This document shows positions 1-64,000 of a stretch of DNA of 64,000 nucleotides, piece by piece. How positions within the stretch are numbered: the first letter of the stretch is position 1; every line of letters starts with the position of its first letter. A program made the translations under genes and the position numbers. Below the pieces are notes generated by a model. That model was given only the letters and a program-made list of their open reading frames with translations. It ran no database searches and was not told the DNA's origin. This DNA comes from Acidobacteriota bacterium. Lineage in GTDB: Bacteria > Actinomycetota > Acidimicrobiia > Spongiisociales > UBA5794. The stretch is from the NCBI GenBank assembly GCA_022562055.1, contig JADFQA010000008.1:1-64000 (forward strand). The letters run 5' to 3'.

Positions 1-79
1 GGCGTGTTTGACCGATGAAGCTGTAACCGTCCTGCCGCACGACACCAAGATGTTCCGACCCCGAAGAACTGGGGCTACG
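1..79. repeat. Diverged direct repeat, copy 1
   Basis: The first ~79 bases align without gaps to 2606-2684 in the same orientation at about three quarters identity. Shared blocks include GAAGCT, AACCGTCCTG and CCCGAAGAAC. The mismatches do not follow a third-codon pattern in the frame that is open in copy 2. A second frame gives two similar short peptides containing TDEA and RRTG, so a shared gene end cannot be excluded. The two copies flank the glycan-gene remnants between them. Confidence 0.55.
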
Positions 80-127
80 CCATAGCCTCCGCTGAACCGG
101 GTCGATTCACGTCAATTCTTGGCATCG

Positions 128-520
128 TCACTGGCGCCAATGGCTCAGGTCACGGTCTAGGATTCCGTCCAGCTTGCTGATTTCTTGACTGAACTCTTCT
201 ATCAACTGTCGGCGAAGGTTCCGGTCCATCTCGCCACGTGGCGCGTAGTAGCGATTCCAGTCCTTGATCGAGCGAAACGCAGCGTTGATCGTGTTCTTGG
301 CAGGCTGAGGTAATCGGCGCAATCCGAATCTCAAACGTGGAACGAGTACGCGTTTTGTGAAAGCAGTGGAGGTGGCTATCGCCCTGGACTTGTTGAACTT
401 GTTTGGATTCACTGGGTTCATCTCGGGGTGGTCTCCGAGATCGATACCCAGGAATGCATGAAGGTCATCCCACACTGCGCCCGGATTGTCTTGGAGTCTC
501 GGCGCTACGAGCGAATGGTC
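128..520 (-). pseudogene. Sulfotransferase, C-terminal remnant
   Basis: The reading frame encodes what looks like only the C-terminal third of a PAPS-dependent sulfotransferase. Visible are a 'SLVAPRLQDNPGAVWDDLHAFLGI' type helix (read from about 514 downward) and a terminal 'EISKLDGILDRDLSHW' helix that commonly closes this family. The 5'-PSB loop and the 3'-phosphate site of a complete enzyme are absent, and an in-frame TGA lies shortly upstream of the homologous part. Its truncated end abuts the truncated end of the methyltransferase remnant on the other strand, so this is a recombination scar rather than a short gene. A complete member would sulfate a sugar or lipid acceptor with PAPS as donor. 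The family call is from residue pattern only. Confidence 0.5.
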
Positions 521-906
521 ACGGGCACCTGTACTCGAGCGACTTCCCCTACTTCAGGCTGAAGAATCCTGAGGCATACGTCGGGATACTGGTCGACGAT
601 GATCTGCGGGAGCGCTGGACGTTGGACATACGAGGAGATCGAAAGTCGTTGCCGCGATTCGCCGAGATGGTCGACAACGTGGAGCTATTCCACTACGACT
701 CAGACAAGACCTATCGCGGAAGGAAGTTCGCTCTCGATACCCTGTCCAGCTCTCTCACCGATGACAGCGTGATCATGTTTGACGACATCGGCGACAACGA
801 TCACTTCAGAGTCATGGTGGAAGCGGAATCTCTTCACTTCCATGTATTCGCAGTCAGAGGGAAATACGTGGGGCTGGTTGGTCGCTTCTGTAGGCCGTTC
901 CACTGA
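490..906 (+). pseudogene. Class I SAM methyltransferase, C-terminal remnant
   Basis: From about 'VSALRANGHGHLYSSDFPYF' onward the frame resembles the C-terminal half of a class I SAM-dependent methyltransferase. Features include the LYSSDFPYF turn, the 'FHYDSDKTYRGRKFAL' segment, the acidic 'SVIMFDDIGDN' strand typical of the metal or catalytic region, and a closing 'GKYVGLVG' strand. The glycine-rich SAM-binding motif I and the preceding N-terminal half are missing, and no start codon or ribosome-binding site sits at the point where homology begins. That point coincides with the inner end of the sulfotransferase remnant on the opposite strand. It is most likely a non-functional relic of a glycan-modification gene. 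Confidence 0.5.
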
Positions 907-1328
907 ACCGCTGAGCGACAGACGTATGGCCCGCGATCGCGCCACGGCCTCACTAGCTCCTACGTAGGTCGACAGCGATGAAGTTGCGTGTCGGAACAAA
1001 CCGAAGTAGCAGCCGCCGACCCATGCGCCAGCGGAACGACGCCTACACGCTGTCTTCGACGGGGTGCGACATGAGTACTGCCGTGGCGGCCGGATCGTTG
1101 CTGCTGGCAAGGGCTGGCGGGTTCTTCAAACTTCAGCTGGACTGATCGGCTGTCTCGGCTGCCGAGGTGTCTGTGACAATCGACTCCAGATGGGTGCGTG
1201 CACTCACCTCGCGGACGATCGCCAGCCCGGGAGCGTTCACGGATGTGATTTCATGCTGTTCAAACCACCACGTGTCACGTGATCTAGCGTTGTATGATGC
1301 GGCCGTGCCGCGTGAGGAGGCCCGGGGC
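907..1328. other. Gene-free stretch upstream of FkbM gene
   Basis: About 420 bases between the methyltransferase remnant and the FkbM gene. Short open frames here lack ribosome-binding sites and recognisable domains. The only structure seen is at the right end: a CACGTG-based palindrome, a -10-like TATGAT and a strong Shine-Dalgarno. The rest is probably eroded sequence from the same rearrangement. Confidence 0.4.
1269..1298 (+). promoter_or_regulatory. Putative FkbM promoter with palindromic operator
   Basis: CACGTGTCACGTG (1269-1281) is two CACGTG palindromes separated by one base. It sits where the -35 region would be for the -10-like TATGAT at 1293-1298. The predicted transcript start is near 1305, ahead of the AGGAGG at 1315-1320. 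The layout suggests a dimeric regulator could occlude the -35 region; the regulator is unknown. Confidence 0.35.
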
Positions 1329-2501
1329 GTGAGGAATACACTGCGCAAGTATGTTGCCAAGATGACGCGACCGTTTCGTACTCGGATAAAGGATGTCCTG
1401 GATGGGCGATACCTCCGCCGAGAGGAATCTCAACGCTTCGTGTCCCGAGCGGTTGTGGAACAGCTCATTGCGGACGTCGACGAACTTGCCGAGAATATTC
1501 GAGGACTCGCAGCGGATCAACCACAGACGGGATCAAGAGACACGCTGATTGGCCCCGAGAACCCCGAACGCCTCAGTAACCCGTTCGTCTTACGCAGAGA
1601 TCCGATGTCAACGAGCCGGTCGGACGACGCTTCTTCGATCGATCAGCCGCTATCACCTTCGACTGACACGATGATCGAGCGGGAGTGGTTGACCGTGTAC
1701 CTCGGGGACATCCTCTACGACCTTGTCGGACACAAGGACGAATTGGTTTGTCGGACGATTCGACGGTGGGGAGGATGGGAGCCAGTCGTATCCCGCTGTC
1801 TCGTTGATATCCTTCGCGCGGCGACGCCCGGCGATGGCGTCGTTGTAGACGTTGGAGCGCACGTTGGCTACTACTCGTTGCTGGCGGCATCCCTGGGGTA
1901 TGAAACGCACGCGGTTGAGCCACTGTTCGGCGATGACATTTTGGCTGCAGCGCATCGAAACGGCTTCGACGATCTCGTGCACCTGCATAGGGTTGCGGTG
2001 GGCGCCAGCAGAGGTGTTGCAGGTATGTACATGTTTCGCAAGACAGGCTTGAGCTATTTATCCACGTCCGAACGCGGGAAGCCGATCGCAGCTTGGCACG
2101 CTGAAGAGACCGAAGACAAGGTGCGATTCGTCGATGGCATCCCCGTCCAGACGCTCGATGAATTGACTGCACCCTTGAGAGAGATCATATTTCTCAAGAT
2201 CGACGTGGAAGGTCACGAACCAGCGGTGGTCAACGGATTCCAGAACGGACTCGACCGGCGTGTGGCTCAATGGATCCAGCTAGAGGTGACGCCCAAGTGG
2301 CTCGGAGCCAAGACCGCAGGGGAGCTGATTGATCGCATATGCACTCATGGTTACGACGTGTTTGATCTCGGGCTTAAGCACAGTGGCCCTTTCCCTGACG
2401 TCGAGATGATCGACAGTCACGAGTTACTCAATTCTGCGGATGTTCGCCGGTTGCTGCAGCATTCAGTTCAGAGGGATTTCCTATTCAAGAGACAGGACTA
2501 G
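1329..2501 (+). CDS. FkbM family methyltransferase
   Basis: A predicted SAM-dependent methyltransferase of 390 residues, likely O-methylating a sugar or glycolipid in the adjacent glycan locus. The Rossmann SAM-binding motif 'VVVDVGAHVGYYS' lies near residue 171. The family hallmark 'FLKIDVEGHEPAVVNG' near residue 290 supplies the acidic residues after strand 4. The N-terminal ~130 residues are charged and poorly conserved, with a possible coiled stretch. The GTG start at 1329 is chosen because AGGAGG (1315-1320) sits 8 nt upstream; the frame is open further upstream but that part lacks a ribosome-binding site. It is the only intact gene between the two direct repeats. Confidence 0.8.
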   Translation: MRNTLRKYVAKMTRPFRTRIKDVLDGRYLRREESQRFVSRAVVEQLIADVDELAENIRGLAADQPQTGSRDTLIGPENPERLSNPFVLRRDPMSTSRSDDASSIDQPLSPSTDTMIEREWLTVYLGDILYDLVGHKDELVCRTIRRWGGWEPVVSRCLVDILRAATPGDGVVVDVGAHVGYYSLLAASLGYETHAVEPLFGDDILAAAHRNGFDDLVHLHRVAVGASRGVAGMYMFRKTGLSYLSTSERGKPIAAWHAEETEDKVRFVDGIPVQTLDELTAPLREIIFLKIDVEGHEPAVVNGFQNGLDRRVAQWIQLEVTPKWLGAKTAGELIDRICTHGYDVFDLGLKHSGPFPDVEMIDSHELLNSADVRRLLQHSVQRDFLFKRQD

Positions 2502-2794
2502 GCGCGCTCTCTGATCAAATACGATGTTGCCATCCGTGAGTTTCTGCGCAGTATCCGAGTTTCTACCATGTGCCAACTCCTACAGTGATGGGCAGGTGAG
2601 CATTAGGCATGTTTCACCGACGAAGCTACAACCGTCCTGTCGCCCGAAACCCAAACGCCCCGATCCCGAAGAACGGGTTCGCCCTGAAGAAATTACAGAA
2701 CGGTTCAAGAAGGGCGAGCAAGTTCGCGGCCGCTAGATTCTTGCCGCAGCAATCGACCACGGGTGGGTTTATGCTGTCGAGTCAATGGTAATCA
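2502..2794. other. Intergenic stretch containing the second repeat copy
   Basis: About 290 bases between the FkbM stop and the convergent DegT stop. Apart from the repeat copy at 2606-2684 only short unsupported frames are present. No hairpin followed by a T-run was found, so no intrinsic terminator can be named for either gene. Confidence 0.4.
2606..2684. repeat. Diverged direct repeat, copy 2
   Basis: Partner of the repeat at 1-79 in the same orientation. The two copies bracket 2.5 kb that holds the sulfotransferase and methyltransferase remnants and the FkbM gene. They could be the ends of a formerly mobile or recombined cassette, or traces of a duplicated gene end. In the frame resembling copy 1, a stop codon (TAG at 2604-2606) lies directly before the similarity. 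Confidence 0.55.
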
Positions 2795-3925
2795 TCAGCC
2801 CGGGTGGACCCGTCGCACGATCCCGACCACGCGGTCGATGTCTGGCTCGGTCATGAGTGTGCCGCTCGGTAGGCACAGCCCGGTGGCGAACAGTTGCTCA
2901 GACACCGCACCTCCGAACATGCGTGCACCGGCAAACAGCGGCTGAAGATGCATCGGCTTCCACACGGGGCGCGCCTCGATGTTGTCTGCTTCGAGAGCTT
3001 CGATGATGTCGAGGTTCGTTGCTCCGAAGCGATCCGGATCGACCGTCAGCGTGGTCAACCACCTGCTCGATTCCCCGTAGCTCGCCTCCGGCATGAAATC
3101 GAGGCCATCGAGATCACCGAGCCGTTCCACGTAGGTGTCGAACAGCCTCCGACGCGCCTCGACGCGTTCGCCCAGGGTCGCCAATTGGGCTCTCCCGAGT
3201 GCCGCCAGAATGTTCGACATCCGGTAGTTGTATCCGACCTCGCGATGTTCGTAGTGGGTCACGGGCTCTCGTGCCTGGGTCGCGAGGTGCCGACATCTCT
3301 CGACGAGGTCTGCGTCGTCTGACACGAGCGCACCGCCACCTGAGGTCGTGATGATCTTGTTTCCGTTGAACGACAAGATGCCGGCCCGGCCAAAGGACCC
3401 TGCCGGTCGACCGGCATAGGTGGCTCCGAGCGCTTCGGCGGCATCCTCGATCACCAGCACACCGAAGTCGGCACAGACCTCTTCGATGCGTGCGTAGTCG
3501 GCGCACTGCCCGAGGAGATCAACTGCGATCACTGCTCCAACGCGGCGACCCTCCTTACGGGCGACCGCCAATGCCTCATGAAGCCTGTCAGGATCGAGAT
3601 TCCATGATCCGACTTCGGAGTCGGCGAACCAGGTTTCGCCTCCAACATACGCAACGGGGTTCACCGACCCGACGAACGTGAAAGACGGAGCAACGACCAC
3701 GTCTCCGGTCGACACGCCGAGGGCAGTGAGAGCAAGGTGGATTGCGGCTGTTCCCGACGACGTAGCAAGCGCATGGCCGACACCCGTCTGGGTTGCGAGG
3801 TCGTCCTCGAAAGCGTCAACCTCGGGGCCGACAGGAGCAATCCAATTGCTTCGCAGCGCCGCGATGATCGACGACTCCTCCCCCCCGAGTACCGAGGGTG
3901 GTGACAGATAGATCCGGTTCCTCAC
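2795..3925 (-). CDS. DegT/DnrJ/EryC1/StrS-family sugar aminotransferase
   Basis: A predicted PLP-dependent aminotransferase of 376 residues that would convert a nucleotide-keto-sugar to an amino sugar for surface glycan synthesis. The 'SSGTAAIHLAL' cofactor-phosphate loop is near residue 56. 'VIEDAAEALGA' contains the aspartate contacting the PLP ring (D161), and the Schiff-base lysine is K190 in 'SFNGNKIITTSGGG'. Length and motif order match the PglE/ArnB-like group; the exact sugar cannot be deduced. The GTG start is directly preceded by a TAGTCT -10 element at leaderless spacing. It converges on the FkbM gene. Confidence 0.88.
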   Translation of the reverse strand: MRNRIYLSPPSVLGGEESSIIAALRSNWIAPVGPEVDAFEDDLATQTGVGHALATSSGTAAIHLALTALGVSTGDVVVAPSFTFVGSVNPVAYVGGETWFADSEVGSWNLDPDRLHEALAVARKEGRRVGAVIAVDLLGQCADYARIEEVCADFGVLVIEDAAEALGATYAGRPAGSFGRAGILSFNGNKIITTSGGGALVSDDADLVERCRHLATQAREPVTHYEHREVGYNYRMSNILAALGRAQLATLGERVEARRRLFDTYVERLGDLDGLDFMPEASYGESSRWLTTLTVDPDRFGATNLDIIEALEADNIEARPVWKPMHLQPLFAGARMFGGAVSEQLFATGLCLPSGTLMTEPDIDRVVGIVRRVHPG

Positions 3926-3931
3926 ATCGAG

Positions 3932-3937
3932 AGACTA
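3932..3937 (-). promoter_or_regulatory. Leaderless -10 of DegT aminotransferase
   Basis: On the minus strand TAGTCT is followed by 6 nt and then the GTG start, with no Shine-Dalgarno, so transcription probably begins at or within a base of the start codon. No good -35 is visible. Confidence 0.5.
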
Positions 3938-4097
3938 CACATCGCCAACGAAGTCGATGGTGTGGAACCGAAGCCCCCTCTGAGCCTCGTACCTCGGCCC
4001 ATCTCCCCCGGCTCCGCCAGGGGAGAGGATGCAGCTCTTCGGATTTAAGCGGGGTGTGGCGAAGAGTTCGGAGGCGAGTGGGAGAAGCCTCAGAATG

Positions 4098-4544
4098 TAT
4101 TCCGAAGTACGTAGTACGACTTCTGCAAGTGTGAGATGGCTGGTGTGGCATCGGCGTTGTGCCTATCTATCTGCTTATCTGTCATCCGCGGTCCTCCTTG
4201 TTGTTTTAGCGGACAACCCGAGTCTGCCACCCGGCCGACTCGGGAAGGAGGACCGCCACCTCAAAATCTACGAACTCTGGGACAACCTCGGGCATTCGGT
4301 CACGGTGACTCAAGAGGACGAAAAGATAACGACAACTCCTGCAAGGTTTCGTGTGTCGGTGGCTGCGGGGTACGTTTCCACCCTGCAGCTGATCAGCGCC
4401 GAGGAACATGAAAGTGGGATGCGCAAGTTCGAGAAAGTGTACGGACACGTCGATACGCTGGAGTACATCCTGGCGCTTGATCGAATTAGTTGGACGAACC
4501 GTGCAGCCGTGACCGCAGGCTACGATACCCAACATGAAACGTGA
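4098..4544 (+). CDS. Hypothetical protein, start uncertain
   Basis: The last ~95 codons (from about 4235) have coding-like composition with a G/C-rich third position. They encode a mixed alpha/beta sequence with no family I recognise ('HSVTVTQEDEKITTTPARF' and a C-terminal 'FEKVYGHVDTLEYILALDRI'). The upstream part reads like non-coding sequence and no candidate start has a convincing ribosome-binding site, so the gene may be 5'-eroded. It ends 17 nt before the SRPBCC gene on the same strand. Confidence 0.35.
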   Translation, partial: YSEVRSTTSASVRWLVWHRRCAYLSAYLSSAVLLVVLADNPSLPPGRLGKEDRHLKIYELWDNLGHSVTVTQEDEKITTTPARFRVSVAAGYVSTLQLISAEEHESGMRKFEKVYGHVDTLEYILALDRISWTNRAAVTAGYDTQHET

Positions 4545-4561
4545 CGTGGAGGTAGCTTCTG

Positions 4562-5002
4562 ATGGCTGTTGAGGGAACTGTTCAGAGCATTGAAGTGTCG
4601 GCGCCTCCCAAGAAAGTGTTCGAAGTCGCAATCGACTATGCCTCGTACCCGGACTGGGTATCTGGCGTGAAATCGGTGGACATTCTCGAAGAACTTGAAA
4701 ACGGGTTCGGGTATCGAGTCGAGTTTGTTGCTGAAGCGATGATCAAGGAGATTTCGTACGTGCTCGTCTACAAGTACGAGTCAGACACAAAGTTCACCTG
4801 GCATGCAGAGCCTGGCGCGGACATCCGGCTCCTGGAAGGAAGTTACGAGTTCACGGAGATCGAAGGAGGATCGACCGAAGTTCTCTACGCACTGCGCGTA
4901 GATCCTGCGTTCGTCGTTCCCGGATTCTTACGCCGTCAAGCCGAAAAGCAGATCGTGTCGAGCGCGCTTCGTGGGTTGAAGCGGCGCGCCGAGTCGCTAT
5001 GA
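4562..5002 (+). CDS. SRPBCC (START/cyclase-like) family protein
   Basis: A 146-residue single-domain protein of the SRPBCC fold, a helix-grip hydrophobic pocket. The first strand 'VEGTVQSIEVSAPPKKVFEVAIDYASYPDW' (in two parts: IEVSAPPKKVFE, then DYASYPDWVSG) is typical of the polyketide cyclase/dehydrase and lipid-binding group. The C-terminal amphipathic helix 'FLRRQAEKQIVSSALRGLKRRAE' (ending LRGLKRRAESL) closes the pocket. The ligand is unknown. GGAGG at 4548-4552 sits 9 nt before the ATG. It heads a run of same-strand genes and lies 25 nt upstream of the sugar kinase. Confidence 0.8.
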   Translation: MAVEGTVQSIEVSAPPKKVFEVAIDYASYPDWVSGVKSVDILEELENGFGYRVEFVAEAMIKEISYVLVYKYESDTKFTWHAEPGADIRLLEGSYEFTEIEGGSTEVLYALRVDPAFVVPGFLRRQAEKQIVSSALRGLKRRAESL

Positions 5003-5027
5003 CCCAGTCGACCGAAACGAGGCTCGA

Positions 5028-5963
5028 ATGGTTTCTGTAGGAATCGACATCGGTGGCACCAAACTTCTAGGTGTTTTACTCGATGGCTCTAAGGTCGTCG
5101 AGAAGCTGACGCTTGCAACACCTTCCGATTCAGACGCGCTCGCCCAGACGGTTAGCGACGTCGTCTCCAAGTTTGGTGGCGCAGACTCGGTCGGTATTGG
5201 CATCGCCGGACTGGTCCTGTTCCCTCAAGGGGTTTTTGCGTGGGGACCCCACGTTGCCGGCACACGGCTTCCGTTGCGCGATCAGATCGAAGAGATACTT
5301 GGCCTGCCTGCCGTGGTGGACTCAGATGCAAACACCGCGGCGTACGGCGAGCTCAAGGTCGGCAACGGGAGAGGATATGCAAACATGCTGCTCGTCACCC
5401 TGGGGACAGGGATCGGTGGGGCGATCGTTATCGACGGCAAGGTCTATCGCGGCGATTCGTTTGCGGGGGAGTGGGGACACATGCTGTACGAACCGGACGG
5501 GCGTCAGTGCGCCTGCGGTAAACGGGGCTGCTGGGAGACCGTGGCGTCGGGTCCGGCGCTGGTGTTCATCGCCAAGACATTTGTAGAAGCGAATCCTGCA
5601 GGCTCGCTTGCTCATCTGCTGTCGGGCAGCGAGATTACCGGTGAAGCTGTGGTGCAAGCGGCTGATGCCGGCGATGAGGTCGCCAGGGGTTTGGTAACCC
5701 AAGTCGGTTTGGGATTCGGGCTCGGCTTGTGCAACCTCATCGCGATATTCGATCCGCAAATCATCGTCGTCGGTGGCGGCCTTGGCTCGATCGGGGAGTC
5801 GATACTCGGCCCCGCTCGCCGGGTGGCGGCCGACAGGCTCCACGGTGCTGCACACCGCATGCTCCCGCCTATTCTGGTCGCAGGTCTCGGCCAAGAGGCC
5901 GGGGCGATCGGAGCCGGACTCATGGCTGCGGCCGCGGCGAAGGATGGGATTGAGTCGATATGA
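5028..5963 (+). CDS. ROK family glucokinase
   Basis: A sugar kinase of 311 residues that phosphorylates a hexose, most likely glucose, with ATP in the cytoplasm. The ATP phosphate loop '[11 protein letters not shown]' is at residues 5-15. The catalytic aspartate is D100 in 'VDSDANTAA'. The second phosphate loop '[14 protein letters not shown]' follows, then the ROK zinc site formed by H151 and the cysteines in '[10 protein letters not shown]' (C161, C163, C168). No N-terminal DNA-binding domain is present, so it is an enzyme rather than a ROK repressor. The stop overlaps the start of the DUF1232 gene by 4 nt (ATGA). Confidence 0.88.
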
Positions 5964-6400
5964 GTTTGGTTCACAACGCTGACGGGGTTTCGGAGCCTGT
6001 CGTCCCGAGGCGGTCCGCAAGAGAAGTAGCCGGCGAGGCCTTGCGGGTAGCGCCAAACCTCGTCAAGCTGATCGGACGCTGCATGCGCGACTCAAGAGTC
6101 CCGCTACGGGCAAAGTTTCTGGCCGCGGCGTCCATCGGATATTTCTTTGCCCCGATCGATCTTATCCCCGATTTCATTCCAGTCCTCGGACAGCTCGACG
6201 ACCTGCTTGTTTTGTTCCTCGGCGTCCATCAGCTCATGGCAGCGACTTCCCCCGCGGTCATCGACGAGCTCTGGGACGGTGAAGAAGACGCTCTCGAGTT
6301 GGTGACAGGATTCCTCCAGTGGATGGCCGAACTTGTCCCAGGTTCAGTGCAACGCCTGATCGGCTTGAGTGCTGATTCGGTCCCCCTGCCTCGCGGCTAA
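5960..6400 (+). CDS. DUF1232 (YkvA-like) membrane-associated protein
   Basis: A 146-residue protein with a central DUF1232 domain. The signature '[28 protein letters not shown]' (core [17 protein letters not shown], residues ~54-72) is a hydrophobic hairpin found in YkvA-like proteins of unknown function. The preceding helix is amphipathic and the C-terminus has a second hydrophobic helix. It is translationally coupled to the glucokinase by an ATGA overlap; the family name gives no biochemical role. Confidence 0.8.
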
Positions 6401-6403
6401 CTT
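6398..6403 (+). promoter_or_regulatory. Leaderless -10 of the aminotransferase
   Basis: TAACTT lies 7 nt before the ATG at 6411, and its first three bases are the TAA stop of the DUF1232 gene. With no Shine-Dalgarno before that ATG, an internal promoter giving a leaderless transcript is plausible. Confidence 0.4.
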
Positions 6404-6410
6404 GCTGACT

Positions 6411-7607
6411 ATGGAATTCCGCCGGATAAACGACCTTCCGCCGTACGTATTTGCGCAGGTGAACCAGCTCAAGGCACAGGCACGCCGGGCGGGGGAGGAT
6501 GTGGTGGACCTTGCGTTTGGCAATCCTGACATTCCGTCATCTGTCCCGGTGGTCGAGAAGCTCGTTGAAGCTGCTCGAAACGAGAAAAACCATCGTTACA
6601 GTGCAAGCCGGGGAATTCCCAACCTCCGCAAGGCCTTAGCTGACCGGTACGCTCGCAGGTTCGGTGTAGATCTTGACCCTGAAACCGAGGTGATCACGAC
6701 CATCGGCGCTAAGGAGGGCTTGTCACACCTGATGTGGGCGCTGGTCCAGCCTGGTGACATAGCGCTCGTCCCCGAGCCGTCGTATCCGATCCACATGTAC
6801 GCTCCGGCGTTGGCCGGCGCCGAAGTACGTCGGGTCCCAATATCGCAAGGCGGTGACTTCCTCGCTGGTGTACAACGGGCGTTCGCAGACACTTGGCCCC
6901 GCCCTCGTGTGATCGTGATCTCGTTTCCGCACAATCCGACAACCACCACCGTCGATCTCGCGTTCTTTGAGCGGTTGGTGGTCTTCGCCAAGGACAACAA
7001 TGTGATGTTGGTCCACGACTTTGCGTATGCCGACATTGCCTTTGACGGCTACACACCTCCGAGTCTGCTTGAGGTTCCAGGCGCCAAGGACGTCGGCGTC
7101 GAGCTGTATACGCTCACAAAGGGGCACTCGATGGCGGGGTGGCGGGTTGGATTCGTAGCCGGCAACCACGAGATGGTTGCTGCGTTGGCGAAGCTGAAGT
7201 CCTATCTCGACTACGGCACGTTCCAACCGATCCAGATAGCTTCGATCATTGCGCTCAATGAGGGCGACGAGTACGTTGCACACGTCAACGGAATCTACGA
7301 CAAGCGGATGAACATTCTTATCGACGGCCTCAACAGATTCGGATGGGACATCAAGAAACCCCAGGCGACAATGTTTGTTTGGGCAAAGATCCCTGAAAGG
7401 TTTGCCGCTGCCGGCTCGATGGAGTTCGCCATTAAGTTGCTGCGCGAAGCAAAGGTTGCCGTGTCGCCGGGTATCGGTTTCGGCGTGGGCGGTGAGGGTT
7501 TCGTGCGTTTCGCTCTGGTCGAAAACGCTCATCGTATCCAGCAGGCGGTGCGGGGGATCCGCCGTGTGTTCGAGGCCGCAGGAGTAGGAGGCCGAGATGG
7601 CGTTTAG
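6411..7607 (+). CDS. Class I aminotransferase, AlaC-like
   Basis: A PLP enzyme of 398 residues resembling the AlaC / LL-diaminopimelate aminotransferase group, which transfers amino groups between alanine or glutamate and 2-oxo acids. The opening '[17 protein letters not shown]' and '[13 protein letters not shown]' closely match AlaC proteins. The PLP contacts are N175 in 'HNPT', D203 and Y206, the Schiff-base lysine is K237 in '[12 protein letters not shown]', and R245 follows. The ATG at 6411 is preferred over an upstream in-frame GTG inside DUF1232 because the family begins at this point. The last 11 nt overlap the threonine aldolase start. Confidence 0.85.
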
Positions 7608-8652
7608 CAATGGAACGGCCGACTTTCGCAGCGACACGGTCACCCGACCAACTGAAACGATGCGAGCCGCGATGGCGTCCGCCGATGTCGGTGACGATGT
7701 GTACGCAGAGGATCCGACCGTAAACGCTCTTGAGGAACGCGTCGCCGAACTGCTCGGCGTTGAAGCGGCGCTGTACGTCACATCGGGGACCATGGGCAAT
7801 CAGATCGCTATCAACCTCCATACCTCTCCGGGCGATGAGGTGATCTGCTCCGAGACCGCCCACGTTCGTAACTACGAAAACGGCGCCGCGTCGGCCAATT
7901 CGGGTGTAGCTTTTCGCACGATTGCGGGTACGGATGGCGAAATGTCGGTCGACGCAATCAACCAACTGCACTTGGAGTCTGGATACCACCTCCCCGCTAT
8001 ATCGTTGCTTTCGTGGGAAAACACGCACAACTATTCGGGCGGGACGATCGTCCCGCTTGATGTGTTAGTGGCGGGCTCCCAAGCAGCGCACGCGCTCGGG
8101 TTGCGGGTCCATCTCGATGGAGCTCGGATCTGGAATGCTGTGGTCGCATCGAGGGTGGGCCTGCATCAGTGGACCGCGGCTGTGGACTCGGTGCAAGTAT
8201 GTTTTTCCAAAGGTCTTGGTGCGCCGATCGGTTCAGCGATTTGCGGCCCGCGGGACTTTATCGACGCCGCACGTCTGGTACGCCAACGTTTTGGCGGGGC
8301 GATGCGGCAGGTGGGAGTGATCGCGGCTGCAGTCGACGTAGCCCTCAGTGATATCGACCGGCTCGCCGACGATCACGCACTTGCGGTTGCGCTCGCGGGT
8401 GGTCTTGCCGACCGATTCCCGCTGAGCGTCGACGCGAATCCGCAAACAAACATGGTGCTACTCCACGCGGACGGATGTCCGGTCGACCTCCCGACGATCC
8501 AGACAGCGCTCGCGGATGCCGGCATTCTCGTCGGTTTCATGTCTCCCACAATGCTCCGGTTCTGCACCCACCGAGATGTTTCTTCGTCCGATGTGCAGCG
8601 TACGTTCGCCGTCCTCGATCGGCTCTTAGCCGATGTGAGAACACGACCGTAA
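7597..8652 (+). CDS. ltaE: Low-specificity L-threonine aldolase
   Basis: A PLP enzyme of 351 residues that cleaves L-threonine or L-allo-threonine to glycine and acetaldehyde. The N-terminal '[15 protein letters not shown]' and '[15 protein letters not shown]' are family signatures. H89 would stack on the cofactor, D174 in 'HLDGARIWN' binds the PLP nitrogen and K205 in '[12 protein letters not shown]' forms the Schiff base. AGGAGG a few bases before the ATG, inside the end of the aminotransferase gene, supports this start and coupling of the two genes. Confidence 0.88.
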
Positions 8653-8684
8653 CGCCCGGTCGACAATCGGAGTCGTATCCAGAT

Positions 8685-9611
8685 ATGAGCTACGCAGTGC
8701 TATTTCCAGGGCAGGGCAGCCAGAGTGTTGGCATGGGCGCTGACGTGTTTGCGCAACGTCCCGACCTTCTCGGCGGAGCCGCGGAAGCGACGCTCGGTTG
8801 GTCGCTCGAACGCCTTGTCGCCGAGGGGCCCGAAGATGATCTCACTCAAACCGACAAGGCGCAGCCCGCTCTTTACGGGGTTGCGTACGCGTTGTGGAGC
8901 GAGTTCTCCGAGGCCGTGAGCGCTGCGCCGAGCGCTGCCGCAGGCCACTCTCTTGGCGAGTACACGGCCCTCGCGGCGGCGGGCGCCCTCGATTTCCAGG
9001 CTGGGCTGGGTCTTGTTGCGGCCCGGGGTCGAGCAATGCAGGTATGCGCCGAAGCCGCCGACTCTGCAATGGCCGCGCTGCTTGGAGCCGATGTCGAAAC
9101 CGCTGAGGCCTTTACGGAGCTTCGACGCCGCGAAGGCGGGCATCTGTGGGTCGCAAACATCAACGCACCGGGGCAAATCGTCGTTGCCGGCGGGGCGGAG
9201 GACATAATCTGGGCCGTTGCGAACGGTCGCGACCACGGTGTTCGTCGTGTGATCCCGTTGAAGGTTGCTGGTGCATTCCACTCGCCATACATGGCCGCCG
9301 CCGCAGAAGCTCTCAGCGGTGCACTTGAGGAAATACGGTTCGGCGAACCGGCGTTTCCTGTATATGCCAACGTCACCGCCGAACCGGTCATCGACATCGC
9401 CGCGAACCTGGCCCTCCAGTTGGTGAGCCAAGTGCGATTCGCCGACAGCCTCGTCGCGATGGCCGGTATCGGAATCACGACGTTTGTCCACATCGGGCCC
9501 GGTAATGTGACCGCGACCATGGCGAAACGTACAGTCAAGGACGCGGTGGTCTTGTCGGTTTCCTCGCGTGCCGACATCGACGACGTTGTCGAGAAACTCG
9601 CCGTACAATGA
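8685..9611 (+). CDS. fabD: Malonyl-CoA:ACP transacylase
   Basis: Loads malonate from CoA onto acyl carrier protein to supply type II fatty-acid elongation. At 308 residues it is full length. 'FPGQGSQ' is at residues 7-13, the nucleophile is S89 in 'GHSLGEYTAL', and the catalytic histidine is H199 in 'GAFHSPYM'. The start at 8685 is set by the family N-terminus 'YAVLFPGQGSQ'; the frame is open upstream into the aldolase gene, but that extension is unrelated. First gene of a five-gene fab operon. Confidence 0.92.
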   Translation: MSYAVLFPGQGSQSVGMGADVFAQRPDLLGGAAEATLGWSLERLVAEGPEDDLTQTDKAQPALYGVAYALWSEFSEAVSAAPSAAAGHSLGEYTALAAAGALDFQAGLGLVAARGRAMQVCAEAADSAMAALLGADVETAEAFTELRRREGGHLWVANINAPGQIVVAGGAEDIIWAVANGRDHGVRRVIPLKVAGAFHSPYMAAAAEALSGALEEIRFGEPAFPVYANVTAEPVIDIAANLALQLVSQVRFADSLVAMAGIGITTFVHIGPGNVTATMAKRTVKDAVVLSVSSRADIDDVVEKLAVQ

Positions 9612-9640
9612 ACCTACAGCCCGAAAACCGGAGGGTCCGC

Positions 9641-10690
9641 GTGAAAGCGACCATAACCGGCTGGGGCAGCTATCTGCCACCAGCCGTTCTCACAAATGAC
9701 GACCTCGCAACTGTCATTGACACCAGCGACGAATGGATTCAATCCCGGAGCGGGATCAGAGAACGCCGCATGTCGCACATCGACACATCCGAGATGTCTG
9801 TCCACGCCGCCCGCTCCGCCCTTGCGTCGAGCGGAGTCGATCCTCAAGACATCGACCTTATCGTCCTCTGCACCTGTTCTCCCGACCGGTTGATGCCCTC
9901 CACCGCCGCGTACGTTCAGAAGAGTATCGGCGCCGTCAATGCTGGTGCGTTTGATCTGAACGCGGCCTGCACAGGGTTTGTATACGGCCTTTCGATGGTC
10001 ACCGGCATGATCGAGTCTGGCCACACGAAAACTGCACTCGTCATCGGTGCTGAGAAGCTGTCCACCTACATCAGTCTGAAAGACCGATCGACGGCGGTCC
10101 TGTTTGGAGACGGCGCCGGCGCAGTCATCGTTCAGGCGACCGAGGATGTTGGCGGGGTGGAGGCCATCGTGCTCGGCAACGACGGAACGCTGACCGAGGC
10201 GCTCACGATCCCTGGATCGGGATCGCAGGAGAACCCGCGTGAAGATGGCATTGTTGCTGTGACGATGGATGGGCCTGAGATCTACCGAGGTGCTATCAAG
10301 AAGATGGCCGAGTCTGTTGAGGCCGTCGTCGCCAAAGCTGGATGGGAGCTAGACGACGTCGCGCTCATAGTGCCTCACCAGGCGAACATCCGAATCATCG
10401 ATGCCGTTGCGCGGCGTCTCAAGATCGATCCCGACAAGGCCTTCGTCAACATCATGGACTACGGAAACACCAGCGCCGCGACCGTACCGATCGCCATCGC
10501 CGACGCTGTGGACTCTGGCCGGATCAAGACCGGCGACAAGGTCGTGTTTGTCGCGTTCGGTGCAGGCGTTAGTTGGGGCGCCGTTGCACTTGAGTGGGGT
10601 GGACTGACCGAACCGAAGGGGACGTATGAGGCTGACGTTGAGCCTCCGACGATGACTGGACTCGAACTGCTCCAGGCTCACCAAGGATGA
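9641..10690 (+). CDS. fabH: 3-oxoacyl-ACP synthase III
   Basis: Initiates fatty-acid synthesis by condensing an acyl-CoA primer with malonyl-ACP. The catalytic triad is C110 ('NAACTGFVYG'), H246 ('PHQANIRI') and N276 ('YGNTSAA'). 'GAGAVIV' near residue 158 is the conserved glycine loop. GTG at 9641 is preferred because GGAGGG (9630-9635) lies 5 nt upstream and the family begins 'ITGWGSYLPP'. The alternative ATG at 9608 overlaps the fabD stop and would add 11 residues. Primer preference for straight or branched chains cannot be read from this. Confidence 0.92.
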   Translation: MKATITGWGSYLPPAVLTNDDLATVIDTSDEWIQSRSGIRERRMSHIDTSEMSVHAARSALASSGVDPQDIDLIVLCTCSPDRLMPSTAAYVQKSIGAVNAGAFDLNAACTGFVYGLSMVTGMIESGHTKTALVIGAEKLSTYISLKDRSTAVLFGDGAGAVIVQATEDVGGVEAIVLGNDGTLTEALTIPGSGSQENPREDGIVAVTMDGPEIYRGAIKKMAESVEAVVAKAGWELDDVALIVPHQANIRIIDAVARRLKIDPDKAFVNIMDYGNTSAATVPIAIADAVDSGRIKTGDKVVFVAFGAGVSWGAVALEWGGLTEPKGTYEADVEPPTMTGLELLQAHQG

Positions 10691-11424
10691 GCGACCGAGT
10701 GGCGCTGGTAACCGGGGCCTCGCGCGGCATTGGGCGCGCGATTGCGCTGCATCTCGCGTCTTCCGGTCATGCCGTATGCGTGAACTATGCACACAGTGCC
10801 GACGCCGCAGACGCCGTTGTCGGCGAGATCGAATCCACCGGCGGTCACGCAATCGCTATGCAAGCAGACGTCGGGAACGTTGATCAGGTCGACACCATGA
10901 TGGCGGCGGTAGCTGACCAGCTTGGGCCGATCAACGTTCTCATCAACAACGCCGGCATCACGCGAGACGGTCTCATGCTTCGGATGTCCGTCGATGACTT
11001 CGATGACGTCATCGAGACGAACCTACGATCAGTCTTTCTGTGTTCAAAGGCCGTGCTCCGCGCGATGATCCGCGCGAGGTGGGGGAGGATCGTTTCGATT
11101 GGTTCGGTGTCGGGCGTGCACGGCAATGCCGGCCAAGCAAACTACTCGGCGGCGAAGGCTGGGCTTATGGGTGTTAGCCAATCACTGGCAAAGGAAGTCG
11201 GCTCTCGCGGGATCACGGTCAACGTCGTCGCCCCAGGTTTCATCGCGACCGATATGACCGCAGACCTCGGCGACGATGCTCTCAAGAGCACCGCAAAACA
11301 GATCAGTGTCGGCCGTCTGGGACGGCCAGAAGAAGTGGCATCGGCGGTGGGCTATCTTGTCTCCGACGATGCCGGGTATATCACCGGCCATACCCTCGTC
11401 GTCGACGGCGGTATGGCGCTCTAG
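10687..11424 (+). CDS. fabG: 3-oxoacyl-ACP reductase
   Basis: NADPH-dependent reductase of 3-oxoacyl-ACP in the elongation cycle. It is a classical 245-residue short-chain dehydrogenase: cofactor motif 'TGASRGIG' (residues 9-16), 'NNAG' at 87-90, and the S140-Y153-K157 catalytic set in 'SIGSVSG...YSAAKAG'. 'APGFIATDMT' and the C-terminal 'YITGHTLVVDGGMAL' are typical of FabG. Its start overlaps the fabH stop by 4 nt. Confidence 0.92.
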   Translation: MSDRVALVTGASRGIGRAIALHLASSGHAVCVNYAHSADAADAVVGEIESTGGHAIAMQADVGNVDQVDTMMAAVADQLGPINVLINNAGITRDGLMLRMSVDDFDDVIETNLRSVFLCSKAVLRAMIRARWGRIVSIGSVSGVHGNAGQANYSAAKAGLMGVSQSLAKEVGSRGITVNVVAPGFIATDMTADLGDDALKSTAKQISVGRLGRPEEVASAVGYLVSDDAGYITGHTLVVDGGMAL

Positions 11425-11444
11425 GAACTAGGAGACCTATAACC

Positions 11445-11690
11445 ATGGATCGATCAGAAATCGAGGCAAAGCTCGCGGACATTCTTGTTGACGAACTCGG
11501 CATCGACCGCGACGCCGTTGTGATGGATGCAAAGTTTGAAGAAGATCTTGAAGTCGACTCGCTGGGTGTTGTTGAACTGCTGATGGCGCTTGAAGATAAC
11601 TTTGATGTCAAGATCCCCGACGACGAGGCACAAGCCCTTATGACTGTTGGTGACGCTGCCGACATCGTCGAAAAGAAATTGAACGGCTGA
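11445..11690 (+). CDS. acpP: Acyl carrier protein
   Basis: An acidic 81-residue four-helix carrier for growing acyl chains. S39 in 'EVDSLGVVELL' is the phosphopantetheine attachment site, in the canonical D-S-L context that starts helix II. AGGAG about 12 nt upstream supports the ATG. It sits between fabG and fabF, the usual place for the fatty-acid ACP. Confidence 0.93.
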   Translation: MDRSEIEAKLADILVDELGIDRDAVVMDAKFEEDLEVDSLGVVELLMALEDNFDVKIPDDEAQALMTVGDAADIVEKKLNG

Positions 11691-11698
11691 CACGAATT

Positions 11699-12952
11699 AT
11701 GTCTGGACGACGACGTGTAGTCGTAACCGGTCTCGGGACGATAAATCCCCTCGGAAAGACGATCGATGAGTTCTGGTCGAACGCACTCGGAGGCGTGTCG
11801 GGCATTGGGCGAATCACTCTTTTCGATCCGTCGGAAATGGCGTCACAAATTGCCGGGGAGGTCAGTGGATTTGATCCGGATGACTACATGCCCCGTCGCG
11901 AATCCCGACGTCTTGATCGCTCAAGCCAATTCTTTCAGATCGCTGCGGGGGAAGCGCTAGCTGACGCGGGCATCGAATTCGCCGAAGATGATCCAGACGC
12001 GTTGCGTGCAGGGGTGGTCGTCGGATCCGGGATTGGGGGCGTGTCAACGATGCAAGACGAAATAGACGTGATGCGCGCCCGAGGGCCGCGTCGTGTGTCG
12101 CCGCTGGCAATCACCAAGGTCATTTCGAACATGCCCGGCGGGGTCGTCTCGATTGCCTATCACCTCTACGGACCAAATTCGACGACTGTCACCGCCTGTG
12201 CCGCGTCGGCAAATGCGATCGGTGACGCTACCGAAATCATTCGGCGGGGCGCTGCCGACCTCATGGTTGCCGGGGGCACCGAGGCGGCGGTGTGCGAATT
12301 TGCTGTTGCGGGGTTCTGTGCGTCGCGTGCGATGTCTACTCGCAATGACGATCCTGAAGGCGCCTCGCGACCGTTCGATGCAGACCGTGATGGGTTTGTG
12401 ATGGGCGAAGGATCCGCAGCTCTTGTGCTTGAGTCGCTCGAGCGTGCGCAGGCGCGCGGTGCGCATATTTACGGCGAGATTCTGGGATACGGCATGTCCG
12501 CCGACGCCTACCACATCACCCTGCCCCGCCCTGGCGGCGATGGGGCACGCCGCGCCATGCTCGCCTCGCTTGAGGATGCACAACTCGATCCGAGCGACAT
12601 CGACTACATCAACGCTCACGGGACGTCGACGTCGGCGAACGATGCAACGGAGACCATTGCAATCAAGAACGCCTTCGGAGATGCTGCGAGAACCGTGGCA
12701 ATCTCGTCCACGAAGTCGATGACGGGTCACCTCTTGGGCGGAGCGGGTGCAGTCGAGGCGGTTGTCTGCTTGCTGGCAATGCGCGACAGCGCCGTGCCAC
12801 CAACGATCAACTACCAAACCGCTGATCCAGAATGCGACCTTGACTACGTACCAAACGAGGCTCGTCAGATGGCGGTGAAGTACGCAATGTCAAACTCGTT
12901 CGGTTTCGGCGGCCACAACGTCGCCCTTACGCTCGGCGCATTTAGTGCCTGA
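11699..12952 (+). CDS. fabF: 3-oxoacyl-ACP synthase II
   Basis: Condensing enzyme of fatty-acid elongation with 417 residues. The C167-H307-H344 triad sits in 'TVTACAASAN', 'NAHGTST' and 'MTGHLLGGAGAVEA'. The C-terminal 'NSFGFGGHNVAL' completes the thiolase fold. It follows acpP by 8 nt and is the last gene of the fab operon. Its final codons and stop are duplicated just downstream as a 20-bp tandem repeat. Confidence 0.93.
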   Translation: MSGRRRVVVTGLGTINPLGKTIDEFWSNALGGVSGIGRITLFDPSEMASQIAGEVSGFDPDDYMPRRESRRLDRSSQFFQIAAGEALADAGIEFAEDDPDALRAGVVVGSGIGGVSTMQDEIDVMRARGPRRVSPLAITKVISNMPGGVVSIAYHLYGPNSTTVTACAASANAIGDATEIIRRGAADLMVAGGTEAAVCEFAVAGFCASRAMSTRNDDPEGASRPFDADRDGFVMGEGSAALVLESLERAQARGAHIYGEILGYGMSADAYHITLPRPGGDGARRAMLASLEDAQLDPSDIDYINAHGTSTSANDATETIAIKNAFGDAARTVAISSTKSMTGHLLGGAGAVEAVVCLLAMRDSAVPPTINYQTADPECDLDYVPNEARQMAVKYAMSNSFGFGGHNVALTLGAFSA

Positions 12953-12974
12953 TAGGCGCATCTAGTGCCTGATA
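12935..12974. repeat. 20-bp tandem duplication at the fabF stop
   Basis: GGCGCATTTAGTGCCTGATA (12935-12954) is followed immediately by the same 20 bases with one T-to-C change (12955-12974). The first copy contains the fabF stop codon, so the second copy is untranslated. It looks like a recent slippage duplication. Confidence 0.85.
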
Positions 12975-13003
12975 GAAAGCGGTCGGGGGTAAGGCTGCGC
13001 CCG

Positions 13004-13411
13004 CTATGAGAGTTCGTCGGTTTCGCAACCGGGTTGCGGTTGCTGGCGGCCCGCAGCGATAGCTTCCTTGTACTCGTCGAACGAACGGACGGTGAGGGCG
13101 ACGACGAGGCCGACACCAACGATGCCGCCTATGCCGGTGAACACTGCGGCCGTGTTGGCAACAGCGACGCAGGTGCCGGGTCGGCACATGAGTCCGACCA
13201 CCGTTGAGCCAACGACAGCGCCGACAAACCCGGCAACGAGAACAGGAACCGCAACAGTAGCGCGCATCTTCGTCTGAATCATGACTACGCCCATGCCGCC
13301 GAAAAGGGCTGCTCCCACGATCCATGCGACGACGGACCCACCAAACACACCGCCAATGCCTGCCATTGCCAGAAGCGCCGCCACGGCGATCGCGATGTCT
13401 GAAAATGTCAC
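13004..13411 (-). CDS. Small integral membrane protein, unknown function
   Basis: A 135-residue protein with about four hydrophobic segments rich in Gly, Ala and Val and a hydrophilic C-terminal tail ('SFDEYKEAIAAGRQQPQPG'). No enzymatic motif is visible. It overlaps the upstream membrane-protein gene by 4 nt, so the two are probably co-translated and may form one membrane complex. It converges on fabF. Confidence 0.6.
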   Translation of the reverse strand: MTFSDIAIAVAALLAMAGIGGVFGGSVVAWIVGAALFGGMGVVMIQTKMRATVAVPVLVAGFVGAVVGSTVVGLMCRPGTCVAVANTAAVFTGIGGIVGVGLVVALTVRSFDEYKEAIAAGRQQPQPGCETDELS

Positions 13412-14127
13412 GGGGTGATCTCCTTAGATGTGACGTTCGTCGTGTCTCGGCGCCGTCTTGATGGCGGACCAAGAACGGGCCGGACCATGAAAAGGGGCTC
13501 CTTGCGCCACGCGATACCGCTCACAAATGCTGCGTAAACCACGGTGGTGCTAGCAATAATACCTGGTGACCGCAAGAGTGAGATCGAGGCGGCGAGGGGG
13601 ATGCCAATACGCAACACCCAGAGGCCCCAGAGATGAGCCTGTGCGTAAGCCCACAACCCGGCGAGACTCACGGCTGGGAGTACAACGTGTACCCACGCAA
13701 GATCGGTGGGGTGCAACAGGCCGGTCACCATGGGAGCGGCCAGGGCTGTCAGCATCATTGTGGTGGGGATGGGTCCCGGTCCGAGCAGCGACGGTCTTTT
13801 GCGCATCCAGGAGCGCAGCCACGGTCCGTAACTACCGACAATTGCAAGCCCGGAAAGCAGCAACGCGACAACTGCGAACGGCGCCGAGGTACCGAAGACG
13901 ACGTACGACACCGCATATGTCGCGCCGAGCGCGATGGTGAGGTGAACTGCCCACTGGGCTCGTGCGAGTAGCAGACCGGCGATCGCCACAACGACGACCA
14001 GCGAGGTGCCGGCAACGAAGAGGCCAGGTGCGGCACCGGACCACGGCGCTGAGTCAGTGAGCATTTGTATCGACCACGAGAGGTTCGCAAGTGCGAGCAA
14101 CGCCACGATGGAAAGGGGGGCGATCAT
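13408..14127 (-). CDS. Polytopic membrane protein, unknown function
   Basis: A 239-residue protein with roughly seven hydrophobic segments followed by a basic cytoplasmic tail ('RPVLGPPSRRRRDTTN'). No transporter or enzyme signature was recognised. Its stop overlaps the start of the next small membrane protein. A GATACT six bases before the ATG is a weak -10 candidate for a leaderless transcript. Confidence 0.6.
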   Translation of the reverse strand: MIAPLSIVALLALANLSWSIQMLTDSAPWSGAAPGLFVAGTSLVVVVAIAGLLLARAQWAVHLTIALGATYAVSYVVFGTSAPFAVVALLLSGLAIVGSYGPWLRSWMRKRPSLLGPGPIPTTMMLTALAAPMVTGLLHPTDLAWVHVVLPAVSLAGLWAYAQAHLWGLWVLRIGIPLAASISLLRSPGIIASTTVVYAAFVSGIAWRKEPLFMVRPVLGPPSRRRRDTTNVTSKEITP

Positions 14128-14188
14128 CGGGCCAGTATCGTCGAAAACGTGCGAAGTCGGAACTCTTCACACACCCAGAGCGTGGGTG

Positions 14189-14617
14189 TCAGTTGCCGCG
14201 GGTGTTGATTGTTCCGGGCAACCCGCTCGAGAATGACCCTTCGAGGACCGCACGGAAGCGGATCAGACCCGGTTCCCTCACGCTGATGTCCATTTCGTAG
14301 ATGTCTCCGGTAGACAGCGGTTCGGAGTCTTCGAACTCGCCGCGTCGGAACACGATCGTGTAGATCCTGTCTTCGGGGTCTTTGTGAACGATTTGTACGA
14401 TCCAGAACTCCTCCGGGTCTATCTTGAGAATAGAAGGGCTGAGGCGTCCGTCCTCGATTTCTATGACAACGACACCGTCGGGTGGTGCTTCGGTCGTTGT
14501 TGTCGTTGACGGGGCACGACGTCTTTCGAGGACAGCCTCCGAAGGGCCGCTGGTGCATGCAACCGCGAGCAACGAAACCACGATCAATGAACTGATCAAG
14601 TTGAAACGCGTTTGCAC
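14189..14617 (-). CDS. Putative lipoprotein
   Basis: A 142-residue exported lipoprotein. The hydrophobic signal ends in the lipobox 'LLAVAC', with the cysteine near residue 23, followed by a Ser/Thr-rich linker ('APSTTTTTEAPP'). The remaining ~90 residues form a beta-rich domain that may be cupredoxin-like in fold, though no convincing copper ligand set is seen. The GTG at 14617 is chosen because AGGAG lies about 10 nt upstream and it places the signal peptide correctly. An inverted repeat ACACCCA/TGGGTGT overlaps the stop. Confidence 0.65.
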   Translation of the reverse strand: MQTRFNLISSLIVVSLLAVACTSGPSEAVLERRRAPSTTTTTEAPPDGVVVIEIEDGRLSPSILKIDPEEFWIVQIVHKDPEDRIYTIVFRRGEFEDSEPLSTGDIYEMDISVREPGLIRFRAVLEGSFSSGLPGTINTRGN

Positions 14618-14727
14618 GGTAACCCTGCTCCTTGGCCTCCGAAGGGTGCGCGTGCATTGTAGTGCGCGGCTACCGACGTTGCCGGTTAGTGAAGCCAATA
14701 TGAGTATCGGGAAAGATTTCCTTCACG

Positions 14728-15309
14728 TCATCGCGGTTCCGTCTCGGCGGTCCAGCCCGTGGAGTTGGAAACTAGCGATCGCACCTCGCCATGGCCCGGT
14801 TTGTTGGTGTGAAAGTTGTCCAGCGTTGCTGATGTGAGTCTGCGGGTCAAGGCTTCCACCGGGTCTTGGTGAGACACAAACACCGTGTCGCCACCCGCCG
14901 TTGCGTGGCGCAGAACTGCGAATGCGCAGCGTTCAGCGAGGTCACTAAGAGACTCGTCGGTGAAGTCGAGATTGGCCGGATCGAAGAGGTAGGCATCGAC
15001 TTCTCCTGGGAACGTGGTTTGTAGAGCTTCCCACGTGTGGCCGGCCCAACGGTCCAGCATCCGCCACTCTGTGAGGTCAGGGTCGACCGTGATCGGTAGG
15101 CCGAACCGTTCGGCGAGAGGCGCTGCCGTCTCGATTGCCCTATCGAGTGGAGAGCTCACGATGCGCACGATTGGTCTGGCGCGCAACTTTTCAGCCACCG
15201 CATCGGCTTGGCGTTGACCGTCCGGTGACAGGTGGAACCCGGGTAACGCGGCGTACACCATGTCGCGGGGGTTGTAGACATGCCCATGGCGGACTAGGTG
15301 TATGCGCAT
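14728..15309 (-). CDS. Histidine phosphatase superfamily protein
   Basis: A 193-residue phosphoglycerate-mutase-like phosphatase. The catalytic 'LVRHGHVYNP' motif is at residues 5-14, and 'VSSPLDRAIETA' supplies the second arginine. A later 'VFVSHQDPVEAL' carries the second active-site histidine, and an acid/base glutamate is expected in the 'DLTEWRMLDRWAG' region. The substrate is unknown. The ATG at 15309 begins exactly 'MRIHLVRHG' and has TACGAT 7 nt upstream at leaderless spacing, so it is preferred over the ATG three codons earlier. Confidence 0.82.
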   Translation of the reverse strand: MRIHLVRHGHVYNPRDMVYAALPGFHLSPDGQRQADAVAEKLRARPIVRIVSSPLDRAIETAAPLAERFGLPITVDPDLTEWRMLDRWAGHTWEALQTTFPGEVDAYLFDPANLDFTDESLSDLAERCAFAVLRHATAGGDTVFVSHQDPVEALTRRLTSATLDNFHTNKPGHGEVRSLVSNSTGWTAETEPR

Positions 15310-15316
15310 CGGGTGC

Positions 15317-15322
15317 ATCGTA
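15317..15322 (-). promoter_or_regulatory. Leaderless -10 of histidine phosphatase
   Basis: Minus-strand TACGAT followed by 7 nt and the ATG at 15309, with no ribosome-binding site. It lies back to back with the dinB promoter. Confidence 0.5.
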
Positions 15323-15345
15323 CCGTTCTTGTCGCCCTGCGTCGG

Positions 15346-15351
15346 TAGTCT
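15346..15351 (+). promoter_or_regulatory. Leaderless -10 of dinB
   Basis: TAGTCT followed by 6 nt and the GTG start at 15358. No SOS-box-like palindrome was noticed in the short divergent interval. Confidence 0.5.
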
Positions 15352-15357
15352 GGCCGT

Positions 15358-16566
15358 GTGGATCCATTCGCTGAGCACTTTCTCCATGTCGACATGGACG
15401 CCTTCTTTGTGGAGGTTGAGCGGCTCCACGACCCCTCGCTGGTCGGTAAAGCGGTCATTGTTGGGGGACTTGGCAACCGTGGCGTCGTTGCGACCGCAAG
15501 CTACGAGGCGCGTGTCAACGGAGTGAGGTCAGCGATGCCGATCGTCGAGGCCCGGCGAAGGATGCCACACGCGACGTTCGTGACACCATCGTTGTCACGT
15601 TACGGAGAGGTGTCGAGCCGCGTGTTCGAGATAGTGGAGAGTTTCTCTCCCACAATGGAGAGGGTATCAATCGACGAGGCGTTTGTTGACATCTCCGGAC
15701 TACGTCGGCATTTCACTAGTCCTATGTCTGTGGCGCAGGAGATGAGGGCAGAGATCCGGTCGGAGGTTGGTATCCCTGCATCTGTCGGTCTGGCGGCACG
15801 AAAGTTCATCTCGAAACTTGCGTCTGAGGATGCCAAACCGGACGGTATCTACATCGTCCGGGCGGGGGAGGAACTCGCCTACCTGCACCCGCTCCCCCTA
15901 CGAAAACTTTGGGGTGTCGGCCAGGCGACATTCGCTGCACTCGAAGCGCTTGGAGCAACCACCGTTGCAGACATTGCGTCAATGGACCGTGACATCCTCA
16001 CCGCAAGACTCGGGCCGGCCCACGGTACTCATCTGTGGCAGCTTGCCAACGGAATCGATGGTCGCTCCATTCAGCGTGGGCCGGGCGCGAAGTCCGTGAG
16101 CGTCGAAAGTACATTCCATGAGGACGTTGTCGGGGCGCCAAATCTCGAGCGCGAGCTTCTGCGTCTGTCAGACCGGCTTGCCGCAAGACTTCGACGAGCT
16201 GGCATCCGTGGCCGCACGATCGAAATTAAGGTTCGATACGCTTCTTTTGAAACGGTGTCTCGCTCGATAACGCCACCCAACGCAGTGCGACGCACACACG
16301 AGTTGTGGGAGCACGGCAAAGCGCTGCTTGACAAGCTCGATATCGGAAACCAACCAATCCGTTTGCTCGGCATTGGTGTGTCCAACGTCGACGATGCAGA
16401 CAAGGCAGAGCAACTGACCCTTGATACGCCGATCGTACAGGCTGCTGACGATGCCGCTGAGGCGGTGCGAGAGCGCTTTGGGGATGACAGCATTCTCCCA
16501 GCGAGCATTCTGCAAGCGGGCGTCGCGAACCTTGACGAGCGCCGCCGCGAAAATCCGCACAGCTAG
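15358..16566 (+). CDS. dinB: DNA polymerase IV (Y family)
   Basis: Error-prone translesion polymerase of 402 residues. The catalytic acidic residues are D12 in 'HVDMDAFF' and D106/E107 in 'SIDEAFVD'. The steric-gate and fingers region 'YEARVNGVRSAMP' follows family norms, the helix-hairpin-helix is near 'LWGVGQATFAALEALG', and a little-finger domain follows. 'EQLTLD' near residue 350 resembles a beta-clamp binding motif. The start codon is GTG in a leaderless context, divergent from the phosphatase. Confidence 0.88.
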   Translation: MDPFAEHFLHVDMDAFFVEVERLHDPSLVGKAVIVGGLGNRGVVATASYEARVNGVRSAMPIVEARRRMPHATFVTPSLSRYGEVSSRVFEIVESFSPTMERVSIDEAFVDISGLRRHFTSPMSVAQEMRAEIRSEVGIPASVGLAARKFISKLASEDAKPDGIYIVRAGEELAYLHPLPLRKLWGVGQATFAALEALGATTVADIASMDRDILTARLGPAHGTHLWQLANGIDGRSIQRGPGAKSVSVESTFHEDVVGAPNLERELLRLSDRLAARLRRAGIRGRTIEIKVRYASFETVSRSITPPNAVRRTHELWEHGKALLDKLDIGNQPIRLLGIGVSNVDDADKAEQLTLDTPIVQAADDAAEAVRERFGDDSILPASILQAGVANLDERRRENPHS

Positions 16567-16599
16567 TCATCCGCCCCGGAGGTTGTGGCTGCGGTGTTG

Positions 16600-16605
16600 T
16601 ATAGT
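16600..16605 (+). promoter_or_regulatory. Putative -10 of the DUF3040 gene
   Basis: TATAGT lies about 38 nt before the ATG. The predicted 5' leader includes GGAG at 16631-16634, 9 nt from the start codon. No clear -35. Confidence 0.35.
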
Positions 16606-16643
16606 TATGGTGTAGTCGCCGCCGGTAACCGGAGTACCCGATT

Positions 16644-16979
16644 ATGCCGCTGAACGATCATGAGAGAGAAGTTCTCGCCGAGATCGAGCGCCAGTTCTAC
16701 GAACAGGACCCAGAACTTGCCCACGCAGTAGCCACCAGTACACCGCGCCCTGAGCGACCCTGGCAGGTACGGGTCGCCGCCGTCGGGTTAATTCTCGGAC
16801 TTGGTGTAATGGTGATCGGCTTTTCGCAAAGCACAGCGGTCGGATTGCTCGGATTTCTCGTCATGGTCGCGAGCGGCGGATTCCTAGCAGAGCGCTTTAC
16901 AAAACGATTTAGGCAGCTCGATTCGCGCCTTGCGACTCGTGTTGAGAGCGTTAAGCAGCGCATGCGTCGAGAACGCTAG
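16644..16979 (+). CDS. DUF3040 membrane protein
   Basis: A 111-residue actinobacterial DUF3040 protein. The N-terminal signature 'PLNDHEREVLAEIERQFYEQDPELA' type helix (LNDHEREVLAEIE is the core) is followed by two adjacent transmembrane segments around residues 44-82 and a basic C-terminal helix. Function is unknown. It precedes a MerR regulator on the same strand after a 112-nt gap. Confidence 0.8.
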   Translation: MPLNDHEREVLAEIERQFYEQDPELAHAVATSTPRPERPWQVRVAAVGLILGLGVMVIGFSQSTAVGLLGFLVMVASGGFLAERFTKRFRQLDSRLATRVESVKQRMRRER

Positions 16980-17091
16980 ACTACGGCCCCCGCCCTTCGG
17001 TGGGAGGATGAAATATCGTCGTGGGGCAGCACAAAAGACGGAATGTCTGGGCCTGGCATGCGACTTGGGAAGAATACCGGGAGGATCACAG

Positions 17092-17586
17092 GTGGATGGG
17101 TTCAGTGCTCAGCAGGCGTCGAAACTAACGGGGTGCACTGCGCACCAGCTGCGCTACTGGGACCGGGTGAAGCTTGTTGTTCCGTCCGTCCAGACGACGG
17201 GGGGAAGGCCGGGGAAGCGGCGCCTGTACTCGTTTCGAGACCTTGTCTCCCTCAGGGTCGTGCGGTCGCTTCTTGACAACGGCATGTCGGTGCAGCGGGT
17301 GCGCCGTGCCTGGACGTATCTTCGGCGATCGGCCGACATGGACCAGCATCTCTCCGAAGTGAAGCTCGTCGCCGAGGGTGGGGCAATCTACGCAATCGTT
17401 GACGACGACCAGATACTCGATGCGCTGCGCCAGGGGCAGCTTGCGTTTTTTGGGGCGATCAACGAGATCACCCTCGACGTTGAAGAGGACGTGACACGGT
17501 TCGAGCTAGACCGGGAACGCTTCCTCGACATGTTGCAACGAGTCGAAGACGACGTCATCGCTGAAGGTGAAGCGGCAGCCCGGTAG
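17092..17586 (+). CDS. MerR family transcriptional regulator
   Basis: A 164-residue regulator. The winged helix-turn-helix occupies residues ~2-72: 'FSAQQASKLTGCTAHQLRYWD', then 'RRLYSFRDLVSLRVVRSLLD' (signature YSFRDLVSLRVV), the canonical MerR order. The C-terminal region is acidic and helical, without the cysteines of metal-sensing members, so the ligand is unknown. GTG at 17092 has GGAGG at 17080-17084 7 nt upstream. It converges on the transglutaminase operon, which it might control, but no operator was identified. Confidence 0.82.
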   Translation: MDGFSAQQASKLTGCTAHQLRYWDRVKLVVPSVQTTGGRPGKRRLYSFRDLVSLRVVRSLLDNGMSVQRVRRAWTYLRRSADMDQHLSEVKLVAEGGAIYAIVDDDQILDALRQGQLAFFGAINEITLDVEEDVTRFELDRERFLDMLQRVEDDVIAEGEAAAR

Positions 17587-17632
17587 CTGCTGCGCCTCAG
17601 GGTCTGCCAGATCCGCATCAGCGCGAGCGAAC

Positions 17633-19984
17633 CTAGCGTTGCCGGCGGAGACTCGAAAGTCTGTACAGCGCCCGCAGGTGTGTGCGGCGGCCGTGTCTGG
17701 TTCGCAGGGCACCCTTCGTTGCGTCGAGCGCACGGCGGGCGGTATCGACATCTTCTCGTTTGAGGGTCGCGATACCGCCATACACGGACTTGGCATAGAC
17801 GTTTGCGAGTTCCACCATTGCGGGGTCGACATTGGCGGCGGCTTCCGCCGGTGTCGCACCGATCGATGGCGACTCGTTGAGATCATCGAGCCGAGCAACG
17901 ATTTCGTCCCACGCCGCGGTGATATCGCCGGTGGCGAGCCGCTTCATCCGACCCCGTCGCCGACGCCACTTCAGCAGCGGAACAGCGCCGATCAGGAAGA
18001 CCACGAGAAGCAGACCGAGTCCAGCGTTGCGTGTCCACGATGGAATCTCAAACCCGTCTGATGTGGTGGATCCACCAGAGCCGACGAACGTGCTCTGTTG
18101 CGATGAATCGGTCTGGTCGACAAAGATGTTCGGCCGTGCTGTCGGCGCATTGGCGAGCACCAGTGCTTCGACGTCGAAGTAGTCTGCAATGTCGAAACCG
18201 AGAGCGCCTGATACACCTTGCGCTGTTGGGTAGGTCCCACCGCGTGGCGTGGGATCGAAACGGGTCCAGCCGTGAGGCTCGAGCCACACCTCAACCCATG
18301 CGTGGGCTTGGGCGTCGGTAACAACGACGGTGTTGGTTGACCCCTTGATCAGCTTGCCGGGGGCGAAACCGAGAACCACTCGGCTCGGAATGCCTAGTGC
18401 TCGCGCCATGACCGCCATACCCGTTGCGAATTGTTCGCAGTATCCGGTCTGGAAGTTAGGGCTGTCGGGCGCGGTGAGCCAGTCACCGAGGTTCGTCGCC
18501 CCGCCACCGAGCGGAAGTGCTGTCGAGTACGCAAACTTGCGCAATGCCGTCTCGAGGGCGAGTGACTTTTCGAAATCGTTTGTCATGTTTTTCGTCAGAT
18601 CCCTGGCGTACTCGGCAATGCGTAAATCGGGGTTGTCGCCGAGATCGAGGAACGGCTCCAAATCGGGCGCTGCAGCGCGTTCTGCGGTTACGACGGGTTC
18701 TCCGACAACGCGGCCGTCGGCAACGGCCTTTGCAAACACAGGTGAGAACTCACCGTCCGCCTGGGTTGCGAGCGTGGCGTAGTCGATGTTCGGGATCGCT
18801 CCCTCGAACTTGTACGTCAGACCACCGTATGTGGTGCGCCCTCCCACGACGAAGATTGCACCGTCAATGGCCCGCGCCCGAAAGTCCCTCCCGATGACGT
18901 CTTCGGTCGTAACCGAAGATACCGAGTTCGGGACCGGGATCCACTCGTTGCGGAGCGCACCGATGGTCACTGTTCCCGAGATCGGTGTCGACTCGCCTGC
19001 GAACGCAAGCGAGGGACGTTCCAGCCAGTCTGCGTCAAGGACCCGCAGCGCTGCATCGCCGGCGAAAAACGACGTTCCGTTCCATTTCTCCATCGTGGTC
19101 AGTCTGAAGTAGACCTGGTCTGCAGGGACACCTTCGATGGTCGCTTCGAGAATCGGTACACCCGATGGAGCAACGAGCTGCTGGCGGATCCCAATGTATG
19201 GATTGTACGCAATGCCGCCGTAGATTCCGCCGGGCAGACCAGTGGTCGAGCGCCAATCCACCACACCGCCGTTGGGAACCCGTGAATCGAGGCGATCGGT
19301 TGCGCCCACCGCGAGGAGTAACACGACAGCGAGTGACAAAATACCCATTGGACCGATTCTGACTGGACCGACGGCGTACGCTCCACGCGGCGCCATGCGG
19401 CCGGCGGATGCAGAACGCTCGTCAATGTTCACTGCCAGTAACGCAAAAGCGACGATGCCGAGGAACACTGCCGTGCCCAGCGGCCCTGTGTGGGAACGAT
19501 TCATCACGGCGAACTGCACGGAGATTATCAGCGGTGGCACGAGTGCCAGCATCGGGCGGCGCGTACGTAGCCCGGCTACCACCACGGCTCCAAGAACCCA
19601 GAACAGAACAGACACCATCGCGACGAGACCGGGTACGGGCGTTACCGGCTCGACACCGCCGCTGATAATTCTCATGGCCTCGGCAATGGCGTCGCGGACG
19701 GCCGGTATCGTCGCGCCAGTCGGTAGCGTGAAAGCGAGCGTGGTCGGTGCGGCTGTTTGCAATACCGTCCATAACAAGGCCACTCCGTGTGCCCCGGCAA
19801 TGGCGACGGCACCCAATCGGTATCGCAGCAAAACGGATGTGATCAGCGCGCCTAACGCCAGTGATACGAGGACGACGCCTTGCCATGGCGCGCTGTCACT
19901 CGAAGGTCGGAGCAGTTCGTTGAGCTGCCACAGGAGGTAGGTGATCGCCGCAATCGCCGCGATCACGCTGTTGCGGTAGACCAT
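17633..19984 (-). CDS. TgpA-like membrane transglutaminase
   Basis: A 783-residue membrane enzyme. The N-terminal ~230 residues form six or seven transmembrane segments (DUF3488-like), followed by a large extracytoplasmic part. The transglutaminase core has the papain-like triad C516 ('TGYCEQFATGMAV'), H561 ('AHAWVEVW') and D577 ('RFDPTPRGG'). One more transmembrane helix is near residue 675, then a cytoplasmic DUF4129-like tail. The family is thought to crosslink or cleave envelope proteins; the substrate is unknown. The ATG at 19984 follows GGAGAG; it overlaps the DUF58 gene by 22 nt. Confidence 0.85.
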   Translation of the reverse strand: MVYRNSVIAAIAAITYLLWQLNELLRPSSDSAPWQGVVLVSLALGALITSVLLRYRLGAVAIAGAHGVALLWTVLQTAAPTTLAFTLPTGATIPAVRDAIAEAMRIISGGVEPVTPVPGLVAMVSVLFWVLGAVVVAGLRTRRPMLALVPPLIISVQFAVMNRSHTGPLGTAVFLGIVAFALLAVNIDERSASAGRMAPRGAYAVGPVRIGPMGILSLAVVLLLAVGATDRLDSRVPNGGVVDWRSTTGLPGGIYGGIAYNPYIGIRQQLVAPSGVPILEATIEGVPADQVYFRLTTMEKWNGTSFFAGDAALRVLDADWLERPSLAFAGESTPISGTVTIGALRNEWIPVPNSVSSVTTEDVIGRDFRARAIDGAIFVVGGRTTYGGLTYKFEGAIPNIDYATLATQADGEFSPVFAKAVADGRVVGEPVVTAERAAAPDLEPFLDLGDNPDLRIAEYARDLTKNMTNDFEKSLALETALRKFAYSTALPLGGGATNLGDWLTAPDSPNFQTGYCEQFATGMAVMARALGIPSRVVLGFAPGKLIKGSTNTVVVTDAQAHAWVEVWLEPHGWTRFDPTPRGGTYPTAQGVSGALGFDIADYFDVEALVLANAPTARPNIFVDQTDSSQQSTFVGSGGSTTSDGFEIPSWTRNAGLGLLLVVFLIGAVPLLKWRRRRGRMKRLATGDITAAWDEIVARLDDLNESPSIGATPAEAAANVDPAMVELANVYAKSVYGGIATLKREDVDTARRALDATKGALRTRHGRRTHLRALYRLSSLRRQR

Positions 19985-21144
19985 GTTCTCTCCATTCCGA
20001 TCCTCCAGGCTGATGTCCACGACTCTCCGTCGTGCGACGTCAGATAGGTCACGCCGGCGTTTGCGAGATGGTCGGCTGCCACGCTCGACTCTGTTGTTGA
20101 CGCCATGATAATCGCAGTCCGATAGTCGCGGCTCAACAACCGGTACACCCCAATCAGGTCGGAGTCGGGTGTGCCGGTCACAAGAACCAGAACTCCGCCG
20201 CGTACGCCGGTATTTCTAACCTTTGCGAATGCGGCAGACAGACTCAGCGTTCTACTCATTTGGATGCCGGCTAACTCTTCGAGCGTTCTGTTGTAGGCAT
20301 TGTGCCCGTTGACGTGTGTTACCCGTGTCCCGCCGAGCCACACGGTCGGTGCGAATCCAGATTTCTGGAGGTGTGCCACGACGGATGCCGCCCCCCGTAC
20401 CGCGTGCTCGAAAGCAGCAGGCGATGGGTACGCCGAGTGACGGGGATCAAGTGCAATAAAGGCGCGACTTTGCCAGGGCATTTCGAGCTGCTTGATCATC
20501 AGTTGATCCATGCGCGCCGACGATGGCCAGTGCACCCGACGCAGGTCGTCTCCCTGCTGATACTGGCGAAGTGTGAAGAAGTCGTCGCCGCCGACGGGGG
20601 AGTGCCGCGATCGTGCAACGTTCTGGGTCGGGTCCTGACCACGCACGATCGGGAGGCCCACCAAGGGATCGACTTTCGGGTAGACAACGAGACGGCTCGT
20701 AGATCCCATGGTGCGACCGCGATCAGCGAGTCCGAGAAGATCCTGAACCTTGATGTGTGCGGGGCCGACGGTGTAGATTCCGCGGGGTCGACAGTCGACC
20801 TCGTAACGCGCCACCATCGGTACGTCGGCGCTAAGACGGTCGGCCAGGAACACCGCCGAACCGAGGGAACCGACTGAGTCGGTGACCAGCACATTTGCTG
20901 AACGGCGGCGAGATAAAAGCTCAAGCTTCACAATGGCTGAGTCACCGTCGTGGATCTGCGTTGGTGATATCTCACGTGAAACCTCCACGCTGGGTGCGCT
21001 ACGCCGGACCTGAATCATCCCCGCAAGGGTGCCGAGCACCAGAAACGTTGCAGTCGCGAGGAGTAGCTGTTCGCCGAACGCTATCCAAAGGACGATCAAC
21101 GCGCCGCCCGCCCCGAGCGCTGCCCAGCCCCGGGTAGTCGGCAC
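19963..21144 (-). CDS. DUF58 domain protein
   Basis: A 393-residue protein with two N-terminal transmembrane helices (residues ~10-45), a beta-rich region, and a DUF58 domain. Its signature is 'GGDDFFTLRQYQQGDDLRRVHWPSSARMDQLMIKQ' (core LRQYQQGDDLRRVHW). DUF58 proteins accompany MoxR ATPases and contain a VWA-like fold; the C-terminal 'GVLVLVTGTPDSDLIG' strand fits that. The start overlaps the moxR stop. A MoxR/DUF58/transglutaminase trio is a common actinobacterial arrangement. Confidence 0.83.
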   Translation of the reverse strand: MPTTRGWAALGAGGALIVLWIAFGEQLLLATATFLVLGTLAGMIQVRRSAPSVEVSREISPTQIHDGDSAIVKLELLSRRRSANVLVTDSVGSLGSAVFLADRLSADVPMVARYEVDCRPRGIYTVGPAHIKVQDLLGLADRGRTMGSTSRLVVYPKVDPLVGLPIVRGQDPTQNVARSRHSPVGGDDFFTLRQYQQGDDLRRVHWPSSARMDQLMIKQLEMPWQSRAFIALDPRHSAYPSPAAFEHAVRGAASVVAHLQKSGFAPTVWLGGTRVTHVNGHNAYNRTLEELAGIQMSRTLSLSAAFAKVRNTGVRGGVLVLVTGTPDSDLIGVYRLLSRDYRTAIIMASTTESSVAADHLANAGVTYLTSHDGESWTSAWRIGMERTWSTATA

Positions 21145-22115
21145 TAGACGACAGTCCTCATGCCGGGGACCGGCGTGGCCTCCAGGATCGACTCAACAAC
21201 CTCGCCCACGGCAAGCCCCCGCATCAGAGCTTCGGGTTGAAGGATCAGCCGGTGGTTTAGAACCGACGGGGTGATGAACTTCACATCATCGGGCATTACA
21301 AAGTCGCGCTGCGCCACTGCCGCTTTGGCTCGAGCAGCACGTTGCAGATTGAGACCCGCACGTGGCGAGGCTCCGAGAAGAAACTCGTGATGGCGACGCG
21401 TCGCTTCGACTAGGTCGACGATGTAAGAACGAACTTCGTCGGAAACGTGGACACGAAGCACGACGTTACTCATCTGCACGACGTCCTGTGCGTCAACCAC
21501 GGGTCCGATGTCTTCAAATGTGGAGCGGTCCGCATGAGTGCTCAACATCTCAAGTTCCTTATCGCGTGACGGATACCCCATCGAAATCCGCATCATGAAA
21601 CGGTCAAGCTGCGCTTCGGGGAGGGGGTAGGTGCCTTCGTGTTCGATCGGGTTCTGAGTAGCAACGACGATGAACGGCTCAGCGAGTTTGTGGGTCTGGG
21701 TGTCGACGGTTACTTGATGCTCTTCCATCGCCTCCAAGAGTGCGGCCTGGGTTTTCGGGCTTGCACGATTGATCTCATCACCAAGTACGACGTTTGCGAA
21801 GACCGGTCCGGGGCGAAACCGGAACTCGGAGGAGTCACGATCCCACACCGATACGCCGGTGACGTCCGATGGAAGCAGGTCTGGGGTGAACTGGATTCGT
21901 TGAAATGAGCAGTCAATCGAACGTGCCAGTGACTTGGCAAGGAGGGTCTTGCCGACGCCGGGGACATCCTCAATGAGCGCATGCCCACCCGACAGCAAAC
22001 ACATCGTGAGTCGCTCAACGCTGTCTCGTTTACCTTGGATCACACGCTCAATGTTGGCGGTGATGGCGTCAAAGCTCCTTCCGAACGCCTCCAGTTCGGT
22101 AGCGGATACCGGCAC
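21144..22115 (-). CDS. MoxR family AAA+ ATPase
   Basis: A 323-residue chaperone-like ATPase that probably remodels or activates the DUF58/transglutaminase partners. Walker A is 'EDVPGVGKTLLAKSLA' (residues 49-64). Walker B is 'VVLGDEINRA', followed by 'SPKTQAALLEAMEEHQV'; sensor 1 is 'FIVVATQNPIEHEGTYPLPEAQ' (core VATQNPIE), and a C-terminal lid domain follows. GTG at 22115 is chosen because AAGGAG sits 5 nt upstream; the GTG two codons earlier overlaps that ribosome-binding site. First gene of the minus-strand operon. Confidence 0.9.
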   Translation of the reverse strand: MPVSATELEAFGRSFDAITANIERVIQGKRDSVERLTMCLLSGGHALIEDVPGVGKTLLAKSLARSIDCSFQRIQFTPDLLPSDVTGVSVWDRDSSEFRFRPGPVFANVVLGDEINRASPKTQAALLEAMEEHQVTVDTQTHKLAEPFIVVATQNPIEHEGTYPLPEAQLDRFMMRISMGYPSRDKELEMLSTHADRSTFEDIGPVVDAQDVVQMSNVVLRVHVSDEVRSYIVDLVEATRRHHEFLLGASPRAGLNLQRAARAKAAVAQRDFVMPDDVKFITPSVLNHRLILQPEALMRGLAVGEVVESILEATPVPGMRTVV

Positions 22116-22148
22116 GCGCACTCCTTCCGTCTGGCAAAGAATGAGTTG

Positions 22149-22154
22149 AGCCTA
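22149..22154 (-). promoter_or_regulatory. Putative -10 of the moxR operon
   Basis: TAGGCT on the minus strand lies about 33 nt upstream of the moxR start and ahead of its AAGGAG. No clear -35. Confidence 0.35.
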
Positions 22155-22203
22155 TCAGGGGTCCAGTCCATGTGCGCCACTGATACTGCAACGCCTGGAC
22201 CGC

Positions 22204-22209
22204 TACAAT
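22204..22209 (+). promoter_or_regulatory. Leaderless -10 of the 22216 gene
   Basis: TACAAT followed by 6 nt and the ATG at 22216, with no ribosome-binding site; a near-ideal leaderless arrangement. Confidence 0.55.
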
Positions 22210-22215
22210 GGTTCC

Positions 22216-22452
22216 ATGCGGATGAGCAATGCAATACGCGGGCTATGGCGAAGTCCCGAACTGTGGGTTGAGGCGGTGCGCTATGCCTTTGCGGTCCGGT
22301 CGTTACACGGTGTCGACCCTCGTCCCGATCGTGCCTACATCGAATGGCGCAGCATGACCGCGTATGGGTCTGTTGACGGACAGCCAACACCTGCCGATAT
22401 CTTGGCGGTGGTCCGCTGGCGCAAGCGCTGGCGCAGGAGTGTCGAGGGCTGA
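22216..22452 (+). CDS. Small conserved-looking protein, unknown function
   Basis: A basic 78-residue soluble protein ending 'VVRWRKRWRRSVEG', with 'HGVDPRPDRAYIEWRSMTAYGS' in the middle (core RAYIEWRSMTAYG). No known domain was recognised. The high Arg/Trp content and basic C-terminal helix would suit nucleic-acid or membrane-surface contact, but that is inference. The last base of its stop is the first base of the next gene's ATG, so the pair is translationally coupled. Confidence 0.6.
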   Translation: MRMSNAIRGLWRSPELWVEAVRYAFAVRSLHGVDPRPDRAYIEWRSMTAYGSVDGQPTPADILAVVRWRKRWRRSVEG

Positions 22453-23225
22453 TGGACTCCGACCTCCTTCGAGGTGAGATCTTGGAGATCCCCGGCATCG
22501 TTGGCGCCGATTTTGACGGTGATCAAGAACTCCCGGCGGGTGTTCGCGTGCAACTCGCCGCAGGTGCCGACGCTTCAACCGTGAGCGAGCGGGTTCGGCA
22601 GGTGCTCGCCGATCACGGGATGCGGCCCAGAATTGTGCAACCTGATGGCGAAGCCGTAAGGACTACGAGTAGCGCGCGAGTCAAGACTGTTCCCGGCACT
22701 AGCGAGCGATCAGGCCCGCCGCCGCCGCCTGGATATGATCCCCGTGGACGGGTGCAACCCGGTCCCGCCGCTCCCAGTACCACTGCCGTCGAAAGGCACC
22801 CTCCGCTCGTGGCTGCAGCGGCTACGAATGTGACAAGCGGTGGTCTGCCGATTGCAAGTGACGATGTTCGACGACCACCTGCGACTGCCGCGTCTCTTGA
22901 GCTCGTCAGCATTCAGGAAACCCCTGTCACGACGTCTGTCGTTGTGACCGTTGACGGTAGAACAGCCATTCGTGTCCTCGGCGCACGCGGGCAGGACGTT
23001 GCCATTGCAGAAACTGTACTCGAAGCGGCAGGGCTGTCATCGCTGAGTGTGCTAAGCGTGCACAGCCACGACGATGACGGGTCGGCCGTTGTGACGGTCC
23101 TGGTCGAAGACGGAGAGGGCCAACGGTCGGTGGGATCTGAGGTGGGAGTGCCGTCGAGCCTGTTTGTCGTTGGAGGCGCCACACTGCGAGCAGCCAGAGC
23201 CGCACAATCGCACCCCCGGCCCTAG
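22452..23225 (+). CDS. Two-domain protein with Pro-rich linker, unknown function
   Basis: 257 residues in three parts. An N-terminal alpha/beta domain spans residues 1-65 ('EIPGIVGADFDGDQELPAGV', then a helix and strand, like a small ferredoxin-like fold). A disordered Pro/Ala/Thr-rich linker follows (~75-145, including 'SGPPPPPGYDPRGR'). The C-terminal domain ('VVVTVDGRTAIRVLG', then 'GSAVVTVLVEDGEGQRSVGS' and a final 'GATLRAARAAQ' helix) has a strand-helix layout reminiscent of the regulatory domain of 2-isopropylmalate synthase. No catalytic motif is seen. Its stop shares CTAG with the convergent recombinase-like gene. Confidence 0.55.
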   Translation: MDSDLLRGEILEIPGIVGADFDGDQELPAGVRVQLAAGADASTVSERVRQVLADHGMRPRIVQPDGEAVRTTSSARVKTVPGTSERSGPPPPPGYDPRGRVQPGPAAPSTTAVERHPPLVAAAATNVTSGGLPIASDDVRRPPATAASLELVSIQETPVTTSVVVTVDGRTAIRVLGARGQDVAIAETVLEAAGLSSLSVLSVHSHDDDGSAVVTVLVEDGEGQRSVGSEVGVPSSLFVVGGATLRAARAAQSHPRP

Positions 23226-23776
23226 GTGCCTCCGTGGGTTATCTTGTGAGGGCCGGACGTTTCGTCCGACGGTGAGATCAGTTCTATCACGACGTTGGTC
23301 CGCGTTGCGCGCGGTTCCACTACTACGTGGGCAGGGAGGGCAGCAATAGTGGCACGTTCGTCACCGAGCATTGCATGATGTGTTTCGACGCCGGCGAGAA
23401 CCAGACGGACGACCCTGCGCATTTCCTCGCTCGACGGTTCTGCGAGTGCCGCCAAATCCTCCTCGTTTGTGGAGACGACGTTCACCCCCCGACTCCGCAG
23501 ATCCCATATCAGTATCTCTTGCGCGATCTTGTCGCTCGCAAACGCATTGAGTGACGAGACGACAACCGCATCCGCTTCTCCGGTTTCCAGAATGCCGAGG
23601 AGGGCGCGAAGTCCGTCGCGGCCGAGCTCATGTCCCGCACTTCGGACATCCTGGCAGATCGCGACAAGGTGGTGTCCATGTTTGTTCGCCCACAGACGAA
23701 TCGCTTCGTTTTGGGCATATGCAATTTCACTTACAGAGACGTCCGCAACCTCGCGAACATACCCCACGACGCGCAC
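23222..23776 (-). CDS. Serine-recombinase-like protein lacking catalytic residues
   Basis: 184 residues with the fold pattern of a resolvase N-terminal domain: 'VVGYVREVAD', then 'QNEAIRLWANKHGHHLVAICQD', 'GRDGLRALLGILETGEADAVVV' and 'DLRSRGVNVVST' (each as a separate conserved block). The catalytic serine of the usual YxRVS motif is Val here (V10), and the two arginines of the usual LDRLAR motif are Ala and Ser in 'LNAFAS'. No zinc ribbon or DNA-binding helix-turn-helix follows. It is therefore unlikely to recombine DNA and may be a repurposed structural or regulatory protein. The start is GTG with CGGAG upstream; it is divergent from the HNH gene. Confidence 0.65.
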   Translation of the reverse strand: MRVVGYVREVADVSVSEIAYAQNEAIRLWANKHGHHLVAICQDVRSAGHELGRDGLRALLGILETGEADAVVVSSLNAFASDKIAQEILIWDLRSRGVNVVSTNEEDLAALAEPSSEEMRRVVRLVLAGVETHHAMLGDERATIAALPAHVVVEPRATRTNVVIELISPSDETSGPHKITHGGT

Positions 23777-23861
23777 GGTGGGCTCCGATCTTTCTCCATC
23801 GCAGTTTGGCAGGGTAACGCAGCGTGGTCAATCACCACGGTACGCAGCCGTCGGTTCCTGG

Positions 23862-23867
23862 TACGCT
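23862..23867 (+). promoter_or_regulatory. Leaderless -10 of the HNH gene
   Basis: TACGCT followed by 7 nt and the ATG at 23875; no Shine-Dalgarno. Confidence 0.5.
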
Positions 23868-23874
23868 CCTCGCC

Positions 23875-24438
23875 ATGGCAACGGCGCTGGTTCTCAACGC
23901 CACGTATGAGCCGCTTGCCGTTGTTTCGATCCGGAGGGCTGTTGTGCTGGTCCTGCGGAGTCGCGCCGACGTCATTGCGTCCCAGACGGGGATTTGGCGG
24001 AGCGAACGGAAGTCTCTGGTCGCTCCTGCTGTCGTTCGCCTGCGATCATATGTTCATGTGCCGAGACACCGGCCAGTTTCACCGAGTCGCCGATCGGTGT
24101 TTTTCAGGGATGGCCATTCCTGTCAATACTGTGGCAATCCCGCTGAGAACCTCGACCACGTGGTCCCCAAGTCGCAAGGCGGCGAGCACACGTGGCAAAA
24201 TGTCGTTGCCGCCTGTCGGCGATGCAATTCCCGCAAGGGCGGTAGAACTCCGAGCCAGGCCGGGCTACGACTCCGGCGTACGCCAGAGTCGCCGGTGTAT
24301 TCATTTGCCCTGGCGCTAGGACTTGTTACTGCACCGCAGCCGGAATGGGAGCCGTACCTCGATCTGCCGACCACCGCGAACGGCCACGCTGTTGTATCCG
24401 TGGCAGCCGCGGAACGCCGCGTCGGGTCCGCCCGGTAG
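23875..24438 (+). CDS. HNH endonuclease domain protein
   Basis: A 187-residue protein. Residues ~71-123 form an HNH nuclease domain: C83-x2-C86, D94-H95 in 'LDHVVPKSQGG', N109, and C114-x2-C117-N118 with K121 in 'ACRRCNSRKGG'. The four cysteines would bind structural zinc. The N-terminal 'ALVLNATYEPLAVVSIRRAVV' block (core LNATYEPLAVVS) is shared with a common actinobacterial housekeeping HNH family not tied to restriction. ATG at 23875 matches that family start. No methyltransferase partner is nearby. Confidence 0.82.
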   Translation: MATALVLNATYEPLAVVSIRRAVVLVLRSRADVIASQTGIWRSERKSLVAPAVVRLRSYVHVPRHRPVSPSRRSVFFRDGHSCQYCGNPAENLDHVVPKSQGGEHTWQNVVAACRRCNSRKGGRTPSQAGLRLRRTPESPVYSFALALGLVTAPQPEWEPYLDLPTTANGHAVVSVAAAERRVGSAR

Positions 24439-24445
24439 GGCGCGA

Positions 24446-25936
24446 TTAGGACTCGTCGATTCCAGAATCTGGGTAACACGTATTTGTGACATCATTGACA
24501 TCCGTGCTGGACGCGGTGACGGGAACGTTGAATGCCTCGACGGACGAACAGGTGTAGAGACCACTTTCGGACTGGGTTATGAAGTAGATGAACCCGTCGA
24601 TGTCGTCGCGAATATCCCAGTAGACGACGCCCGAGATGTCCTCTGGAGGGTTGTCGAAGGCTCGAGCCTCGAAAGTCAGGTTCGGGGCGAACACCTTGAG
24701 GTCATCACTGGTGATTCCTTCGAAGTCGCCGCGAACGTTGTACAGCAAGCCGGCGGCCGCTAACGCTTCAGTAATGAGCTGCCTGGCTTGCGTGTCGAGT
24801 GTGGCATTCAAGATCACAGGGTCTTCGCCACGTACCAGGAACTTCGCCGCCGGCGCAAACGCGTACGGCACGGGGGCGCCTTGGAAACCAAGATCGCAGA
24901 ACTGCGGTGACACGTTCACCGTGTCTGGAGCACCGGTGAGGTCTACCCACACCTGGTCGCCAAGGGGCGTGTCGATGTACACGCCCGCCGGACCATCGCT
25001 GATCGTTACCATTCGGCCGTCACGCGGTGCTGAAAACACCAACGCGCGATCGCCCTTCCAGTGTGGCGGGATGAATGCCCCGCTGGCAGACCACCGCGGG
25101 AGTGTCTCTTGCGCGCCCGTGAAAGTTTCCACGCTTGCAGCTGCCGCGGACCCGTCCGCCCACTGCAAGATGAAGGTCGGGTCCGGGGACATGGACGCTG
25201 GCCAGCGGTAGTCCGCGTGTGTCGTGTTGTCGACGGCAAACGTCACCGTGACGATGTGAGCGACGGACTCGATTGAAGGGGTGCCGCAAACCAGCGTGCC
25301 GATGCCTGTCGCAGTTAGATTCACGCCGTCGTCGTACGCGAATGAATCTCCCATCGCGACCGTGGTGGCACTGGGCGCTTCCCATGCAATGGGCTGTTCA
25401 GAGGAATAGAGATCCCAGCTTGCAAAGACGGAGTCATCACTTGACGCTTCGATCGAGAGTTCGTCGATGGCCCCGGTTGGGACCTGAAAGCCGATCGTCC
25501 AGCGGGCGGAGAGGCCCGGCATTATCGAAATGATGTCGGCGCCGGGCGCTGAGCCGTACTGCGGGCGCCAGATGTCGAGAGTGTGTGTATCGCCGGTGTC
25601 GTCGCGAAGAGCAATGTCGGGGTACCCGTTTCCTCCGACAAAGATGGCGTCGGAGAACAGGATGGGGACGTCGCTGATGTTGAGGAGTGAGAGAGACGCC
25701 CGAACTTCGGTGTAACCAACCCGGTCCGGCGAAGGTTCGGTAAATGCTCGGTGAATCGTCATCGAGTATCCAGACCCTGCGTACACCTCTCCGAGCGTCA
25801 GCTCAGCGACGGGGGCGGTGATCTGTTCTGGGTCGTCCGTCTGGAGCGAGTAGGCGGGCGTGGTGCGAGGCGTGATCCCGCTCGACGCTGCTAGCACAAC
25901 GAACGCCCCAAGAATAGCGAGGCCTTTCTTTAACAT
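24446..25936 (-). CDS. Secreted beta-rich protein, unknown function
   Basis: A 496-residue protein with an N-terminal signal ('KKGLAILGAFVVLAASS', cleavage probably after residue ~28). The mature part is rich in beta-strand-forming residues and acidic, with several repeating 'V.L.N.S...' style strands that suggest two or more immunoglobulin-like sandwiches, the first at ~residues 45-160. Cysteines are few and scattered; 'TCYPDSGIDES' closes the protein. No sortase or transmembrane anchor is visible. AAGGA lies 7 nt before the ATG. It converges on the HNH gene. Confidence 0.6.
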   Translation of the reverse strand: MLKKGLAILGAFVVLAASSGITPRTTPAYSLQTDDPEQITAPVAELTLGEVYAGSGYSMTIHRAFTEPSPDRVGYTEVRASLSLLNISDVPILFSDAIFVGGNGYPDIALRDDTGDTHTLDIWRPQYGSAPGADIISIMPGLSARWTIGFQVPTGAIDELSIEASSDDSVFASWDLYSSEQPIAWEAPSATTVAMGDSFAYDDGVNLTATGIGTLVCGTPSIESVAHIVTVTFAVDNTTHADYRWPASMSPDPTFILQWADGSAAAASVETFTGAQETLPRWSASGAFIPPHWKGDRALVFSAPRDGRMVTISDGPAGVYIDTPLGDQVWVDLTGAPDTVNVSPQFCDLGFQGAPVPYAFAPAAKFLVRGEDPVILNATLDTQARQLITEALAAAGLLYNVRGDFEGITSDDLKVFAPNLTFEARAFDNPPEDISGVVYWDIRDDIDGFIYFITQSESGLYTCSSVEAFNVPVTASSTDVNDVTNTCYPDSGIDES

Positions 25937-25984
25937 GTATTAGTCCTTCAAATGGCGTGTGTACTCGCCCTGGTCGCTCTGCTT

Positions 25985-26003
25985 CGCCACTTACCTTGTG
26001 GCG
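25985..26003. other. Short perfect hairpin upstream of the secreted-protein gene
   Basis: CGCCAC-TTACCTT-GTGGCG forms a 6-bp stem with a 7-nt loop between the universal stress gene and the secreted-protein gene. It lacks a T-run on either strand, so it is not an intrinsic terminator; it could sit in the 5' leader of the secreted-protein gene. Confidence 0.3.
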
Positions 26004-26095
26004 TGGTCACTTTACCCAGTGAGAGCGCGAAAACCCGGTTTATAGCTTTTTGCTCGCGTGATGTGCGCCCAAGCTAGTCGACAATGAGAAGGTGG

Positions 26096-26614
26096 TCAGC
26101 GTTTGGAAGGTACGAGCACCACGGCGCAGCTTGCGTGGCGGGCGACTCTCGTGCTCGTCGAGCCAAGCAGCCCCTCAAAAAGTCCCTGTCCATGTGTACC
26201 GAGCAGCACCGCGTCGACATCGTGGGTTGCGATGAACTCAAGAATGACTTTGGCCGCGTTGGTGCCTTCGATCACCACCGACTCGGCTTCGGTCCCGTGT
26301 TCGACCAGGGCCGTTTCGACTGGTTTACAGCGCTCGTCGCGTTTGTCCGAGAGGTAGCGGTCGATGATTGCGTCATCTCCGGGCCACCCTGTTGGGCCTG
26401 AGCCAGTGCCGGCCCCTCCGGCTACGTACTCGCCGTCGGTGTCGACGTTGACGGATGGCTGCTCACCGAAGATGGCGCGCAGGTCGCTCAACAGATTGCG
26501 CGGAACCATGACGGCTGTTAGCACCGTGACCTTGCCGTCATCTGCGAGGGGCACGGCATACGTTATGGCGTCTTCGGTGGCGATCTTTCCGTCGGTGGCT
26601 ATTACGACATGCAC
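26096..26614 (-). CDS. Universal stress protein (UspA family)
   Basis: A 172-residue single UspA domain. 'MHVVIATDGKIATEDAITYA' opens the fold (core VVIATDGK), and the C-terminal 'GTHGQGLFEGLLGSTSTRVARHA' block (core GTHGQGLFEGLLGSTS) matches the G-x2-G-x9-G-S/T ATP-binding motif. 'CAVVLVP' ends the last strand. An insert around residues 50-75 is Gly-rich. Probably an ATP-binding stress or dormancy factor. Start GTG; divergent from mraZ. Confidence 0.85.
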   Translation of the reverse strand: MHVVIATDGKIATEDAITYAVPLADDGKVTVLTAVMVPRNLLSDLRAIFGEQPSVNVDTDGEYVAGGAGTGSGPTGWPGDDAIIDRYLSDKRDERCKPVETALVEHGTEAESVVIEGTNAAKVILEFIATHDVDAVLLGTHGQGLFEGLLGSTSTRVARHASCAVVLVPSKR

Positions 26615-26811
26615 GTTGTTCCCTCACTTGCTGGCGGTTTTGCCCAACCCTAGGCGATTTGCCCGTCCGTTTCTTGTAGACGATCCGCAGCCTGGTGCGA
26701 TCGCTGAGCGCACAACTTGACTTGCTGGTCGAACGCCGTTTGATCTGGGCGCCTTCTCACGGCCGCCTAACCCTTTCGGGAAGGCTAGGTGGACGCCCCA
26801 CAGGAACTCAA

Positions 26812-26890
26812 TGGGGATTCTATGGGAAATTTGGGGATAGGTGTTGACAAGTGGCGCGAAGTGGGGCAGAGTGGGAACTCGTGGAAATGA
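26812..26890 (+). promoter_or_regulatory. mraZ/dcw promoter with phased MraZ box array
   Basis: Four direct repeats GTGGCG, GTGGGG, GTGGGA and GTGGAA start at 26851, 26861, 26871 and 26881, exactly 10 bp apart, the spacing established for MraZ operators. Three more TGGGA-type units start at 26812, 26823 and 26832 on a near 10-bp phase upstream. TTGACA at 26844-26849 is a good -35, and CAGAGT at 26867-26872 is a weak -10 inside the boxes, so MraZ binding would block the promoter and autoregulate the whole cluster. Confidence 0.8.
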
Positions 26891-26911
26891 AGACAGTGGA
26901 GACCGTTAACT

Positions 26912-27346
26912 GTGTTTCTCGGTGAGTACAAACATGCTTTGGACGAAAAAGGTCGTCTGGTCATGCCGCGCAAGTACCGAGATCTCCTCAGGGACGGATG
27001 TGTGGTGACCAAGGGTCAGGACAATTGTCTGTTCGTTTTTGCCATGGAACGTTGGGTCGATGAGGTCGCCCGTGTCTCGGCATTGCCTCGAACGGATCGA
27101 AAGTCACGGAACTTCCGCCGGGCGTTTTTCGCAAATGCCTCCGACCAGACACTTGATAGTCAGGGCAGGATGCAGGTCCCAGAGACCCTTCGCAAGTACG
27201 CCAACCTTTCCAAGGATGTCACGATCGTCGGTGTTGCCGACTACATCGAGCTATGGGCGACCGACGACTGGCAGGCAGCGTCAGCCCAAGCGGACGATAT
27301 CTACTCAGACATCGACGATGCGCTCGGCGCAATGGAGGGTATCTGA
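26912..27346 (+). CDS. mraZ: MraZ transcriptional regulator
   Basis: A 144-residue DNA-binding protein that forms ring-shaped oligomers and represses its own dcw promoter. It contains two SpoVT/AbrB-like halves, each with the D-x-K/Q-G-R motif: 'DEKGRLVMP' (residues 11-19) and 'DSQGRMQVPE' in the middle. The GTG start is preceded by GGAG. First gene of the division and cell wall cluster, directly downstream of its presumed operator array. Confidence 0.93.
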   Translation: MFLGEYKHALDEKGRLVMPRKYRDLLRDGCVVTKGQDNCLFVFAMERWVDEVARVSALPRTDRKSRNFRRAFFANASDQTLDSQGRMQVPETLRKYANLSKDVTIVGVADYIELWATDDWQAASAQADDIYSDIDDALGAMEGI

Positions 27347-27402
27347 TGTGGATTACAGATCGCGCCAACACCAACCGGCAACCGTTTCTTGTGAGTTCCG
27401 GC

Positions 27403-27491
27403 CCATGGTCAGCTCCTCGGAAGTCAATAGGAAGGCCCCTTACTCCGCCCGCTTTCACATTGACACCAGCGCTCCGAGGAGCTGACCATGG
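27403..27491 (+). ncRNA. Leader hairpin sequestering the rsmH ribosome-binding site
   Basis: CCATGGTCAGCTCCTCGGA (27403-27421) is the exact reverse complement of 27473-27491, giving a perfect 19-bp stem around a 51-nt loop. The 3' arm contains the whole rsmH start region: GAGGAG (27476-27481), 6-nt spacer and ATG (27488-27490). Inside the loop, GTCAAT (27423-27428) can also pair with ATTGAC (27459-27464). The folded RNA should block rsmH initiation. Candidate cis-regulatory 'mraW RNA motifs' have been described upstream of this gene in actinobacteria; whether this belongs to that class is untested. Confidence 0.6.
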
Positions 27492-28432
27492 ATCGAGAAC
27501 GAAACCAGACGGCCTATCACGAGCCGGTGATGCTTGGAGAGGTCGTGGACCTCTTTCGGACAGTGCCACCGGGCTGGATCGTAGATGCGACACACGGCGG
27601 CGGCGGGCATACGCGGGCGCTTCTCGCGGCGGTGCCCGAGATCAGCGTCCTGGCCGTCGACCGCGACCCAGACGCGGCAGCACAGGTCCTGGCCGACCCT
27701 CGGCTGCTCTTTGTTCAGGGGAACTTCGAAGCGCTCCAAGACCTGATAGCTCGAACGCTTTCAGGAAAGGAAACTCAACATGACATCAGCGGTATTTTCT
27801 TCGACCTCGGGGTCTCGTCGCATCAGCTCGACATCGCCGAGCGTGGCTTCTCCTATCACTCGAGGGGTCCTCTCGACATGCGAATGGGTCCGGACGCTTC
27901 CATCACTGCCAGCGACGTCGTCAATGACTACGGAGTCGACGATCTTGCGAGGATCTTTCGTCGCTTCGGTGAGGAACGGTTCGCACGCAGGATCGCTGCT
28001 GCGATCGTCGCTGCCCGGCCGATCAGCGACACGGCGACGCTCGCCACGGTGGTTGCCGAAGCCGTCCCCGCTGCTGCCCGCCGAGGGAAGCACCCCGCGC
28101 GTCGGGTCTTTCAGGCGCTCCGTATTGAGGTCAACGCCGAGCTTGAAGCCATCGAAACGGCGTTGGATGCCGCGCTCGCGTCGGTCAGCAAGGGGGGCCG
28201 TGTCGTCGTGATTGCATACCACTCCCTTGAGGACCGCATAGTGAAACGCAGGTTCGCTACGGCTGTCGAGGGTTGTACGTGTCCTCCCGAAATTGCGGTG
28301 TGCGTGTGTGGAAAGGTGCCCAGTTTCGCAAAGGTTACGCGCAAACCGTTGCGCCCATCCTCCCAAGAAATCGACAGAAATCCGAGATCCCGAAGCGCCG
28401 TGATGCGGGCCGTCGAAAGGATTGTTCCGTGA
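27488..28432 (+). CDS. rsmH: 16S rRNA m4C1402 methyltransferase
   Basis: A 314-residue SAM-dependent enzyme that N4-methylates C1402 of 16S rRNA at the decoding centre. N-terminal 'YHEPVMLGEVV' and the SAM motif 'VDATHGGGGHTRALL' are family hallmarks. Also present are 'FFDLGVSSHQLD', 'GFSYHSRGPLDMRM' and 'VIAYHSLEDRIVK', and a cysteine cluster near the C-terminus ('CTCPPEIAVCVCG'). Its ATG and Shine-Dalgarno lie inside the leader inverted repeat. The stop overlaps the next gene's GTG. Confidence 0.93.
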   Translation: MDRERNQTAYHEPVMLGEVVDLFRTVPPGWIVDATHGGGGHTRALLAAVPEISVLAVDRDPDAAAQVLADPRLLFVQGNFEALQDLIARTLSGKETQHDISGIFFDLGVSSHQLDIAERGFSYHSRGPLDMRMGPDASITASDVVNDYGVDDLARIFRRFGEERFARRIAAAIVAARPISDTATLATVVAEAVPAAARRGKHPARRVFQALRIEVNAELEAIETALDAALASVSKGGRVVVIAYHSLEDRIVKRRFATAVEGCTCPPEIAVCVCGKVPSFAKVTRKPLRPSSQEIDRNPRSRSAVMRAVERIVP

Positions 28433-28842
28433 CCGCGCAAGCACTTCCGGAGACGTTGGCGCTACCAAGACTCAAACGTCGGGAAGGTCTTGCCGCGGCT
28501 CGCCGGACGATTAGGGACGTACGCCCGTTTGCGATCTTCTCAATGTTGGTTGTCATTGCATTTTTCCTCTCTATTTCGTCTCGCTTGTCGCTTGATAGCA
28601 TCGCCTTCGAACTCGAGGAGCTAGAAACGTCGATCGATGCCGAACAGGTTCGGCATTTTGATCTTCAACTCGAACTTGCCCGCCTGCAGGCACCGGATCG
28701 GATCCTCGATCGTGCCCTCGGGCTTGGCATGGTGTACCCATCCGACCGGGCCGTCGTAGGAGTACAGCTATCTGCCGCCCTCGTGGAAGGCGACGAGTAC
28801 CGATGGGCCGAACTGAAGGCCTTTCTTAGCGACCAACCATGA
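28429..28842 (+). CDS. ftsL: FtsL-like divisome protein
   Basis: A 137-residue bitopic protein: basic cytoplasmic N-terminus, one transmembrane segment ('PFAIFSMLVVIAFFLSIS', ~residues 33-52), then a leucine-zipper-like coiled coil ('LEELETSIDAEQ...LQLELARLQAPDRI') and 'RALGLGMVYPSDRAVV', the usual FtsL ending. It would bridge FtsQ and the FtsW-FtsI synthase at the septum. Start GTG overlapping the rsmH stop by 4 nt. Assignment rests on topology and position more than on sequence identity. Confidence 0.75.
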   Translation: MTAQALPETLALPRLKRREGLAAARRTIRDVRPFAIFSMLVVIAFFLSISSRLSLDSIAFELEELETSIDAEQVRHFDLQLELARLQAPDRILDRALGLGMVYPSDRAVVGVQLSAALVEGDEYRWAELKAFLSDQP

Positions 28843-28949
28843 ACAGATGCGCGGCAGTGCTGGTCGCGCCCATGACAACAACAAACGAGCGGAGTAGGAC
28901 ATGCGGAATCTGATGCCACCGGCCCGGCGGTCGAAGGTCGAGGTATCCA

Positions 28950-30686
28950 ATGGCTAAGCCAGAGTGGCGAATGCCGGATGTTCGCGTGGCACTAGTTGGC
29001 GTGGTACTGATCGCATCGTGGGTCTGGATTGGATTTTCGCTGTACCGCGTGCAGGTTGTCGACGCTTCCGAGTGGGCTGAGTACGGTACCAACCAACGGC
29101 TTCGGACCCGCGACATTCCCGCACCGCGCGGCACCATCTACGACCGCGACGGCCAAGCGATTGCTATGTCAGTTGCTGCGACGGACATCATTGCAAACCC
29201 CTCGGAGATTTCCGATCCCGCCGCGGTCGCAAGGATTCTGTCGCCATTGATCGGTGTTGATGTGGCGGCTCTCGAACAAGACCTCACAGGCGACCTGCAA
29301 TATGTTGTCTTGGTGAGGAGAATGGACAGAGTTAACGCCCACGAGATTTCTGCGTTGATCGACGAACTCGACATCAACGGCGTGTATTTCCGCGATGAGC
29401 CGGCGCGCGTGTACCCGTCGCGGAACTTTGCTTCACAGATCATCGGTTTTGTCCAGGCAGACACGCTCGTGGGTCTCGAAGGGCTTGAACGCCTGCTCGA
29501 GGACGACCTTGTCGGCACACCCGGGTATCAGATTGACGAGAGGGACCGGTACGGGAACCCCATTTTACAGGCCGACTCAGAGATATTTGCAGCCGTCCCC
29601 GGCGTGGATATCCGCACAACGCTTGACCCGGGAATCCAGATCGCCGCCCAGAACGCACTTGCGCGGGCCGTTGAGGAGTCGTCCGCAACTGCTGGTTGGG
29701 CAGTTGTGTTGGACATCCGCAACGGCGACGTTCTCGCGATGGCCACGGCGCCGACGTTCAATCTGAACGATCGCACGGGCGTCGATCCCTCAGTGTTTAG
29801 GAATCGCGCTGTCACAGATCAGTTTGAGCCCGGGTCGACCCTCAAAGTTCTGACAATAGGAGCTGCAATCGAGGAGGGTCTGGTGACCCCAGACACCGAG
29901 CTGCTGCTCCCGGGAGTGCTCGAAATTGCCGGTAAGGCGTACTCGGACGTTGGGAGGAAGCAAGAAACGGTCATGACTGTCCGTGAGATCGTGTCCCGCT
30001 CCTCTAATATTGGGACGATCAAGGTGCAGTCGATTCTCGGCAACGATCTGCACTGGGAGTATCTAAATCGCATAGGCCTGGGGCGCGAAACCTCAACACA
30101 GTTTCCGGGCGAGGTGCCTGGCCTGCTGCACCCGGTGGCAGATTGGTGCGCCTCCGTCTGCGGTCCATCGACCGGTATTGGGTACCGGGTCAACGTGACC
30201 TTGTTACAGATGGCCGCGGTCTTTGCGACGATCGCCAATGACGGCATTTGGGTTGAGCCACACATCATTGACGAAAAGATCTATCCTGACGGAACGCGTG
30301 AGACGCACCAGCCGACAGAGCGTCCCGTGTTTTCCGAATCGACGGCACGAACCATGCGGGATCTGCTTGCTGGAGTTGTCGAGGAGGGAACCGGTCGCCG
30401 GGCCGCCGTCGACGGCTATCGAGTCGGCGGCAAAACGGGGACGACTCAGAAGTATCTCGAAATTGAGCGTGGCTACTCCGAGACAGATGTCATGGCGAGT
30501 TTCATTGGGATCGCCCCAATCGACGATCCGCGAATTGTCGTTGCGGTTGTGCTCGACTCACCTACGGGCGAACGGGTCGAGGGTGATCGCACGGTCAGCC
30601 TCAGCTACGGAGGCGTTTCGGCCGCACCGGCGTTTGCCGAGATCGTTCAGGCCGCCATGCATCGTCTTGGCGTGCCGCCGCGATGA
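28950..30686 (+). CDS. ftsI: Septal peptidoglycan transpeptidase (PBP3/FtsI)
   Basis: A 578-residue class B penicillin-binding protein that crosslinks septal peptidoglycan. A transmembrane anchor is at ~residues 12-32, followed by a pedestal domain ('PAPRGTIYDRDG'). The transpeptidase motifs are S296-T-L-K299 (SxxK), S351-S-N353 (SxN) and K495-T-G497 (KTG). Two cysteines, C400 and C404 in 'DWCASVCGP', lie between the SxN and KTG motifs and could form a disulfide outside the membrane. No C-terminal PASTA domain is present. A 107-nt gap to ftsL is unusual in this tightly packed cluster. Confidence 0.92.
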   Translation: MAKPEWRMPDVRVALVGVVLIASWVWIGFSLYRVQVVDASEWAEYGTNQRLRTRDIPAPRGTIYDRDGQAIAMSVAATDIIANPSEISDPAAVARILSPLIGVDVAALEQDLTGDLQYVVLVRRMDRVNAHEISALIDELDINGVYFRDEPARVYPSRNFASQIIGFVQADTLVGLEGLERLLEDDLVGTPGYQIDERDRYGNPILQADSEIFAAVPGVDIRTTLDPGIQIAAQNALARAVEESSATAGWAVVLDIRNGDVLAMATAPTFNLNDRTGVDPSVFRNRAVTDQFEPGSTLKVLTIGAAIEEGLVTPDTELLLPGVLEIAGKAYSDVGRKQETVMTVREIVSRSSNIGTIKVQSILGNDLHWEYLNRIGLGRETSTQFPGEVPGLLHPVADWCASVCGPSTGIGYRVNVTLLQMAAVFATIANDGIWVEPHIIDEKIYPDGTRETHQPTERPVFSESTARTMRDLLAGVVEEGTGRRAAVDGYRVGGKTGTTQKYLEIERGYSETDVMASFIGIAPIDDPRIVVAVVLDSPTGERVEGDRTVSLSYGGVSAAPAFAEIVQAAMHRLGVPPR

Positions 30687-32149
30687 CCAGACCATTCACC
30701 GTCGCGCACCTCGCAATGCTTGTCCAGCCTGCTGAAGTCATCGGTGGCGACCCCGACCTTGTTCTGACGGATGTGACACATGACTCGAGGTTGGTGTCGC
30801 AGGGATGTTTGTTTGTTGCAGTACATGGCGAACAGTTTGACGGTCATGATTTTGTCCCGCTTGCGGTTGAGGCAGGTGCGGGGGCGGTTCTCGTCCAACG
30901 TCAGGTCCAGACGGCGGTTCCGCAGATCATCGTTGACGACACCCGCGCCGTTCTTGGACGCGTGTCGAGCGCGATATATGGCGATCCCGCAAAATCGATG
31001 ATGATGGTCGGTGTCACCGGCACCAACGGGAAGACAACCGTCACCTACATGCTCGACTCGATGTTTCGAGCTGATGGGCGCCTAACCGGTGTGATCGGAT
31101 CGATTGCGTCGACCAGCGTCGGCTCGGAGCTGTTCAATGTCCGCACGACGCCAGAGGCGCCCAACCTCCATCGGATTCTTGCGCACATGCGTGCAGACAA
31201 CGTTGCAATGGTCGCGATGGAGGTCTCATCACATGCGATTTCTCTGGGTCGAGTCGACGGTCTGCTGTTCGACGTTGTCGGTTTCACCAACCTCTCGCAG
31301 GATCACCTTGACTTCCACACGGACATGGAGGATTACTTTCTTACCAAGGCTCGCCTCTTTCAGACCGGTCACTCGCGAGAGGGCGTCGTATGGGTTTCAT
31401 CGGAGGCAGGCGCAAGACTTGCAGGCATGAGCGAGGTCCCCGTCACGACGGTCGGTTGGGCCGGATCCGGAGCGGACGCCGAAGTGGAGATCAAGTATGC
31501 AACCGTTGCTGGATCGCGGGCGACAATGCGGTACCGAGGTGACTCACTCGACCTTGAAGTGGCTGTCCCCGGTGGGTTCAATGTTGCAAATGCCGCACTT
31601 GCGGTAGTGATCGCGCTATCAGCAGAGATAGGTCGCGACGCGGCACTTGGCGGCCTTCGTGCACTAGCGTCTATCGCGGGTCGATACGAGGTGGTGTCGA
31701 CAGATCCCGTTGTGGTCGTCGACTACGCCCACACTCCCGATGCCATCGCAGCAGTAGTCGATGTGTCTCGTCGTCTTACGTCTGGGCGTGTGATCGTGGT
31801 TCTCGGCGCCGGCGGTGATCGCGACGCAGCGAAACGTCCGCACATGGGACATGCCGCGGCGACTGCCGACTACGCGATCCTGACGACTGACAACCCACGG
31901 TCCGAGGATCCGGTTGCGATTGTTGAAGCGATGCAGCGAGGCGCCAAGGGAACGCAAGCAACGGTTGTCGTCGTTAATGAGAGGGCCGAGGCCATTAGTC
32001 ACGCAATCGAGATCGCGGAGCCGAACGACATCGTGTTGATACTGGGCAAGGGGCACGAACAAGGCATCGATCGCGGCGATGTTGTCGAACCTTTCGACGA
32101 TCGCGACGTCGCTCGAGCCGCTGTTCGCAGCATTGGGCGGCGCTCCTAG
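30683..32149 (+). CDS. murE: UDP-MurNAc-tripeptide synthetase
   Basis: Adds the third residue to UDP-MurNAc-L-Ala-D-Glu in the cytoplasm. 488 residues in three Mur-ligase domains; ATP loop 'GVTGTNGKTTVTYML' near residue 110. The carbamylated-lysine region is 'YFLTKARLF', and D403-N-P-R406 in 'TTDNPRSEDP' is the motif selecting meso-diaminopimelate over lysine. Starts inside the ftsI stop (ATGA). Confidence 0.93.
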   Translation: MTRPFTVAHLAMLVQPAEVIGGDPDLVLTDVTHDSRLVSQGCLFVAVHGEQFDGHDFVPLAVEAGAGAVLVQRQVQTAVPQIIVDDTRAVLGRVSSAIYGDPAKSMMMVGVTGTNGKTTVTYMLDSMFRADGRLTGVIGSIASTSVGSELFNVRTTPEAPNLHRILAHMRADNVAMVAMEVSSHAISLGRVDGLLFDVVGFTNLSQDHLDFHTDMEDYFLTKARLFQTGHSREGVVWVSSEAGARLAGMSEVPVTTVGWAGSGADAEVEIKYATVAGSRATMRYRGDSLDLEVAVPGGFNVANAALAVVIALSAEIGRDAALGGLRALASIAGRYEVVSTDPVVVVDYAHTPDAIAAVVDVSRRLTSGRVIVVLGAGGDRDAAKRPHMGHAAATADYAILTTDNPRSEDPVAIVEAMQRGAKGTQATVVVVNERAEAISHAIEIAEPNDIVLILGKGHEQGIDRGDVVEPFDDRDVARAAVRSIGRRS

Positions 32150-33498
32150 TGAACACCATGGCTTGGACCCTCGACGAAGTCGCAGCTATCACCGGGGGTG
32201 AAGTTGTGGGTGACACAACGCAGATCGTCACATCGGTCGGTACGGATTCTCGTTCGGTGATAGACGGGTCGCTCTTTGTGGCGATTCTTGGCGAACATTT
32301 CGATGGGCACGAGTTTGCCGCAATGGCTATCAAGCAGGGTGCGGTTGGCGCCCTGGTGTCTGCCGCCACCTTCTTCACGAGAGAGGCGGGGGGCGAATTT
32401 GTCCCGGCAGTAGTCGTGGAAGACACGCTTGACGCGTTGTTGGCGCTTGCAGAGGATCACCGCAACAGGTTCGCCGGAAAGGTAATTGCGATCACCGGGT
32501 CCACCGGGAAGACGTCGACCAAAGACTTGTTGGCAGCCGTTTTACCTGATGCCCACGCCAGTCCGCGGTCGTTCAACAACGACATCGGAGTGCCAATCAC
32601 GATTCTGGGAGCGCTCTTGGACGCACCGTTCATGGTTGTAGAAGTCGGATCGCGCGGCCGCGGCCACATCGATCACCTCATGTCGGGAGTCCGACCGGAT
32701 GTTGCTGTGATTACCAATCTCGGTGTTGTACATCTTGAGACGTTCGGAACTTTGGCGGCACTTGCCGACGCGAAGTGGGAATTAGCTGCCGCAGTCGGGA
32801 GCGCCGGCCATGTTGTGATTCCGGTCGACGAGCCACGCCTTGCGCGTGACACCGACGCACGCGTGTGGACGTTCGGGGAGAACGGCACGGTTGGGTTCGC
32901 GGACCTCACTGTCGACGCCTGCGGTCTGAGTTCGTTTACGCTCGTTTTCGAGGGCGATAGGTATCCGGTGCGCCTCAGGATGGCCGGACAGCATCAGGTG
33001 TTGAACGCCACCGCCGCTTTTGCCGCTGCGGTCGCCGCCGGCGCTGAGCCGCAAGAGGTCGCTGCAGGTCTCGAACTCGCCACTGGATCCCCATGGAGGA
33101 TGGAAATCCACCGCGGGCGGTTCACTGTCGTCAATGATACGTACAACGCAAACCCCGACTCCATGCGATCGGCGATCGAGACCGTCACTCGGATGCCGGG
33201 GCGTCACATTGCAGTAGTTGGATACATGGCCGAGCTAGGTCAGGTGGCGGCGCAAGAGCACTCAAAAATTGGGCAGCTTCTGCGAGAAAGACACTACGAA
33301 AGCGTGGTCATTGTGGGAGAAGAGCCGGGAATGGCCGAGGCGTATGGTCCGTCTGCGGTGCGGGTCGACACCGTCGCGGACGCGGTAGAGGTCACGCTTG
33401 GCCTGGTGCGCACCGGCGACGTTGTCCTTGTCAAGGCATCGCGGTCCGTGGGGCTGGAACACGTTGCTGCTCGTCTAGTAGAGGAGGCGAACGCATGA
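32149..33498 (+). CDS. murF: UDP-MurNAc-tripeptide:D-Ala-D-Ala ligase
   Basis: Adds D-Ala-D-Ala to complete the UDP-MurNAc-pentapeptide. ~449 residues with the ATP loop 'ITGSTGKTSTKDLL' near residue 118, the 'SFNNDIGVPITIL' block and 'VVNDTYNANPDSMRSAIE' (core DTYNANPDSM), both strong MurF signatures. GTG start shares its first base with the murE stop; an ATG three codons on is the alternative. Confidence 0.93.
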   Translation: MNTMAWTLDEVAAITGGEVVGDTTQIVTSVGTDSRSVIDGSLFVAILGEHFDGHEFAAMAIKQGAVGALVSAATFFTREAGGEFVPAVVVEDTLDALLALAEDHRNRFAGKVIAITGSTGKTSTKDLLAAVLPDAHASPRSFNNDIGVPITILGALLDAPFMVVEVGSRGRGHIDHLMSGVRPDVAVITNLGVVHLETFGTLAALADAKWELAAAVGSAGHVVIPVDEPRLARDTDARVWTFGENGTVGFADLTVDACGLSSFTLVFEGDRYPVRLRMAGQHQVLNATAAFAAAVAAGAEPQEVAAGLELATGSPWRMEIHRGRFTVVNDTYNANPDSMRSAIETVTRMPGRHIAVVGYMAELGQVAAQEHSKIGQLLRERHYESVVIVGEEPGMAEAYGPSAVRVDTVADAVEVTLGLVRTGDVVLVKASRSVGLEHVAARLVEEANA

Positions 33499-34556
33499 TT
33501 TCCCTGGTGATCGGCGGAGCCGTTTCTTTTGTGATCACGATTCTGGTGACCCCGATCGCGATTCGCGAACTGCGTCGGCGTTCGCTTGGACAATTCATCC
33601 AAGAAGAAGTCGAGATGCATTCGCACAAAAAGGGCACCCCGACGATGGGTGGGATCGTCATGTGGATAGCGGTGTTTGTCGGATACTTGGTGTCGCACGT
33701 GCGTATTTGGCCGCTCACGAGCGGATGGAAACCGGCCGTTCTAGACTTTTCGGTGGAGGGGTGGCTCGTGATCATGGCATTCCTCGGAATGGGTTTTATC
33801 GGGTTCCTCGACGACTACGCCAAGGTCGCCCAAAAGCGCAACCTCGGTATGTCAAAACGCTGGAAGTTTCTCGGTCAGGTACTGATCGCTGGAATCTTTG
33901 TGATCGGCACCAACGCTGCCGGCGTCTCAACGACCATCTCGGTGACGCGAACGGTGGGTGTGGATCTGGGTCCCTGGGTGTACGGCCTGTTTGTTCTCTT
34001 CCTGCTCACTGCAATGGCCAACGCTGTGAACTTCACAGACGGCGTCGATGGTCTTGTTGCGGGTTCTGGATCGTTGGTGTTCGGTGCTTACGTCCTCATT
34101 GCCTTCTGGCAATTTAGAAACCCCGAATTCTACGAGATCTCGGGTGCGTTAGAACTTGGGATCGTTGCGGCCGCGATCGCAGGAGCGTTGGCCGGGTTTT
34201 TATGGTGGAACGCCCCGCCGGCGAAGATCATGATGGGGGACTCCGGCTCACAGGCGCTCGGAGGGGCCCTCGCGAGCCTGGCGCTACTCACGCAGACCCA
34301 TTTCCTTGTTGTGGTGATCGGAGGCCTCTATGTCACTGAGGCCGTGTCTGTTGTCCTCCAGATATTTACCTTCCGTACATGGGGCAAACGAATATTTCGC
34401 ATGGCTCCGATCCACCACCACTTTGAACTCAAGGGTTGGCCGGAGACAGTAGTCATAATTCGATTCTGGATTCTTTCGGGGATGGCAGTTGCCGTTGGTA
34501 TCGGTCTGTTTTACGCCGAGTTCCTTTCCTCAAGCGGCCTCGGTCTCGCACCATGA
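33495..34556 (+). CDS. mraY: Phospho-MurNAc-pentapeptide transferase
   Basis: Membrane enzyme that transfers phospho-MurNAc-pentapeptide to undecaprenyl phosphate, making lipid I. 353 residues with about ten transmembrane helices. Conserved sites visible are 'KKGTPTMGG' near residue 38, 'FLDDYAKV' with the Mg-binding aspartate pair, 'NFTDGVDGL', 'GDSGSQALGG' and 'MAPIHHHFELKGW'. ATGA overlaps on both sides. Confidence 0.93.
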   Translation: MISLVIGGAVSFVITILVTPIAIRELRRRSLGQFIQEEVEMHSHKKGTPTMGGIVMWIAVFVGYLVSHVRIWPLTSGWKPAVLDFSVEGWLVIMAFLGMGFIGFLDDYAKVAQKRNLGMSKRWKFLGQVLIAGIFVIGTNAAGVSTTISVTRTVGVDLGPWVYGLFVLFLLTAMANAVNFTDGVDGLVAGSGSLVFGAYVLIAFWQFRNPEFYEISGALELGIVAAAIAGALAGFLWWNAPPAKIMMGDSGSQALGGALASLALLTQTHFLVVVIGGLYVTEAVSVVLQIFTFRTWGKRIFRMAPIHHHFELKGWPETVVIIRFWILSGMAVAVGIGLFYAEFLSSSGLGLAP

Positions 34557-35839
34557 GAGTGCTCGTGGTGGGCGGTGGCGTCAGCGGAGAAGCCGCCGCC
34601 CGGCTCGCCATTGCCGACGGCGACGACGTAGTCATCTACGATGACGACCCCGCCGTTGCGACACGCCTTCAGGGTGTCGCCCCCGTTGTGAGCCGTGATA
34701 ACTACGACTCCGTCGTTGATGGCCTTTCGCTTGCAATCGTGAGCCCCGGCGTACCACTAACGCTCGACGTAATCGAGTCGGTGCAATCTCGCGGGACACC
34801 AACCATCAGCGAGATCGAGTTTGCGTTGCGACACACGCAACGGCCGTACTGTGCAGTAACCGGCACGAACGGGAAGACCACCGTCGCGGCTGCAGCGGCC
34901 GACATGCTACAGGCAAGTGGCGTGTCTGCCGTGGCTGTTGGCAACATCGGAGTTCCTCTCAGCGCTGCTGTCACCCACAGCGAATCTGCTGTGTTCGTCG
35001 TCGAAATGTCGAGTTTCCAGCTCAACCTGTCTGACACCTTCCATCCCAAGGCGGGCGCGATAACAAACATTGCAGAGGACCACCTCGATGTACACGGATC
35101 GTTCAAGGCGTACGCAGATGCAAAGGCGAAGATTTTTGCCAACCAACAAGCAGACGACATGTTGACATGGGACGCAGATGATCCTGGTGCGTCCGCCGTG
35201 GTCGGCAGGGCGCGAGCCGCCGGTGTTCCGGTGAGTGGTCGACAACTACCAACGGGCGGAAATGGTGTTGATGGCGACGAGCTTGTCGTCGGAGACATGC
35301 GGTTCGAGGCTCCCCCTGTTGGCCAGGCGTACATCGTGGATCTACTTATTGCGGCGACGCTTGCCGAGTTTATGGGCGCAAACGAGAACGGTATCGCTGC
35401 CACGATCGCTGCGTTCGAGCCCGGAGCACACCGGCGCGAGGTGGTCGCGGTCATCAACGGCGTTGTGTGGGTAGACGACTCCAAGGCCACCAATCCGCAC
35501 GCCGCACTTGCGTCTATCCGTGCGTACGATCGTGTCGTGCTGATCGCCGGCGGCCGCAACAAGGGTCTGGTGCTGAGTCGTCTGCCGAACGAACCAAACG
35601 TGAAGCGGACCATCGCGATAGGAGAATCGGCCCCGGAGTTGCTCGCCGCGGCCCCAACTGGGACGGCGGTGCAAGCCACCTCGCTTTCTCAAGCGGTGTC
35701 GATTGCCAGCGACTTTGCGCGTTCGGGCGATACAGTGCTGCTCGCTCCCGGGTGCGCCAGCTTTGACATGTTCACCTCCTACATCGAACGAGGAGATATT
35801 TTCCGGGATCTGGTCACTGCTCTAAGACAAGGGACCTAA
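34553..35839 (+). CDS. murD: UDP-MurNAc-L-Ala:D-glutamate ligase
   Basis: Adds D-glutamate to UDP-MurNAc-L-alanine. The 428 residues begin with a Rossmann-like UDP domain ('VLVVGGGVSGEAAARL'), then the ATP loop 'AVTGTNGKTTVAA' near residue 101, 'EMSSFQLNLS' and 'WVDDSKATNPHA', which are MurD-specific. ATG at 34553 (within the mraY stop) fits the family start; the frame is open upstream within mraY. Confidence 0.92.
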   Translation: MRVLVVGGGVSGEAAARLAIADGDDVVIYDDDPAVATRLQGVAPVVSRDNYDSVVDGLSLAIVSPGVPLTLDVIESVQSRGTPTISEIEFALRHTQRPYCAVTGTNGKTTVAAAAADMLQASGVSAVAVGNIGVPLSAAVTHSESAVFVVEMSSFQLNLSDTFHPKAGAITNIAEDHLDVHGSFKAYADAKAKIFANQQADDMLTWDADDPGASAVVGRARAAGVPVSGRQLPTGGNGVDGDELVVGDMRFEAPPVGQAYIVDLLIAATLAEFMGANENGIAATIAAFEPGAHRREVVAVINGVVWVDDSKATNPHAALASIRAYDRVVLIAGGRNKGLVLSRLPNEPNVKRTIAIGESAPELLAAAPTGTAVQATSLSQAVSIASDFARSGDTVLLAPGCASFDMFTSYIERGDIFRDLVTALRQGT

Positions 35840-35841
35840 CA

Positions 35842-37011
35842 ATGGCGTCGAGAACAACCACAAAAGCAATGACGGGTTCAGTACCCAGGAGGCACGCGCG
35901 TGCGGGCGCTGCCGTTTCTTCAGCGCAGAGAAGAGCGGTGCTTGTCCTTGTCCCCGTTGCATTGTTGCTTGTTATTGGGGCTGGTGCGTTGATGTCGGCG
36001 TCGTCCGTGATTGCCTTGCGCGAGAAGGGAGACAGTTTTTTCTTCTTCAACCGGCATTTGATCTTCATCGGTGTTGGAGTGTTCGTGATGTTTGTCACCG
36101 CACGCATCCCGTATCGATGGTACGAGAGGTGGGCGCTGCCTCTGTATTTGCTTAGCCTCGGGTTGTTGGTCGTCACGTTGGTCGTCGGAAGGTCCTTTCA
36201 GGGGGCGACCCGTTGGGTGTCCGTCGGTTCTGTCAGCTTGCAGCTTTCAGAGTTTTCCAAGTTTGCATCTGTGGTCCTGCTTGCGGCCGTGTTCTCGCGC
36301 CCACACAACCGTTTCGAATCCTTTCGACGCGTTGCCACGCCGGTGGTGTTTGTCTTTGTTTCGACCGGATTCTTGCTCTTGCAGCAGCCCGACTTCGGGA
36401 CGTTCCTCATCATCACAGGGGCCGGGTTTGCGGTACTGCTTGCGTCGAACGCCCGGTTTCGCTGGGTGTCCCTACTAGTTGCTTCGGGAGCTGGCGCCGG
36501 GGCGTTCCTTGCTCAGTCTGCTTCGTACCGGCTCGACCGAATTCTCTCGTTCCGCGACCCCCTGGCTGACCCGCTTGGGGATGGTTTGCAAGCGGTGCAG
36601 AGTCTGGTCGCGCTCGGAACGGGTGGATTGTTTGGCGTCGGGCTTGGCGCCAGCAGAGCACGCTGGCGCTTTCTACCAAACGCGCACAACGACTTCATCT
36701 TCGCCATCATTGGAGAAGAGATGGGACTCATCGGGTCCTTGGCGGTGGTGACGTTGTTTCTCGTGTTTTCGCTGGTCGGGATACGCCTCGCGATGCGAAC
36801 CGAAGACATGTTCGGCCGACTGCTGGCGGTGGGCCTCGTCGCTTGGATCTCCCTTCAGGCCTTGGTGAATATCGGCGGTGTCGCCGCAGTCTTGCCAATC
36901 TCGGGCGTGCCTTTGCCCTTTGTTTCAGCCGGTGGTTCAGCGATGGTTGCCAACCTCGCCGTTGTTGGTGTGCTTGTCAGCATCACACGTGCACAAAGGA
37001 CCGCTTCGTGA
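35842..37011 (+). CDS. ftsW: Septal SEDS glycosyltransferase
   Basis: Polymerises lipid II into glycan strands at the septum together with FtsI. 389 residues with about ten transmembrane helices after a basic N-terminus. SEDS hallmarks: 'GATRWVSVGSVSLQLSEFSKF' (core QLSEFSKF), and 'PNAHNDFIFAIIGEEMG' with the presumed catalytic aspartate, then 'ISGVPLPFVSAGGSAM'. It starts 2 nt after murD and ends overlapping murG. Confidence 0.92.
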   Translation: MASRTTTKAMTGSVPRRHARAGAAVSSAQRRAVLVLVPVALLLVIGAGALMSASSVIALREKGDSFFFFNRHLIFIGVGVFVMFVTARIPYRWYERWALPLYLLSLGLLVVTLVVGRSFQGATRWVSVGSVSLQLSEFSKFASVVLLAAVFSRPHNRFESFRRVATPVVFVFVSTGFLLLQQPDFGTFLIITGAGFAVLLASNARFRWVSLLVASGAGAGAFLAQSASYRLDRILSFRDPLADPLGDGLQAVQSLVALGTGGLFGVGLGASRARWRFLPNAHNDFIFAIIGEEMGLIGSLAVVTLFLVFSLVGIRLAMRTEDMFGRLLAVGLVAWISLQALVNIGGVAAVLPISGVPLPFVSAGGSAMVANLAVVGVLVSITRAQRTAS

Positions 37012-38090
37012 CATTTGCGCTGGCGGCTGCGGGAACTGGCGGACATGTGTTTCCCGCGCTCGCCGTCGGTGAAGCACTCATCGAGAGAGGCGTTGCCAGG
37101 GAGGATATATTGTTTTTCGGTGGTGACCGCATGGAGAAGACGACCGTGCCATCGGCAGGGTTTCGGTTTGTCGAGCTCGAAATCCGTGGGTTTAGGCGGT
37201 CGTTGTCGCTGGCTAACTTCAAGGTGGTTGGTCTCGTTGCTAAGGCCAGAGCGAAAGCCATCTCGACCATTCGCCAGAACGACATCAAAGCGATTACGAC
37301 ATTTGGAGGGTACGTCGCGGGTCCGGTCGCAATGGCAGCAAAAGCAACAAAGATTCCCCTTCTATTACATGAACAGAACGCAATTGCCGGTCTTGCCAAC
37401 CGCATCATCGTTCGCTGGGCTAGCGACGTATTCGTGGCGTTCGAGCAAGCGCAGAAAAAGTTGGGGGGAACAGTGGTCGGTAACCCACTGCGTGCTGAAA
37501 TGGCGGCGTTTGACCGCGATACCCTCCGCGTCCAAGCACGGGAGAGGTACGGGTTGGCGGACAGTGCCACCGTACTCGGAGTGCTCGGTGGGAGTCTTGG
37601 GGCGCGGATATTGAATGAGGCTACGTACCAAATGGCAATGGCGCACGAAAGTGAAAAGTTTGCAATCGTGCATCTTTGCGGCAAGGAGCATGTTGACGCC
37701 GTAAACGAACGGGCGTCAAGATCAAATCTACAATGGGTAGTGCTCGACTTTGAGGAGCAGATGCAGTTTTTCTATGCGGCATGCGATGTTGTTCTCTCTC
37801 GAGCGGGAGCTCTGACAGTGAGCGAACTCGCAGTCTCCCGGACACCGGCTGTCGTCGTTCCACTCGCGATCGGCGCGGGTGGCCATCAGGCTGCCAACGC
37901 TGAAAGTCTTGCTGCGGCCGGAGCGATAGTTGTTTTGACCGAGGATTTGGTCGATCAGGTCCCTGCCGCACTCGAACAGATCCTTGTCGATGGCCGCAGG
38001 CGTGCCGAGATGGCAAGATCGTACCTTGGGTATGCCCACCCGAACGCCGCCTTCGTCATCGCAGATGCAATGATCGAGGCAGCAGCGTGA
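37008..38090 (+). CDS. murG: Lipid II synthase (UDP-GlcNAc transferase)
   Basis: Transfers GlcNAc from UDP-GlcNAc to lipid I on the inner membrane face. A 360-residue GT-B enzyme; 'AAGTGGHVFPALAVGEAL' at the N-terminus (core GTGGHVFPAL), 'LHEQNAIAGLANR', 'GVLGGSLGARILNE' and 'VLSRAGALTVSEL' are typical. GTG at 37008 overlaps the ftsW stop and places the first glycine loop correctly. Confidence 0.92.
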   Translation: MTFALAAAGTGGHVFPALAVGEALIERGVAREDILFFGGDRMEKTTVPSAGFRFVELEIRGFRRSLSLANFKVVGLVAKARAKAISTIRQNDIKAITTFGGYVAGPVAMAAKATKIPLLLHEQNAIAGLANRIIVRWASDVFVAFEQAQKKLGGTVVGNPLRAEMAAFDRDTLRVQARERYGLADSATVLGVLGGSLGARILNEATYQMAMAHESEKFAIVHLCGKEHVDAVNERASRSNLQWVVLDFEEQMQFFYAACDVVLSRAGALTVSELAVSRTPAVVVPLAIGAGGHQAANAESLAAAGAIVVLTEDLVDQVPAALEQILVDGRRRAEMARSYLGYAHPNAAFVIADAMIEAAA

Positions 38091-39466
38091 ACCAGCACGG
38101 ATTCCTAGGCGAAGATCGAGTTTCGTCCGTCCACCTGATCGGTGTTGGTGGTGCCGGCATGAGCGGCCTCGCCACGTTATTGCATCAGGACGGTTATCGC
38201 GTGACCGGATCTGACCTCAAGCCGGGTCGCATGCTGACGCGGTTGAACGACCTCGGTGTCAAGACGTGGACCGGTAGCGATCCACAGCGGGCCGTGGCCG
38301 CCGACATAGTGGTGAAATCGTCGGCAGTGCCGAATACTGATCGTGAGGTTCGAGCCTTTGCTGATGCTGGTGGAAGAGTCTGGGGTCGCCCCGAACTCCT
38401 TGAGCAGATGACTGCGGCCCTTCCAGCCATCGGGTGTGCGGGGACGCACGGCAAGACAACTTCAACTGCTCTTATGATCCACGCGTTGAGGTCTTGTGGG
38501 CACGACCCGTCGTTTATGGTCGGCGGAGAACTAGTCGACATGCGCACCAACGCACATCTCGGTGCTGACCCGACATTCCTGCTCGAAGCAGACGAGGCAT
38601 TCGGCACCTTTCGCAGCCTGCACCTCAAGGGTCTGCTCGTTACCAACATCGAAGCCGACCACCTCGACTATTACGGACATGTTGCGGCGCTTGAAGAAGC
38701 GTTTGCACTCGTCGCCAACCGCTGCGATGGTCCCGTCGTCGGCTGCATAGATGACTTAGGAGTCGGACGCCTGATGAAACGGGCGGCGATTATTTCGTAC
38801 GGGACCGACGAGTCGGCGAAGTATCGCGTTGCCGATCTCATTCACGGCAACTGGGAGGTCAGCTTCAACCTTGTAACGGAGGACCTTTCTGTTGCGGTGC
38901 GAGTTCCTAAGCCGGGTGTCCACACGGCACGCAACGCCGCGGGGGTGCTTGCGCTGCTGAGTGAGCTCGGGTACGACTTGGCGGCAGCGGCAGCAGCCCT
39001 AGCGACCTTCCCCGGAGTGCGCAGACGTTTCGAGATACGTGCGACCGTTGCCGGAGTCACCGTTGTCGATGACTACGCACATCATCCAACAGAGGTCGGC
39101 GCTACGGTGGCTGCTGCTCGGCTGGGATCGTGGGCAAAAGTGTGGGTCGTCTTCCAGCCGCATCGCTATTCCAGAACAGCAGAGCTTGGCCATCTGTTCG
39201 GGCCACCACTCGCCGGTGCTGACGAGGTGATTGTGACCGACGTGTTTGCGGCCTCTGAGGCCCCAATCCCAGGTGTGTCCGGTCGGCTTGTATGCCAATC
39301 CGTCGAGGCGGCTGGAGGTGTTGCACGATTCGTCGAACGTGTGTCTGACGCTGTTGGCGTGCTTGCAGAGCTAGTCGGGGATGGTGATCTGGTCCTGTTG
39401 CTCGGCGCTGGTGACATCAGCTCGGCTGCAGAGGATCTGGCGCAGAGACTGGAACGTCGATCATGA
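38087..39466 (+). CDS. murC: UDP-MurNAc:L-alanine ligase
   Basis: Adds the first amino acid to UDP-MurNAc. 459 residues; 'LIGVGGAGMSGLATLL' UDP domain at the N-terminus, ATP loop 'CAGTHGKTTSTAL' near residue 117, 'LLEADEAFGTF', and 'VVDDYAHHPTEV', which are diagnostic. GTG start overlaps murG by 4 nt. Confidence 0.92.
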   Translation: MNQHGFLGEDRVSSVHLIGVGGAGMSGLATLLHQDGYRVTGSDLKPGRMLTRLNDLGVKTWTGSDPQRAVAADIVVKSSAVPNTDREVRAFADAGGRVWGRPELLEQMTAALPAIGCAGTHGKTTSTALMIHALRSCGHDPSFMVGGELVDMRTNAHLGADPTFLLEADEAFGTFRSLHLKGLLVTNIEADHLDYYGHVAALEEAFALVANRCDGPVVGCIDDLGVGRLMKRAAIISYGTDESAKYRVADLIHGNWEVSFNLVTEDLSVAVRVPKPGVHTARNAAGVLALLSELGYDLAAAAAALATFPGVRRRFEIRATVAGVTVVDDYAHHPTEVGATVAAARLGSWAKVWVVFQPHRYSRTAELGHLFGPPLAGADEVIVTDVFAASEAPIPGVSGRLVCQSVEAAGGVARFVERVSDAVGVLAELVGDGDLVLLLGAGDISSAAEDLAQRLERRS

Positions 39467-40368
39467 CCGCGCTTGGTGACCTTGTATCTACCGGAGTTGT
39501 CCGTCAGCGCGTCCCGCTTGGTCCGATGACAACGTACAAGGTTGGCGGGAACGCTGAGTATCTCGCGACTGTGGAGTCCGAGCTGGTCCTCGAAGAGGTG
39601 GTCGCCGCGGCGGAGGCCGAGGCGCTCGACCTGTTGGTCATTGGCCGTGGATCGAACATGTTGGTTTCGTCTGGTGGCTTCAATGGTCTTGCGGTACACC
39701 TGGTTGGAGACTTCCTGGACTTTTCGATCGGTGAGGGTGTCGTCATCGCGGGCGCCGGAGTATCACTGCCGGTTCTCGCTCGGGCTGCAACAAAGGCTGG
39801 GCAGCGGGGCCTGGAGTTTTTTGTCGGGGTGCCGGGCAGCGTCGGGGGTGCGGTCCGTATGAACGCTGGCTGTTACGGCGCCGAGACCAGCGAGGTCCTG
39901 GTTCGCGCACGTGTCTTGTGCAGCGAATCAGGTGTCATCAGAGAGCAGTCGCCGGCAGATCTTGAGTTGGCATATCGGTATTCGAACCTCGTGTTTGGGG
40001 ACGTTGTGTTGTCGGCCGAGTTCTTGACAAGTAGCGGTCCGGTGGCCGACGGCGAAGAGCTGATGCGCGAGGTGACCAAGCGGCGTCGCGACGGTCAGCC
40101 CGGAGGTACATACAATGCTGGTTCGGTCTTTAAGAACCCAGAGGGCGACCGAGCGGGCCGCCTGATTGACTCTCTCGAGATGAAAGGTCTGCGTGTGGGA
40201 GGTGCATCGGTGTCGCACAGACATGCCAACTTTATCGAAGCTGGGCAGGGCGCAACTCCCGAGGACATCCATGAATTGATTGTCAAGGTTCGTACCCGAG
40301 TACTTGCCGAAACCTCGATTGATCTCGTACCCGAAGTCATCCTTGTTGGATTTGGAGACGAGTTATGA
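39463..40368 (+). CDS. murB: UDP-N-acetylenolpyruvoylglucosamine reductase
   Basis: FAD enzyme that reduces enolpyruvyl-UDP-GlcNAc to UDP-MurNAc with NADPH. At 301 residues it is the short type IIb form. FAD-binding 'IGRGSNMLVSSGGF' and 'GVPGSVGGAVRMNAGCYG', and the catalytic serine in 'YNAGSVFKNPEG'. Overlaps murC and ftsQ by 4 nt each. Confidence 0.91.
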   Translation: MTALGDLVSTGVVRQRVPLGPMTTYKVGGNAEYLATVESELVLEEVVAAAEAEALDLLVIGRGSNMLVSSGGFNGLAVHLVGDFLDFSIGEGVVIAGAGVSLPVLARAATKAGQRGLEFFVGVPGSVGGAVRMNAGCYGAETSEVLVRARVLCSESGVIREQSPADLELAYRYSNLVFGDVVLSAEFLTSSGPVADGEELMREVTKRRRDGQPGGTYNAGSVFKNPEGDRAGRLIDSLEMKGLRVGGASVSHRHANFIEAGQGATPEDIHELIVKVRTRVLAETSIDLVPEVILVGFGDEL

Positions 40369-41159
40369 CGGCGACATCCATGGATCCGCGAATCGAAGAA
40401 CGTAGGCGCGGCGTTTCAGAGGACAATGCCCGTCGTCGTCTGAGGTTGATGCTAATTGTGTCGGTGTTCATCAGCGCTGCGGCGCTTGGTGCGTGGGTTC
40501 TACAGAGCCCGATCCTCTCGGTCCGTGAAGTCGTAGTGCGCGGCGCCGAGAATTCGACTGCGCTCGAACGGCTCGGCTCGCTTAGCGTCGTGGCCGGGGT
40601 CCCCACCATTTCTGTCAAGTCCGCCCAGGTCGTGGCGGGGCTGGCACGCGACCCTTGGATCCAGGACAGCCGGGTGGTCGTGCAATGGCCGGGGCATGTC
40701 GAGATTGACATTTTTGAGTATGTAGCCGCTGCGTCGGTTGCCATCGACGGTGGATGGATCCTGGTTAGCAATAGCGGTCAGATATTGGCCCGGACCGAAA
40801 CCCCGGCGTCGGATCTTGCCATAGTGGAGGTCGGCATCGCTAGCGGCGTGCCCGGTGCGATGTTGAAAGCTGACGAGGCGCTTGCCGCAGTGACGTTTGT
40901 GGACAGCATCGGAAGTTTCGGTTTAGAACCGACCACGGTTTGGATGGTGGACGACGAACTCTTTGCGATTGTCGGTGGCTACTCGGTGCGTATTGGACCG
41001 ATCGTCGATATCGAGGCAAAGGCGGCCGCGGTCTTGGCGGTGTTACAGAGCGGCATAGAGCCAGGTTCGTCGATCGATGTGGTGTCGCCGACGCGTCCGG
41101 CGGTCGCGATCCCTCAACCAGTGGTTGAAGCACAAACGGAAGTTACTTCCGAAAGTTGA
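40365..41159 (+). CDS. ftsQ: Divisome protein FtsQ
   Basis: A 264-residue bitopic division protein. A basic cytoplasmic tail precedes one transmembrane helix (~residues 26-45, 'LMLIVSVFISAAALGAWVL'), a POTRA domain beginning 'LSVREVVVRGAENST', and a beta domain ('WIQDSRVVVQWPGHVEIDI', core SRVVVQWPGHVEI). It would scaffold FtsL and partners. Coupled to murB; 48 nt precede ftsZ. Confidence 0.87.
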   Translation: MTATSMDPRIEERRRGVSEDNARRRLRLMLIVSVFISAAALGAWVLQSPILSVREVVVRGAENSTALERLGSLSVVAGVPTISVKSAQVVAGLARDPWIQDSRVVVQWPGHVEIDIFEYVAAASVAIDGGWILVSNSGQILARTETPASDLAIVEVGIASGVPGAMLKADEALAAVTFVDSIGSFGLEPTTVWMVDDELFAIVGGYSVRIGPIVDIEAKAAAVLAVLQSGIEPGSSIDVVSPTRPAVAIPQPVVEAQTEVTSES

Positions 41160-41207
41160 AAGCGGGGCTAACCTAAGCGTTGAGTCCCAGTGGAGTTGTT
41201 GTTGAAC

Positions 41208-42278
41208 ATGGATCTGCATGCGCCCCAGAATTACCTAGCAGTCATCAAAGTTGTTGGCGTCGGCGGTGGCGGCGTAAACGGAATAAACCGCATGATCGAC
41301 GCCGGGATCGGAGGTGTCGAGTTTGTTGCGATCAACACCGATGCTCAGGCGTTGCTGATGTCCGACGCCGATGTCAAGCTCGATATCGGTCGCGACTCGA
41401 CACGCGGTCTCGGCGCCGGCGCCGACCCCGAAGTCGGTCGTGAGGCGGCGGAATCTCATCGCGACGAGATCGAAGATGCGCTCAAGGGCGCTGACATGGT
41501 GTTCATTACGGCTGGTGAGGGCGGAGGCACCGGTACTGGTGCCGCACCCGTTGTTGCCGATATTTCACGCAGTATCGGTGCATTAACCGTAGGGGTTGTT
41601 ACCCGCCCGTTCGGCTTCGAAGGCCGCAGACGTTCTGTACAGGCCGAACAGGGTATCCAGGAACTTCGGGCCGCAGTTGACACCCTCATCATCATCCCAA
41701 ACCAGCGCCTACTTGAGGTGGCAGATCCCAAGACGTCTGTGCTCGAAGCTTTCCGGATGGCCGACGAGGTACTCACCAGCGGAGTGCGCGGAATCACCGA
41801 TCTCATCACTACCCCTGGCCTCATTAACGTCGACTTCGCCGATGTGAAAACGGTGATGAGTGACGCCGGTTCGGCGGTGATGGGCATTGGGACCTCCACC
41901 GGAGAGAACCGCGCCGAGCAAGCGGCCGCCAAGGCGATCGCATCCCCGCTGTTGGAGACTTCGATGGAAGGCGCCCGCGGTGTCCTCCTGTCGGTGTCGG
42001 GTCCCTCGGACATGTCACTCCACGAAGTCAGTGTTGCGGCGGGACTCATTGCGGACCATACCGATGCGGACGCAAACATTATTTTCGGCGCAGTGATCGA
42101 CGACACCCTTGGGGACGAAATGCGGGTCACAGTGATCGCTGCCGGTTTCGATCGCGATGCGCGTCCGAAAGAAGGATTCGTGTACACACCTCCCGTCCGC
42201 CATGACGCGCTGTCAGACCAAACTCCGGAGCCGGTGAGCGATGACGATCTCGACATTCCGGGATTTCTTCAAGGATGA
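41208..42278 (+). CDS. ftsZ: Cell division GTPase FtsZ
   Basis: Tubulin-like GTPase that builds the Z-ring. 356 residues; '[16 protein letters not shown]' nucleotide loop, GTP signature 'GGGTGTG' at residues 105-111, and T7-loop aspartates in '[11 protein letters not shown]'. The short acidic C-terminus ends in the partner-binding peptide '[12 protein letters not shown]', which in actinobacteria contacts SepF or FtsW. ATG at 41208 matches the family start '[11 protein letters not shown]'; GTG 41190 or TTG 41202 in the same frame are alternatives, the latter better spaced from GGAG. Confidence 0.94.
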
Positions 42279-42904
42279 TCACTCCCGCGGGCGTTGTTAC
42301 AGCAGCGTTCGGGGATGCCAGCCAAGGCGACGCCCGCTTCGACGATACAGCTCGACGTGCGATTTCGGACGAACTCGGTATCTCTCACGAATGGGCGTAT
42401 GTGCATCAAGTGCACGGGACACGCGTTGCGTTGGTAAGCGAGTCCGGGGGCTGGGGGGATGCGGACGTCATCATGACCGAGCGGCGGGGACTTCCCATAG
42501 CGATCGCCACCGCAGACTGTGTTCCAGTCGTACTCATGGCCGAGAACGCCGTCGCGATTGTGCACGCCGGATGGCGCGGCGCCAGAGCTGGCGTGATCCG
42601 TGCTGCTATCGACGCGATGAACAATGCCGGGCACCCAACACTTAGGGCTGCGATCGGCCCGGCGATCTGCAAAGCGTCCTTCGAAGTCGGTCCAGAAGTG
42701 GGCAGCGCTTTCCCCGGCTTTGAATCAACAACGACATGGGGGACCAATGCCGTGGACCTCGTCGGTGCGGTGACCGCTTCGCTTGGTGCGATTCGTTCGG
42801 AGACCGTTGCGGTGTGTACGTTTGAGGACACTCGATATTTCTCGCATCGGCGCGATGGGACCAAGGGGCGGCAAGTGACGGTGGCATGGTTGCCGAACAT
42901 GTGA
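42275..42904 (+). CDS. pgeF: Peptidoglycan editing factor PgeF / laccase-domain purine nucleoside enzyme
   Basis: A 209-residue YlmD/YfiH family protein; members edit miscoupled peptidoglycan precursors and some act on purine nucleosides. Zinc-site histidines and cysteine appear in 'HQVHGTRV', '[11 protein letters not shown]' and 'IVHAGWRGA'. Its place immediately after ftsZ with an ATGA overlap is the usual one. Confidence 0.87.
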
Positions 42905-43575
42905 TCTCACAACGGTTAGAAACCGTCCACTCTGTTATGGATGCGGCACTCACACGCGCCAAACGTTCTGACGCTGTCAAGCTGGTGGCGGTCTCGAAGA
43001 CGTTCTCCGTGGACACGATCTCCGATGCGTACGCGGCCGGGCAACGGGTGTTTGGAGAGAACAGGCTTCAAGAGCTAGAGGCCAAGACCCCACTCCTCCC
43101 AACTGACATTGAGTGGCATCTTGTCGGCTCAATCCAGTCTCGTAAGGCACGGAGAGCGTCTTTGGCGGCGTCGGTGTTGCACGGCGTCGATCGTACAAAG
43201 TTGGTGAGCCTTCTCGTTGCAGAAGGGGCGACTGTCTTGGTACAGGTGAACATTGCAGGCGAAGATCAGAAATCTGGTGCCAATCCTCGTGACGTTGAGG
43301 ACCTCATAGCCGCTCTTACCGAAGCAGGCGTGACGGTTGCAGGCCTCATGCAAATCCCACCTGTCGCACAAGAAGGTGAGGACTCGCGGCGGTGGTTCTC
43401 CGCGTTGCGTGAGATGAGAGACCGGTTGTTACCCGATTGGCCTACAGTAAGGGAACTCTCCATGGGAATGACAAACGACTACGGCGTGGCGATAGAGGAA
43501 GGTGCCACCATCATCCGTGTCGGACGCGCTATCTTTGGGGACAGACCTGCACACGGACAACGGGAAAAAGGGTAG
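42901..43575 (+). CDS. PLP homeostasis protein (YggS/PLPBP)
   Basis: A 224-residue alanine-racemase-fold PLP-binding protein without known catalysis, thought to buffer PLP. The PLP lysine is K33 in 'LVAVSKTFS'; 'FGENRLQELEAK' and 'WHLVGSIQSRK' are family blocks, and 'LSMGMTNDY' binds the phosphate. GTG at 42901 gives a GTGA overlap and the usual family start; an ATG five codons upstream is possible. Confidence 0.88.
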   Translation: MISQRLETVHSVMDAALTRAKRSDAVKLVAVSKTFSVDTISDAYAAGQRVFGENRLQELEAKTPLLPTDIEWHLVGSIQSRKARRASLAASVLHGVDRTKLVSLLVAEGATVLVQVNIAGEDQKSGANPRDVEDLIAALTEAGVTVAGLMQIPPVAQEGEDSRRWFSALREMRDRLLPDWPTVRELSMGMTNDYGVAIEEGATIIRVGRAIFGDRPAHGQREKG

Positions 43576-43585
43576 GGCAGAACCC

Positions 43586-44191
43586 ATGGCATCACTTTGG
43601 AACAAGGCGCTTTTTCAGCTGGGTCTCGTCGACGACGAGCAGGTCGAGAGCTCCGAAGAGCAGTCAGGTGGCGCTGGTAACGAGAGTGGTGTTCGCCGCG
43701 TCGAGGCATCCCAGCATCAGGCTGTGCGGCCAGTTGCCCCGGTCGAACCACCATCAGTGAGCCACGGGATCATCGGGCGGAGGGTGGAACCCCCGTCGAT
43801 GGGTGGCAGTCGTCCTAGTGGGCCCCGCACTCGTTCAGAAGCCGGTGTCACTGTTCGTGCGAGCGGCGGAGGTCCGCTCACAGCGGATGAGACGTCGCCG
43901 CAAATGCACATCGAATCAGAGCTGGTGGTAGCGCGATCGTTCGACGACGCAAAGGCGCTTGCCGACCACATCAGAGCAAACCGCCCGGTGGTAATGGACC
44001 TCCGTGGAACCGAACCGGAAATGGTCCGTCGGCTCGTCGACTTCGCGAGCGGACTCACATACTCGCTGTCCGGCAACATGGCCAAGATCGCCCAGGGTGT
44101 GATTTTGGTGACTCCGCCGAACAGGTCCATCTCAGTACAAGAGCGGCAACGTCTTGCAGACCTCGGCCTGTACTCCGGATCGGTCGGGTAA
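43586..44191 (+). CDS. sepF: Z-ring anchor SepF
   Basis: A 201-residue FtsZ-tethering protein. An amphipathic N-terminal helix ('MASLWNKALFQLGLV') fits membrane binding, residues ~20-105 are a disordered Ser/Pro/Gly-rich linker, and the C-terminal ~90 residues form the SepF core ('SFDDAKALADHIRANRPVVMDL', core RPVVMDL; 'RRLVDFASGLTYSL'). With no ftsA in the cluster, SepF is the likely FtsZ membrane anchor. Confidence 0.9.
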   Translation: MASLWNKALFQLGLVDDEQVESSEEQSGGAGNESGVRRVEASQHQAVRPVAPVEPPSVSHGIIGRRVEPPSMGGSRPSGPRTRSEAGVTVRASGGGPLTADETSPQMHIESELVVARSFDDAKALADHIRANRPVVMDLRGTEPEMVRRLVDFASGLTYSLSGNMAKIAQGVILVTPPNRSISVQERQRLADLGLYSGSVG

Positions 44192-44199
44192 CACACACT

Positions 44200-44463
44200 G
44201 TGAGCGCTCTAGCGACCCTTCTTGGATACGTCATTTGGGTGATCATTGCCTGGATTGTGCTCGGGTATATCGTTGTCTTGGGGCGGGTGCCGGGGGGGCA
44301 CCCGGTGCGCAAGGCTTACGACGCCCTCGAAAAGGTGATTCAGCCGGTGCTGAGACCCATCAGAAACGTTCTCCCGCCTGTGCGGATCGGCGGTGCCGCA
44401 CTTGACCTTGCCCCAATGGTTCTTATTTTTGGCGTGATCATTTTACAGGGCGTTCTACGGTGA
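44200..44463 (+). CDS. YggT family membrane protein
   Basis: An 87-residue YggT protein with two transmembrane helices and the family motif 'LRPIRNVLPPVRIGGAALDLAPMV' (core P.RNVLPP). Function is not settled; co-location with sepF and divIVA is common in Gram-positive bacteria. Starts 8 nt after sepF. Confidence 0.85.
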   Translation: MSALATLLGYVIWVIIAWIVLGYIVVLGRVPGGHPVRKAYDALEKVIQPVLRPIRNVLPPVRIGGAALDLAPMVLIFGVIILQGVLR

Positions 44464-44466
44464 CGG

Positions 44467-44472
44467 TAAGCT
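44467..44472 (+). promoter_or_regulatory. Leaderless -10 of the DivIVA-like gene
   Basis: TAAGCT followed by 6 nt and the ATG at 44479, between yggT and the DivIVA-like gene; an internal promoter could uncouple the last gene from the dcw operon. Confidence 0.5.
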
Positions 44473-44478
44473 ACCAGC

Positions 44479-45417
44479 ATGGACATGACGGCCGTCACCG
44501 CAAGTCAAGTGGTTTTCGCACGCGAAGGGCGTGGATACGCAAGGGACGCAGTAGAGATCTTTCGCAGCGCAGTTGTTGCGGCACTCGTTGACGCTGCGAG
44601 CGAGCTCGAAGTTGCACGGGCGCGCATAGGGGAACTTGAAGCCGACCGTCCCGATAGTGCCGCGGCGCGGACCGGTCGCATGCGGGACTTTGTTGAGTCA
44701 TTCGAACTCCTCTTTGCTGGTTCCGAGTCCGTCGCAGCAGCCCGCGAGGAGCGAGCAGTGCAAGTCGCTATTGGCCACATGCTGGTCGCCGATCGTAGCG
44801 TCGCAGCTGAAGCTGAGGCGGTGGAGCGAAGCGCCAGACACAAGAGCGAAGCAAATCAAATCATCTCAAAAGCACGAGAGCTTGCAGAGGCGAGCCGAGC
44901 CGCTGCCGCCGAGGAGTCGAACCTCGTTGCCGCCTCAGCTCGTACCATTGTTGACGATGCCCGTCGCCGCGCCTACGAACAGGTTCGAACAACAGCTCGC
45001 CTTGCACAGACCACGCATCAAGCCGAACAGCGGCTCGAAGCGTTGACAAACCACGTCAAGGCAGAACTTCGGGCTGTGAGTCAACTGGTCGCTCCATCCT
45101 CCCTTGAGCAGGGATCCGTCGGAGAGTCCGGCTACACCGAGGCGAACGCTCCTCTTGTGAAGTCGCTGCTGCCCAATGATTTGCCACCGGTAGAGGCGAT
45201 CGGTCGAACCGATTTCTACGACCAGCACGAAACCATGCTCGACCTCACAGGCGCAGCGTCACCGGACATCGATCTGCGGGATGACCGCACGGTGTACGAG
45301 CGGAGACTCGGGGGTTTGCGTGCGCGCATTAAAGCAGCTGAAGCCGCCGATCGCGAGGCGGCGTTAGTTGACGATCGTCTCGATCGAGACCGTCAGGACG
45401 AGACCGTCGAGATCTAG
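44479..45417 (+). CDS. Divergent DivIVA-like coiled-coil protein
   Basis: A 312-residue, mainly helical, charged protein. The N-terminal 'TASQVVFAREGRGYARDAVE' followed by 'IFRSAVVAAL' matches the DivIVA pattern (a short beta turn, then R-G-Y and a membrane-binding crossed loop leading into a coiled coil). Residues ~110-200 are a long Ala/Glu/Arg coiled coil, then an acidic tail. Position after yggT and before ileS is where DivIVA/Wag31 sits in actinobacteria. It may mark poles or septa. Its last 54 nt overlap the convergent ileS end. Confidence 0.6.
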   Translation: MDMTAVTASQVVFAREGRGYARDAVEIFRSAVVAALVDAASELEVARARIGELEADRPDSAAARTGRMRDFVESFELLFAGSESVAAAREERAVQVAIGHMLVADRSVAAEAEAVERSARHKSEANQIISKARELAEASRAAAAEESNLVAASARTIVDDARRRAYEQVRTTARLAQTTHQAEQRLEALTNHVKAELRAVSQLVAPSSLEQGSVGESGYTEANAPLVKSLLPNDLPPVEAIGRTDFYDQHETMLDLTGAASPDIDLRDDRTVYERRLGGLRARIKAAEAADREAALVDDRLDRDRQDETVEI

Positions 45418-48400
45418 TTGGTGGTCGAGCTTCCCATTGCGTTTTGTCACCGACACCGCGAGACACTCTTGAGCGATGATCCCTGCGTGCTCTTCGAGGA
45501 CACCGGCCAACACACCGTCGAGTGTGGACCAACCAATCTCGATTCGGTCAGTCACATCCATTCCAATATCTCGACGGATTCCCTGAATCCGATTAATGAA
45601 TTCGCGGGCCGTCCCCTCAGAACGGAGCTCGTCCGAAACATGTGTGTCAAGGGCGACGGTGATGTGCGCCCCGGTAGTGACAACAAGACCCGCAAGCGGA
45701 TCCCGCTGAACGGCTACATCATCGAGCAAGATGTTGTGACCGACGACATCGACCGACTCTCCGCGCAGAAGCCTGTCCACGGCCTCGTGGTCGAGTCGTT
45801 CGATCGCCGCGGCGACCGTCCTCATATCCTTTCCGAACCGCGGGCCCAGTTTCTTGAAATTCGCCTTGGCGGAGAGGGTTACGAGGTGGGTTTCGTCGGC
45901 CTCAATCACGAGGGACTTCACGTTGAGCTCCTCGCGAATGAGGGCGGCGTGGGACTCAAGCGCCTCCCGTTCGGTTGGTTCGCGCGAGACGACCGTTAGC
46001 GTTGACAGCGGCTGGCGAACTCGAAGGTCGTGCTGTCGCCTCAATCGGCGTCCCAGATTGACGGCGGTGCGTACCGATGCCATTGCGCTTTCCAGATCTG
46101 TGTCGATCGCCGCCGTGTCTGCTTCGGGGTAGTTGGTGAGGTGGATGCTCGCTGGCACGTCAGCATCATGTTCCCTTTCCAGCACTTGATAGATCTCCTC
46201 GGTGATGAAGGGCAATATCGGTGCGGCGACACGGCCGAACGTGGTGAGCACTTCGTGGAGAGTTGCGAACGCCGCCAACTTGTCGGCGTCGTTTTCGGTC
46301 CGTTGGCGCCAGAAACGCCGACGCGACCGCCGGATGTACCAGTTCGTGAGGTCGTCGATGAAACCCAAGATCGGAGGGATGACCGCGTACAGGCGGTAGC
46401 GCTCCATCTCCGTATTGACGTCGCGGATCAGCGACTGAAGCACGGAAATTATCCATCGGTCGATTTCAGGGCGTTCGCCAAGAGGTGGTGCCGCATCAAG
46501 ATCGGCTCGGGTCAGGTTGTCTGCTTCAGCGTACAGAGAAAAGAACGAATACGCGTTCCAGTAGGGAAGCAACACGGTGCGTACTACATCTCGCACGCCC
46601 TGTTCCTGAAACCTGAGCGGCTCGCCGCGTACGACGGGCGAATTGATCAGGTACGCACGAAGGGCGTCCGCGCCAAACGCGTCGATCACCCCGGTCGGAT
46701 CAGGGTAGTTCTTGAGGCTCTTCGACATTTTTCTGCCGTCGTCGGCAAGGATCATCCCTGTCACGACACAGTTCTGAAACGGCGCCTCGTCGAAAATTGC
46801 GGTGCCGAGGACAAGCAGCGTGTAGAACCAGCCGCGGGTCTGGTCCAACCCTTCCGCGATGAAGTCGGCCGGGTACCGCGCCGCAAAGCGCTCTTCGTTC
46901 TCGAAGGGGTAGTGGATCTGGGCGTACGGCATCGAGCCAGATTCGAACCAGCAATCGAGTACCTCTGGCACACGAACCATGGTGCCTTCGTCGTTCGCGC
47001 AGGGGAATGTGACGAGATCGACGATGTGTTTGTGCAGGTCGTCGACCATCACCCCAGAGTGTTCGAACAGCTCTTGGCGCGAACCGATGCACAACCGTTC
47101 CTTGCAGGTGTCGCACTCCCACACGGGGATGCACGAGCCCCAGTAGCGGTTGCGGCTGATTGCCCAGTCACGGGCATTCTCGAGCCAGTTACCAAACCGT
47201 TTGGCGCCGACAGCCTCGGGGACCCATCGGATTGTCTTGTTAGCTTCGACCATTCGGTCGCGGAACGACTCGACTTTGACGAACCACGTCGGTATTGCAC
47301 GGTAGATCAGCGGCGTGCCAGTACGCCAACAGAACGGGTAGCTGTGGTGGACCTGTTCGTGGCGCACCAGATTGCCGGCGTCCTTCAACATTGAAATGAT
47401 GATTGGGTCGGCGTCTTTGACCTGCACACCCACGAGTTCGGGGCCAACCTCGTCGGTGAATCGCGCCTCTGCGTCAAGTGGCTCAACGATGACGTCGATG
47501 CCTGCTGCTTGGAAAGCGGCAAAGTCAGACTCGCCGTACGCAGGCGCCATGTGGACCAGGCCGGTACCTTCATTGGTCGTCACCTCGGGGTTGACAATGA
47601 CGCGAAACGCCCCCAGTGCGGCCTTGTCTGCGAAGTAGTCAAAGATCGGTTCGTAGGTAGCACCAACCATTTCGCGGCCGGTGGCCGAAGCTATGGTCTC
47701 CGCTCCAGGGGCGTAGTGCTCGACGCGTTCGGGCGCCAACCAGTGGCGGCCCTCGAATCCGCCGGGGAGGCCGTCGATTGCAACATAGGACGCGTCTTCG
47801 CCGACCGCGGCTGCAAGGTTCGAGGGCAACGTCCATGGTGTAGTGGTCCACACCAACAAGAAATCGTCTTTCTTGAGTGGACCGTGGTCCTCGGTAATTC
47901 TGAGGCGCACGGTGATCGACGGATCATCGACGTCGCGATAATCGAGGTTCGCTTCAAAGTTGGAGAGTGGTGTTGTCGCCCCGTACGAATACGGCAACAC
48001 CTTGTACGCCTGGTATATCAGGTCACGGTCCCATAGCGACTTGAACACCCACCACACGGTCTCCATAAAGTCGACATCCATGGTTTTGTAGTCGTTTTCG
48101 AAGTCGACCCAGCGGCCGACCCGGTCCATGATGTCCTCCCACTCTTTGGTGGTGGTGTTCACCATTGCACGGCAGGCCTCGTTAAACGCATCGACCCCGA
48201 TCGCGTTGATCTGCTTGGGACCTGACACGCCGAGCTGTTTCTCGACCTCCATTTCCACGGGGAGTCCATGTGTGTCCCAGCCGAATCGACGCTCAACCCG
48301 GTATCCACGCATCGTCCAGTAGCGTGGCACCACATCCTTAATGACCGCCTGTAGCAGGTGCCCGTAGTGTGGCGAACCGGTGGCGAACGGCGGCCCGTCA

Positions 48401-48546
48401 TAGAACGTGTACTCGGGGGCGTCGACTCGGTTGTCGATCGAGGCCTGGAACGCACCGATCTTTTTCCACAGTGCGAGGACATCGGCATCGACGTGGGTGA
48501 GGTCAAGGCGCGAATTGACCTTCTTAAACGCTGGGTTGGTGCTCAC
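45364..48546 (-). CDS. ileS: Isoleucyl-tRNA synthetase
   Basis: Charges tRNA-Ile with isoleucine. 1060 residues; class I motifs 'HYGH' (residues 60-63, HIGH-like) and 'GRKMSKSLKNYPDP' near residue 600, a CP1 editing domain, and a long C-terminal anticodon region ending in a domain typical of the eukaryote-like type 2 enzymes, often associated with mupirocin tolerance. GTG at 48546 is chosen because GAGGAG (48553-48558) is 6 nt upstream; the ATG at 48552 touches that site. Controlled by a T-box leader. Confidence 0.93.
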   Translation of the reverse strand: MSTNPAFKKVNSRLDLTHVDADVLALWKKIGAFQASIDNRVDAPEYTFYDGPPFATGSPHYGHLLQAVIKDVVPRYWTMRGYRVERRFGWDTHGLPVEMEVEKQLGVSGPKQINAIGVDAFNEACRAMVNTTTKEWEDIMDRVGRWVDFENDYKTMDVDFMETVWWVFKSLWDRDLIYQAYKVLPYSYGATTPLSNFEANLDYRDVDDPSITVRLRITEDHGPLKKDDFLLVWTTTPWTLPSNLAAAVGEDASYVAIDGLPGGFEGRHWLAPERVEHYAPGAETIASATGREMVGATYEPIFDYFADKAALGAFRVIVNPEVTTNEGTGLVHMAPAYGESDFAAFQAAGIDVIVEPLDAEARFTDEVGPELVGVQVKDADPIIISMLKDAGNLVRHEQVHHSYPFCWRTGTPLIYRAIPTWFVKVESFRDRMVEANKTIRWVPEAVGAKRFGNWLENARDWAISRNRYWGSCIPVWECDTCKERLCIGSRQELFEHSGVMVDDLHKHIVDLVTFPCANDEGTMVRVPEVLDCWFESGSMPYAQIHYPFENEERFAARYPADFIAEGLDQTRGWFYTLLVLGTAIFDEAPFQNCVVTGMILADDGRKMSKSLKNYPDPTGVIDAFGADALRAYLINSPVVRGEPLRFQEQGVRDVVRTVLLPYWNAYSFFSLYAEADNLTRADLDAAPPLGERPEIDRWIISVLQSLIRDVNTEMERYRLYAVIPPILGFIDDLTNWYIRRSRRRFWRQRTENDADKLAAFATLHEVLTTFGRVAAPILPFITEEIYQVLEREHDADVPASIHLTNYPEADTAAIDTDLESAMASVRTAVNLGRRLRRQHDLRVRQPLSTLTVVSREPTEREALESHAALIREELNVKSLVIEADETHLVTLSAKANFKKLGPRFGKDMRTVAAAIERLDHEAVDRLLRGESVDVVGHNILLDDVAVQRDPLAGLVVTTGAHITVALDTHVSDELRSEGTAREFINRIQGIRRDIGMDVTDRIEIGWSTLDGVLAGVLEEHAGIIAQECLAVSVTKRNGKLDHQLDLDGLVLTVSIETIVN

Positions 48547-48552
48547 GGTCAT

Positions 48553-48740
48553 CTCCTCGCAACAGCATTTCAGTGCCAGGACGGGAGACCCGCGGTACCA
48601 CCTGGCTTGGTGTCCATCGGTCGGACACCCGCTCGTTGCTCCTTCACGGTGGAGAGACCGGCGGGTTCTACGACCTGATGGCTTTCTTCCCGCAGCTCAA
48701 GGGTGATGTCCCACACGGTCGGACGCCGGTCTTGCACTAT
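48553..48740 (-). promoter_or_regulatory. ileS T-box riboswitch (translational)
   Basis: The T-box core AGGTGGTACCGCGGG spans 48603 to 48589 on the minus strand; its UGGU pairs with the ACCA end of tRNA-Ile. A 9-bp stem AGACCGGCG (48732-48724) with CGCCGGTCT (48663-48655) encloses a candidate AUC specifier at 48707-48705. Stem III is GGTGTCC/GGACACC (48629-48623 with 48615-48609). TCTCC (48588-48584) can pair with GGAGA of the ileS ribosome-binding site, so uncharged tRNA-Ile would free translation. No T-run follows, which fits the actinobacterial translational class. Confidence 0.88.
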
Positions 48741-48827
48741 CACCGGTTCGCTGCCGTCCGAGGGTCGTGTGGTTGCGTCCCTGTCGTTGCCGACAAAAGT
48801 GTACACCATGGGTTGGCGGTGCAGCGG

Positions 48828-48833
48828 TAGCAT
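48828..48833 (+). promoter_or_regulatory. Leaderless -10 of the DUF167 gene
   Basis: TAGCAT followed by 6 nt and the ATG at 48840, divergent from the ileS T-box transcript. Confidence 0.45.
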
Positions 48834-48839
48834 CGAACC

Positions 48840-49142
48840 ATGGCAAAAGTCCGGATCACAGACCACCCCGATGGAACCGTCATTGACGTGTGGGTGGTTC
48901 CCGGGGCGTCGCGCACCGAGGTCGTTGGCGCCCATAACGCCGCCCTCAAGATCCGCGTCGCAGCACCGCCCGAAGGTGGCAAAGCAAGCACTGCGGTCCG
49001 CAAGATCCTGATCCAGTTCTTCGCATGCGACGACGCGACACTGATTCGCGGTGCCACCTCCAGACGCAAACAGTGGTTGTTGACCGGTATCGACCGAGCA
49101 GCCGTGGTGGCGATCCTCGGTCCCGACAAGCTGCGAAACTGA
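48840..49142 (+). CDS. DUF167 (YggU) family protein
   Basis: A 100-residue alpha/beta protein with the DUF167 signature 'VVPGASRTEVVG', then 'ALKIRVAAPPEGGKAST' (core RVAAPPEGGKA). Small, soluble, of unknown function and often near division genes. Same strand as the lspA-rluD pair. Confidence 0.83.
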   Translation: MAKVRITDHPDGTVIDVWVVPGASRTEVVGAHNAALKIRVAAPPEGGKASTAVRKILIQFFACDDATLIRGATSRRKQWLLTGIDRAAVVAILGPDKLRN

Positions 49143-49161
49143 TCACAGGACGGGATGACAG

Positions 49162-49905
49162 GTGACTATTCCAAAACTTGTAATCGAGAAGAGGTTCACG
49201 CTGCAGCATGACGCGGCGATTCAGGTCCGGACAGGGCGTTTGTCGCGCCGAGGGGTATTGGCGACAGGTGTGGTTCTTGCCGCTGTCTTGTTGGTAATAG
49301 GCGCTGTGGTTTTCACGATGTCGAGTCCGCTAACTGGCGTCAACGGAACAGGCCCTGTTACAACGGTGCTCGATGCAACCGCGGCCTCGTCCGACCTGCT
49401 CGATGCTACCGCGGATCCAGAGGTTGTTGACATGGCGGAGCAACTCAATATTTCGAGAGAACAGGCGATTGACTTGTTCCGCAACCAGGGATTGCTGGAC
49501 GACTTCGTCGGCGCGGTGGCTTTGGATCCTGGGTTTGTGGCCTATCGCGGTCCGTTTGCCGCGGGCAGTGCTCTCCTCATTGTCGAGCCTGGATTCGAGA
49601 CTCGTGAAGCGTTTCGCAATCCTCCCCCGGGTCTATTGGTACGCGAGGCAGAGGTTTCCGCAAATGAGAGGGCAGCAGGGCAGGGAGAGGTCCAGACTGC
49701 ATCCGAAATGGTCGCTGCGACGAGCTTCGTTGGTGTTGTATACGACGCGTTTGACAACTCGTACACGGTGTGGATCGAGTCCGGAACGCTCACGCCGACA
49801 ATGGGTGCTGACATCGACATGGCGGTGGCATCCCTGTTAGTTTCGAACTCAAGCACCACCGTGCAAGTGAAAGAAGTCGCTGCAGACTGGGCCGACGCTT
49901 CGTAG
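49162..49905 (+). CDS. Membrane-anchored protein, unknown function
   Basis: 247 residues: a basic N-terminal tail, one transmembrane helix (~residues 33-52, 'VLATGVVLAAVLLVIGAVVF'), and an extracytoplasmic acidic alpha/beta domain with 'EQLNISREQAIDLFRNQGLL' like a small helical unit. No family recognised. The GTG start is 19 nt after the DUF167 stop. Confidence 0.55.
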   Translation: MTIPKLVIEKRFTLQHDAAIQVRTGRLSRRGVLATGVVLAAVLLVIGAVVFTMSSPLTGVNGTGPVTTVLDATAASSDLLDATADPEVVDMAEQLNISREQAIDLFRNQGLLDDFVGAVALDPGFVAYRGPFAAGSALLIVEPGFETREAFRNPPPGLLVREAEVSANERAAGQGEVQTASEMVAATSFVGVVYDAFDNSYTVWIESGTLTPTMGADIDMAVASLLVSNSSTTVQVKEVAADWADAS

Positions 49906-49957
49906 CGTGTCACCCGTGCAGTCTCCAGGGGGCCGATTCCTGGCAATCGGTCAGTGG

Positions 49958-49963
49958 TACGAT
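49958..49963 (+). promoter_or_regulatory. Putative -10 of lspA-rluD
   Basis: TACGAT in the gap before lspA predicts a transcript start near 49970, 20 nt before the ATG. No clear -35. Confidence 0.35.
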
Positions 49964-49989
49964 TTCCCGCCACTTAGGCAAAGACTGCT

Positions 49990-50484
49990 ATGGACACATC
50001 ACCACGACTCTCAAATCTTATGCTTGCCATGTTTGTTGCGGCGGACGTTCTCGTGCTCGACATCGCTTCGAAGGCCTGGGCAGTGAGCCGGTTGACCGGC
50101 AACCCGCTCAATGTCATCGATGGGTTTCTTCGGTTTGCGGTGACACACAACCCCGGTGCGTCATTTTCGTCTTTTCAGAACTCCGGCCCCGTCATCGCGA
50201 TCGTCGGCATTGGGGTAACAGTGTTTGTCGTGAAGACGGTTGACAAAGTTGATCACCGCCGGGAGGTTGTCGGTCTTGGTTTCATCCTGGGTGGCGCGAT
50301 GGGAAACCTTGTCGACCGCATCTTTCGTGGTGACGGGCTGCTCGACGGTGCAGTAGTTGACTTCATCGACTTCTCATTCTTCCCGACGTTCAATCTTGCG
50401 GACACTTCGCTCACGATTGGTGTCGTGCTGATGCTCCTGAGCGGCTTGCTGGCGCGTCGGTCGGCCAAGACGTCGGTTTCATGA
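49990..50484 (+). CDS. lspA: Lipoprotein signal peptidase
   Basis: Membrane aspartic protease that removes signal peptides from prolipoproteins. 164 residues, four transmembrane helices; catalytic aspartates D109 ('GNLVDRI') and D138 ('FNLADTSL'). D24/K28 in 'LVLDIASKAW' and 'VTHNPGASFS' complete the family motifs. It would process the two lipoproteins in this window. ATGA overlap with rluD. Confidence 0.92.
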   Translation: MDTSPRLSNLMLAMFVAADVLVLDIASKAWAVSRLTGNPLNVIDGFLRFAVTHNPGASFSSFQNSGPVIAIVGIGVTVFVVKTVDKVDHRREVVGLGFILGGAMGNLVDRIFRGDGLLDGAVVDFIDFSFFPTFNLADTSLTIGVVLMLLSGLLARRSAKTSVS

Positions 50485-51395
50485 CGAAGCCGCTTGAAGA
50501 GACCAGCCACGTCGTTACCGCTTCCGACGCTGGCGCCAGATTCGACAAAATCGTCGCAACCGTCGCCGGCGTGTCGAGGGGTGTCGCCGCCCGCCTTATT
50601 GCGGATGGGCGCGCAACGCTGAGGGGCAGATCGGCAAAGGGCAACTCACGCGTCGTGGTCGACGATGTCGTCTTGGTGCTGACGACGCAACAAAAACTTG
50701 TTGGTGTGCCGATGTCGATCGATATTGCCTATCGCGACGAGCATGTGCTGGTTGTCAACAAGGTGCCAGGCAGAGTCGTACACCCCGGTGCCGGCCATTC
50801 GGGTGACACCCTTGTCAATGGACTCGTGTATCAATACCCTGAGCTTGAATCGCTCGGTGAAGAACGCCGCTGGGGTCTCGTGCACAGGCTTGACAAGGAC
50901 ACCTCGGGTCTACTGATGGTCGGTCTCGACGAAACCACGTTTGACGAGTTACGCGAGCAGCTCGCCGCCAGGAAGATTGAACGTCGGTACACCGCCCTTG
51001 TACACGGTTCGCTTGCAGTCAGCACAGGAACGATCGAGGCCTCCATCGGGCGCGATCCTCGCGCTCCGACAAAGATGGCGATCGTGCAAGGTGGGCGGTT
51101 TGCGCGAACGCACTATAGGACAATCGAACGATGGGCTGACCATGTACTGCTACAAGTCACGCTCGATACCGGGCGCACCCACCAGATCCGGGTCCATATG
51201 CAGTCCATTGGTCACCCTATCGTCAACGACCCGGTGTACGGGAACCAACTTGTTTCGGTGGCCGACCCAGGCAGGGTTTGGTTGCATGCCACCAGCCTTG
51301 CATTCATCCACCCTGTCACCCACAAAGAAATCCGGGTACAGGCGCCGCTGCCTCGCGACTTGGCCGAATCTCTGGAGACACTGCGGCGCAGGTGA
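50481..51395 (+). CDS. rluD: RluD-type 23S rRNA pseudouridine synthase
   Basis: Isomerises uridines, by family mainly in helix 69 of 23S rRNA. 304 residues with an N-terminal S4-like RNA-binding domain ('ARFDKIVATVAGVSRGVAARLI', core SRGVAARLI) and the catalytic 'HRLDKDTSG' at 135-143 with D138. 'GRTHQIRVHMQSIGHPI' is the second family block. Coupled to lspA. Confidence 0.9.
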   Translation: MTKPLEETSHVVTASDAGARFDKIVATVAGVSRGVAARLIADGRATLRGRSAKGNSRVVVDDVVLVLTTQQKLVGVPMSIDIAYRDEHVLVVNKVPGRVVHPGAGHSGDTLVNGLVYQYPELESLGEERRWGLVHRLDKDTSGLLMVGLDETTFDELREQLAARKIERRYTALVHGSLAVSTGTIEASIGRDPRAPTKMAIVQGGRFARTHYRTIERWADHVLLQVTLDTGRTHQIRVHMQSIGHPIVNDPVYGNQLVSVADPGRVWLHATSLAFIHPVTHKEIRVQAPLPRDLAESLETLRRR

Positions 51396-51416
51396 GTGTG
51401 CTGTCGCTGGGCGCCG

Positions 51417-52382
51417 TCACCGGGCAAGCATCGTCGTCATCTCGTGGAAGTCCAGGTTGGCTGGTCGCTGTTTCCCGACGCCGTCCGCCAGCGACACGAG
51501 TTCGATGTCTTTGCCATTCAACGCCGTCATGACGTCGTGGGACCCTTCAACCATTGCTGTAACGGCGGCCACACCGAGGCGGGTCGCAAGAAAACGGTCA
51601 AACGCCGAGGGGACTCCACCGCGTTGGACATGCCCAAGTATCGTGATGCGCGAGTCGTAGCCGAGAGACAGGTCGTCGAGATATGTCGCGACGTCATGTA
51701 TTTCCAACGAGGCGCCCTCGGCAACAAGGATCATGGAGTGGCTCTTTCCGCGGGCGTATGCGGCTGAAACCGCGGCGGCAACCTCTTCAAGAGACACATC
51801 GATTTCGGGGATGAGAGAAAATTCGGCGCCACATACCACGCCGGCCATTAGTGCCAAGTATCCGCAGTCGCGCCCCATCGTCTCAATGAGGAACGCCCGC
51901 TGATGGCTGGATGCGGTGTCGCGTAGCTTGTCTACTGTTTCCATGATCGTGTTAAGCGCGGTGTCGACTCCGATCGACATGTCGGTTCCCCAGATGTCGT
52001 TGTCAATCGATGCTGGAATACCGACGGTTGGCACACCCTGGCCCGCAAGGGCGTGGGCGCCGGCGAGCGACCCATCACCGCCTATGACAACTATGCCGTC
52101 GAGTTTTGCCTCCTGGATTTGGTCGAGCGCCAAGCGTATGCCGGAGTCTGTGAGCATGTCCTTGCATCGAGAGGTGTGCAGAAACGTTCCGCCTCGATGG
52201 AGAATGTCGCCAACGTCGCGTGCGTTAAGCACGTCCCAATCGCCGGCGAGAAGACCGGTGAACCCTCCGCGGATACCGTGAATCTCGAGACCTTGAGCGA
52301 CCGCGGTCCGCACAACAGCGCGGACCGCGGTGTTCATTCCTGGTGAATCCCCGCCCGATGTGAGAATCCCGATACGCTTCAT
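51417..52382 (-). CDS. pfkA: 6-phosphofructokinase
   Basis: Commits fructose 6-phosphate to glycolysis. 321 residues. 'ILTSGGDSPGMN' opens the fold; 'GGDGSLAGA' has glycine where PPi-dependent enzymes have aspartate, so ATP is the likely donor. The catalytic aspartate is in 'PASIDNDIWGT'; 'ETMGRDCGYLAL' and 'LGHVQRGGVPSAFDR' bind substrate. ATG at 52382 matches the family start 'KRIGILTSGG'. It converges on rluD and diverges from dnaE. Confidence 0.9.
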   Translation of the reverse strand: MKRIGILTSGGDSPGMNTAVRAVVRTAVAQGLEIHGIRGGFTGLLAGDWDVLNARDVGDILHRGGTFLHTSRCKDMLTDSGIRLALDQIQEAKLDGIVVIGGDGSLAGAHALAGQGVPTVGIPASIDNDIWGTDMSIGVDTALNTIMETVDKLRDTASSHQRAFLIETMGRDCGYLALMAGVVCGAEFSLIPEIDVSLEEVAAAVSAAYARGKSHSMILVAEGASLEIHDVATYLDDLSLGYDSRITILGHVQRGGVPSAFDRFLATRLGVAAVTAMVEGSHDVMTALNGKDIELVSLADGVGKQRPANLDFHEMTTMLAR

Positions 52383-52430
52383 GGCCACTGAGATTGCTCC
52401 AAGATGTGTCGATCCGTGCCGTTGTAGGCG

Positions 52431-52436
52431 ATAGTA
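52431..52436 (-). promoter_or_regulatory. Putative -10 of pfkA
   Basis: Minus-strand TACTAT predicts a ~42-nt leader before the pfkA ATG. The -35 is not evident. Confidence 0.35.
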
Positions 52437-52513
52437 GCCTGGGCACCCAATGCGTCCGAAACTCCCAAGAGACTGGCAGCTTGCATGTTGCGCGGCGGGT
52501 TTGCCAGCCTGCT

Positions 52514-52519
52514 TACACT
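52514..52519 (+). promoter_or_regulatory. Putative -10 of dnaE
   Basis: TACACT about 34 nt before the GTG start of dnaE, in the 171-nt divergent interval with pfkA. Confidence 0.4.
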
Positions 52520-52553
52520 GGTGTAGTTCGTCACAGTCGGAGCCAGTGAGGCC

Positions 52554-55500
52554 GTGAGCCAGCAATTCGCCCATCTTCATCTCCACAGCGAGTTTTCAAT
52601 GCTCGATGGAGCTGCCCGTATTTCAGAAGTTGTTGATGTCGCGGTTGCCGACAATCAACCCGCGGTCGGCATTACTGACCATGGTGTTCTCTATGGCGTG
52701 GTCGATTTCTACCAGACAGCTACCGCTGCAGGTATCAAGCCGGTCATCGGCATAGAGGCATACACAACTCCCGGAGATCGCCGCGACCGTTTGTCGCGCC
52801 GCGACGATGTGCGCCACCATATGTTGCTCTATGCCCTCAACAACGTTGGCTATCGCAACCTCATCAAGCTTGCTTCAATTGCCTACCTGGAGGGGTACTA
52901 CTACAAGCCGCGGATGGATATGGAGATTCTTGCCGAGTACTCGGAAGGCATCGCGGCGACTTCAGGCTGCCTTGGCGGACATGTTCCCCAGTTGCTTGCC
53001 CCCGACGCCGACTCCGAGGAGGGGAACGCGCGTCAAACACGTGACTATCAGGGCGCCACAGCAGCGGCGGCACAATACCAAGACATCTTTGGCAAAGAGA
53101 ACTATTTCATAGAACTCCAAGACCACGGCATTCCGGCCCAACGCCGCATTCTTGAAGACCTCACCAACATCGCGAAGAGTATTGGCGCCCCGTTGCTTGC
53201 AACCAACGACGTCCACTACACATCAGCCCACCAGGCTGACACCCACGATGTGTTGCTGTGTATCCAAACTGGGTCGAACAAGGCGGATGAGAAGCGGCTG
53301 AGGTTCGGATCTGATGAGTTCTACATGAAATCGGCCGCTGAAATGTATGCGTTGTTCCCTGACGACCTGTACCCGCAGGCCTGCAAGAACACTCTCTTGA
53401 TTGCTGAGCGAGCCGAAGTAGAACTCGAATTTGGGAAGATCCTCCTTCCGCATTTCGATGTCCCGGCTGGCCGCACAGAGGAGACCCACCTGCGCGAGCT
53501 GGTCATGGAGGGTGCGCGTACGCGCTATCCGGATATGCCCCAGGTCACCGTGGACCGAATCAACTACGAACTCGGCGTCATTCACGATATGGGTTTCGAT
53601 GCCTACTTTTTGATTGTGTGGGATCTCATTCGTTACGCCAACGAGGCCGGAATTCGTACGGGGCCGGGACGCGGATCGGCAGCCGGGTCGATCGTTGCGT
53701 ACTGTCTTGGCATCACGAAAATCGACCCGATCGAGTTTGGGCTGATCTTTGAACGGTTTCTCAACCCCGGCCGTCGCTCCATGCCAGACATCGACATGGA
53801 TTTTGACGAGCGCTACCGGGCCGATGTGATCCGGTATAGCGCAGAGAAATACGGATCTGACCACGTCGCGCAAATTGTCACGTTCTCGACAATGAAGGGG
53901 CGCCAATCGCTTCGTGATGCTGCCCGCGTTCTTGGTCATTCTTACGGGCTGGGCGACAGGCTCGCCAAGGCAATGCCCCCTGCCATCCTTGGCCGAGATG
54001 CGTCTCTTGCGGATTGTTTGGAGCCTCCGGGACCCGATTCCTCATCAGATGAGCGTGATCATTACACGGCTGCTGCCGGGCTTCGTGAGCTGTACGAAGC
54101 CGACCCCGACGCCCGTGAGGTTGTCGAGGCCGCCCGGGGTATTGAAGGTCTTCGTCGCCAAGATGGGATACACGCTGCTGCAGTCGTCATCTCGCCAGTT
54201 CCGTTGACTGACATTGTGCCGATCCAGAGGAAAGGCGAAGACGCAGAAGTCGTCACTCAGTACGAAATGGGTGCCGTGGAGGCGCTCGGCCTTCTCAAGA
54301 TGGATTTTCTCGGTCTCCGCACTCTGGCCACCATCGAACGCGCCCTCGAACAAATCGAACGAACCACCGGCGAACGGATCGACATCGACAATGTCCCGCT
54401 CGACGAACCGTTGGTGTACGAAATGCTTCAGAGGGGCGAATCGCTCGGGGTGTTCCAGTTCGAGGGGGGACCGATGCGGGCCCTGATGAGGAACCTAGGC
54501 CCGGAGGAGTTCGAGCACCTCATCACGTTGAATGCGCTTTATCGTCCAGGGCCGCTCGGAGCGGGTGCACACCTCGAGTACGCCGACAGGAAGAACGGCC
54601 GGAAGGAAGTCACCTACCTCCATCCGCTTCTCGAAGACGTGATGAAAGGCACATTCGGAGTCATGGCATACCAGGAACAGGTGATGCAAACAGCCCAAAT
54701 TATGGCTGGCTTCTCGATGGCCGAAGCAGACATGCTGCGCAAGGCCATGGGCAAAAAGATCCGCTCCGTCATGAAAGAGCAGGAGGACAAGTTCATCGCG
54801 GGTTGTGTCGCCAACGGCCACGGAGAGAAGGTTGGCCACGAGATCTTCACGGTCATGGAGCACTTCGCCGGATATGGGTTCAACAAGTCTCATTCAGCGC
54901 CATACGCCCTCATTGCCTACCAAACAGCGTGGCTCAAGGCGCGTCATCCGACCGAGTACATGGCGGCATTGCTGACGTCTGTCAAGAACGACAAAGACAA
55001 GACCGCGGTGTATCTCTACGAGTGCCGGCGGATGGGGATCTCGGTGACAGTCCCCGATGTCAATCGGTCCGAGGTGGAGTTCGTCGCCTCTGGCGGCGAC
55101 ATCATCTTCGGGCTGGCTGCCGTGCGCAACGTTGGGGACGGTGTCGTAACGTTGATTTCACAGGAGCGCGAGAAGAACGGCGCATACAACGACTTCCATG
55201 ACTTTCTCGCTCGGGTCGACACCGCGGTCCTCAACAAGCGGGTGCTGGATTCGTTGATAAAGTCCGGTGCGTTCGATTCACTTGGCCACGCCCGCCGCAG
55301 CCTTTTTGAGAAGTATCCAGACATGATGGCCGCGGCTGTGATACGTCGCCGCAACGAGGACATGGGCCAGTTCAGTCTGTTTGGTGGCGAGACGACCGGT
55401 GTTGTAGAAGAGCGAGTTGAGATCGGGGACGCCGAGTGGCCAAAACGCATGCGTCTCGGCTTCGAGAAGGAAATGCTTGGCCTCTACGTCTCTGACCATC

Positions 55501-56057
55501 CGCTCCTCGGCATCGAGAGGGCGCTTGCCCGTATGTGCTCGACGGATCTCGCCGGTCTCTGGGACAAGGCCGACAAGTCACAGGCAACTGTGTCGGGCAT
55601 TGTCGGGAGTGTCACCACGAAGTACACCAAGGCCGGGACCCCGATGTATTTCTTTGCGCTCGAAGACCTTCAGGGGAGTGTTGAAGTTGTGTGTTTCCCT
55701 AAGACGGTGGCAGAGTTCGGCGGTCTGATTCGCGAAGATGCAATCATTGTGATTACAGGAAGGGTCGATCACCGAGGAGACGACGTGAAGTTCATCGGCC
55801 AGAATATAAAGGAACCAGACCTGTCCGAAGACCACGCGGTTCGTTTGCGAATTCCGGCATCCGCGTTGTCGCGCAACATGGTCGACCTCCTCCGTGGAGC
55901 GTTGTCGAACCATCCAGGCTCGGTGCCGGTGTTTCTCCACATGACTGCTGACGAGGGCGAGCGGGTGCTGCGACTCGGTGACGATCATTGTGTTGAGCCG
56001 CGTTCTGCGCTGTTTGCAGAACTCCGCGAACTGCTTGGCCCGAGCGTTGTAGTTTGA
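52554..56057 (+). CDS. dnaE: DNA polymerase III alpha subunit
   Basis: Replicative polymerase of 1167 residues. The N-terminal PHP domain begins 'FAHLHLHSEFSMLDGA', with histidines and 'GITDHGVLYG'; then the palm with 'PDIDMDF' (two catalytic aspartates near residue 408) and 'GPGRGSAAGSIVAYCLGIT' (core GRGSAAGS). Next come fingers, a tandem HhH region, an OB fold ('ATVSGIVGSVTTKYTKAGTPM', core VSGIVGSV) and a short C-terminal tail. GTG start. It is the DnaE1 type; no imuA or imuB is adjacent. Confidence 0.94.
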   Translation: MSQQFAHLHLHSEFSMLDGAARISEVVDVAVADNQPAVGITDHGVLYGVVDFYQTATAAGIKPVIGIEAYTTPGDRRDRLSRRDDVRHHMLLYALNNVGYRNLIKLASIAYLEGYYYKPRMDMEILAEYSEGIAATSGCLGGHVPQLLAPDADSEEGNARQTRDYQGATAAAAQYQDIFGKENYFIELQDHGIPAQRRILEDLTNIAKSIGAPLLATNDVHYTSAHQADTHDVLLCIQTGSNKADEKRLRFGSDEFYMKSAAEMYALFPDDLYPQACKNTLLIAERAEVELEFGKILLPHFDVPAGRTEETHLRELVMEGARTRYPDMPQVTVDRINYELGVIHDMGFDAYFLIVWDLIRYANEAGIRTGPGRGSAAGSIVAYCLGITKIDPIEFGLIFERFLNPGRRSMPDIDMDFDERYRADVIRYSAEKYGSDHVAQIVTFSTMKGRQSLRDAARVLGHSYGLGDRLAKAMPPAILGRDASLADCLEPPGPDSSSDERDHYTAAAGLRELYEADPDAREVVEAARGIEGLRRQDGIHAAAVVISPVPLTDIVPIQRKGEDAEVVTQYEMGAVEALGLLKMDFLGLRTLATIERALEQIERTTGERIDIDNVPLDEPLVYEMLQRGESLGVFQFEGGPMRALMRNLGPEEFEHLITLNALYRPGPLGAGAHLEYADRKNGRKEVTYLHPLLEDVMKGTFGVMAYQEQVMQTAQIMAGFSMAEADMLRKAMGKKIRSVMKEQEDKFIAGCVANGHGEKVGHEIFTVMEHFAGYGFNKSHSAPYALIAYQTAWLKARHPTEYMAALLTSVKNDKDKTAVYLYECRRMGISVTVPDVNRSEVEFVASGGDIIFGLAAVRNVGDGVVTLISQEREKNGAYNDFHDFLARVDTAVLNKRVLDSLIKSGAFDSLGHARRSLFEKYPDMMAAAVIRRRNEDMGQFSLFGGETTGVVEERVEIGDAEWPKRMRLGFEKEMLGLYVSDHPLLGIERALARMCSTDLAGLWDKADKSQATVSGIVGSVTTKYTKAGTPMYFFALEDLQGSVEVVCFPKTVAEFGGLIREDAIIVITGRVDHRGDDVKFIGQNIKEPDLSEDHAVRLRIPASALSRNMVDLLRGALSNHPGSVPVFLHMTADEGERVLRLGDDHCVEPRSALFAELRELLGPSVVV

Positions 56058-56124
56058 CCACCGGTAACACATAAAACACCGGCCGGGTGGGTAACCTCGC
56101 TGGACAAGAGATGAGGAGCATCAC

Positions 56125-56340
56125 ATGGCTGAACTTGACGTAGGCGCCTTTTTGGTGCGGTTTGAAGAACGAGCCAGGGCTGTGAAAGATCGCGGGATAC
56201 CTCCAATCGAAGGCGATGCCAGGCGGACCTTCATTGACCGCATGAAGCTGGACTACATGGACTACGCGCTTGTCGGCGCCGCGAAATGGACGCTCGAAGA
56301 CGAACACCTGGTGTTACGTATACCGCTGGGTGAGTCGTAG
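56125..56340 (+). CDS. Small soluble protein, unknown function
   Basis: 71 residues, helical with an acidic-basic alternation ('FLVRFEERARAVKDRGIPPI', 'RMKLDYMDYALVG') and a final strand 'LVLRIPLGE'. AGGAG sits 7 nt before the ATG and composition is coding-like, so it appears real. No family recognised. It converges with the ThyX gene 7 nt away. Confidence 0.6.
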   Translation: MAELDVGAFLVRFEERARAVKDRGIPPIEGDARRTFIDRMKLDYMDYALVGAAKWTLEDEHLVLRIPLGES

Positions 56341-56347
56341 CAGTTCG

Positions 56348-57982
56348 TTAGATTCGTTCGGCTTCGGGCTCGGCGACACCGGCCGCGGCGCGTCTAGCCT
56401 CAGCGCGCCGTTCACCGTCGAGCCTGGCTAGGTCGTAGTCGGTGTAATCAACGTAGCTCATGGCGTCGGCAATGAGCTTGTGCCCAGCCTGGGTCTTGAT
56501 CAGCGTGTGCATTGTCTGACAAACGCGTCGGTAGTCGGGGTGGCCACCTGCAGCCGTGCGAAGTTCAAGCAGATGAAACGCCTCTCTTGCATTCATCTGT
56601 AAGAAGAAGCGAATCTTGTATGCAAAGGGCACAACGTACTGGCCAACGTCTTTGCCGTACGCATCCGTCACGTCGGCGTACAACGCTGCGGTACGTTCCA
56701 TTGCGCCCTGCCACGATTCGACGGCTCCGATGTCGTTGATCGATTGAGGGGTAACGAACCCATGGTCGGGCGTGAGTCTCTGCCAGTCGAGTGTCAACAA
56801 TCGGTGGCGTTGCAGGTCGCGGAAGATGCCGTAGTCACACAGGATGTCGAATCGGTAGTCGGTGCGCTCGAAGCCGCGCCCTGGTTTGTGACGCCGATTC
56901 GTTCGGTCTCCAACGCTCGCTGCGATGAGCGCTGCCCGTTTATCTGGCGGCAATGCGCGTACATAGTCGAGGATCTGATCGTCGGGCTGTGATGCATAAC
57001 GGTACAGAACTGCTGCAGCGACTTTGGTTTCTGCGTCAGGGTCGAAGTCGACGAGTGTTACTTCGGGTCGGTCTGTGGATGGCGGGATCTCGCTGGCGTG
57101 GGTCTCGAGATCCTCGGCAACTGTGCGGAAATACTGTGACCATGCCCCGCCCCTTTCGGGGATATCGACCCGTTTCATAAACGAGGGGATCATCTTGCGG
57201 AGCTCTGTGAGCATGAGATCGCCGTAGTCACGCACCTCGGCAAGTGGGTGGGCTCTCATCCGTAACAGCAGCGCCTCGTATGCCTGACCCGATGCAAATA
57301 TCCCAACGTTTGATAGCGCCGATGCCGGCAGAAGTCCCCTTGCGTCGTCGCAGGCTTTGGCTCGAATAGTCGATCTCCAGACAAAGTTGGAGTCCTCCGG
57401 CGCTTTTGGATACAGCTTTTCGTAGTAAGCAACGAGACGTGACACAACATCGCTGTACGTGCGGAACAGCGATTCCATGGTCTCGCGATAGGTGTTTGCA
57501 AGCGAGCCGGCAGCTACTTCGGGGGGCGTCATGTAGCGGTAGCGGTAGCCGAGCCGCTTGTCGTAGAAGATGTAGCGGGTTGACTGTTCGAGATACGAGG
57601 CTAGCCGACCACGTTCGAGCACCTTGGTCAACACGTTCGACGCTTGCTCGCACGCTAGGTGTGCGCCACCGAGTTGTGCCACCGAGTCGTCACCGTACTC
57701 GGAGAATATCCGTTGGTAGAGTCCTTCGGCCCTCGTGCGGGCGGCGTCGGTCTCTCCGCTGTCGGCTGAGAGTTGTGCACCCATGTCCTCTTTCGAGTAG
57801 AACTCGTCGAGAAACAGACGTCTGATGGACTTGGGGGAGCGGCTGTATCTGGCGAACAGTGCGCCCTTGACAACCTCGGGAAGGTTGATCAGACCGAACA
57901 CCGGCTTGTCAAGGTTTGTGAAGAACCGATTGAGGATCTCAGCCTCTTCGTCAGTGAAGCTCTCGATGGTGAATTCGGGCAT
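56348..57982 (-). CDS. thyX: Double-domain ThyX-like flavoprotein
   Basis: 544 residues, about twice a normal flavin-dependent thymidylate synthase, in two ThyX-like halves. The family signature is RHRxxSxNExSxR. The N-terminal half has RGRLASYLEQSTR (124-136): S, E, S and R are kept, but the H is Gly and the N is Leu. The C-terminal half has QRHRLLTLDWQRLT (391-404), keeping RHR but losing the rest. Both halves have the later 'LRMRAHPLAEVR' / 'LELRTAAGGHPDYR' helix. It may be an active fused pseudo-tetramer or a paralogue with another role, so the symbol is a family label. Confidence 0.7.
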   Translation of the reverse strand: MPEFTIESFTDEEAEILNRFFTNLDKPVFGLINLPEVVKGALFARYSRSPKSIRRLFLDEFYSKEDMGAQLSADSGETDAARTRAEGLYQRIFSEYGDDSVAQLGGAHLACEQASNVLTKVLERGRLASYLEQSTRYIFYDKRLGYRYRYMTPPEVAAGSLANTYRETMESLFRTYSDVVSRLVAYYEKLYPKAPEDSNFVWRSTIRAKACDDARGLLPASALSNVGIFASGQAYEALLLRMRAHPLAEVRDYGDLMLTELRKMIPSFMKRVDIPERGGAWSQYFRTVAEDLETHASEIPPSTDRPEVTLVDFDPDAETKVAAAVLYRYASQPDDQILDYVRALPPDKRAALIAASVGDRTNRRHKPGRGFERTDYRFDILCDYGIFRDLQRHRLLTLDWQRLTPDHGFVTPQSINDIGAVESWQGAMERTAALYADVTDAYGKDVGQYVVPFAYKIRFFLQMNAREAFHLLELRTAAGGHPDYRRVCQTMHTLIKTQAGHKLIADAMSYVDYTDYDLARLDGERRAEARRAAAGVAEPEAERI

Positions 57983-58067
57983 GGATCCTTCGCCGATGAT
58001 TCGGAATCACAACAGTGTTGTTCACGGTAGCGCGTCGAGCAATCCATGCGCAAGACACGACGTCCGC

Positions 58068-58073
58068 TAGCCT
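58068..58073 (+). promoter_or_regulatory. Leaderless -10 of the 58081 gene
   Basis: TAGCCT followed by 7 nt and the GTG at 58081. This fixes the start of the gene in preference to an ATG 66 nt upstream. Confidence 0.45.
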
Positions 58074-58080
58074 GCAAGAC

Positions 58081-58371
58081 GTGAAATACGTGCTGCAAGT
58101 GTTCCGTGCCGTTGTGTTCCTGGCCATGATCGGAGTCGCGTTCATCCCCGTGTTGAGCCTCGCCGATCTCACCGGTGGAGGCACAGGTCTCGGTCTGTGT
58201 TCCTCCGGTCTGGCGTGGTGCGACAATTCCTACTTCGTCGGCCCCGAGATCCTTGCGGCCTTGGTGGCCGTGCTTGCAGGGCTGCTTGCGCTCTTCCACT
58301 ACGCGGGCAAGGGCATCTGGTGGATCGAACGTCGCCAACAAGACGATCTCCGCAGACGTGGCCTGCTGTAA
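58081..58371 (+). CDS. Small membrane protein, unknown function
   Basis: 96 residues with two transmembrane helices ('VFRAVVFLAMIGVAFIPVL' and 'ILAALVAVLAGLLALFHYAG') separated by a loop with two cysteines ('GLCSSGLAWCDN') that could pair outside the membrane. The C-terminal tail is basic ('WWIERRQQDDLRRRG'). No family recognised. Confidence 0.6.
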   Translation: MKYVLQVFRAVVFLAMIGVAFIPVLSLADLTGGGTGLGLCSSGLAWCDNSYFVGPEILAALVAVLAGLLALFHYAGKGIWWIERRQQDDLRRRGLL

Positions 58372-58392
58372 CGCGGTCCACTGGACAGTCGC

Positions 58393-58941
58393 ATGCACTC
58401 CGTGAGGGTGGGGTGGGGTGTTCGGGGGTTTGTGATGGTTGCGGTGCTGGCCCTGGTGGCCGCGGCGTGCCAGACGACCGCCGGTTCCCCGACGGTGTCA
58501 TCTACTACGACGACCCTTGCACCATTCTTATCCGCCTTCGACGCCGGGCAACTTCCTGATGGCACGGACGTTGAACTCGTTGGTGTTGTGGTTGTCGAGA
58601 ACGGTATCACGAAGTTTGCGAACCTATTTCTCGATCTTCCGCTGGGCGGCTACGGAGCGACGATAGCCCTTTATGGTGTTGACGCTGATCGGTTGGATAT
58701 GTTCAGGTATCCGGTCGTTTCCACGTTGTGGTCGGACCACTACCGGGTTTCGGGGACTATTCGCGGTGGAGCTCTGTATGCGGATAACTTGGAGTTTGTG
58801 AGGGTTCACGGATCTCGGCAGATGATCCGGGACTGCGAGGCCGCTGTTGAGCATCCTGACGACCTGGGAACATGCACAGAAGTATTTTTCGAGTACTACC
58901 GAGACTATTCGGTTGACTACCTTGACGATCGGGACGGGTAG
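58393..58941 (+). CDS. Putative lipoprotein, unknown function
   Basis: 182 residues with a signal peptide ending in the lipobox 'LVAAAC' (cysteine near residue 26), a Thr/Ser-rich linker, and a ~120-residue acidic beta-rich domain. Part of that domain resembles an OB-like barrel ('VELVGVVVVENG', 'HYRVSGTIRGGALYADNLEFV', core YRVSGTIRGGALY). It would be lipidated and processed by LspA. Starts 21 nt after the small membrane gene. Confidence 0.62.
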   Translation: MHSVRVGWGVRGFVMVAVLALVAAACQTTAGSPTVSSTTTTLAPFLSAFDAGQLPDGTDVELVGVVVVENGITKFANLFLDLPLGGYGATIALYGVDADRLDMFRYPVVSTLWSDHYRVSGTIRGGALYADNLEFVRVHGSRQMIRDCEAAVEHPDDLGTCTEVFFEYYRDYSVDYLDDRDG

Positions 58942-59016
58942 ATCACGGACCGTCGGTCCTGGAGTTGTCTGGCTGTGAGCGGCGTAGTTGGGGCTGGCCT
59001 CGTTCCGGTCCCGTTG

Positions 59017-59022
59017 TATGCT
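59017..59022 (+). promoter_or_regulatory. Leaderless -10 of the 59030 gene
   Basis: TATGCT followed by 7 nt and the ATG at 59030. Confidence 0.5.
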
Positions 59023-59029
59023 GGGCGGG

Positions 59030-59458
59030 ATGCAGTCACACGGACTCTCCGATGAAATCTCCTTCCCGAAGGAACCGTTGCGCGAGCGGTTTCCGCGCTA
59101 CCTGAAGACGTACGGGGTGCTCATCGTTGCTTCTGTTGCGATCGGGTCGTTGTTTGGTCTGCTCACCGATGCGGGTGTCGTGCGCGGGGTTGGCGGAACG
59201 TTGGCGTTTGTCGGTCTCGGTGCGGTGGGAGGTGGCGGGTTCTTTGGTGGTGGTTACGACTCGATAGGAAAGGGCACTACCGGGTTCCTGTTCGGAGGAC
59301 GCTCCGAGGTGCGCCCCGAGGACGAAGGAACGCATCTGGCGGATCGTCTTCGTGAGGGTCTACGACCCGAGGCGAACCCAACCGCCTTCTGGGCGGTCAT
59401 CGGCGGTTTCGGGCTGATCGCTGTGGGGGTCGGCATCCTCAGCGCGTTCGTGTCCTAG
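59030..59458 (+). CDS. Membrane protein with Gly-rich central region
   Basis: 142 residues: a soluble N-terminus, two or three hydrophobic helices (~residues 24-65 including 'GLGAVGGGGFFGGGY'), a charged linker ('GRSEVRPEDEGTHLADRLR') and a C-terminal transmembrane helix. No family recognised. The ATG at 59030 is set by leaderless spacing. Confidence 0.6.
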   Translation: MQSHGLSDEISFPKEPLRERFPRYLKTYGVLIVASVAIGSLFGLLTDAGVVRGVGGTLAFVGLGAVGGGGFFGGGYDSIGKGTTGFLFGGRSEVRPEDEGTHLADRLREGLRPEANPTAFWAVIGGFGLIAVGVGILSAFVS

Positions 59459-59507
59459 CGGCCCCGATGCCGACGAGTAGAACTTTCAGCGACTTCCAGA
59501 TACACCG

Positions 59508-59903
59508 CTAGTGCAGGCGGCGGCTTGTCGACCAGAGAGATCCTGCAATGACGACCGCGATTCCCGCTGCGAGCACCCACATGCCGGCTCCGATGGAGGC
59601 TGTGTGACCACGCAGTTGCAGCACGTCTATGGCTTTTACCGCGTCTATGTACTTTGCCACCATCAACAGCGCCGCACTAGCAGCTAGCACCATCGACATG
59701 ACGGTGCCGCTCGGCGTGAAACCTTCTGCGATCTGTCCGGCGACTGCAAAGACTGCGATTATCGCGGTGAGAACAACTGCCGGCCATGCGTCGGCGACGA
59801 TCATTGACCAGTTGTCACTTGTTGGCGATTGCACCGCGTCCAACGGCAACGACGCCGCGGCGACGATGGCGCCAGCAAGAACGAGGATCCGGGAAGGATG
59901 CAT
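59508..59903 (-). CDS. Small polytopic membrane protein, unknown function
   Basis: 131 residues with about four transmembrane helices and no charged catalytic motif. ATG at 59903 has TACATT 7 nt upstream at leaderless spacing and is preferred over a TTG three codons earlier. It converges on the preceding gene. Confidence 0.6.
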   Translation of the reverse strand: MHPSRILVLAGAIVAAASLPLDAVQSPTSDNWSMIVADAWPAVVLTAIIAVFAVAGQIAEGFTPSGTVMSMVLAASAALLMVAKYIDAVKAIDVLQLRGHTASIGAGMWVLAAGIAVVIAGSLWSTSRRLH

Positions 59904-59910
59904 GGCCTGC

Positions 59911-59916
59911 AATGTA
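59911..59916 (-). promoter_or_regulatory. Leaderless -10 of the 59903 gene
   Basis: Minus-strand TACATT followed by 7 nt and the ATG at 59903; it lies just downstream of the RNHCP gene end. Confidence 0.5.
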
Positions 59917-59926
59917 GCCGGTAGCC

Positions 59927-60496
59927 CTACAACGGCGGAAGCCCACCGACGGACTGCAGCGCAGCGGTGTCATCATCGGGGTGAGCGATGACCCGATGAG
60001 CAGCGCCACATGTTGCGCATTGGTACTCAATGGTGTCGGCGCCATTCGATCGTCCAAGACCTACCGGGTGCATGATGCCGCCACATTGTGCGGCTCTATC
60101 TCCCGGAACGTTGTCGACGTGGAGCGACACAAGGCACCTATGGCAGTGGTCTCTGACAGGCACCCCACCCTTGGGAACCGCCGCCCCGCACGACAGGCAC
60201 TCAAACTCCTCGTCGCGTGTAATTGGGTTGCGCCGCTTGCGTGACGCCGCTGCGCGGCCCGCCGCCAGTCGTAAGAGCCGTTTTGCGGGCCATCGCTCTG
60301 CGTCAGACGCAAGGTCAATGCCCAGGGCGCGGGCATCGACCACGATTGCCGTCTTGATTTGGTTGACGTCCGGTGAGGTCTCGATCGCTGCGGCGATCCG
60401 TTTCAGTGTGGTCCGACTGTGCTTGGCATCAGCCACAAGTTCTTGCACTGCCATGCCGGCCACGTCAGGATGGTCAGACGAGCGTGATCGTGCCAT
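59927..60496 (-). CDS. RNHCP domain zinc-ribbon protein
   Basis: 189 residues. The C-terminal half (from ~residue 95) is an RNHCP-type zinc domain: 'FECLSCGAAVPKGG', 'RDHCHRCLVSLHVDNVPGDRA' (core HCHRCLVSLH), 'CGGIMHPVGLG' and 'YQCATCGAAHRV', giving two Cys/His metal sites. The N-terminal ~90 residues are helical and basic. Function of the family is unknown; RNA or protein contact is plausible. The ATG at 60496 overlaps the xpt end by 23 nt; an ATG at 60454 is the alternative. Confidence 0.72.
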   Translation of the reverse strand: MARSRSSDHPDVAGMAVQELVADAKHSRTTLKRIAAAIETSPDVNQIKTAIVVDARALGIDLASDAERWPAKRLLRLAAGRAAASRKRRNPITRDEEFECLSCGAAVPKGGVPVRDHCHRCLVSLHVDNVPGDRAAQCGGIMHPVGLGRSNGADTIEYQCATCGAAHRVIAHPDDDTAALQSVGGLPPL

Positions 60497-61034
60497 TATT
60501 GATGTTTGCGATCTTTACCAGGGATTCGACGGTCCAGTTGTGTGCCTCAAGTCGCCTGCGGCCCTCGGTGTACGTCTTCTCGATGACGAAGATAAATGTG
60601 ACGACTTTGCAGTTGGCCTCTTCAACGATCTCACCGAGTGCTTCCGCAGTGCGGCCACCGGCGAGGAAGTCGTCAACTATTGCAACGCGAAGACCAGGTG
60701 AGAGAAGGTGGCGTGCGACCTCCACTCGGTACTCGACACCCTTGGTGGGCGAAACGACTTCGCGCCCGAAGGTGTATCGGTTCCCGGGTCCGACGTACTT
60801 CTTGGCATACACGCACGGGATATCCGTCAAGAAGGAAGTGGCTAGTGCTGGGGGAATGCCGGACGCCTCAGCCGTGAGAATGAGGTCGACGGATCGATCG
60901 GCGAGCAAGTCGGCGATTTGGCGGCCCGTCTGTTTCATGACGATCGGGTCGACCTGGTGGTTGAGGAAATCGTCGACCTTGATCAGGTCGCCTTCGACCC
61001 GGGCGCGGGAGGCGACTATTTCGGCGATGTCCAC
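60474..61034 (-). CDS. xpt: Xanthine phosphoribosyltransferase
   Basis: Salvages xanthine to XMP using PRPP. 186 residues. 'LIKVDDFLNHQVDP' and 'ILTAEASGIPPALA' are Xpt signatures, and the PRPP-binding loop is 'RVAIVDDFLAGGRTAEAL'. Two-domain adenine/xanthine PRT fold. The GTG at 61034 is chosen for leaderless spacing to TACACT and because the family starts near here; upstream codons run through the nth start. Probably co-transcribed with the RNHCP gene. Confidence 0.86.
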   Translation of the reverse strand: MDIAEIVASRARVEGDLIKVDDFLNHQVDPIVMKQTGRQIADLLADRSVDLILTAEASGIPPALATSFLTDIPCVYAKKYVGPGNRYTFGREVVSPTKGVEYRVEVARHLLSPGLRVAIVDDFLAGGRTAEALGEIVEEANCKVVTFIFVIEKTYTEGRRRLEAHNWTVESLVKIANINNGTITLV

Positions 61035-61041
61035 GGCCCTG

Positions 61042-61047
61042 AGTGTA
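61042..61047 (-). promoter_or_regulatory. Leaderless -10 of xpt
   Basis: Minus-strand TACACT followed by 7 nt and GTG 61034. Only five bases separate it from the nth -10 on the other strand. Confidence 0.5.
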
Positions 61048-61052
61048 GAGGG

Positions 61053-61058
61053 TAGAGT
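61053..61058 (+). promoter_or_regulatory. Leaderless -10 of nth
   Basis: TAGAGT followed by 7 nt and the ATG at 61066; no Shine-Dalgarno. Confidence 0.5.
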
Positions 61059-61065
61059 CGCCCTT

Positions 61066-61743
61066 ATGACGCGTCTGCCGCTAGATCCACCGCCGACTGC
61101 ACAAGAACGCCGTAATGCTCGTACGATCTTCCGTCGCATAAAGAAGATCTATCCGGTGGCAGCGACGGCCCTTGCTTATGAGAACGCCTGGCAACTTCTG
61201 GTTGCGACTGTCTTGTCAGCCCAAACCACCGACGAGGCGGTCAACAAGGTTTGTTTTGAGTTGTTCGAGCGGTGGCCCACGGCCGATGACCTTGCGCAGG
61301 CGTCGCTCGATGCCGTCGAGCAGGTCGTGTACTCAACTGGCTACTACCGTCAGAAGGCGAAGTCGATTGTGTCGCTTGCCGCAGATGTGGTCGACAAGTT
61401 CAATGGCGAGGTCCCCGACGACCTCGATGCACTCGTAACGCTGCGTGGCGTCGGTCGTAAAACTGCAAGTGTGGTTCTCGCCGAAGTCTGGGATCGCCCG
61501 GCAATCGCAGTCGACACGCATGTGAAGCGCGTGGCGAACCGCGTTGGCATAACTACATACTCGGACCCTGAGATGATCGAGTTTCACCTCAAGGCATTGT
61601 TTCTCAAAAGCGACTGGTCGGGCGTGTCGATGCGTATGATCCAGTTCGGTCGCGACGTCTGCGATGCGAAGCGGCCTCGCTGCTGGGAGTGTCCGCTTGC
61701 GGATCGATGCTCTTACGAATCTAAGGCTCTCGCCCCGGCGTGA
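61066..61743 (+). CDS. nth: Endonuclease III
   Basis: Base-excision-repair glycosylase/AP lyase for oxidised pyrimidines. 225 residues. Helix-hairpin-helix 'LRGVGRKTASVVL' with K132, catalytic D150 in 'VDTHVKRVANR', and a [4Fe-4S] cluster at C199, C206, C209, C215 (spacing 6-2-5). ATG at 61066 is the family start; the frame is open far upstream, opposite xpt. Overlaps the MATE gene by 4 nt. Confidence 0.92.
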   Translation: MTRLPLDPPPTAQERRNARTIFRRIKKIYPVAATALAYENAWQLLVATVLSAQTTDEAVNKVCFELFERWPTADDLAQASLDAVEQVVYSTGYYRQKAKSIVSLAADVVDKFNGEVPDDLDALVTLRGVGRKTASVVLAEVWDRPAIAVDTHVKRVANRVGITTYSDPEMIEFHLKALFLKSDWSGVSMRMIQFGRDVCDAKRPRCWECPLADRCSYESKALAPA

Positions 61744-63098
61744 CCCGACCATGGCACAAGACCGAATTCGACAGCGCAATATCGCGCCTTGCATGGCCTG
61801 CCTTGGGTGCCCTTGCCGCTGACCCGTTGATCAGCCTTGTTGATACGGCGTTTGTTGGCCGCATCGGTACCCCCGAGCTTGCCGCACTCGGGGTTGCGAC
61901 CGCGGTGTTTCTTGTTGCATTCACACTGTTCAACTTTCTGGCGTATGGCACCACTCCGCTCATCGCTGGCGCGCTTGGCCGTGGGGAACGCGAAGAAGCC
62001 GCGGCTTTTGGTGGTCAGGCCGTAGTGGTTGCGGTGGTGTTCGGCGTTGTCGGAGCCGTTGGTCTGCGTGCGTTTGCGCCGTCAATTACCGATCTTATCG
62101 GGGGTGGCGGTGAGACGGCGGCCCTCGCAACGCAGTATGTGACGATCCGGGCTCTCGCGCTGCCCGCCATGCTGGTAGTCACCGCTGGTCACGGCGTGTT
62201 TCGTGGATTTGGCGACACCCGAACGCCGTTGTGGATCACTGTCGCGTTCAATGTCATAAACCTCATCCTCGACCCGCTGCTGATATTCGGTGCTGGGTGG
62301 GGTCTCGGCGGTGCCGCAGTCGCCACGGTTGTTGCGCAATATGTCGGAGCTGGCCTATTCCTTGTGTTCCTCGTGAAGCAGCGAGACGACGGGACGCTCG
62401 TCGACTTCACCCGCCCAGCCTGGCAGTCGGTCAAGGCATTTCTGTCAGTCGGTGGAGCGATTGTCGTGCGGACGACCTCGCTTCTGATCGCCTTCACAGT
62501 TGCAACGGCTGTCGCTGCACGCGTCTCACCGGTTGCAGTAGCGGGCAACCAAGTCATCGGCCAGATATGGTTCTTCCTCGGTTTTGCGGTCGACGCACTG
62601 GCCATTGCGGCGCAGACACTCATCGCCAAAGTGCGTGCAGAGGTCGGTATTCGCTCTGCAAGGGTGCTCACCTTTCGGCTGCTATGGATGGGATTCGTGA
62701 CCGGCGTTTCGTTTTCGCTGCTGCTGATCGCGCTGCGTCCGTGGATCGCGAGATGGTTCACGCAGTCACCGGCTGTACTTCTCGAGGTCGATGCAACCTA
62801 CCCGGTGCTGATATGGCTCATGCCGATCGGCGCAATGGTGTTTGTGTGGGACGGCATTGCGATCGGTTTCACGTCTGTGCGGTTCATTGCAGGCGCAATG
62901 GCCGTTTCGATGGCTATTGCGGTGGCGGTTCTTGGCCAGGTGGAACCACGGGGCTGGGGTCTTCGTGGGGTGTGGTGGGGGATTGCGGCGCTGGTTGTTG
63001 CTCGGGCGGCGGCGTTTGTGGTGTGGCACGCTGTTGGGCCGCTCCGCGAACAAGATCCAGTCCCCGGGTCTCGGGGAGTGAATACACGAGAAACATAG
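61740..63098 (+). CDS. MATE family efflux transporter (DinF-like)
   Basis: Sodium- or proton-coupled multidrug/organic cation exporter of 452 residues with 12 transmembrane helices in two six-helix halves. 'LVDTAFVGRIGTPELAALG' (core VDTAFVGRIGT) near residue 33 is the MATE signature, and 'GLGGAAVATVVAQY' its counterpart. GTG start in the nth stop. Its last 185 nt are overlapped on the other strand by the MFS gene. Confidence 0.87.
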   Translation: MTRPWHKTEFDSAISRLAWPALGALAADPLISLVDTAFVGRIGTPELAALGVATAVFLVAFTLFNFLAYGTTPLIAGALGRGEREEAAAFGGQAVVVAVVFGVVGAVGLRAFAPSITDLIGGGGETAALATQYVTIRALALPAMLVVTAGHGVFRGFGDTRTPLWITVAFNVINLILDPLLIFGAGWGLGGAAVATVVAQYVGAGLFLVFLVKQRDDGTLVDFTRPAWQSVKAFLSVGGAIVVRTTSLLIAFTVATAVAARVSPVAVAGNQVIGQIWFFLGFAVDALAIAAQTLIAKVRAEVGIRSARVLTFRLLWMGFVTGVSFSLLLIALRPWIARWFTQSPAVLLEVDATYPVLIWLMPIGAMVFVWDGIAIGFTSVRFIAGAMAVSMAIAVAVLGQVEPRGWGLRGVWWGIAALVVARAAAFVVWHAVGPLREQDPVPGSRGVNTRET

Positions 63099-64000
63099 CA
63101 ATGACGAGTCCGGCGCCGAGCAGGGAGATCGTCGAAGCCATTCCGTATCGTTCGATTGTTACTCGGCCAATTACGAAGCCGAATATCGAGCCGACAATCG
63201 CGATGTTTGTCAGCCACCCTGAAGCCGACGCCCGCACCCGCGTCGGAAACAACTCAGCTCGGTGAGCGGCGAACGAAGGTGCCAGCATCGACATGCCGAA
63301 CGTTGCGAGGAAGATCGCTGGCGCCAACAGCCACCCGGACGTCACTGTATAGAACGCGATGCCACCAATGAGACCAAACAGCAGGGCGACGATCGTTGTC
63401 GGCCGGCGTCCTATGTTGTCCGACGCTCTCCCACCAAAAAATAGCCCCGACATACCACCGCCAGAGAACACGATGATGAGAAACAACGCCGGGCGCGTGT
63501 CCCAGCTCAGAGTGCCGATCAGTCGCTCAAGAGCGAAGTCAAACGCGGGGGACGCAAAGGCGCCAACGAAGAAGCTGATGCCAGCAAGAGGCCAGAAATG
63601 TCTACTCAGACCAGCCTTTAGCGCCTGCGAGAACGTTACCTTGGTGGAGTACTGCACATACGCCCGGCTTTCTGACAGATACCGATTGAGTATCGGAAAA
63701 ACCAGCAGAGAAAGCGCCGAGATACCGAATAACACCCGGTATCCGTCAAGAGAGCCATCAGCGATTGGGAGTGCCCATAGTGCCAGACCGGTGCCGAGGC
63801 CGCCAAGCACGCTGTAGATTCCCAGCCCGTACCCGCGCAGCGCCGGTGACAACTCCTCGGCAACGATGACAATGGCCAGACCGGCAACCGCAACGATGCC
63901 GATCCGCGCAATGCTCTGACCTACAACGTACGCCGCTACTCCCGGGACCATCGCGGTTATGAGGTTGCCGGCCGGCAGCAACAAGAACGCCATTAGAAGC
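62914..64000 (-). CDS. MFS transporter, N-terminus cut by window edge
   Basis: The visible 362 codons are open to the window edge and lack the true start. At least ten transmembrane helices are visible. 'GGRASDNIGRRPTTIV' is the MFS loop motif between helices 8 and 9, 'AHRAELFPTRVRASASG' follows, and 'SLPETRGL' marks the normal end of a sugar-porter/metabolite-H+ symporter-like protein. A further ~50-residue Pro/Gln-rich tail ('PQTPPPEQQPAPQSP') is encoded antisense to the MATE gene end. Substrate unknown. Confidence 0.82.
   Translation of the reverse strand, partial: LLMAFLLLPAGNLITAMVPGVAAYVVGQSIARIGIVAVAGLAIVIVAEELSPALRGYGLGIYSVLGGLGTGLALWALPIADGSLDGYRVLFGISALSLLVFPILNRYLSESRAYVQYSTKVTFSQALKAGLSRHFWPLAGISFFVGAFASPAFDFALERLIGTLSWDTRPALFLIIVFSGGGMSGLFFGGRASDNIGRRPTTIVALLFGLIGGIAFYTVTSGWLLAPAIFLATFGMSMLAPSFAAHRAELFPTRVRASASGWLTNIAIVGSIFGFVIGRVTIERYGMASTISLLGAGLVIAMFLVYSLPETRGLDLVRGAAQQRATPQTPPPEQQPAPQSPTTPHEDPSPVVPPGQEPPPQ

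Follow-up and report, generated by a model that had tools for sequence, protein, structure and literature searches.

In the 64,000-nt stretch of DNA that we analyzed (the window), mraZ ends at position 27346 and rsmH begins with an ATG at 27488. Both genes were identified with curated models (TIGR00242 for mraZ and TIGR00006 for rsmH), with scores above the cutoffs. The initial annotation of this region had described a 141-nt gap between the two genes and, within it, a perfect 19-bp inverted repeat whose right arm contains the GAGGAG and the ATG of rsmH. All of this holds: the gap is 141 nt, 27403–27421 and 27473–27491 are complementary at 19 of 19 positions with 51 nt between them, and both GAGGAG (27476–27481) and the ATG (27488–27490) lie in the right arm. 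The secondary pairing of GTCAAT with ATTGAC that had been suggested inside the loop is also present (27423–27428 with 27459–27464), and it turned out to be a conserved and covarying helix. The parts of the leader, with the basis for each, are:

27347–27487, + strand: rsmH leader (the mraZ-rsmH intergenic region) with the structured RNA, 141 nt
27395–27401, + strand: outer extension of the helix, 5' strand; pairs with 27493–27500, with a bulged A at 27496 (fold)
27403–27421, + strand: 5' arm, which is the anti-Shine-Dalgarno and anti-start arm (complementarity and covariation)
27423–27428, + strand: inner helix P3, 5' strand, GTCAAT (fold and covariation)
27430–27434, + strand: apical stem P4, 5' strand, GGAAG (fold and covariation)
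27435–27451, + strand: apical loop, GCCCCUUACUCCGCCCG, near-invariant (alignments of relatives)
27445–27450, + strand: loop core CCGCCC, the same as 16S rRNA 1399–1404 in E. coli numbering (comparison to 16S)
27448, + strand: equivalent of C1402, the RsmH target, inside the CCGCCC core
27452–27456, + strand: apical stem P4, 3' strand, CUUUC (fold and covariation)
27459–27464, + strand: inner helix P3, 3' strand, AUUGAC (fold and covariation)
27465–27472, + strand: unpaired 3' segment, ACCAGCGC (alignment of relatives)
27473–27491, + strand: 3' arm, with GAGGAG and the rsmH ATG
27488–28432, + strand: rsmH, encoding the 16S rRNA C1402 N4-methyltransferase; the regulated gene, whose product is the proposed ligand (TIGR00006, 297 bits, cutoff 154)

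The helix is longer than the 19 bp first noted. In the fold of the window's sequence, a 1-nt mismatch is followed by seven further pairs outward, and the Shine-Dalgarno sequence, the AUG, and codons 2–4 of rsmH all lie within one duplex. The register of this outer extension (alignment columns 10–16 with 108–114) covaries in relatives. The RNA has a predicted folding energy of -69.9 kcal/mol, versus -44.5 ± 4.2 in shuffled sequences (z = -6.1); none of 200 shuffles reached this value. There is a single exact copy of the arm sequence in the genome, at the rsmH leader.

We did not find an intrinsic terminator (a stem followed by a T run) on the sense strand within 26700–27700, and after a scan of the region we rejected both a terminator and a promoter in the rsmH leader. 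Upstream of mraZ, at 26846–26890, direct repeats of the GTGG type recur at a spacing of ~10 nt (GTGGCGCGAAGTGGGGCAGAGTGGGAACTCGTGGAAA), a pattern that fits the expectation for MraZ operator boxes.

Covariation and distribution of the hairpin

We used two alignments of rsmH leaders. The first contains 42 leaders; it is gap-free across the whole element and was not fitted to a covariance model. The second contains 89 distinct leaders from across the class (the best row per source), and because it was fitted to the model, it leans towards the structure. Among the 42 leaders, 95.6% of the cells at paired positions are standard pairs, and 17 pairs changed on both sides (81 cells, versus 21 in shuffles; 0 of 500 shuffles reached 81). 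If the partner is slid by 1–3 columns, then pairing falls to 34–50%. In the alignment of 89 leaders, double changes are seen in 30 of the 36 pairs (337 cells, versus 91 ± 9 in shuffles).

The arm with the Shine-Dalgarno sequence varies: it has GAGGAG in the window's genus and GAGGGG, GGGGGG, or GGGAGG elsewhere. The left arm tracks each of these changes, and nearly all relatives with a gap between mraZ and rsmH retain it. (Loss of the left arm in close relatives, or a lack of covariation, had been named beforehand as the outcome that would count against the hairpin.) These compensatory changes in both arms imply that pairing with the start site is under selection.

Two perfectly matched inverted arms that flank 51 bp could also be a DNA-level element, such as an invertible switch or an operator palindrome. 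However, the loop has a single orientation in the 59 RsmH-anchored loci that contain the element (see below), and it is conserved throughout the class even though the two arms change together. Also, the non-Watson-Crick cells are mostly G·U rather than A·C (119 versus 26), which points to the sense RNA and not to a DNA palindrome. A DNA-level element is extremely improbable, and given the single orientation and the bias towards G·U, we consider it refuted as the main explanation.

Because part of the 89 leaders were first picked for containing TACTCCGCCCGC, the unbiased figures are those from 80 loci that were gathered by RsmH protein similarity alone. To all of these we applied the same criterion: CCGCCC within a stem of at least 13 pairs, at most 240 nt upstream of rsmH. 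This was found, in the sense orientation, in 59 of the 80 loci. The other 21 comprise 12 loci from other phyla (Clostridia, Chloroflexi, and unclassified records), 8 Ilumatobacteraceae-like loci, and one locus (L024) whose stem is slightly broken. In nearly all members of the class that have an intergenic gap, the hairpin is directly 5' of rsmH.

The covariance model, which we built from the 42 leaders, matches 197 of 296 Acidimicrobiia genomes and 132 of the 209 good ones among them, with filters that drop weak matches. When we searched 396 genomes from across the phylum, we found matches in 14 genomes of Acidimicrobiia and just one match outside, which is palindromic and looks like a chance match. 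We also read 40 rsmH leaders from other classes of the phylum and did not find the element in any of them. The element is confined to the class Acidimicrobiia, where it is also found in members with genomes of ~1 Mb and 37% GC. The rsmH leader hairpin is almost certainly a real and conserved regulatory RNA.

The Ilumatobacteraceae-like loci (L034, L035, L039, L047, L049, L059, L062, and L064) have no hairpin, and their rsmH overlaps or abuts mraZ, which suggests translational coupling in place of the leader. In four distant members of the class (L197, L202, L203, and L254), the hairpin lies ~50–120 nt before the annotated-like start of rsmH and buries another ATG; in L197, this ATG begins an ORF of 15 codons that terminates at a TGA overlapping the ATG of rsmH. 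Several of L053, L054, L073, L202, L203, and L254 have an additional hairpin, containing the motif GGGAGA(C/A)AUCC, inserted 3' of the apical stem, which is absent from the window.

Probable burial of the start site and the cost of opening it

As in other leaders that sequester a ribosome-binding site, the Shine-Dalgarno sequence and the start codon lie in a helix that is kept by compensatory change, and the leader very probably acts by burying the start site of rsmH. In the window, opening the region from the Shine-Dalgarno sequence to the AUG is predicted to cost 31.4 kcal/mol (the median across the 42 leaders is 34), as compared to ~9 kcal/mol without the left arm and 7 kcal/mol for the start of mraZ. 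With a cost of ~31 kcal/mol, the full-length mRNA should be off, and the stem would be expected to affect the translation of rsmH and also the genes behind it. Ribosomes that translate mraZ terminate 57 nt upstream of the left arm and would not melt the stem. Given its stability, the stem would need to be opened actively, whether by removal of the left arm (via processing or a 5' end within the loop), by an unwinding factor, or by a translating ribosome.

One potential source of a translating ribosome is a leader peptide. A 26-codon ORF (MVSSSEVNRKAPYSARFHIDTSAPRS, followed by a stop codon) runs through the hairpin at 27405–27485, and its translation might melt the stem and couple to the translation of rsmH. 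Within the window's family, the frame has no internal stop and terminates at a TGA 2 nt upstream of the ATG of rsmH, but the start codon varies (ATG, GTG, ACG, GCG, ATT, or ATC), and several members of the family have no in-frame start. In other families, the frame has stops 4–5 codons after the loop or 4–8 codons before it, or else it enters rsmH. Furthermore, the ATG in the left arm lacks a Shine-Dalgarno sequence and is itself paired in the stem, and the conservation of the loop extends to third codon positions. Coupling via a leader peptide seems unlikely; since the start codon varies and other families break the frame, we rejected a leader peptide or uORF attenuator as the general explanation.

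Another possibility is that the hairpin mainly determines how stable the mRNA is or where processing separates mraZ from rsmH, for instance via cleavage of the 26-bp stem by an RNase III-type enzyme, and that control of initiation is a by-product. A duplex of such length suffices for double-strand RNases, and the messages for mraZ and rsmH would separate at this point. However, the 3' arm covers the Shine-Dalgarno sequence, the AUG, and codons 2–4 in nearly all members, a cut in the stem would cost rsmH its ribosome-binding site, and it is not the duplex alone but also the loop that is conserved. We consider a processing boundary to be improbable.

The apical loop and the target site of RsmH

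The most informative part of the element is the near-invariant loop, which the initial annotation overlooked. Its consensus is CCCyNACUCCGCCCR, and it is the most conserved single-stranded part. Across the 42 family members, 15 of the 17 loop columns are invariant, and the other two columns differ in one or two members. The 89 leaders have 21 types of loop, every one of which contains CCGCCC; the bases before it vary (UUAC, UGAC, GGAAA, UAC, AAU, or GAAC), and the base after it is G or A. The loop is an island of G+C even where the genome is AT-rich (CACCCUUACUCCGCCCAA). An exception is L197, whose loop has CCACCC. The unpaired 3' segment (CCAGCGC) is conserved in the nearer families only and not in distant members of the class.

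CCGCCC is identical to nucleotides 1399–1404 of 16S rRNA, around C1402, and the 16S of this organism contains it a single time, at the site of RsmH. We take the position of C1402 within CCGCCC from the standard numbering of 16S, which we checked against the genome's own 16S. To our knowledge, C1402 is the only RNA target of RsmH. The usual loop, ACUCCGCCCG, matches nucleotides 1396–1405 of 16S (ACACCGCCCG) at 9 of 10 positions. In the window, 9 matches of this quality (9/10 to ACACCGCCCG) are expected per 128 kb, which corresponds to a probability of ~6e-4 per 17-nt loop, before allowing for the free choice of the comparison frame; we noticed the match post hoc, after we had seen the loop, and a fair figure is nearer 1 in 200. 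Also, 0.6–0.9% of the window's 14-mers have an equally long match (7 nt) to the RsmH site, and the same leader has a longer chance match (9 nt) to another place in 16S. The ACU just 5' of CCGCCC and the CCCC further 5' are conserved as well, and similarity to 16S explains these only partly. As in leaders that mimic rRNA, the conserved nucleotides correspond to the site of the gene's own product in rRNA, but this match is short and the probability of a chance match is not negligible. Together, the 16S match and the identity of the gene suggest a good lead, not proof.

We also examined 24 leaders of rsmI, which encodes the other methylase that acts on C1402. The element is absent from all of them, which fits with feedback in cis by RsmH. 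Since 4 of the 24 do contain CCGCCC at some position within 210 nt, we count only the constant location of this motif in the loop as evidence.

Based on the loop's sequence and on analogies to known systems, RsmH may be the ligand of this leader, via mimicry of 16S, and may control its own synthesis; we give this a little under an even chance. While the 5' arm is paired, the long helix would prevent initiation by locking up the Shine-Dalgarno sequence together with the AUG and the initial codons of rsmH. The CCGCCC in the loop at the tip (mostly within ACUCCGCCCG) would be a single-stranded copy of the substrate, 16S 1396–1405. RsmH that is free of immature 30S subunits would bind this decoy in its own mRNA, and the bound enzyme would keep, stabilize, or protect the closed and untranslated state. 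Unmethylated pre-30S particles would compete for RsmH, which would free the loop, and the freed stem would then be opened by processing, by unwinding, or by a 5' end newly formed within the loop. Opening is the weakest link: such a strong stem should close without a ligand, and simple repression by RsmH fails to explain how the gene is ever on. How the stem opens and in which direction RsmH would act are both inferred. The fuller proposal, which is class-wide feedback on a housekeeping enzyme by means of a decoy that copies the enzyme's rRNA substrate in the mRNA leader, with RsmH recognizing the leader and perhaps methylating position 27448 (m4C), strikes us as plausible rather than probable. 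A point against RsmH as the ligand is that METTL15, its human homolog, binds RNA in vitro without sequence specificity and is recruited by RBFA (PMC10828496).

Alternatively, the hairpin could sequester the ribosome-binding site while its loop is read by a factor other than RsmH (a protein, an endonuclease, or a small ligand), with the stem opened by unwinding or by processing of the loop, and the similarity to 16S would be a coincidence. The structure and the covariation are equally strong evidence for this reading, the same active opening would be needed (31 kcal/mol, falling to 9 if the left arm is removed), and the C-rich loop (CCCyNACUCCGCCC) might suit C-binding proteins or Rho. On the other hand, the loop core is the site of the enzyme that is encoded directly downstream, and among the model matches that we examined, the element is found before rsmH only, with no other gene having such a leader that would suggest a general factor. 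A reader other than RsmH is a substantial possibility, but we would not call it likely.

If RsmH does regulate its own leader, then the output of rsmH would be linked to the pool of unfinished small subunits, and the maturation of the ribosome would be tied to how strongly the division cluster is expressed. In this cluster for division and the cell wall, rsmH is the second gene, and it occurs almost universally. Autoregulation by mimicry of rRNA would then also apply to a core enzyme of rRNA modification, beyond the ribosomal proteins and the resistance methylases.

Comparison with known RNAs

The mraW RNA motif (RF01746) is a long hairpin upstream of mraW/rsmH in Actinomycetota and is presumed to be cis-regulatory (Weinberg et al. 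2010, PMC2864571). The present element is also a long hairpin upstream of mraW/rsmH in Actinomycetota. We know of no ligand that has been reported for the mraW RNA since 2010. The initial annotation suspected that its structure might differ from the mraW motif, and the loop, the range, the position, and both covariance models bear this out. The loop of RF01746 is CACUUCCCC(GG), without CCGCCC, while the window's loop is GCCCCUUACUCCGCCCG. In the members of RF01746 that we read, the hairpin lies tens of nucleotides before rsmH, while the present element lies on the start site. RF01746 is found in Actinomycetales (it matches 9 of 149 genomes from the phylum, none of them in Acidimicrobiia), in contrast to the range of the present element. 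The search with the Rfam model for mraW, which had been recommended, gave no match in the window at the gathering score (50 bits), no match up to E = 10 in 27340–27520, and no match in 8 distant relatives at E = 0.1. Conversely, our covariance model did not match the RF01746 loci. We rejected homology with RF01746 based on the loop, the position, the range, and these reciprocal models. Across Rfam 15, we found no matching family: the only matches were to eukaryotic miRNAs and viral families, far below the cutoffs, and were due to the long stem.

The loop of the mraW RNA, ACUUCCCC (in L117, L276, and other members of RF01746), is somewhat like ACUCCGCCC (AC-U-pyrimidines). ACUUCCCC does not occur in this organism's 16S. 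The likeness may reflect a distant relation to RF01746.

According to the summary in PMC2791848, which cites Kojic 1996 and Vajic 2004, the G1405 methylases Sgm and KgmB are subject to negative autoregulation at translation. They have in common with our proposal for RsmH that they are actinobacterial methylases of the decoding site of 16S with negative translational autoregulation. However, sgm and kgmB are resistance genes and their target is G1405, which abuts CCGCCC, instead of C1402, and regulation via the rsmH leader is a proposal from sequence. Work on sgm reportedly proposed a CCGCCC shared by the sgm mRNA and 16S as the regulatory site. We know of no class-wide conserved hairpin for Sgm or KgmB.

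Leaders of ribosomal protein genes that mimic rRNA (L20, S15, S4, and others; PMC7247131) are the same kind of device. In contrast to these, the product here is a modification enzyme, the likeness is in a short loop sequence and not in the fold, and the binding is putative. The msiK motif (PMC2864571) is another long actinobacterial hairpin, with the ribosome-binding site in its 3' base and proposed feedback by the encoded protein, but it differs from the present element in gene, sequence, and structure. The present element is a second and unrelated-looking RNA for rsmH, in another class, and its loop points to a specific candidate for the ligand, namely the encoded enzyme. The element should be classified as a new cis-regulatory RNA of the class Acidimicrobiia rather than as mraW RNA.
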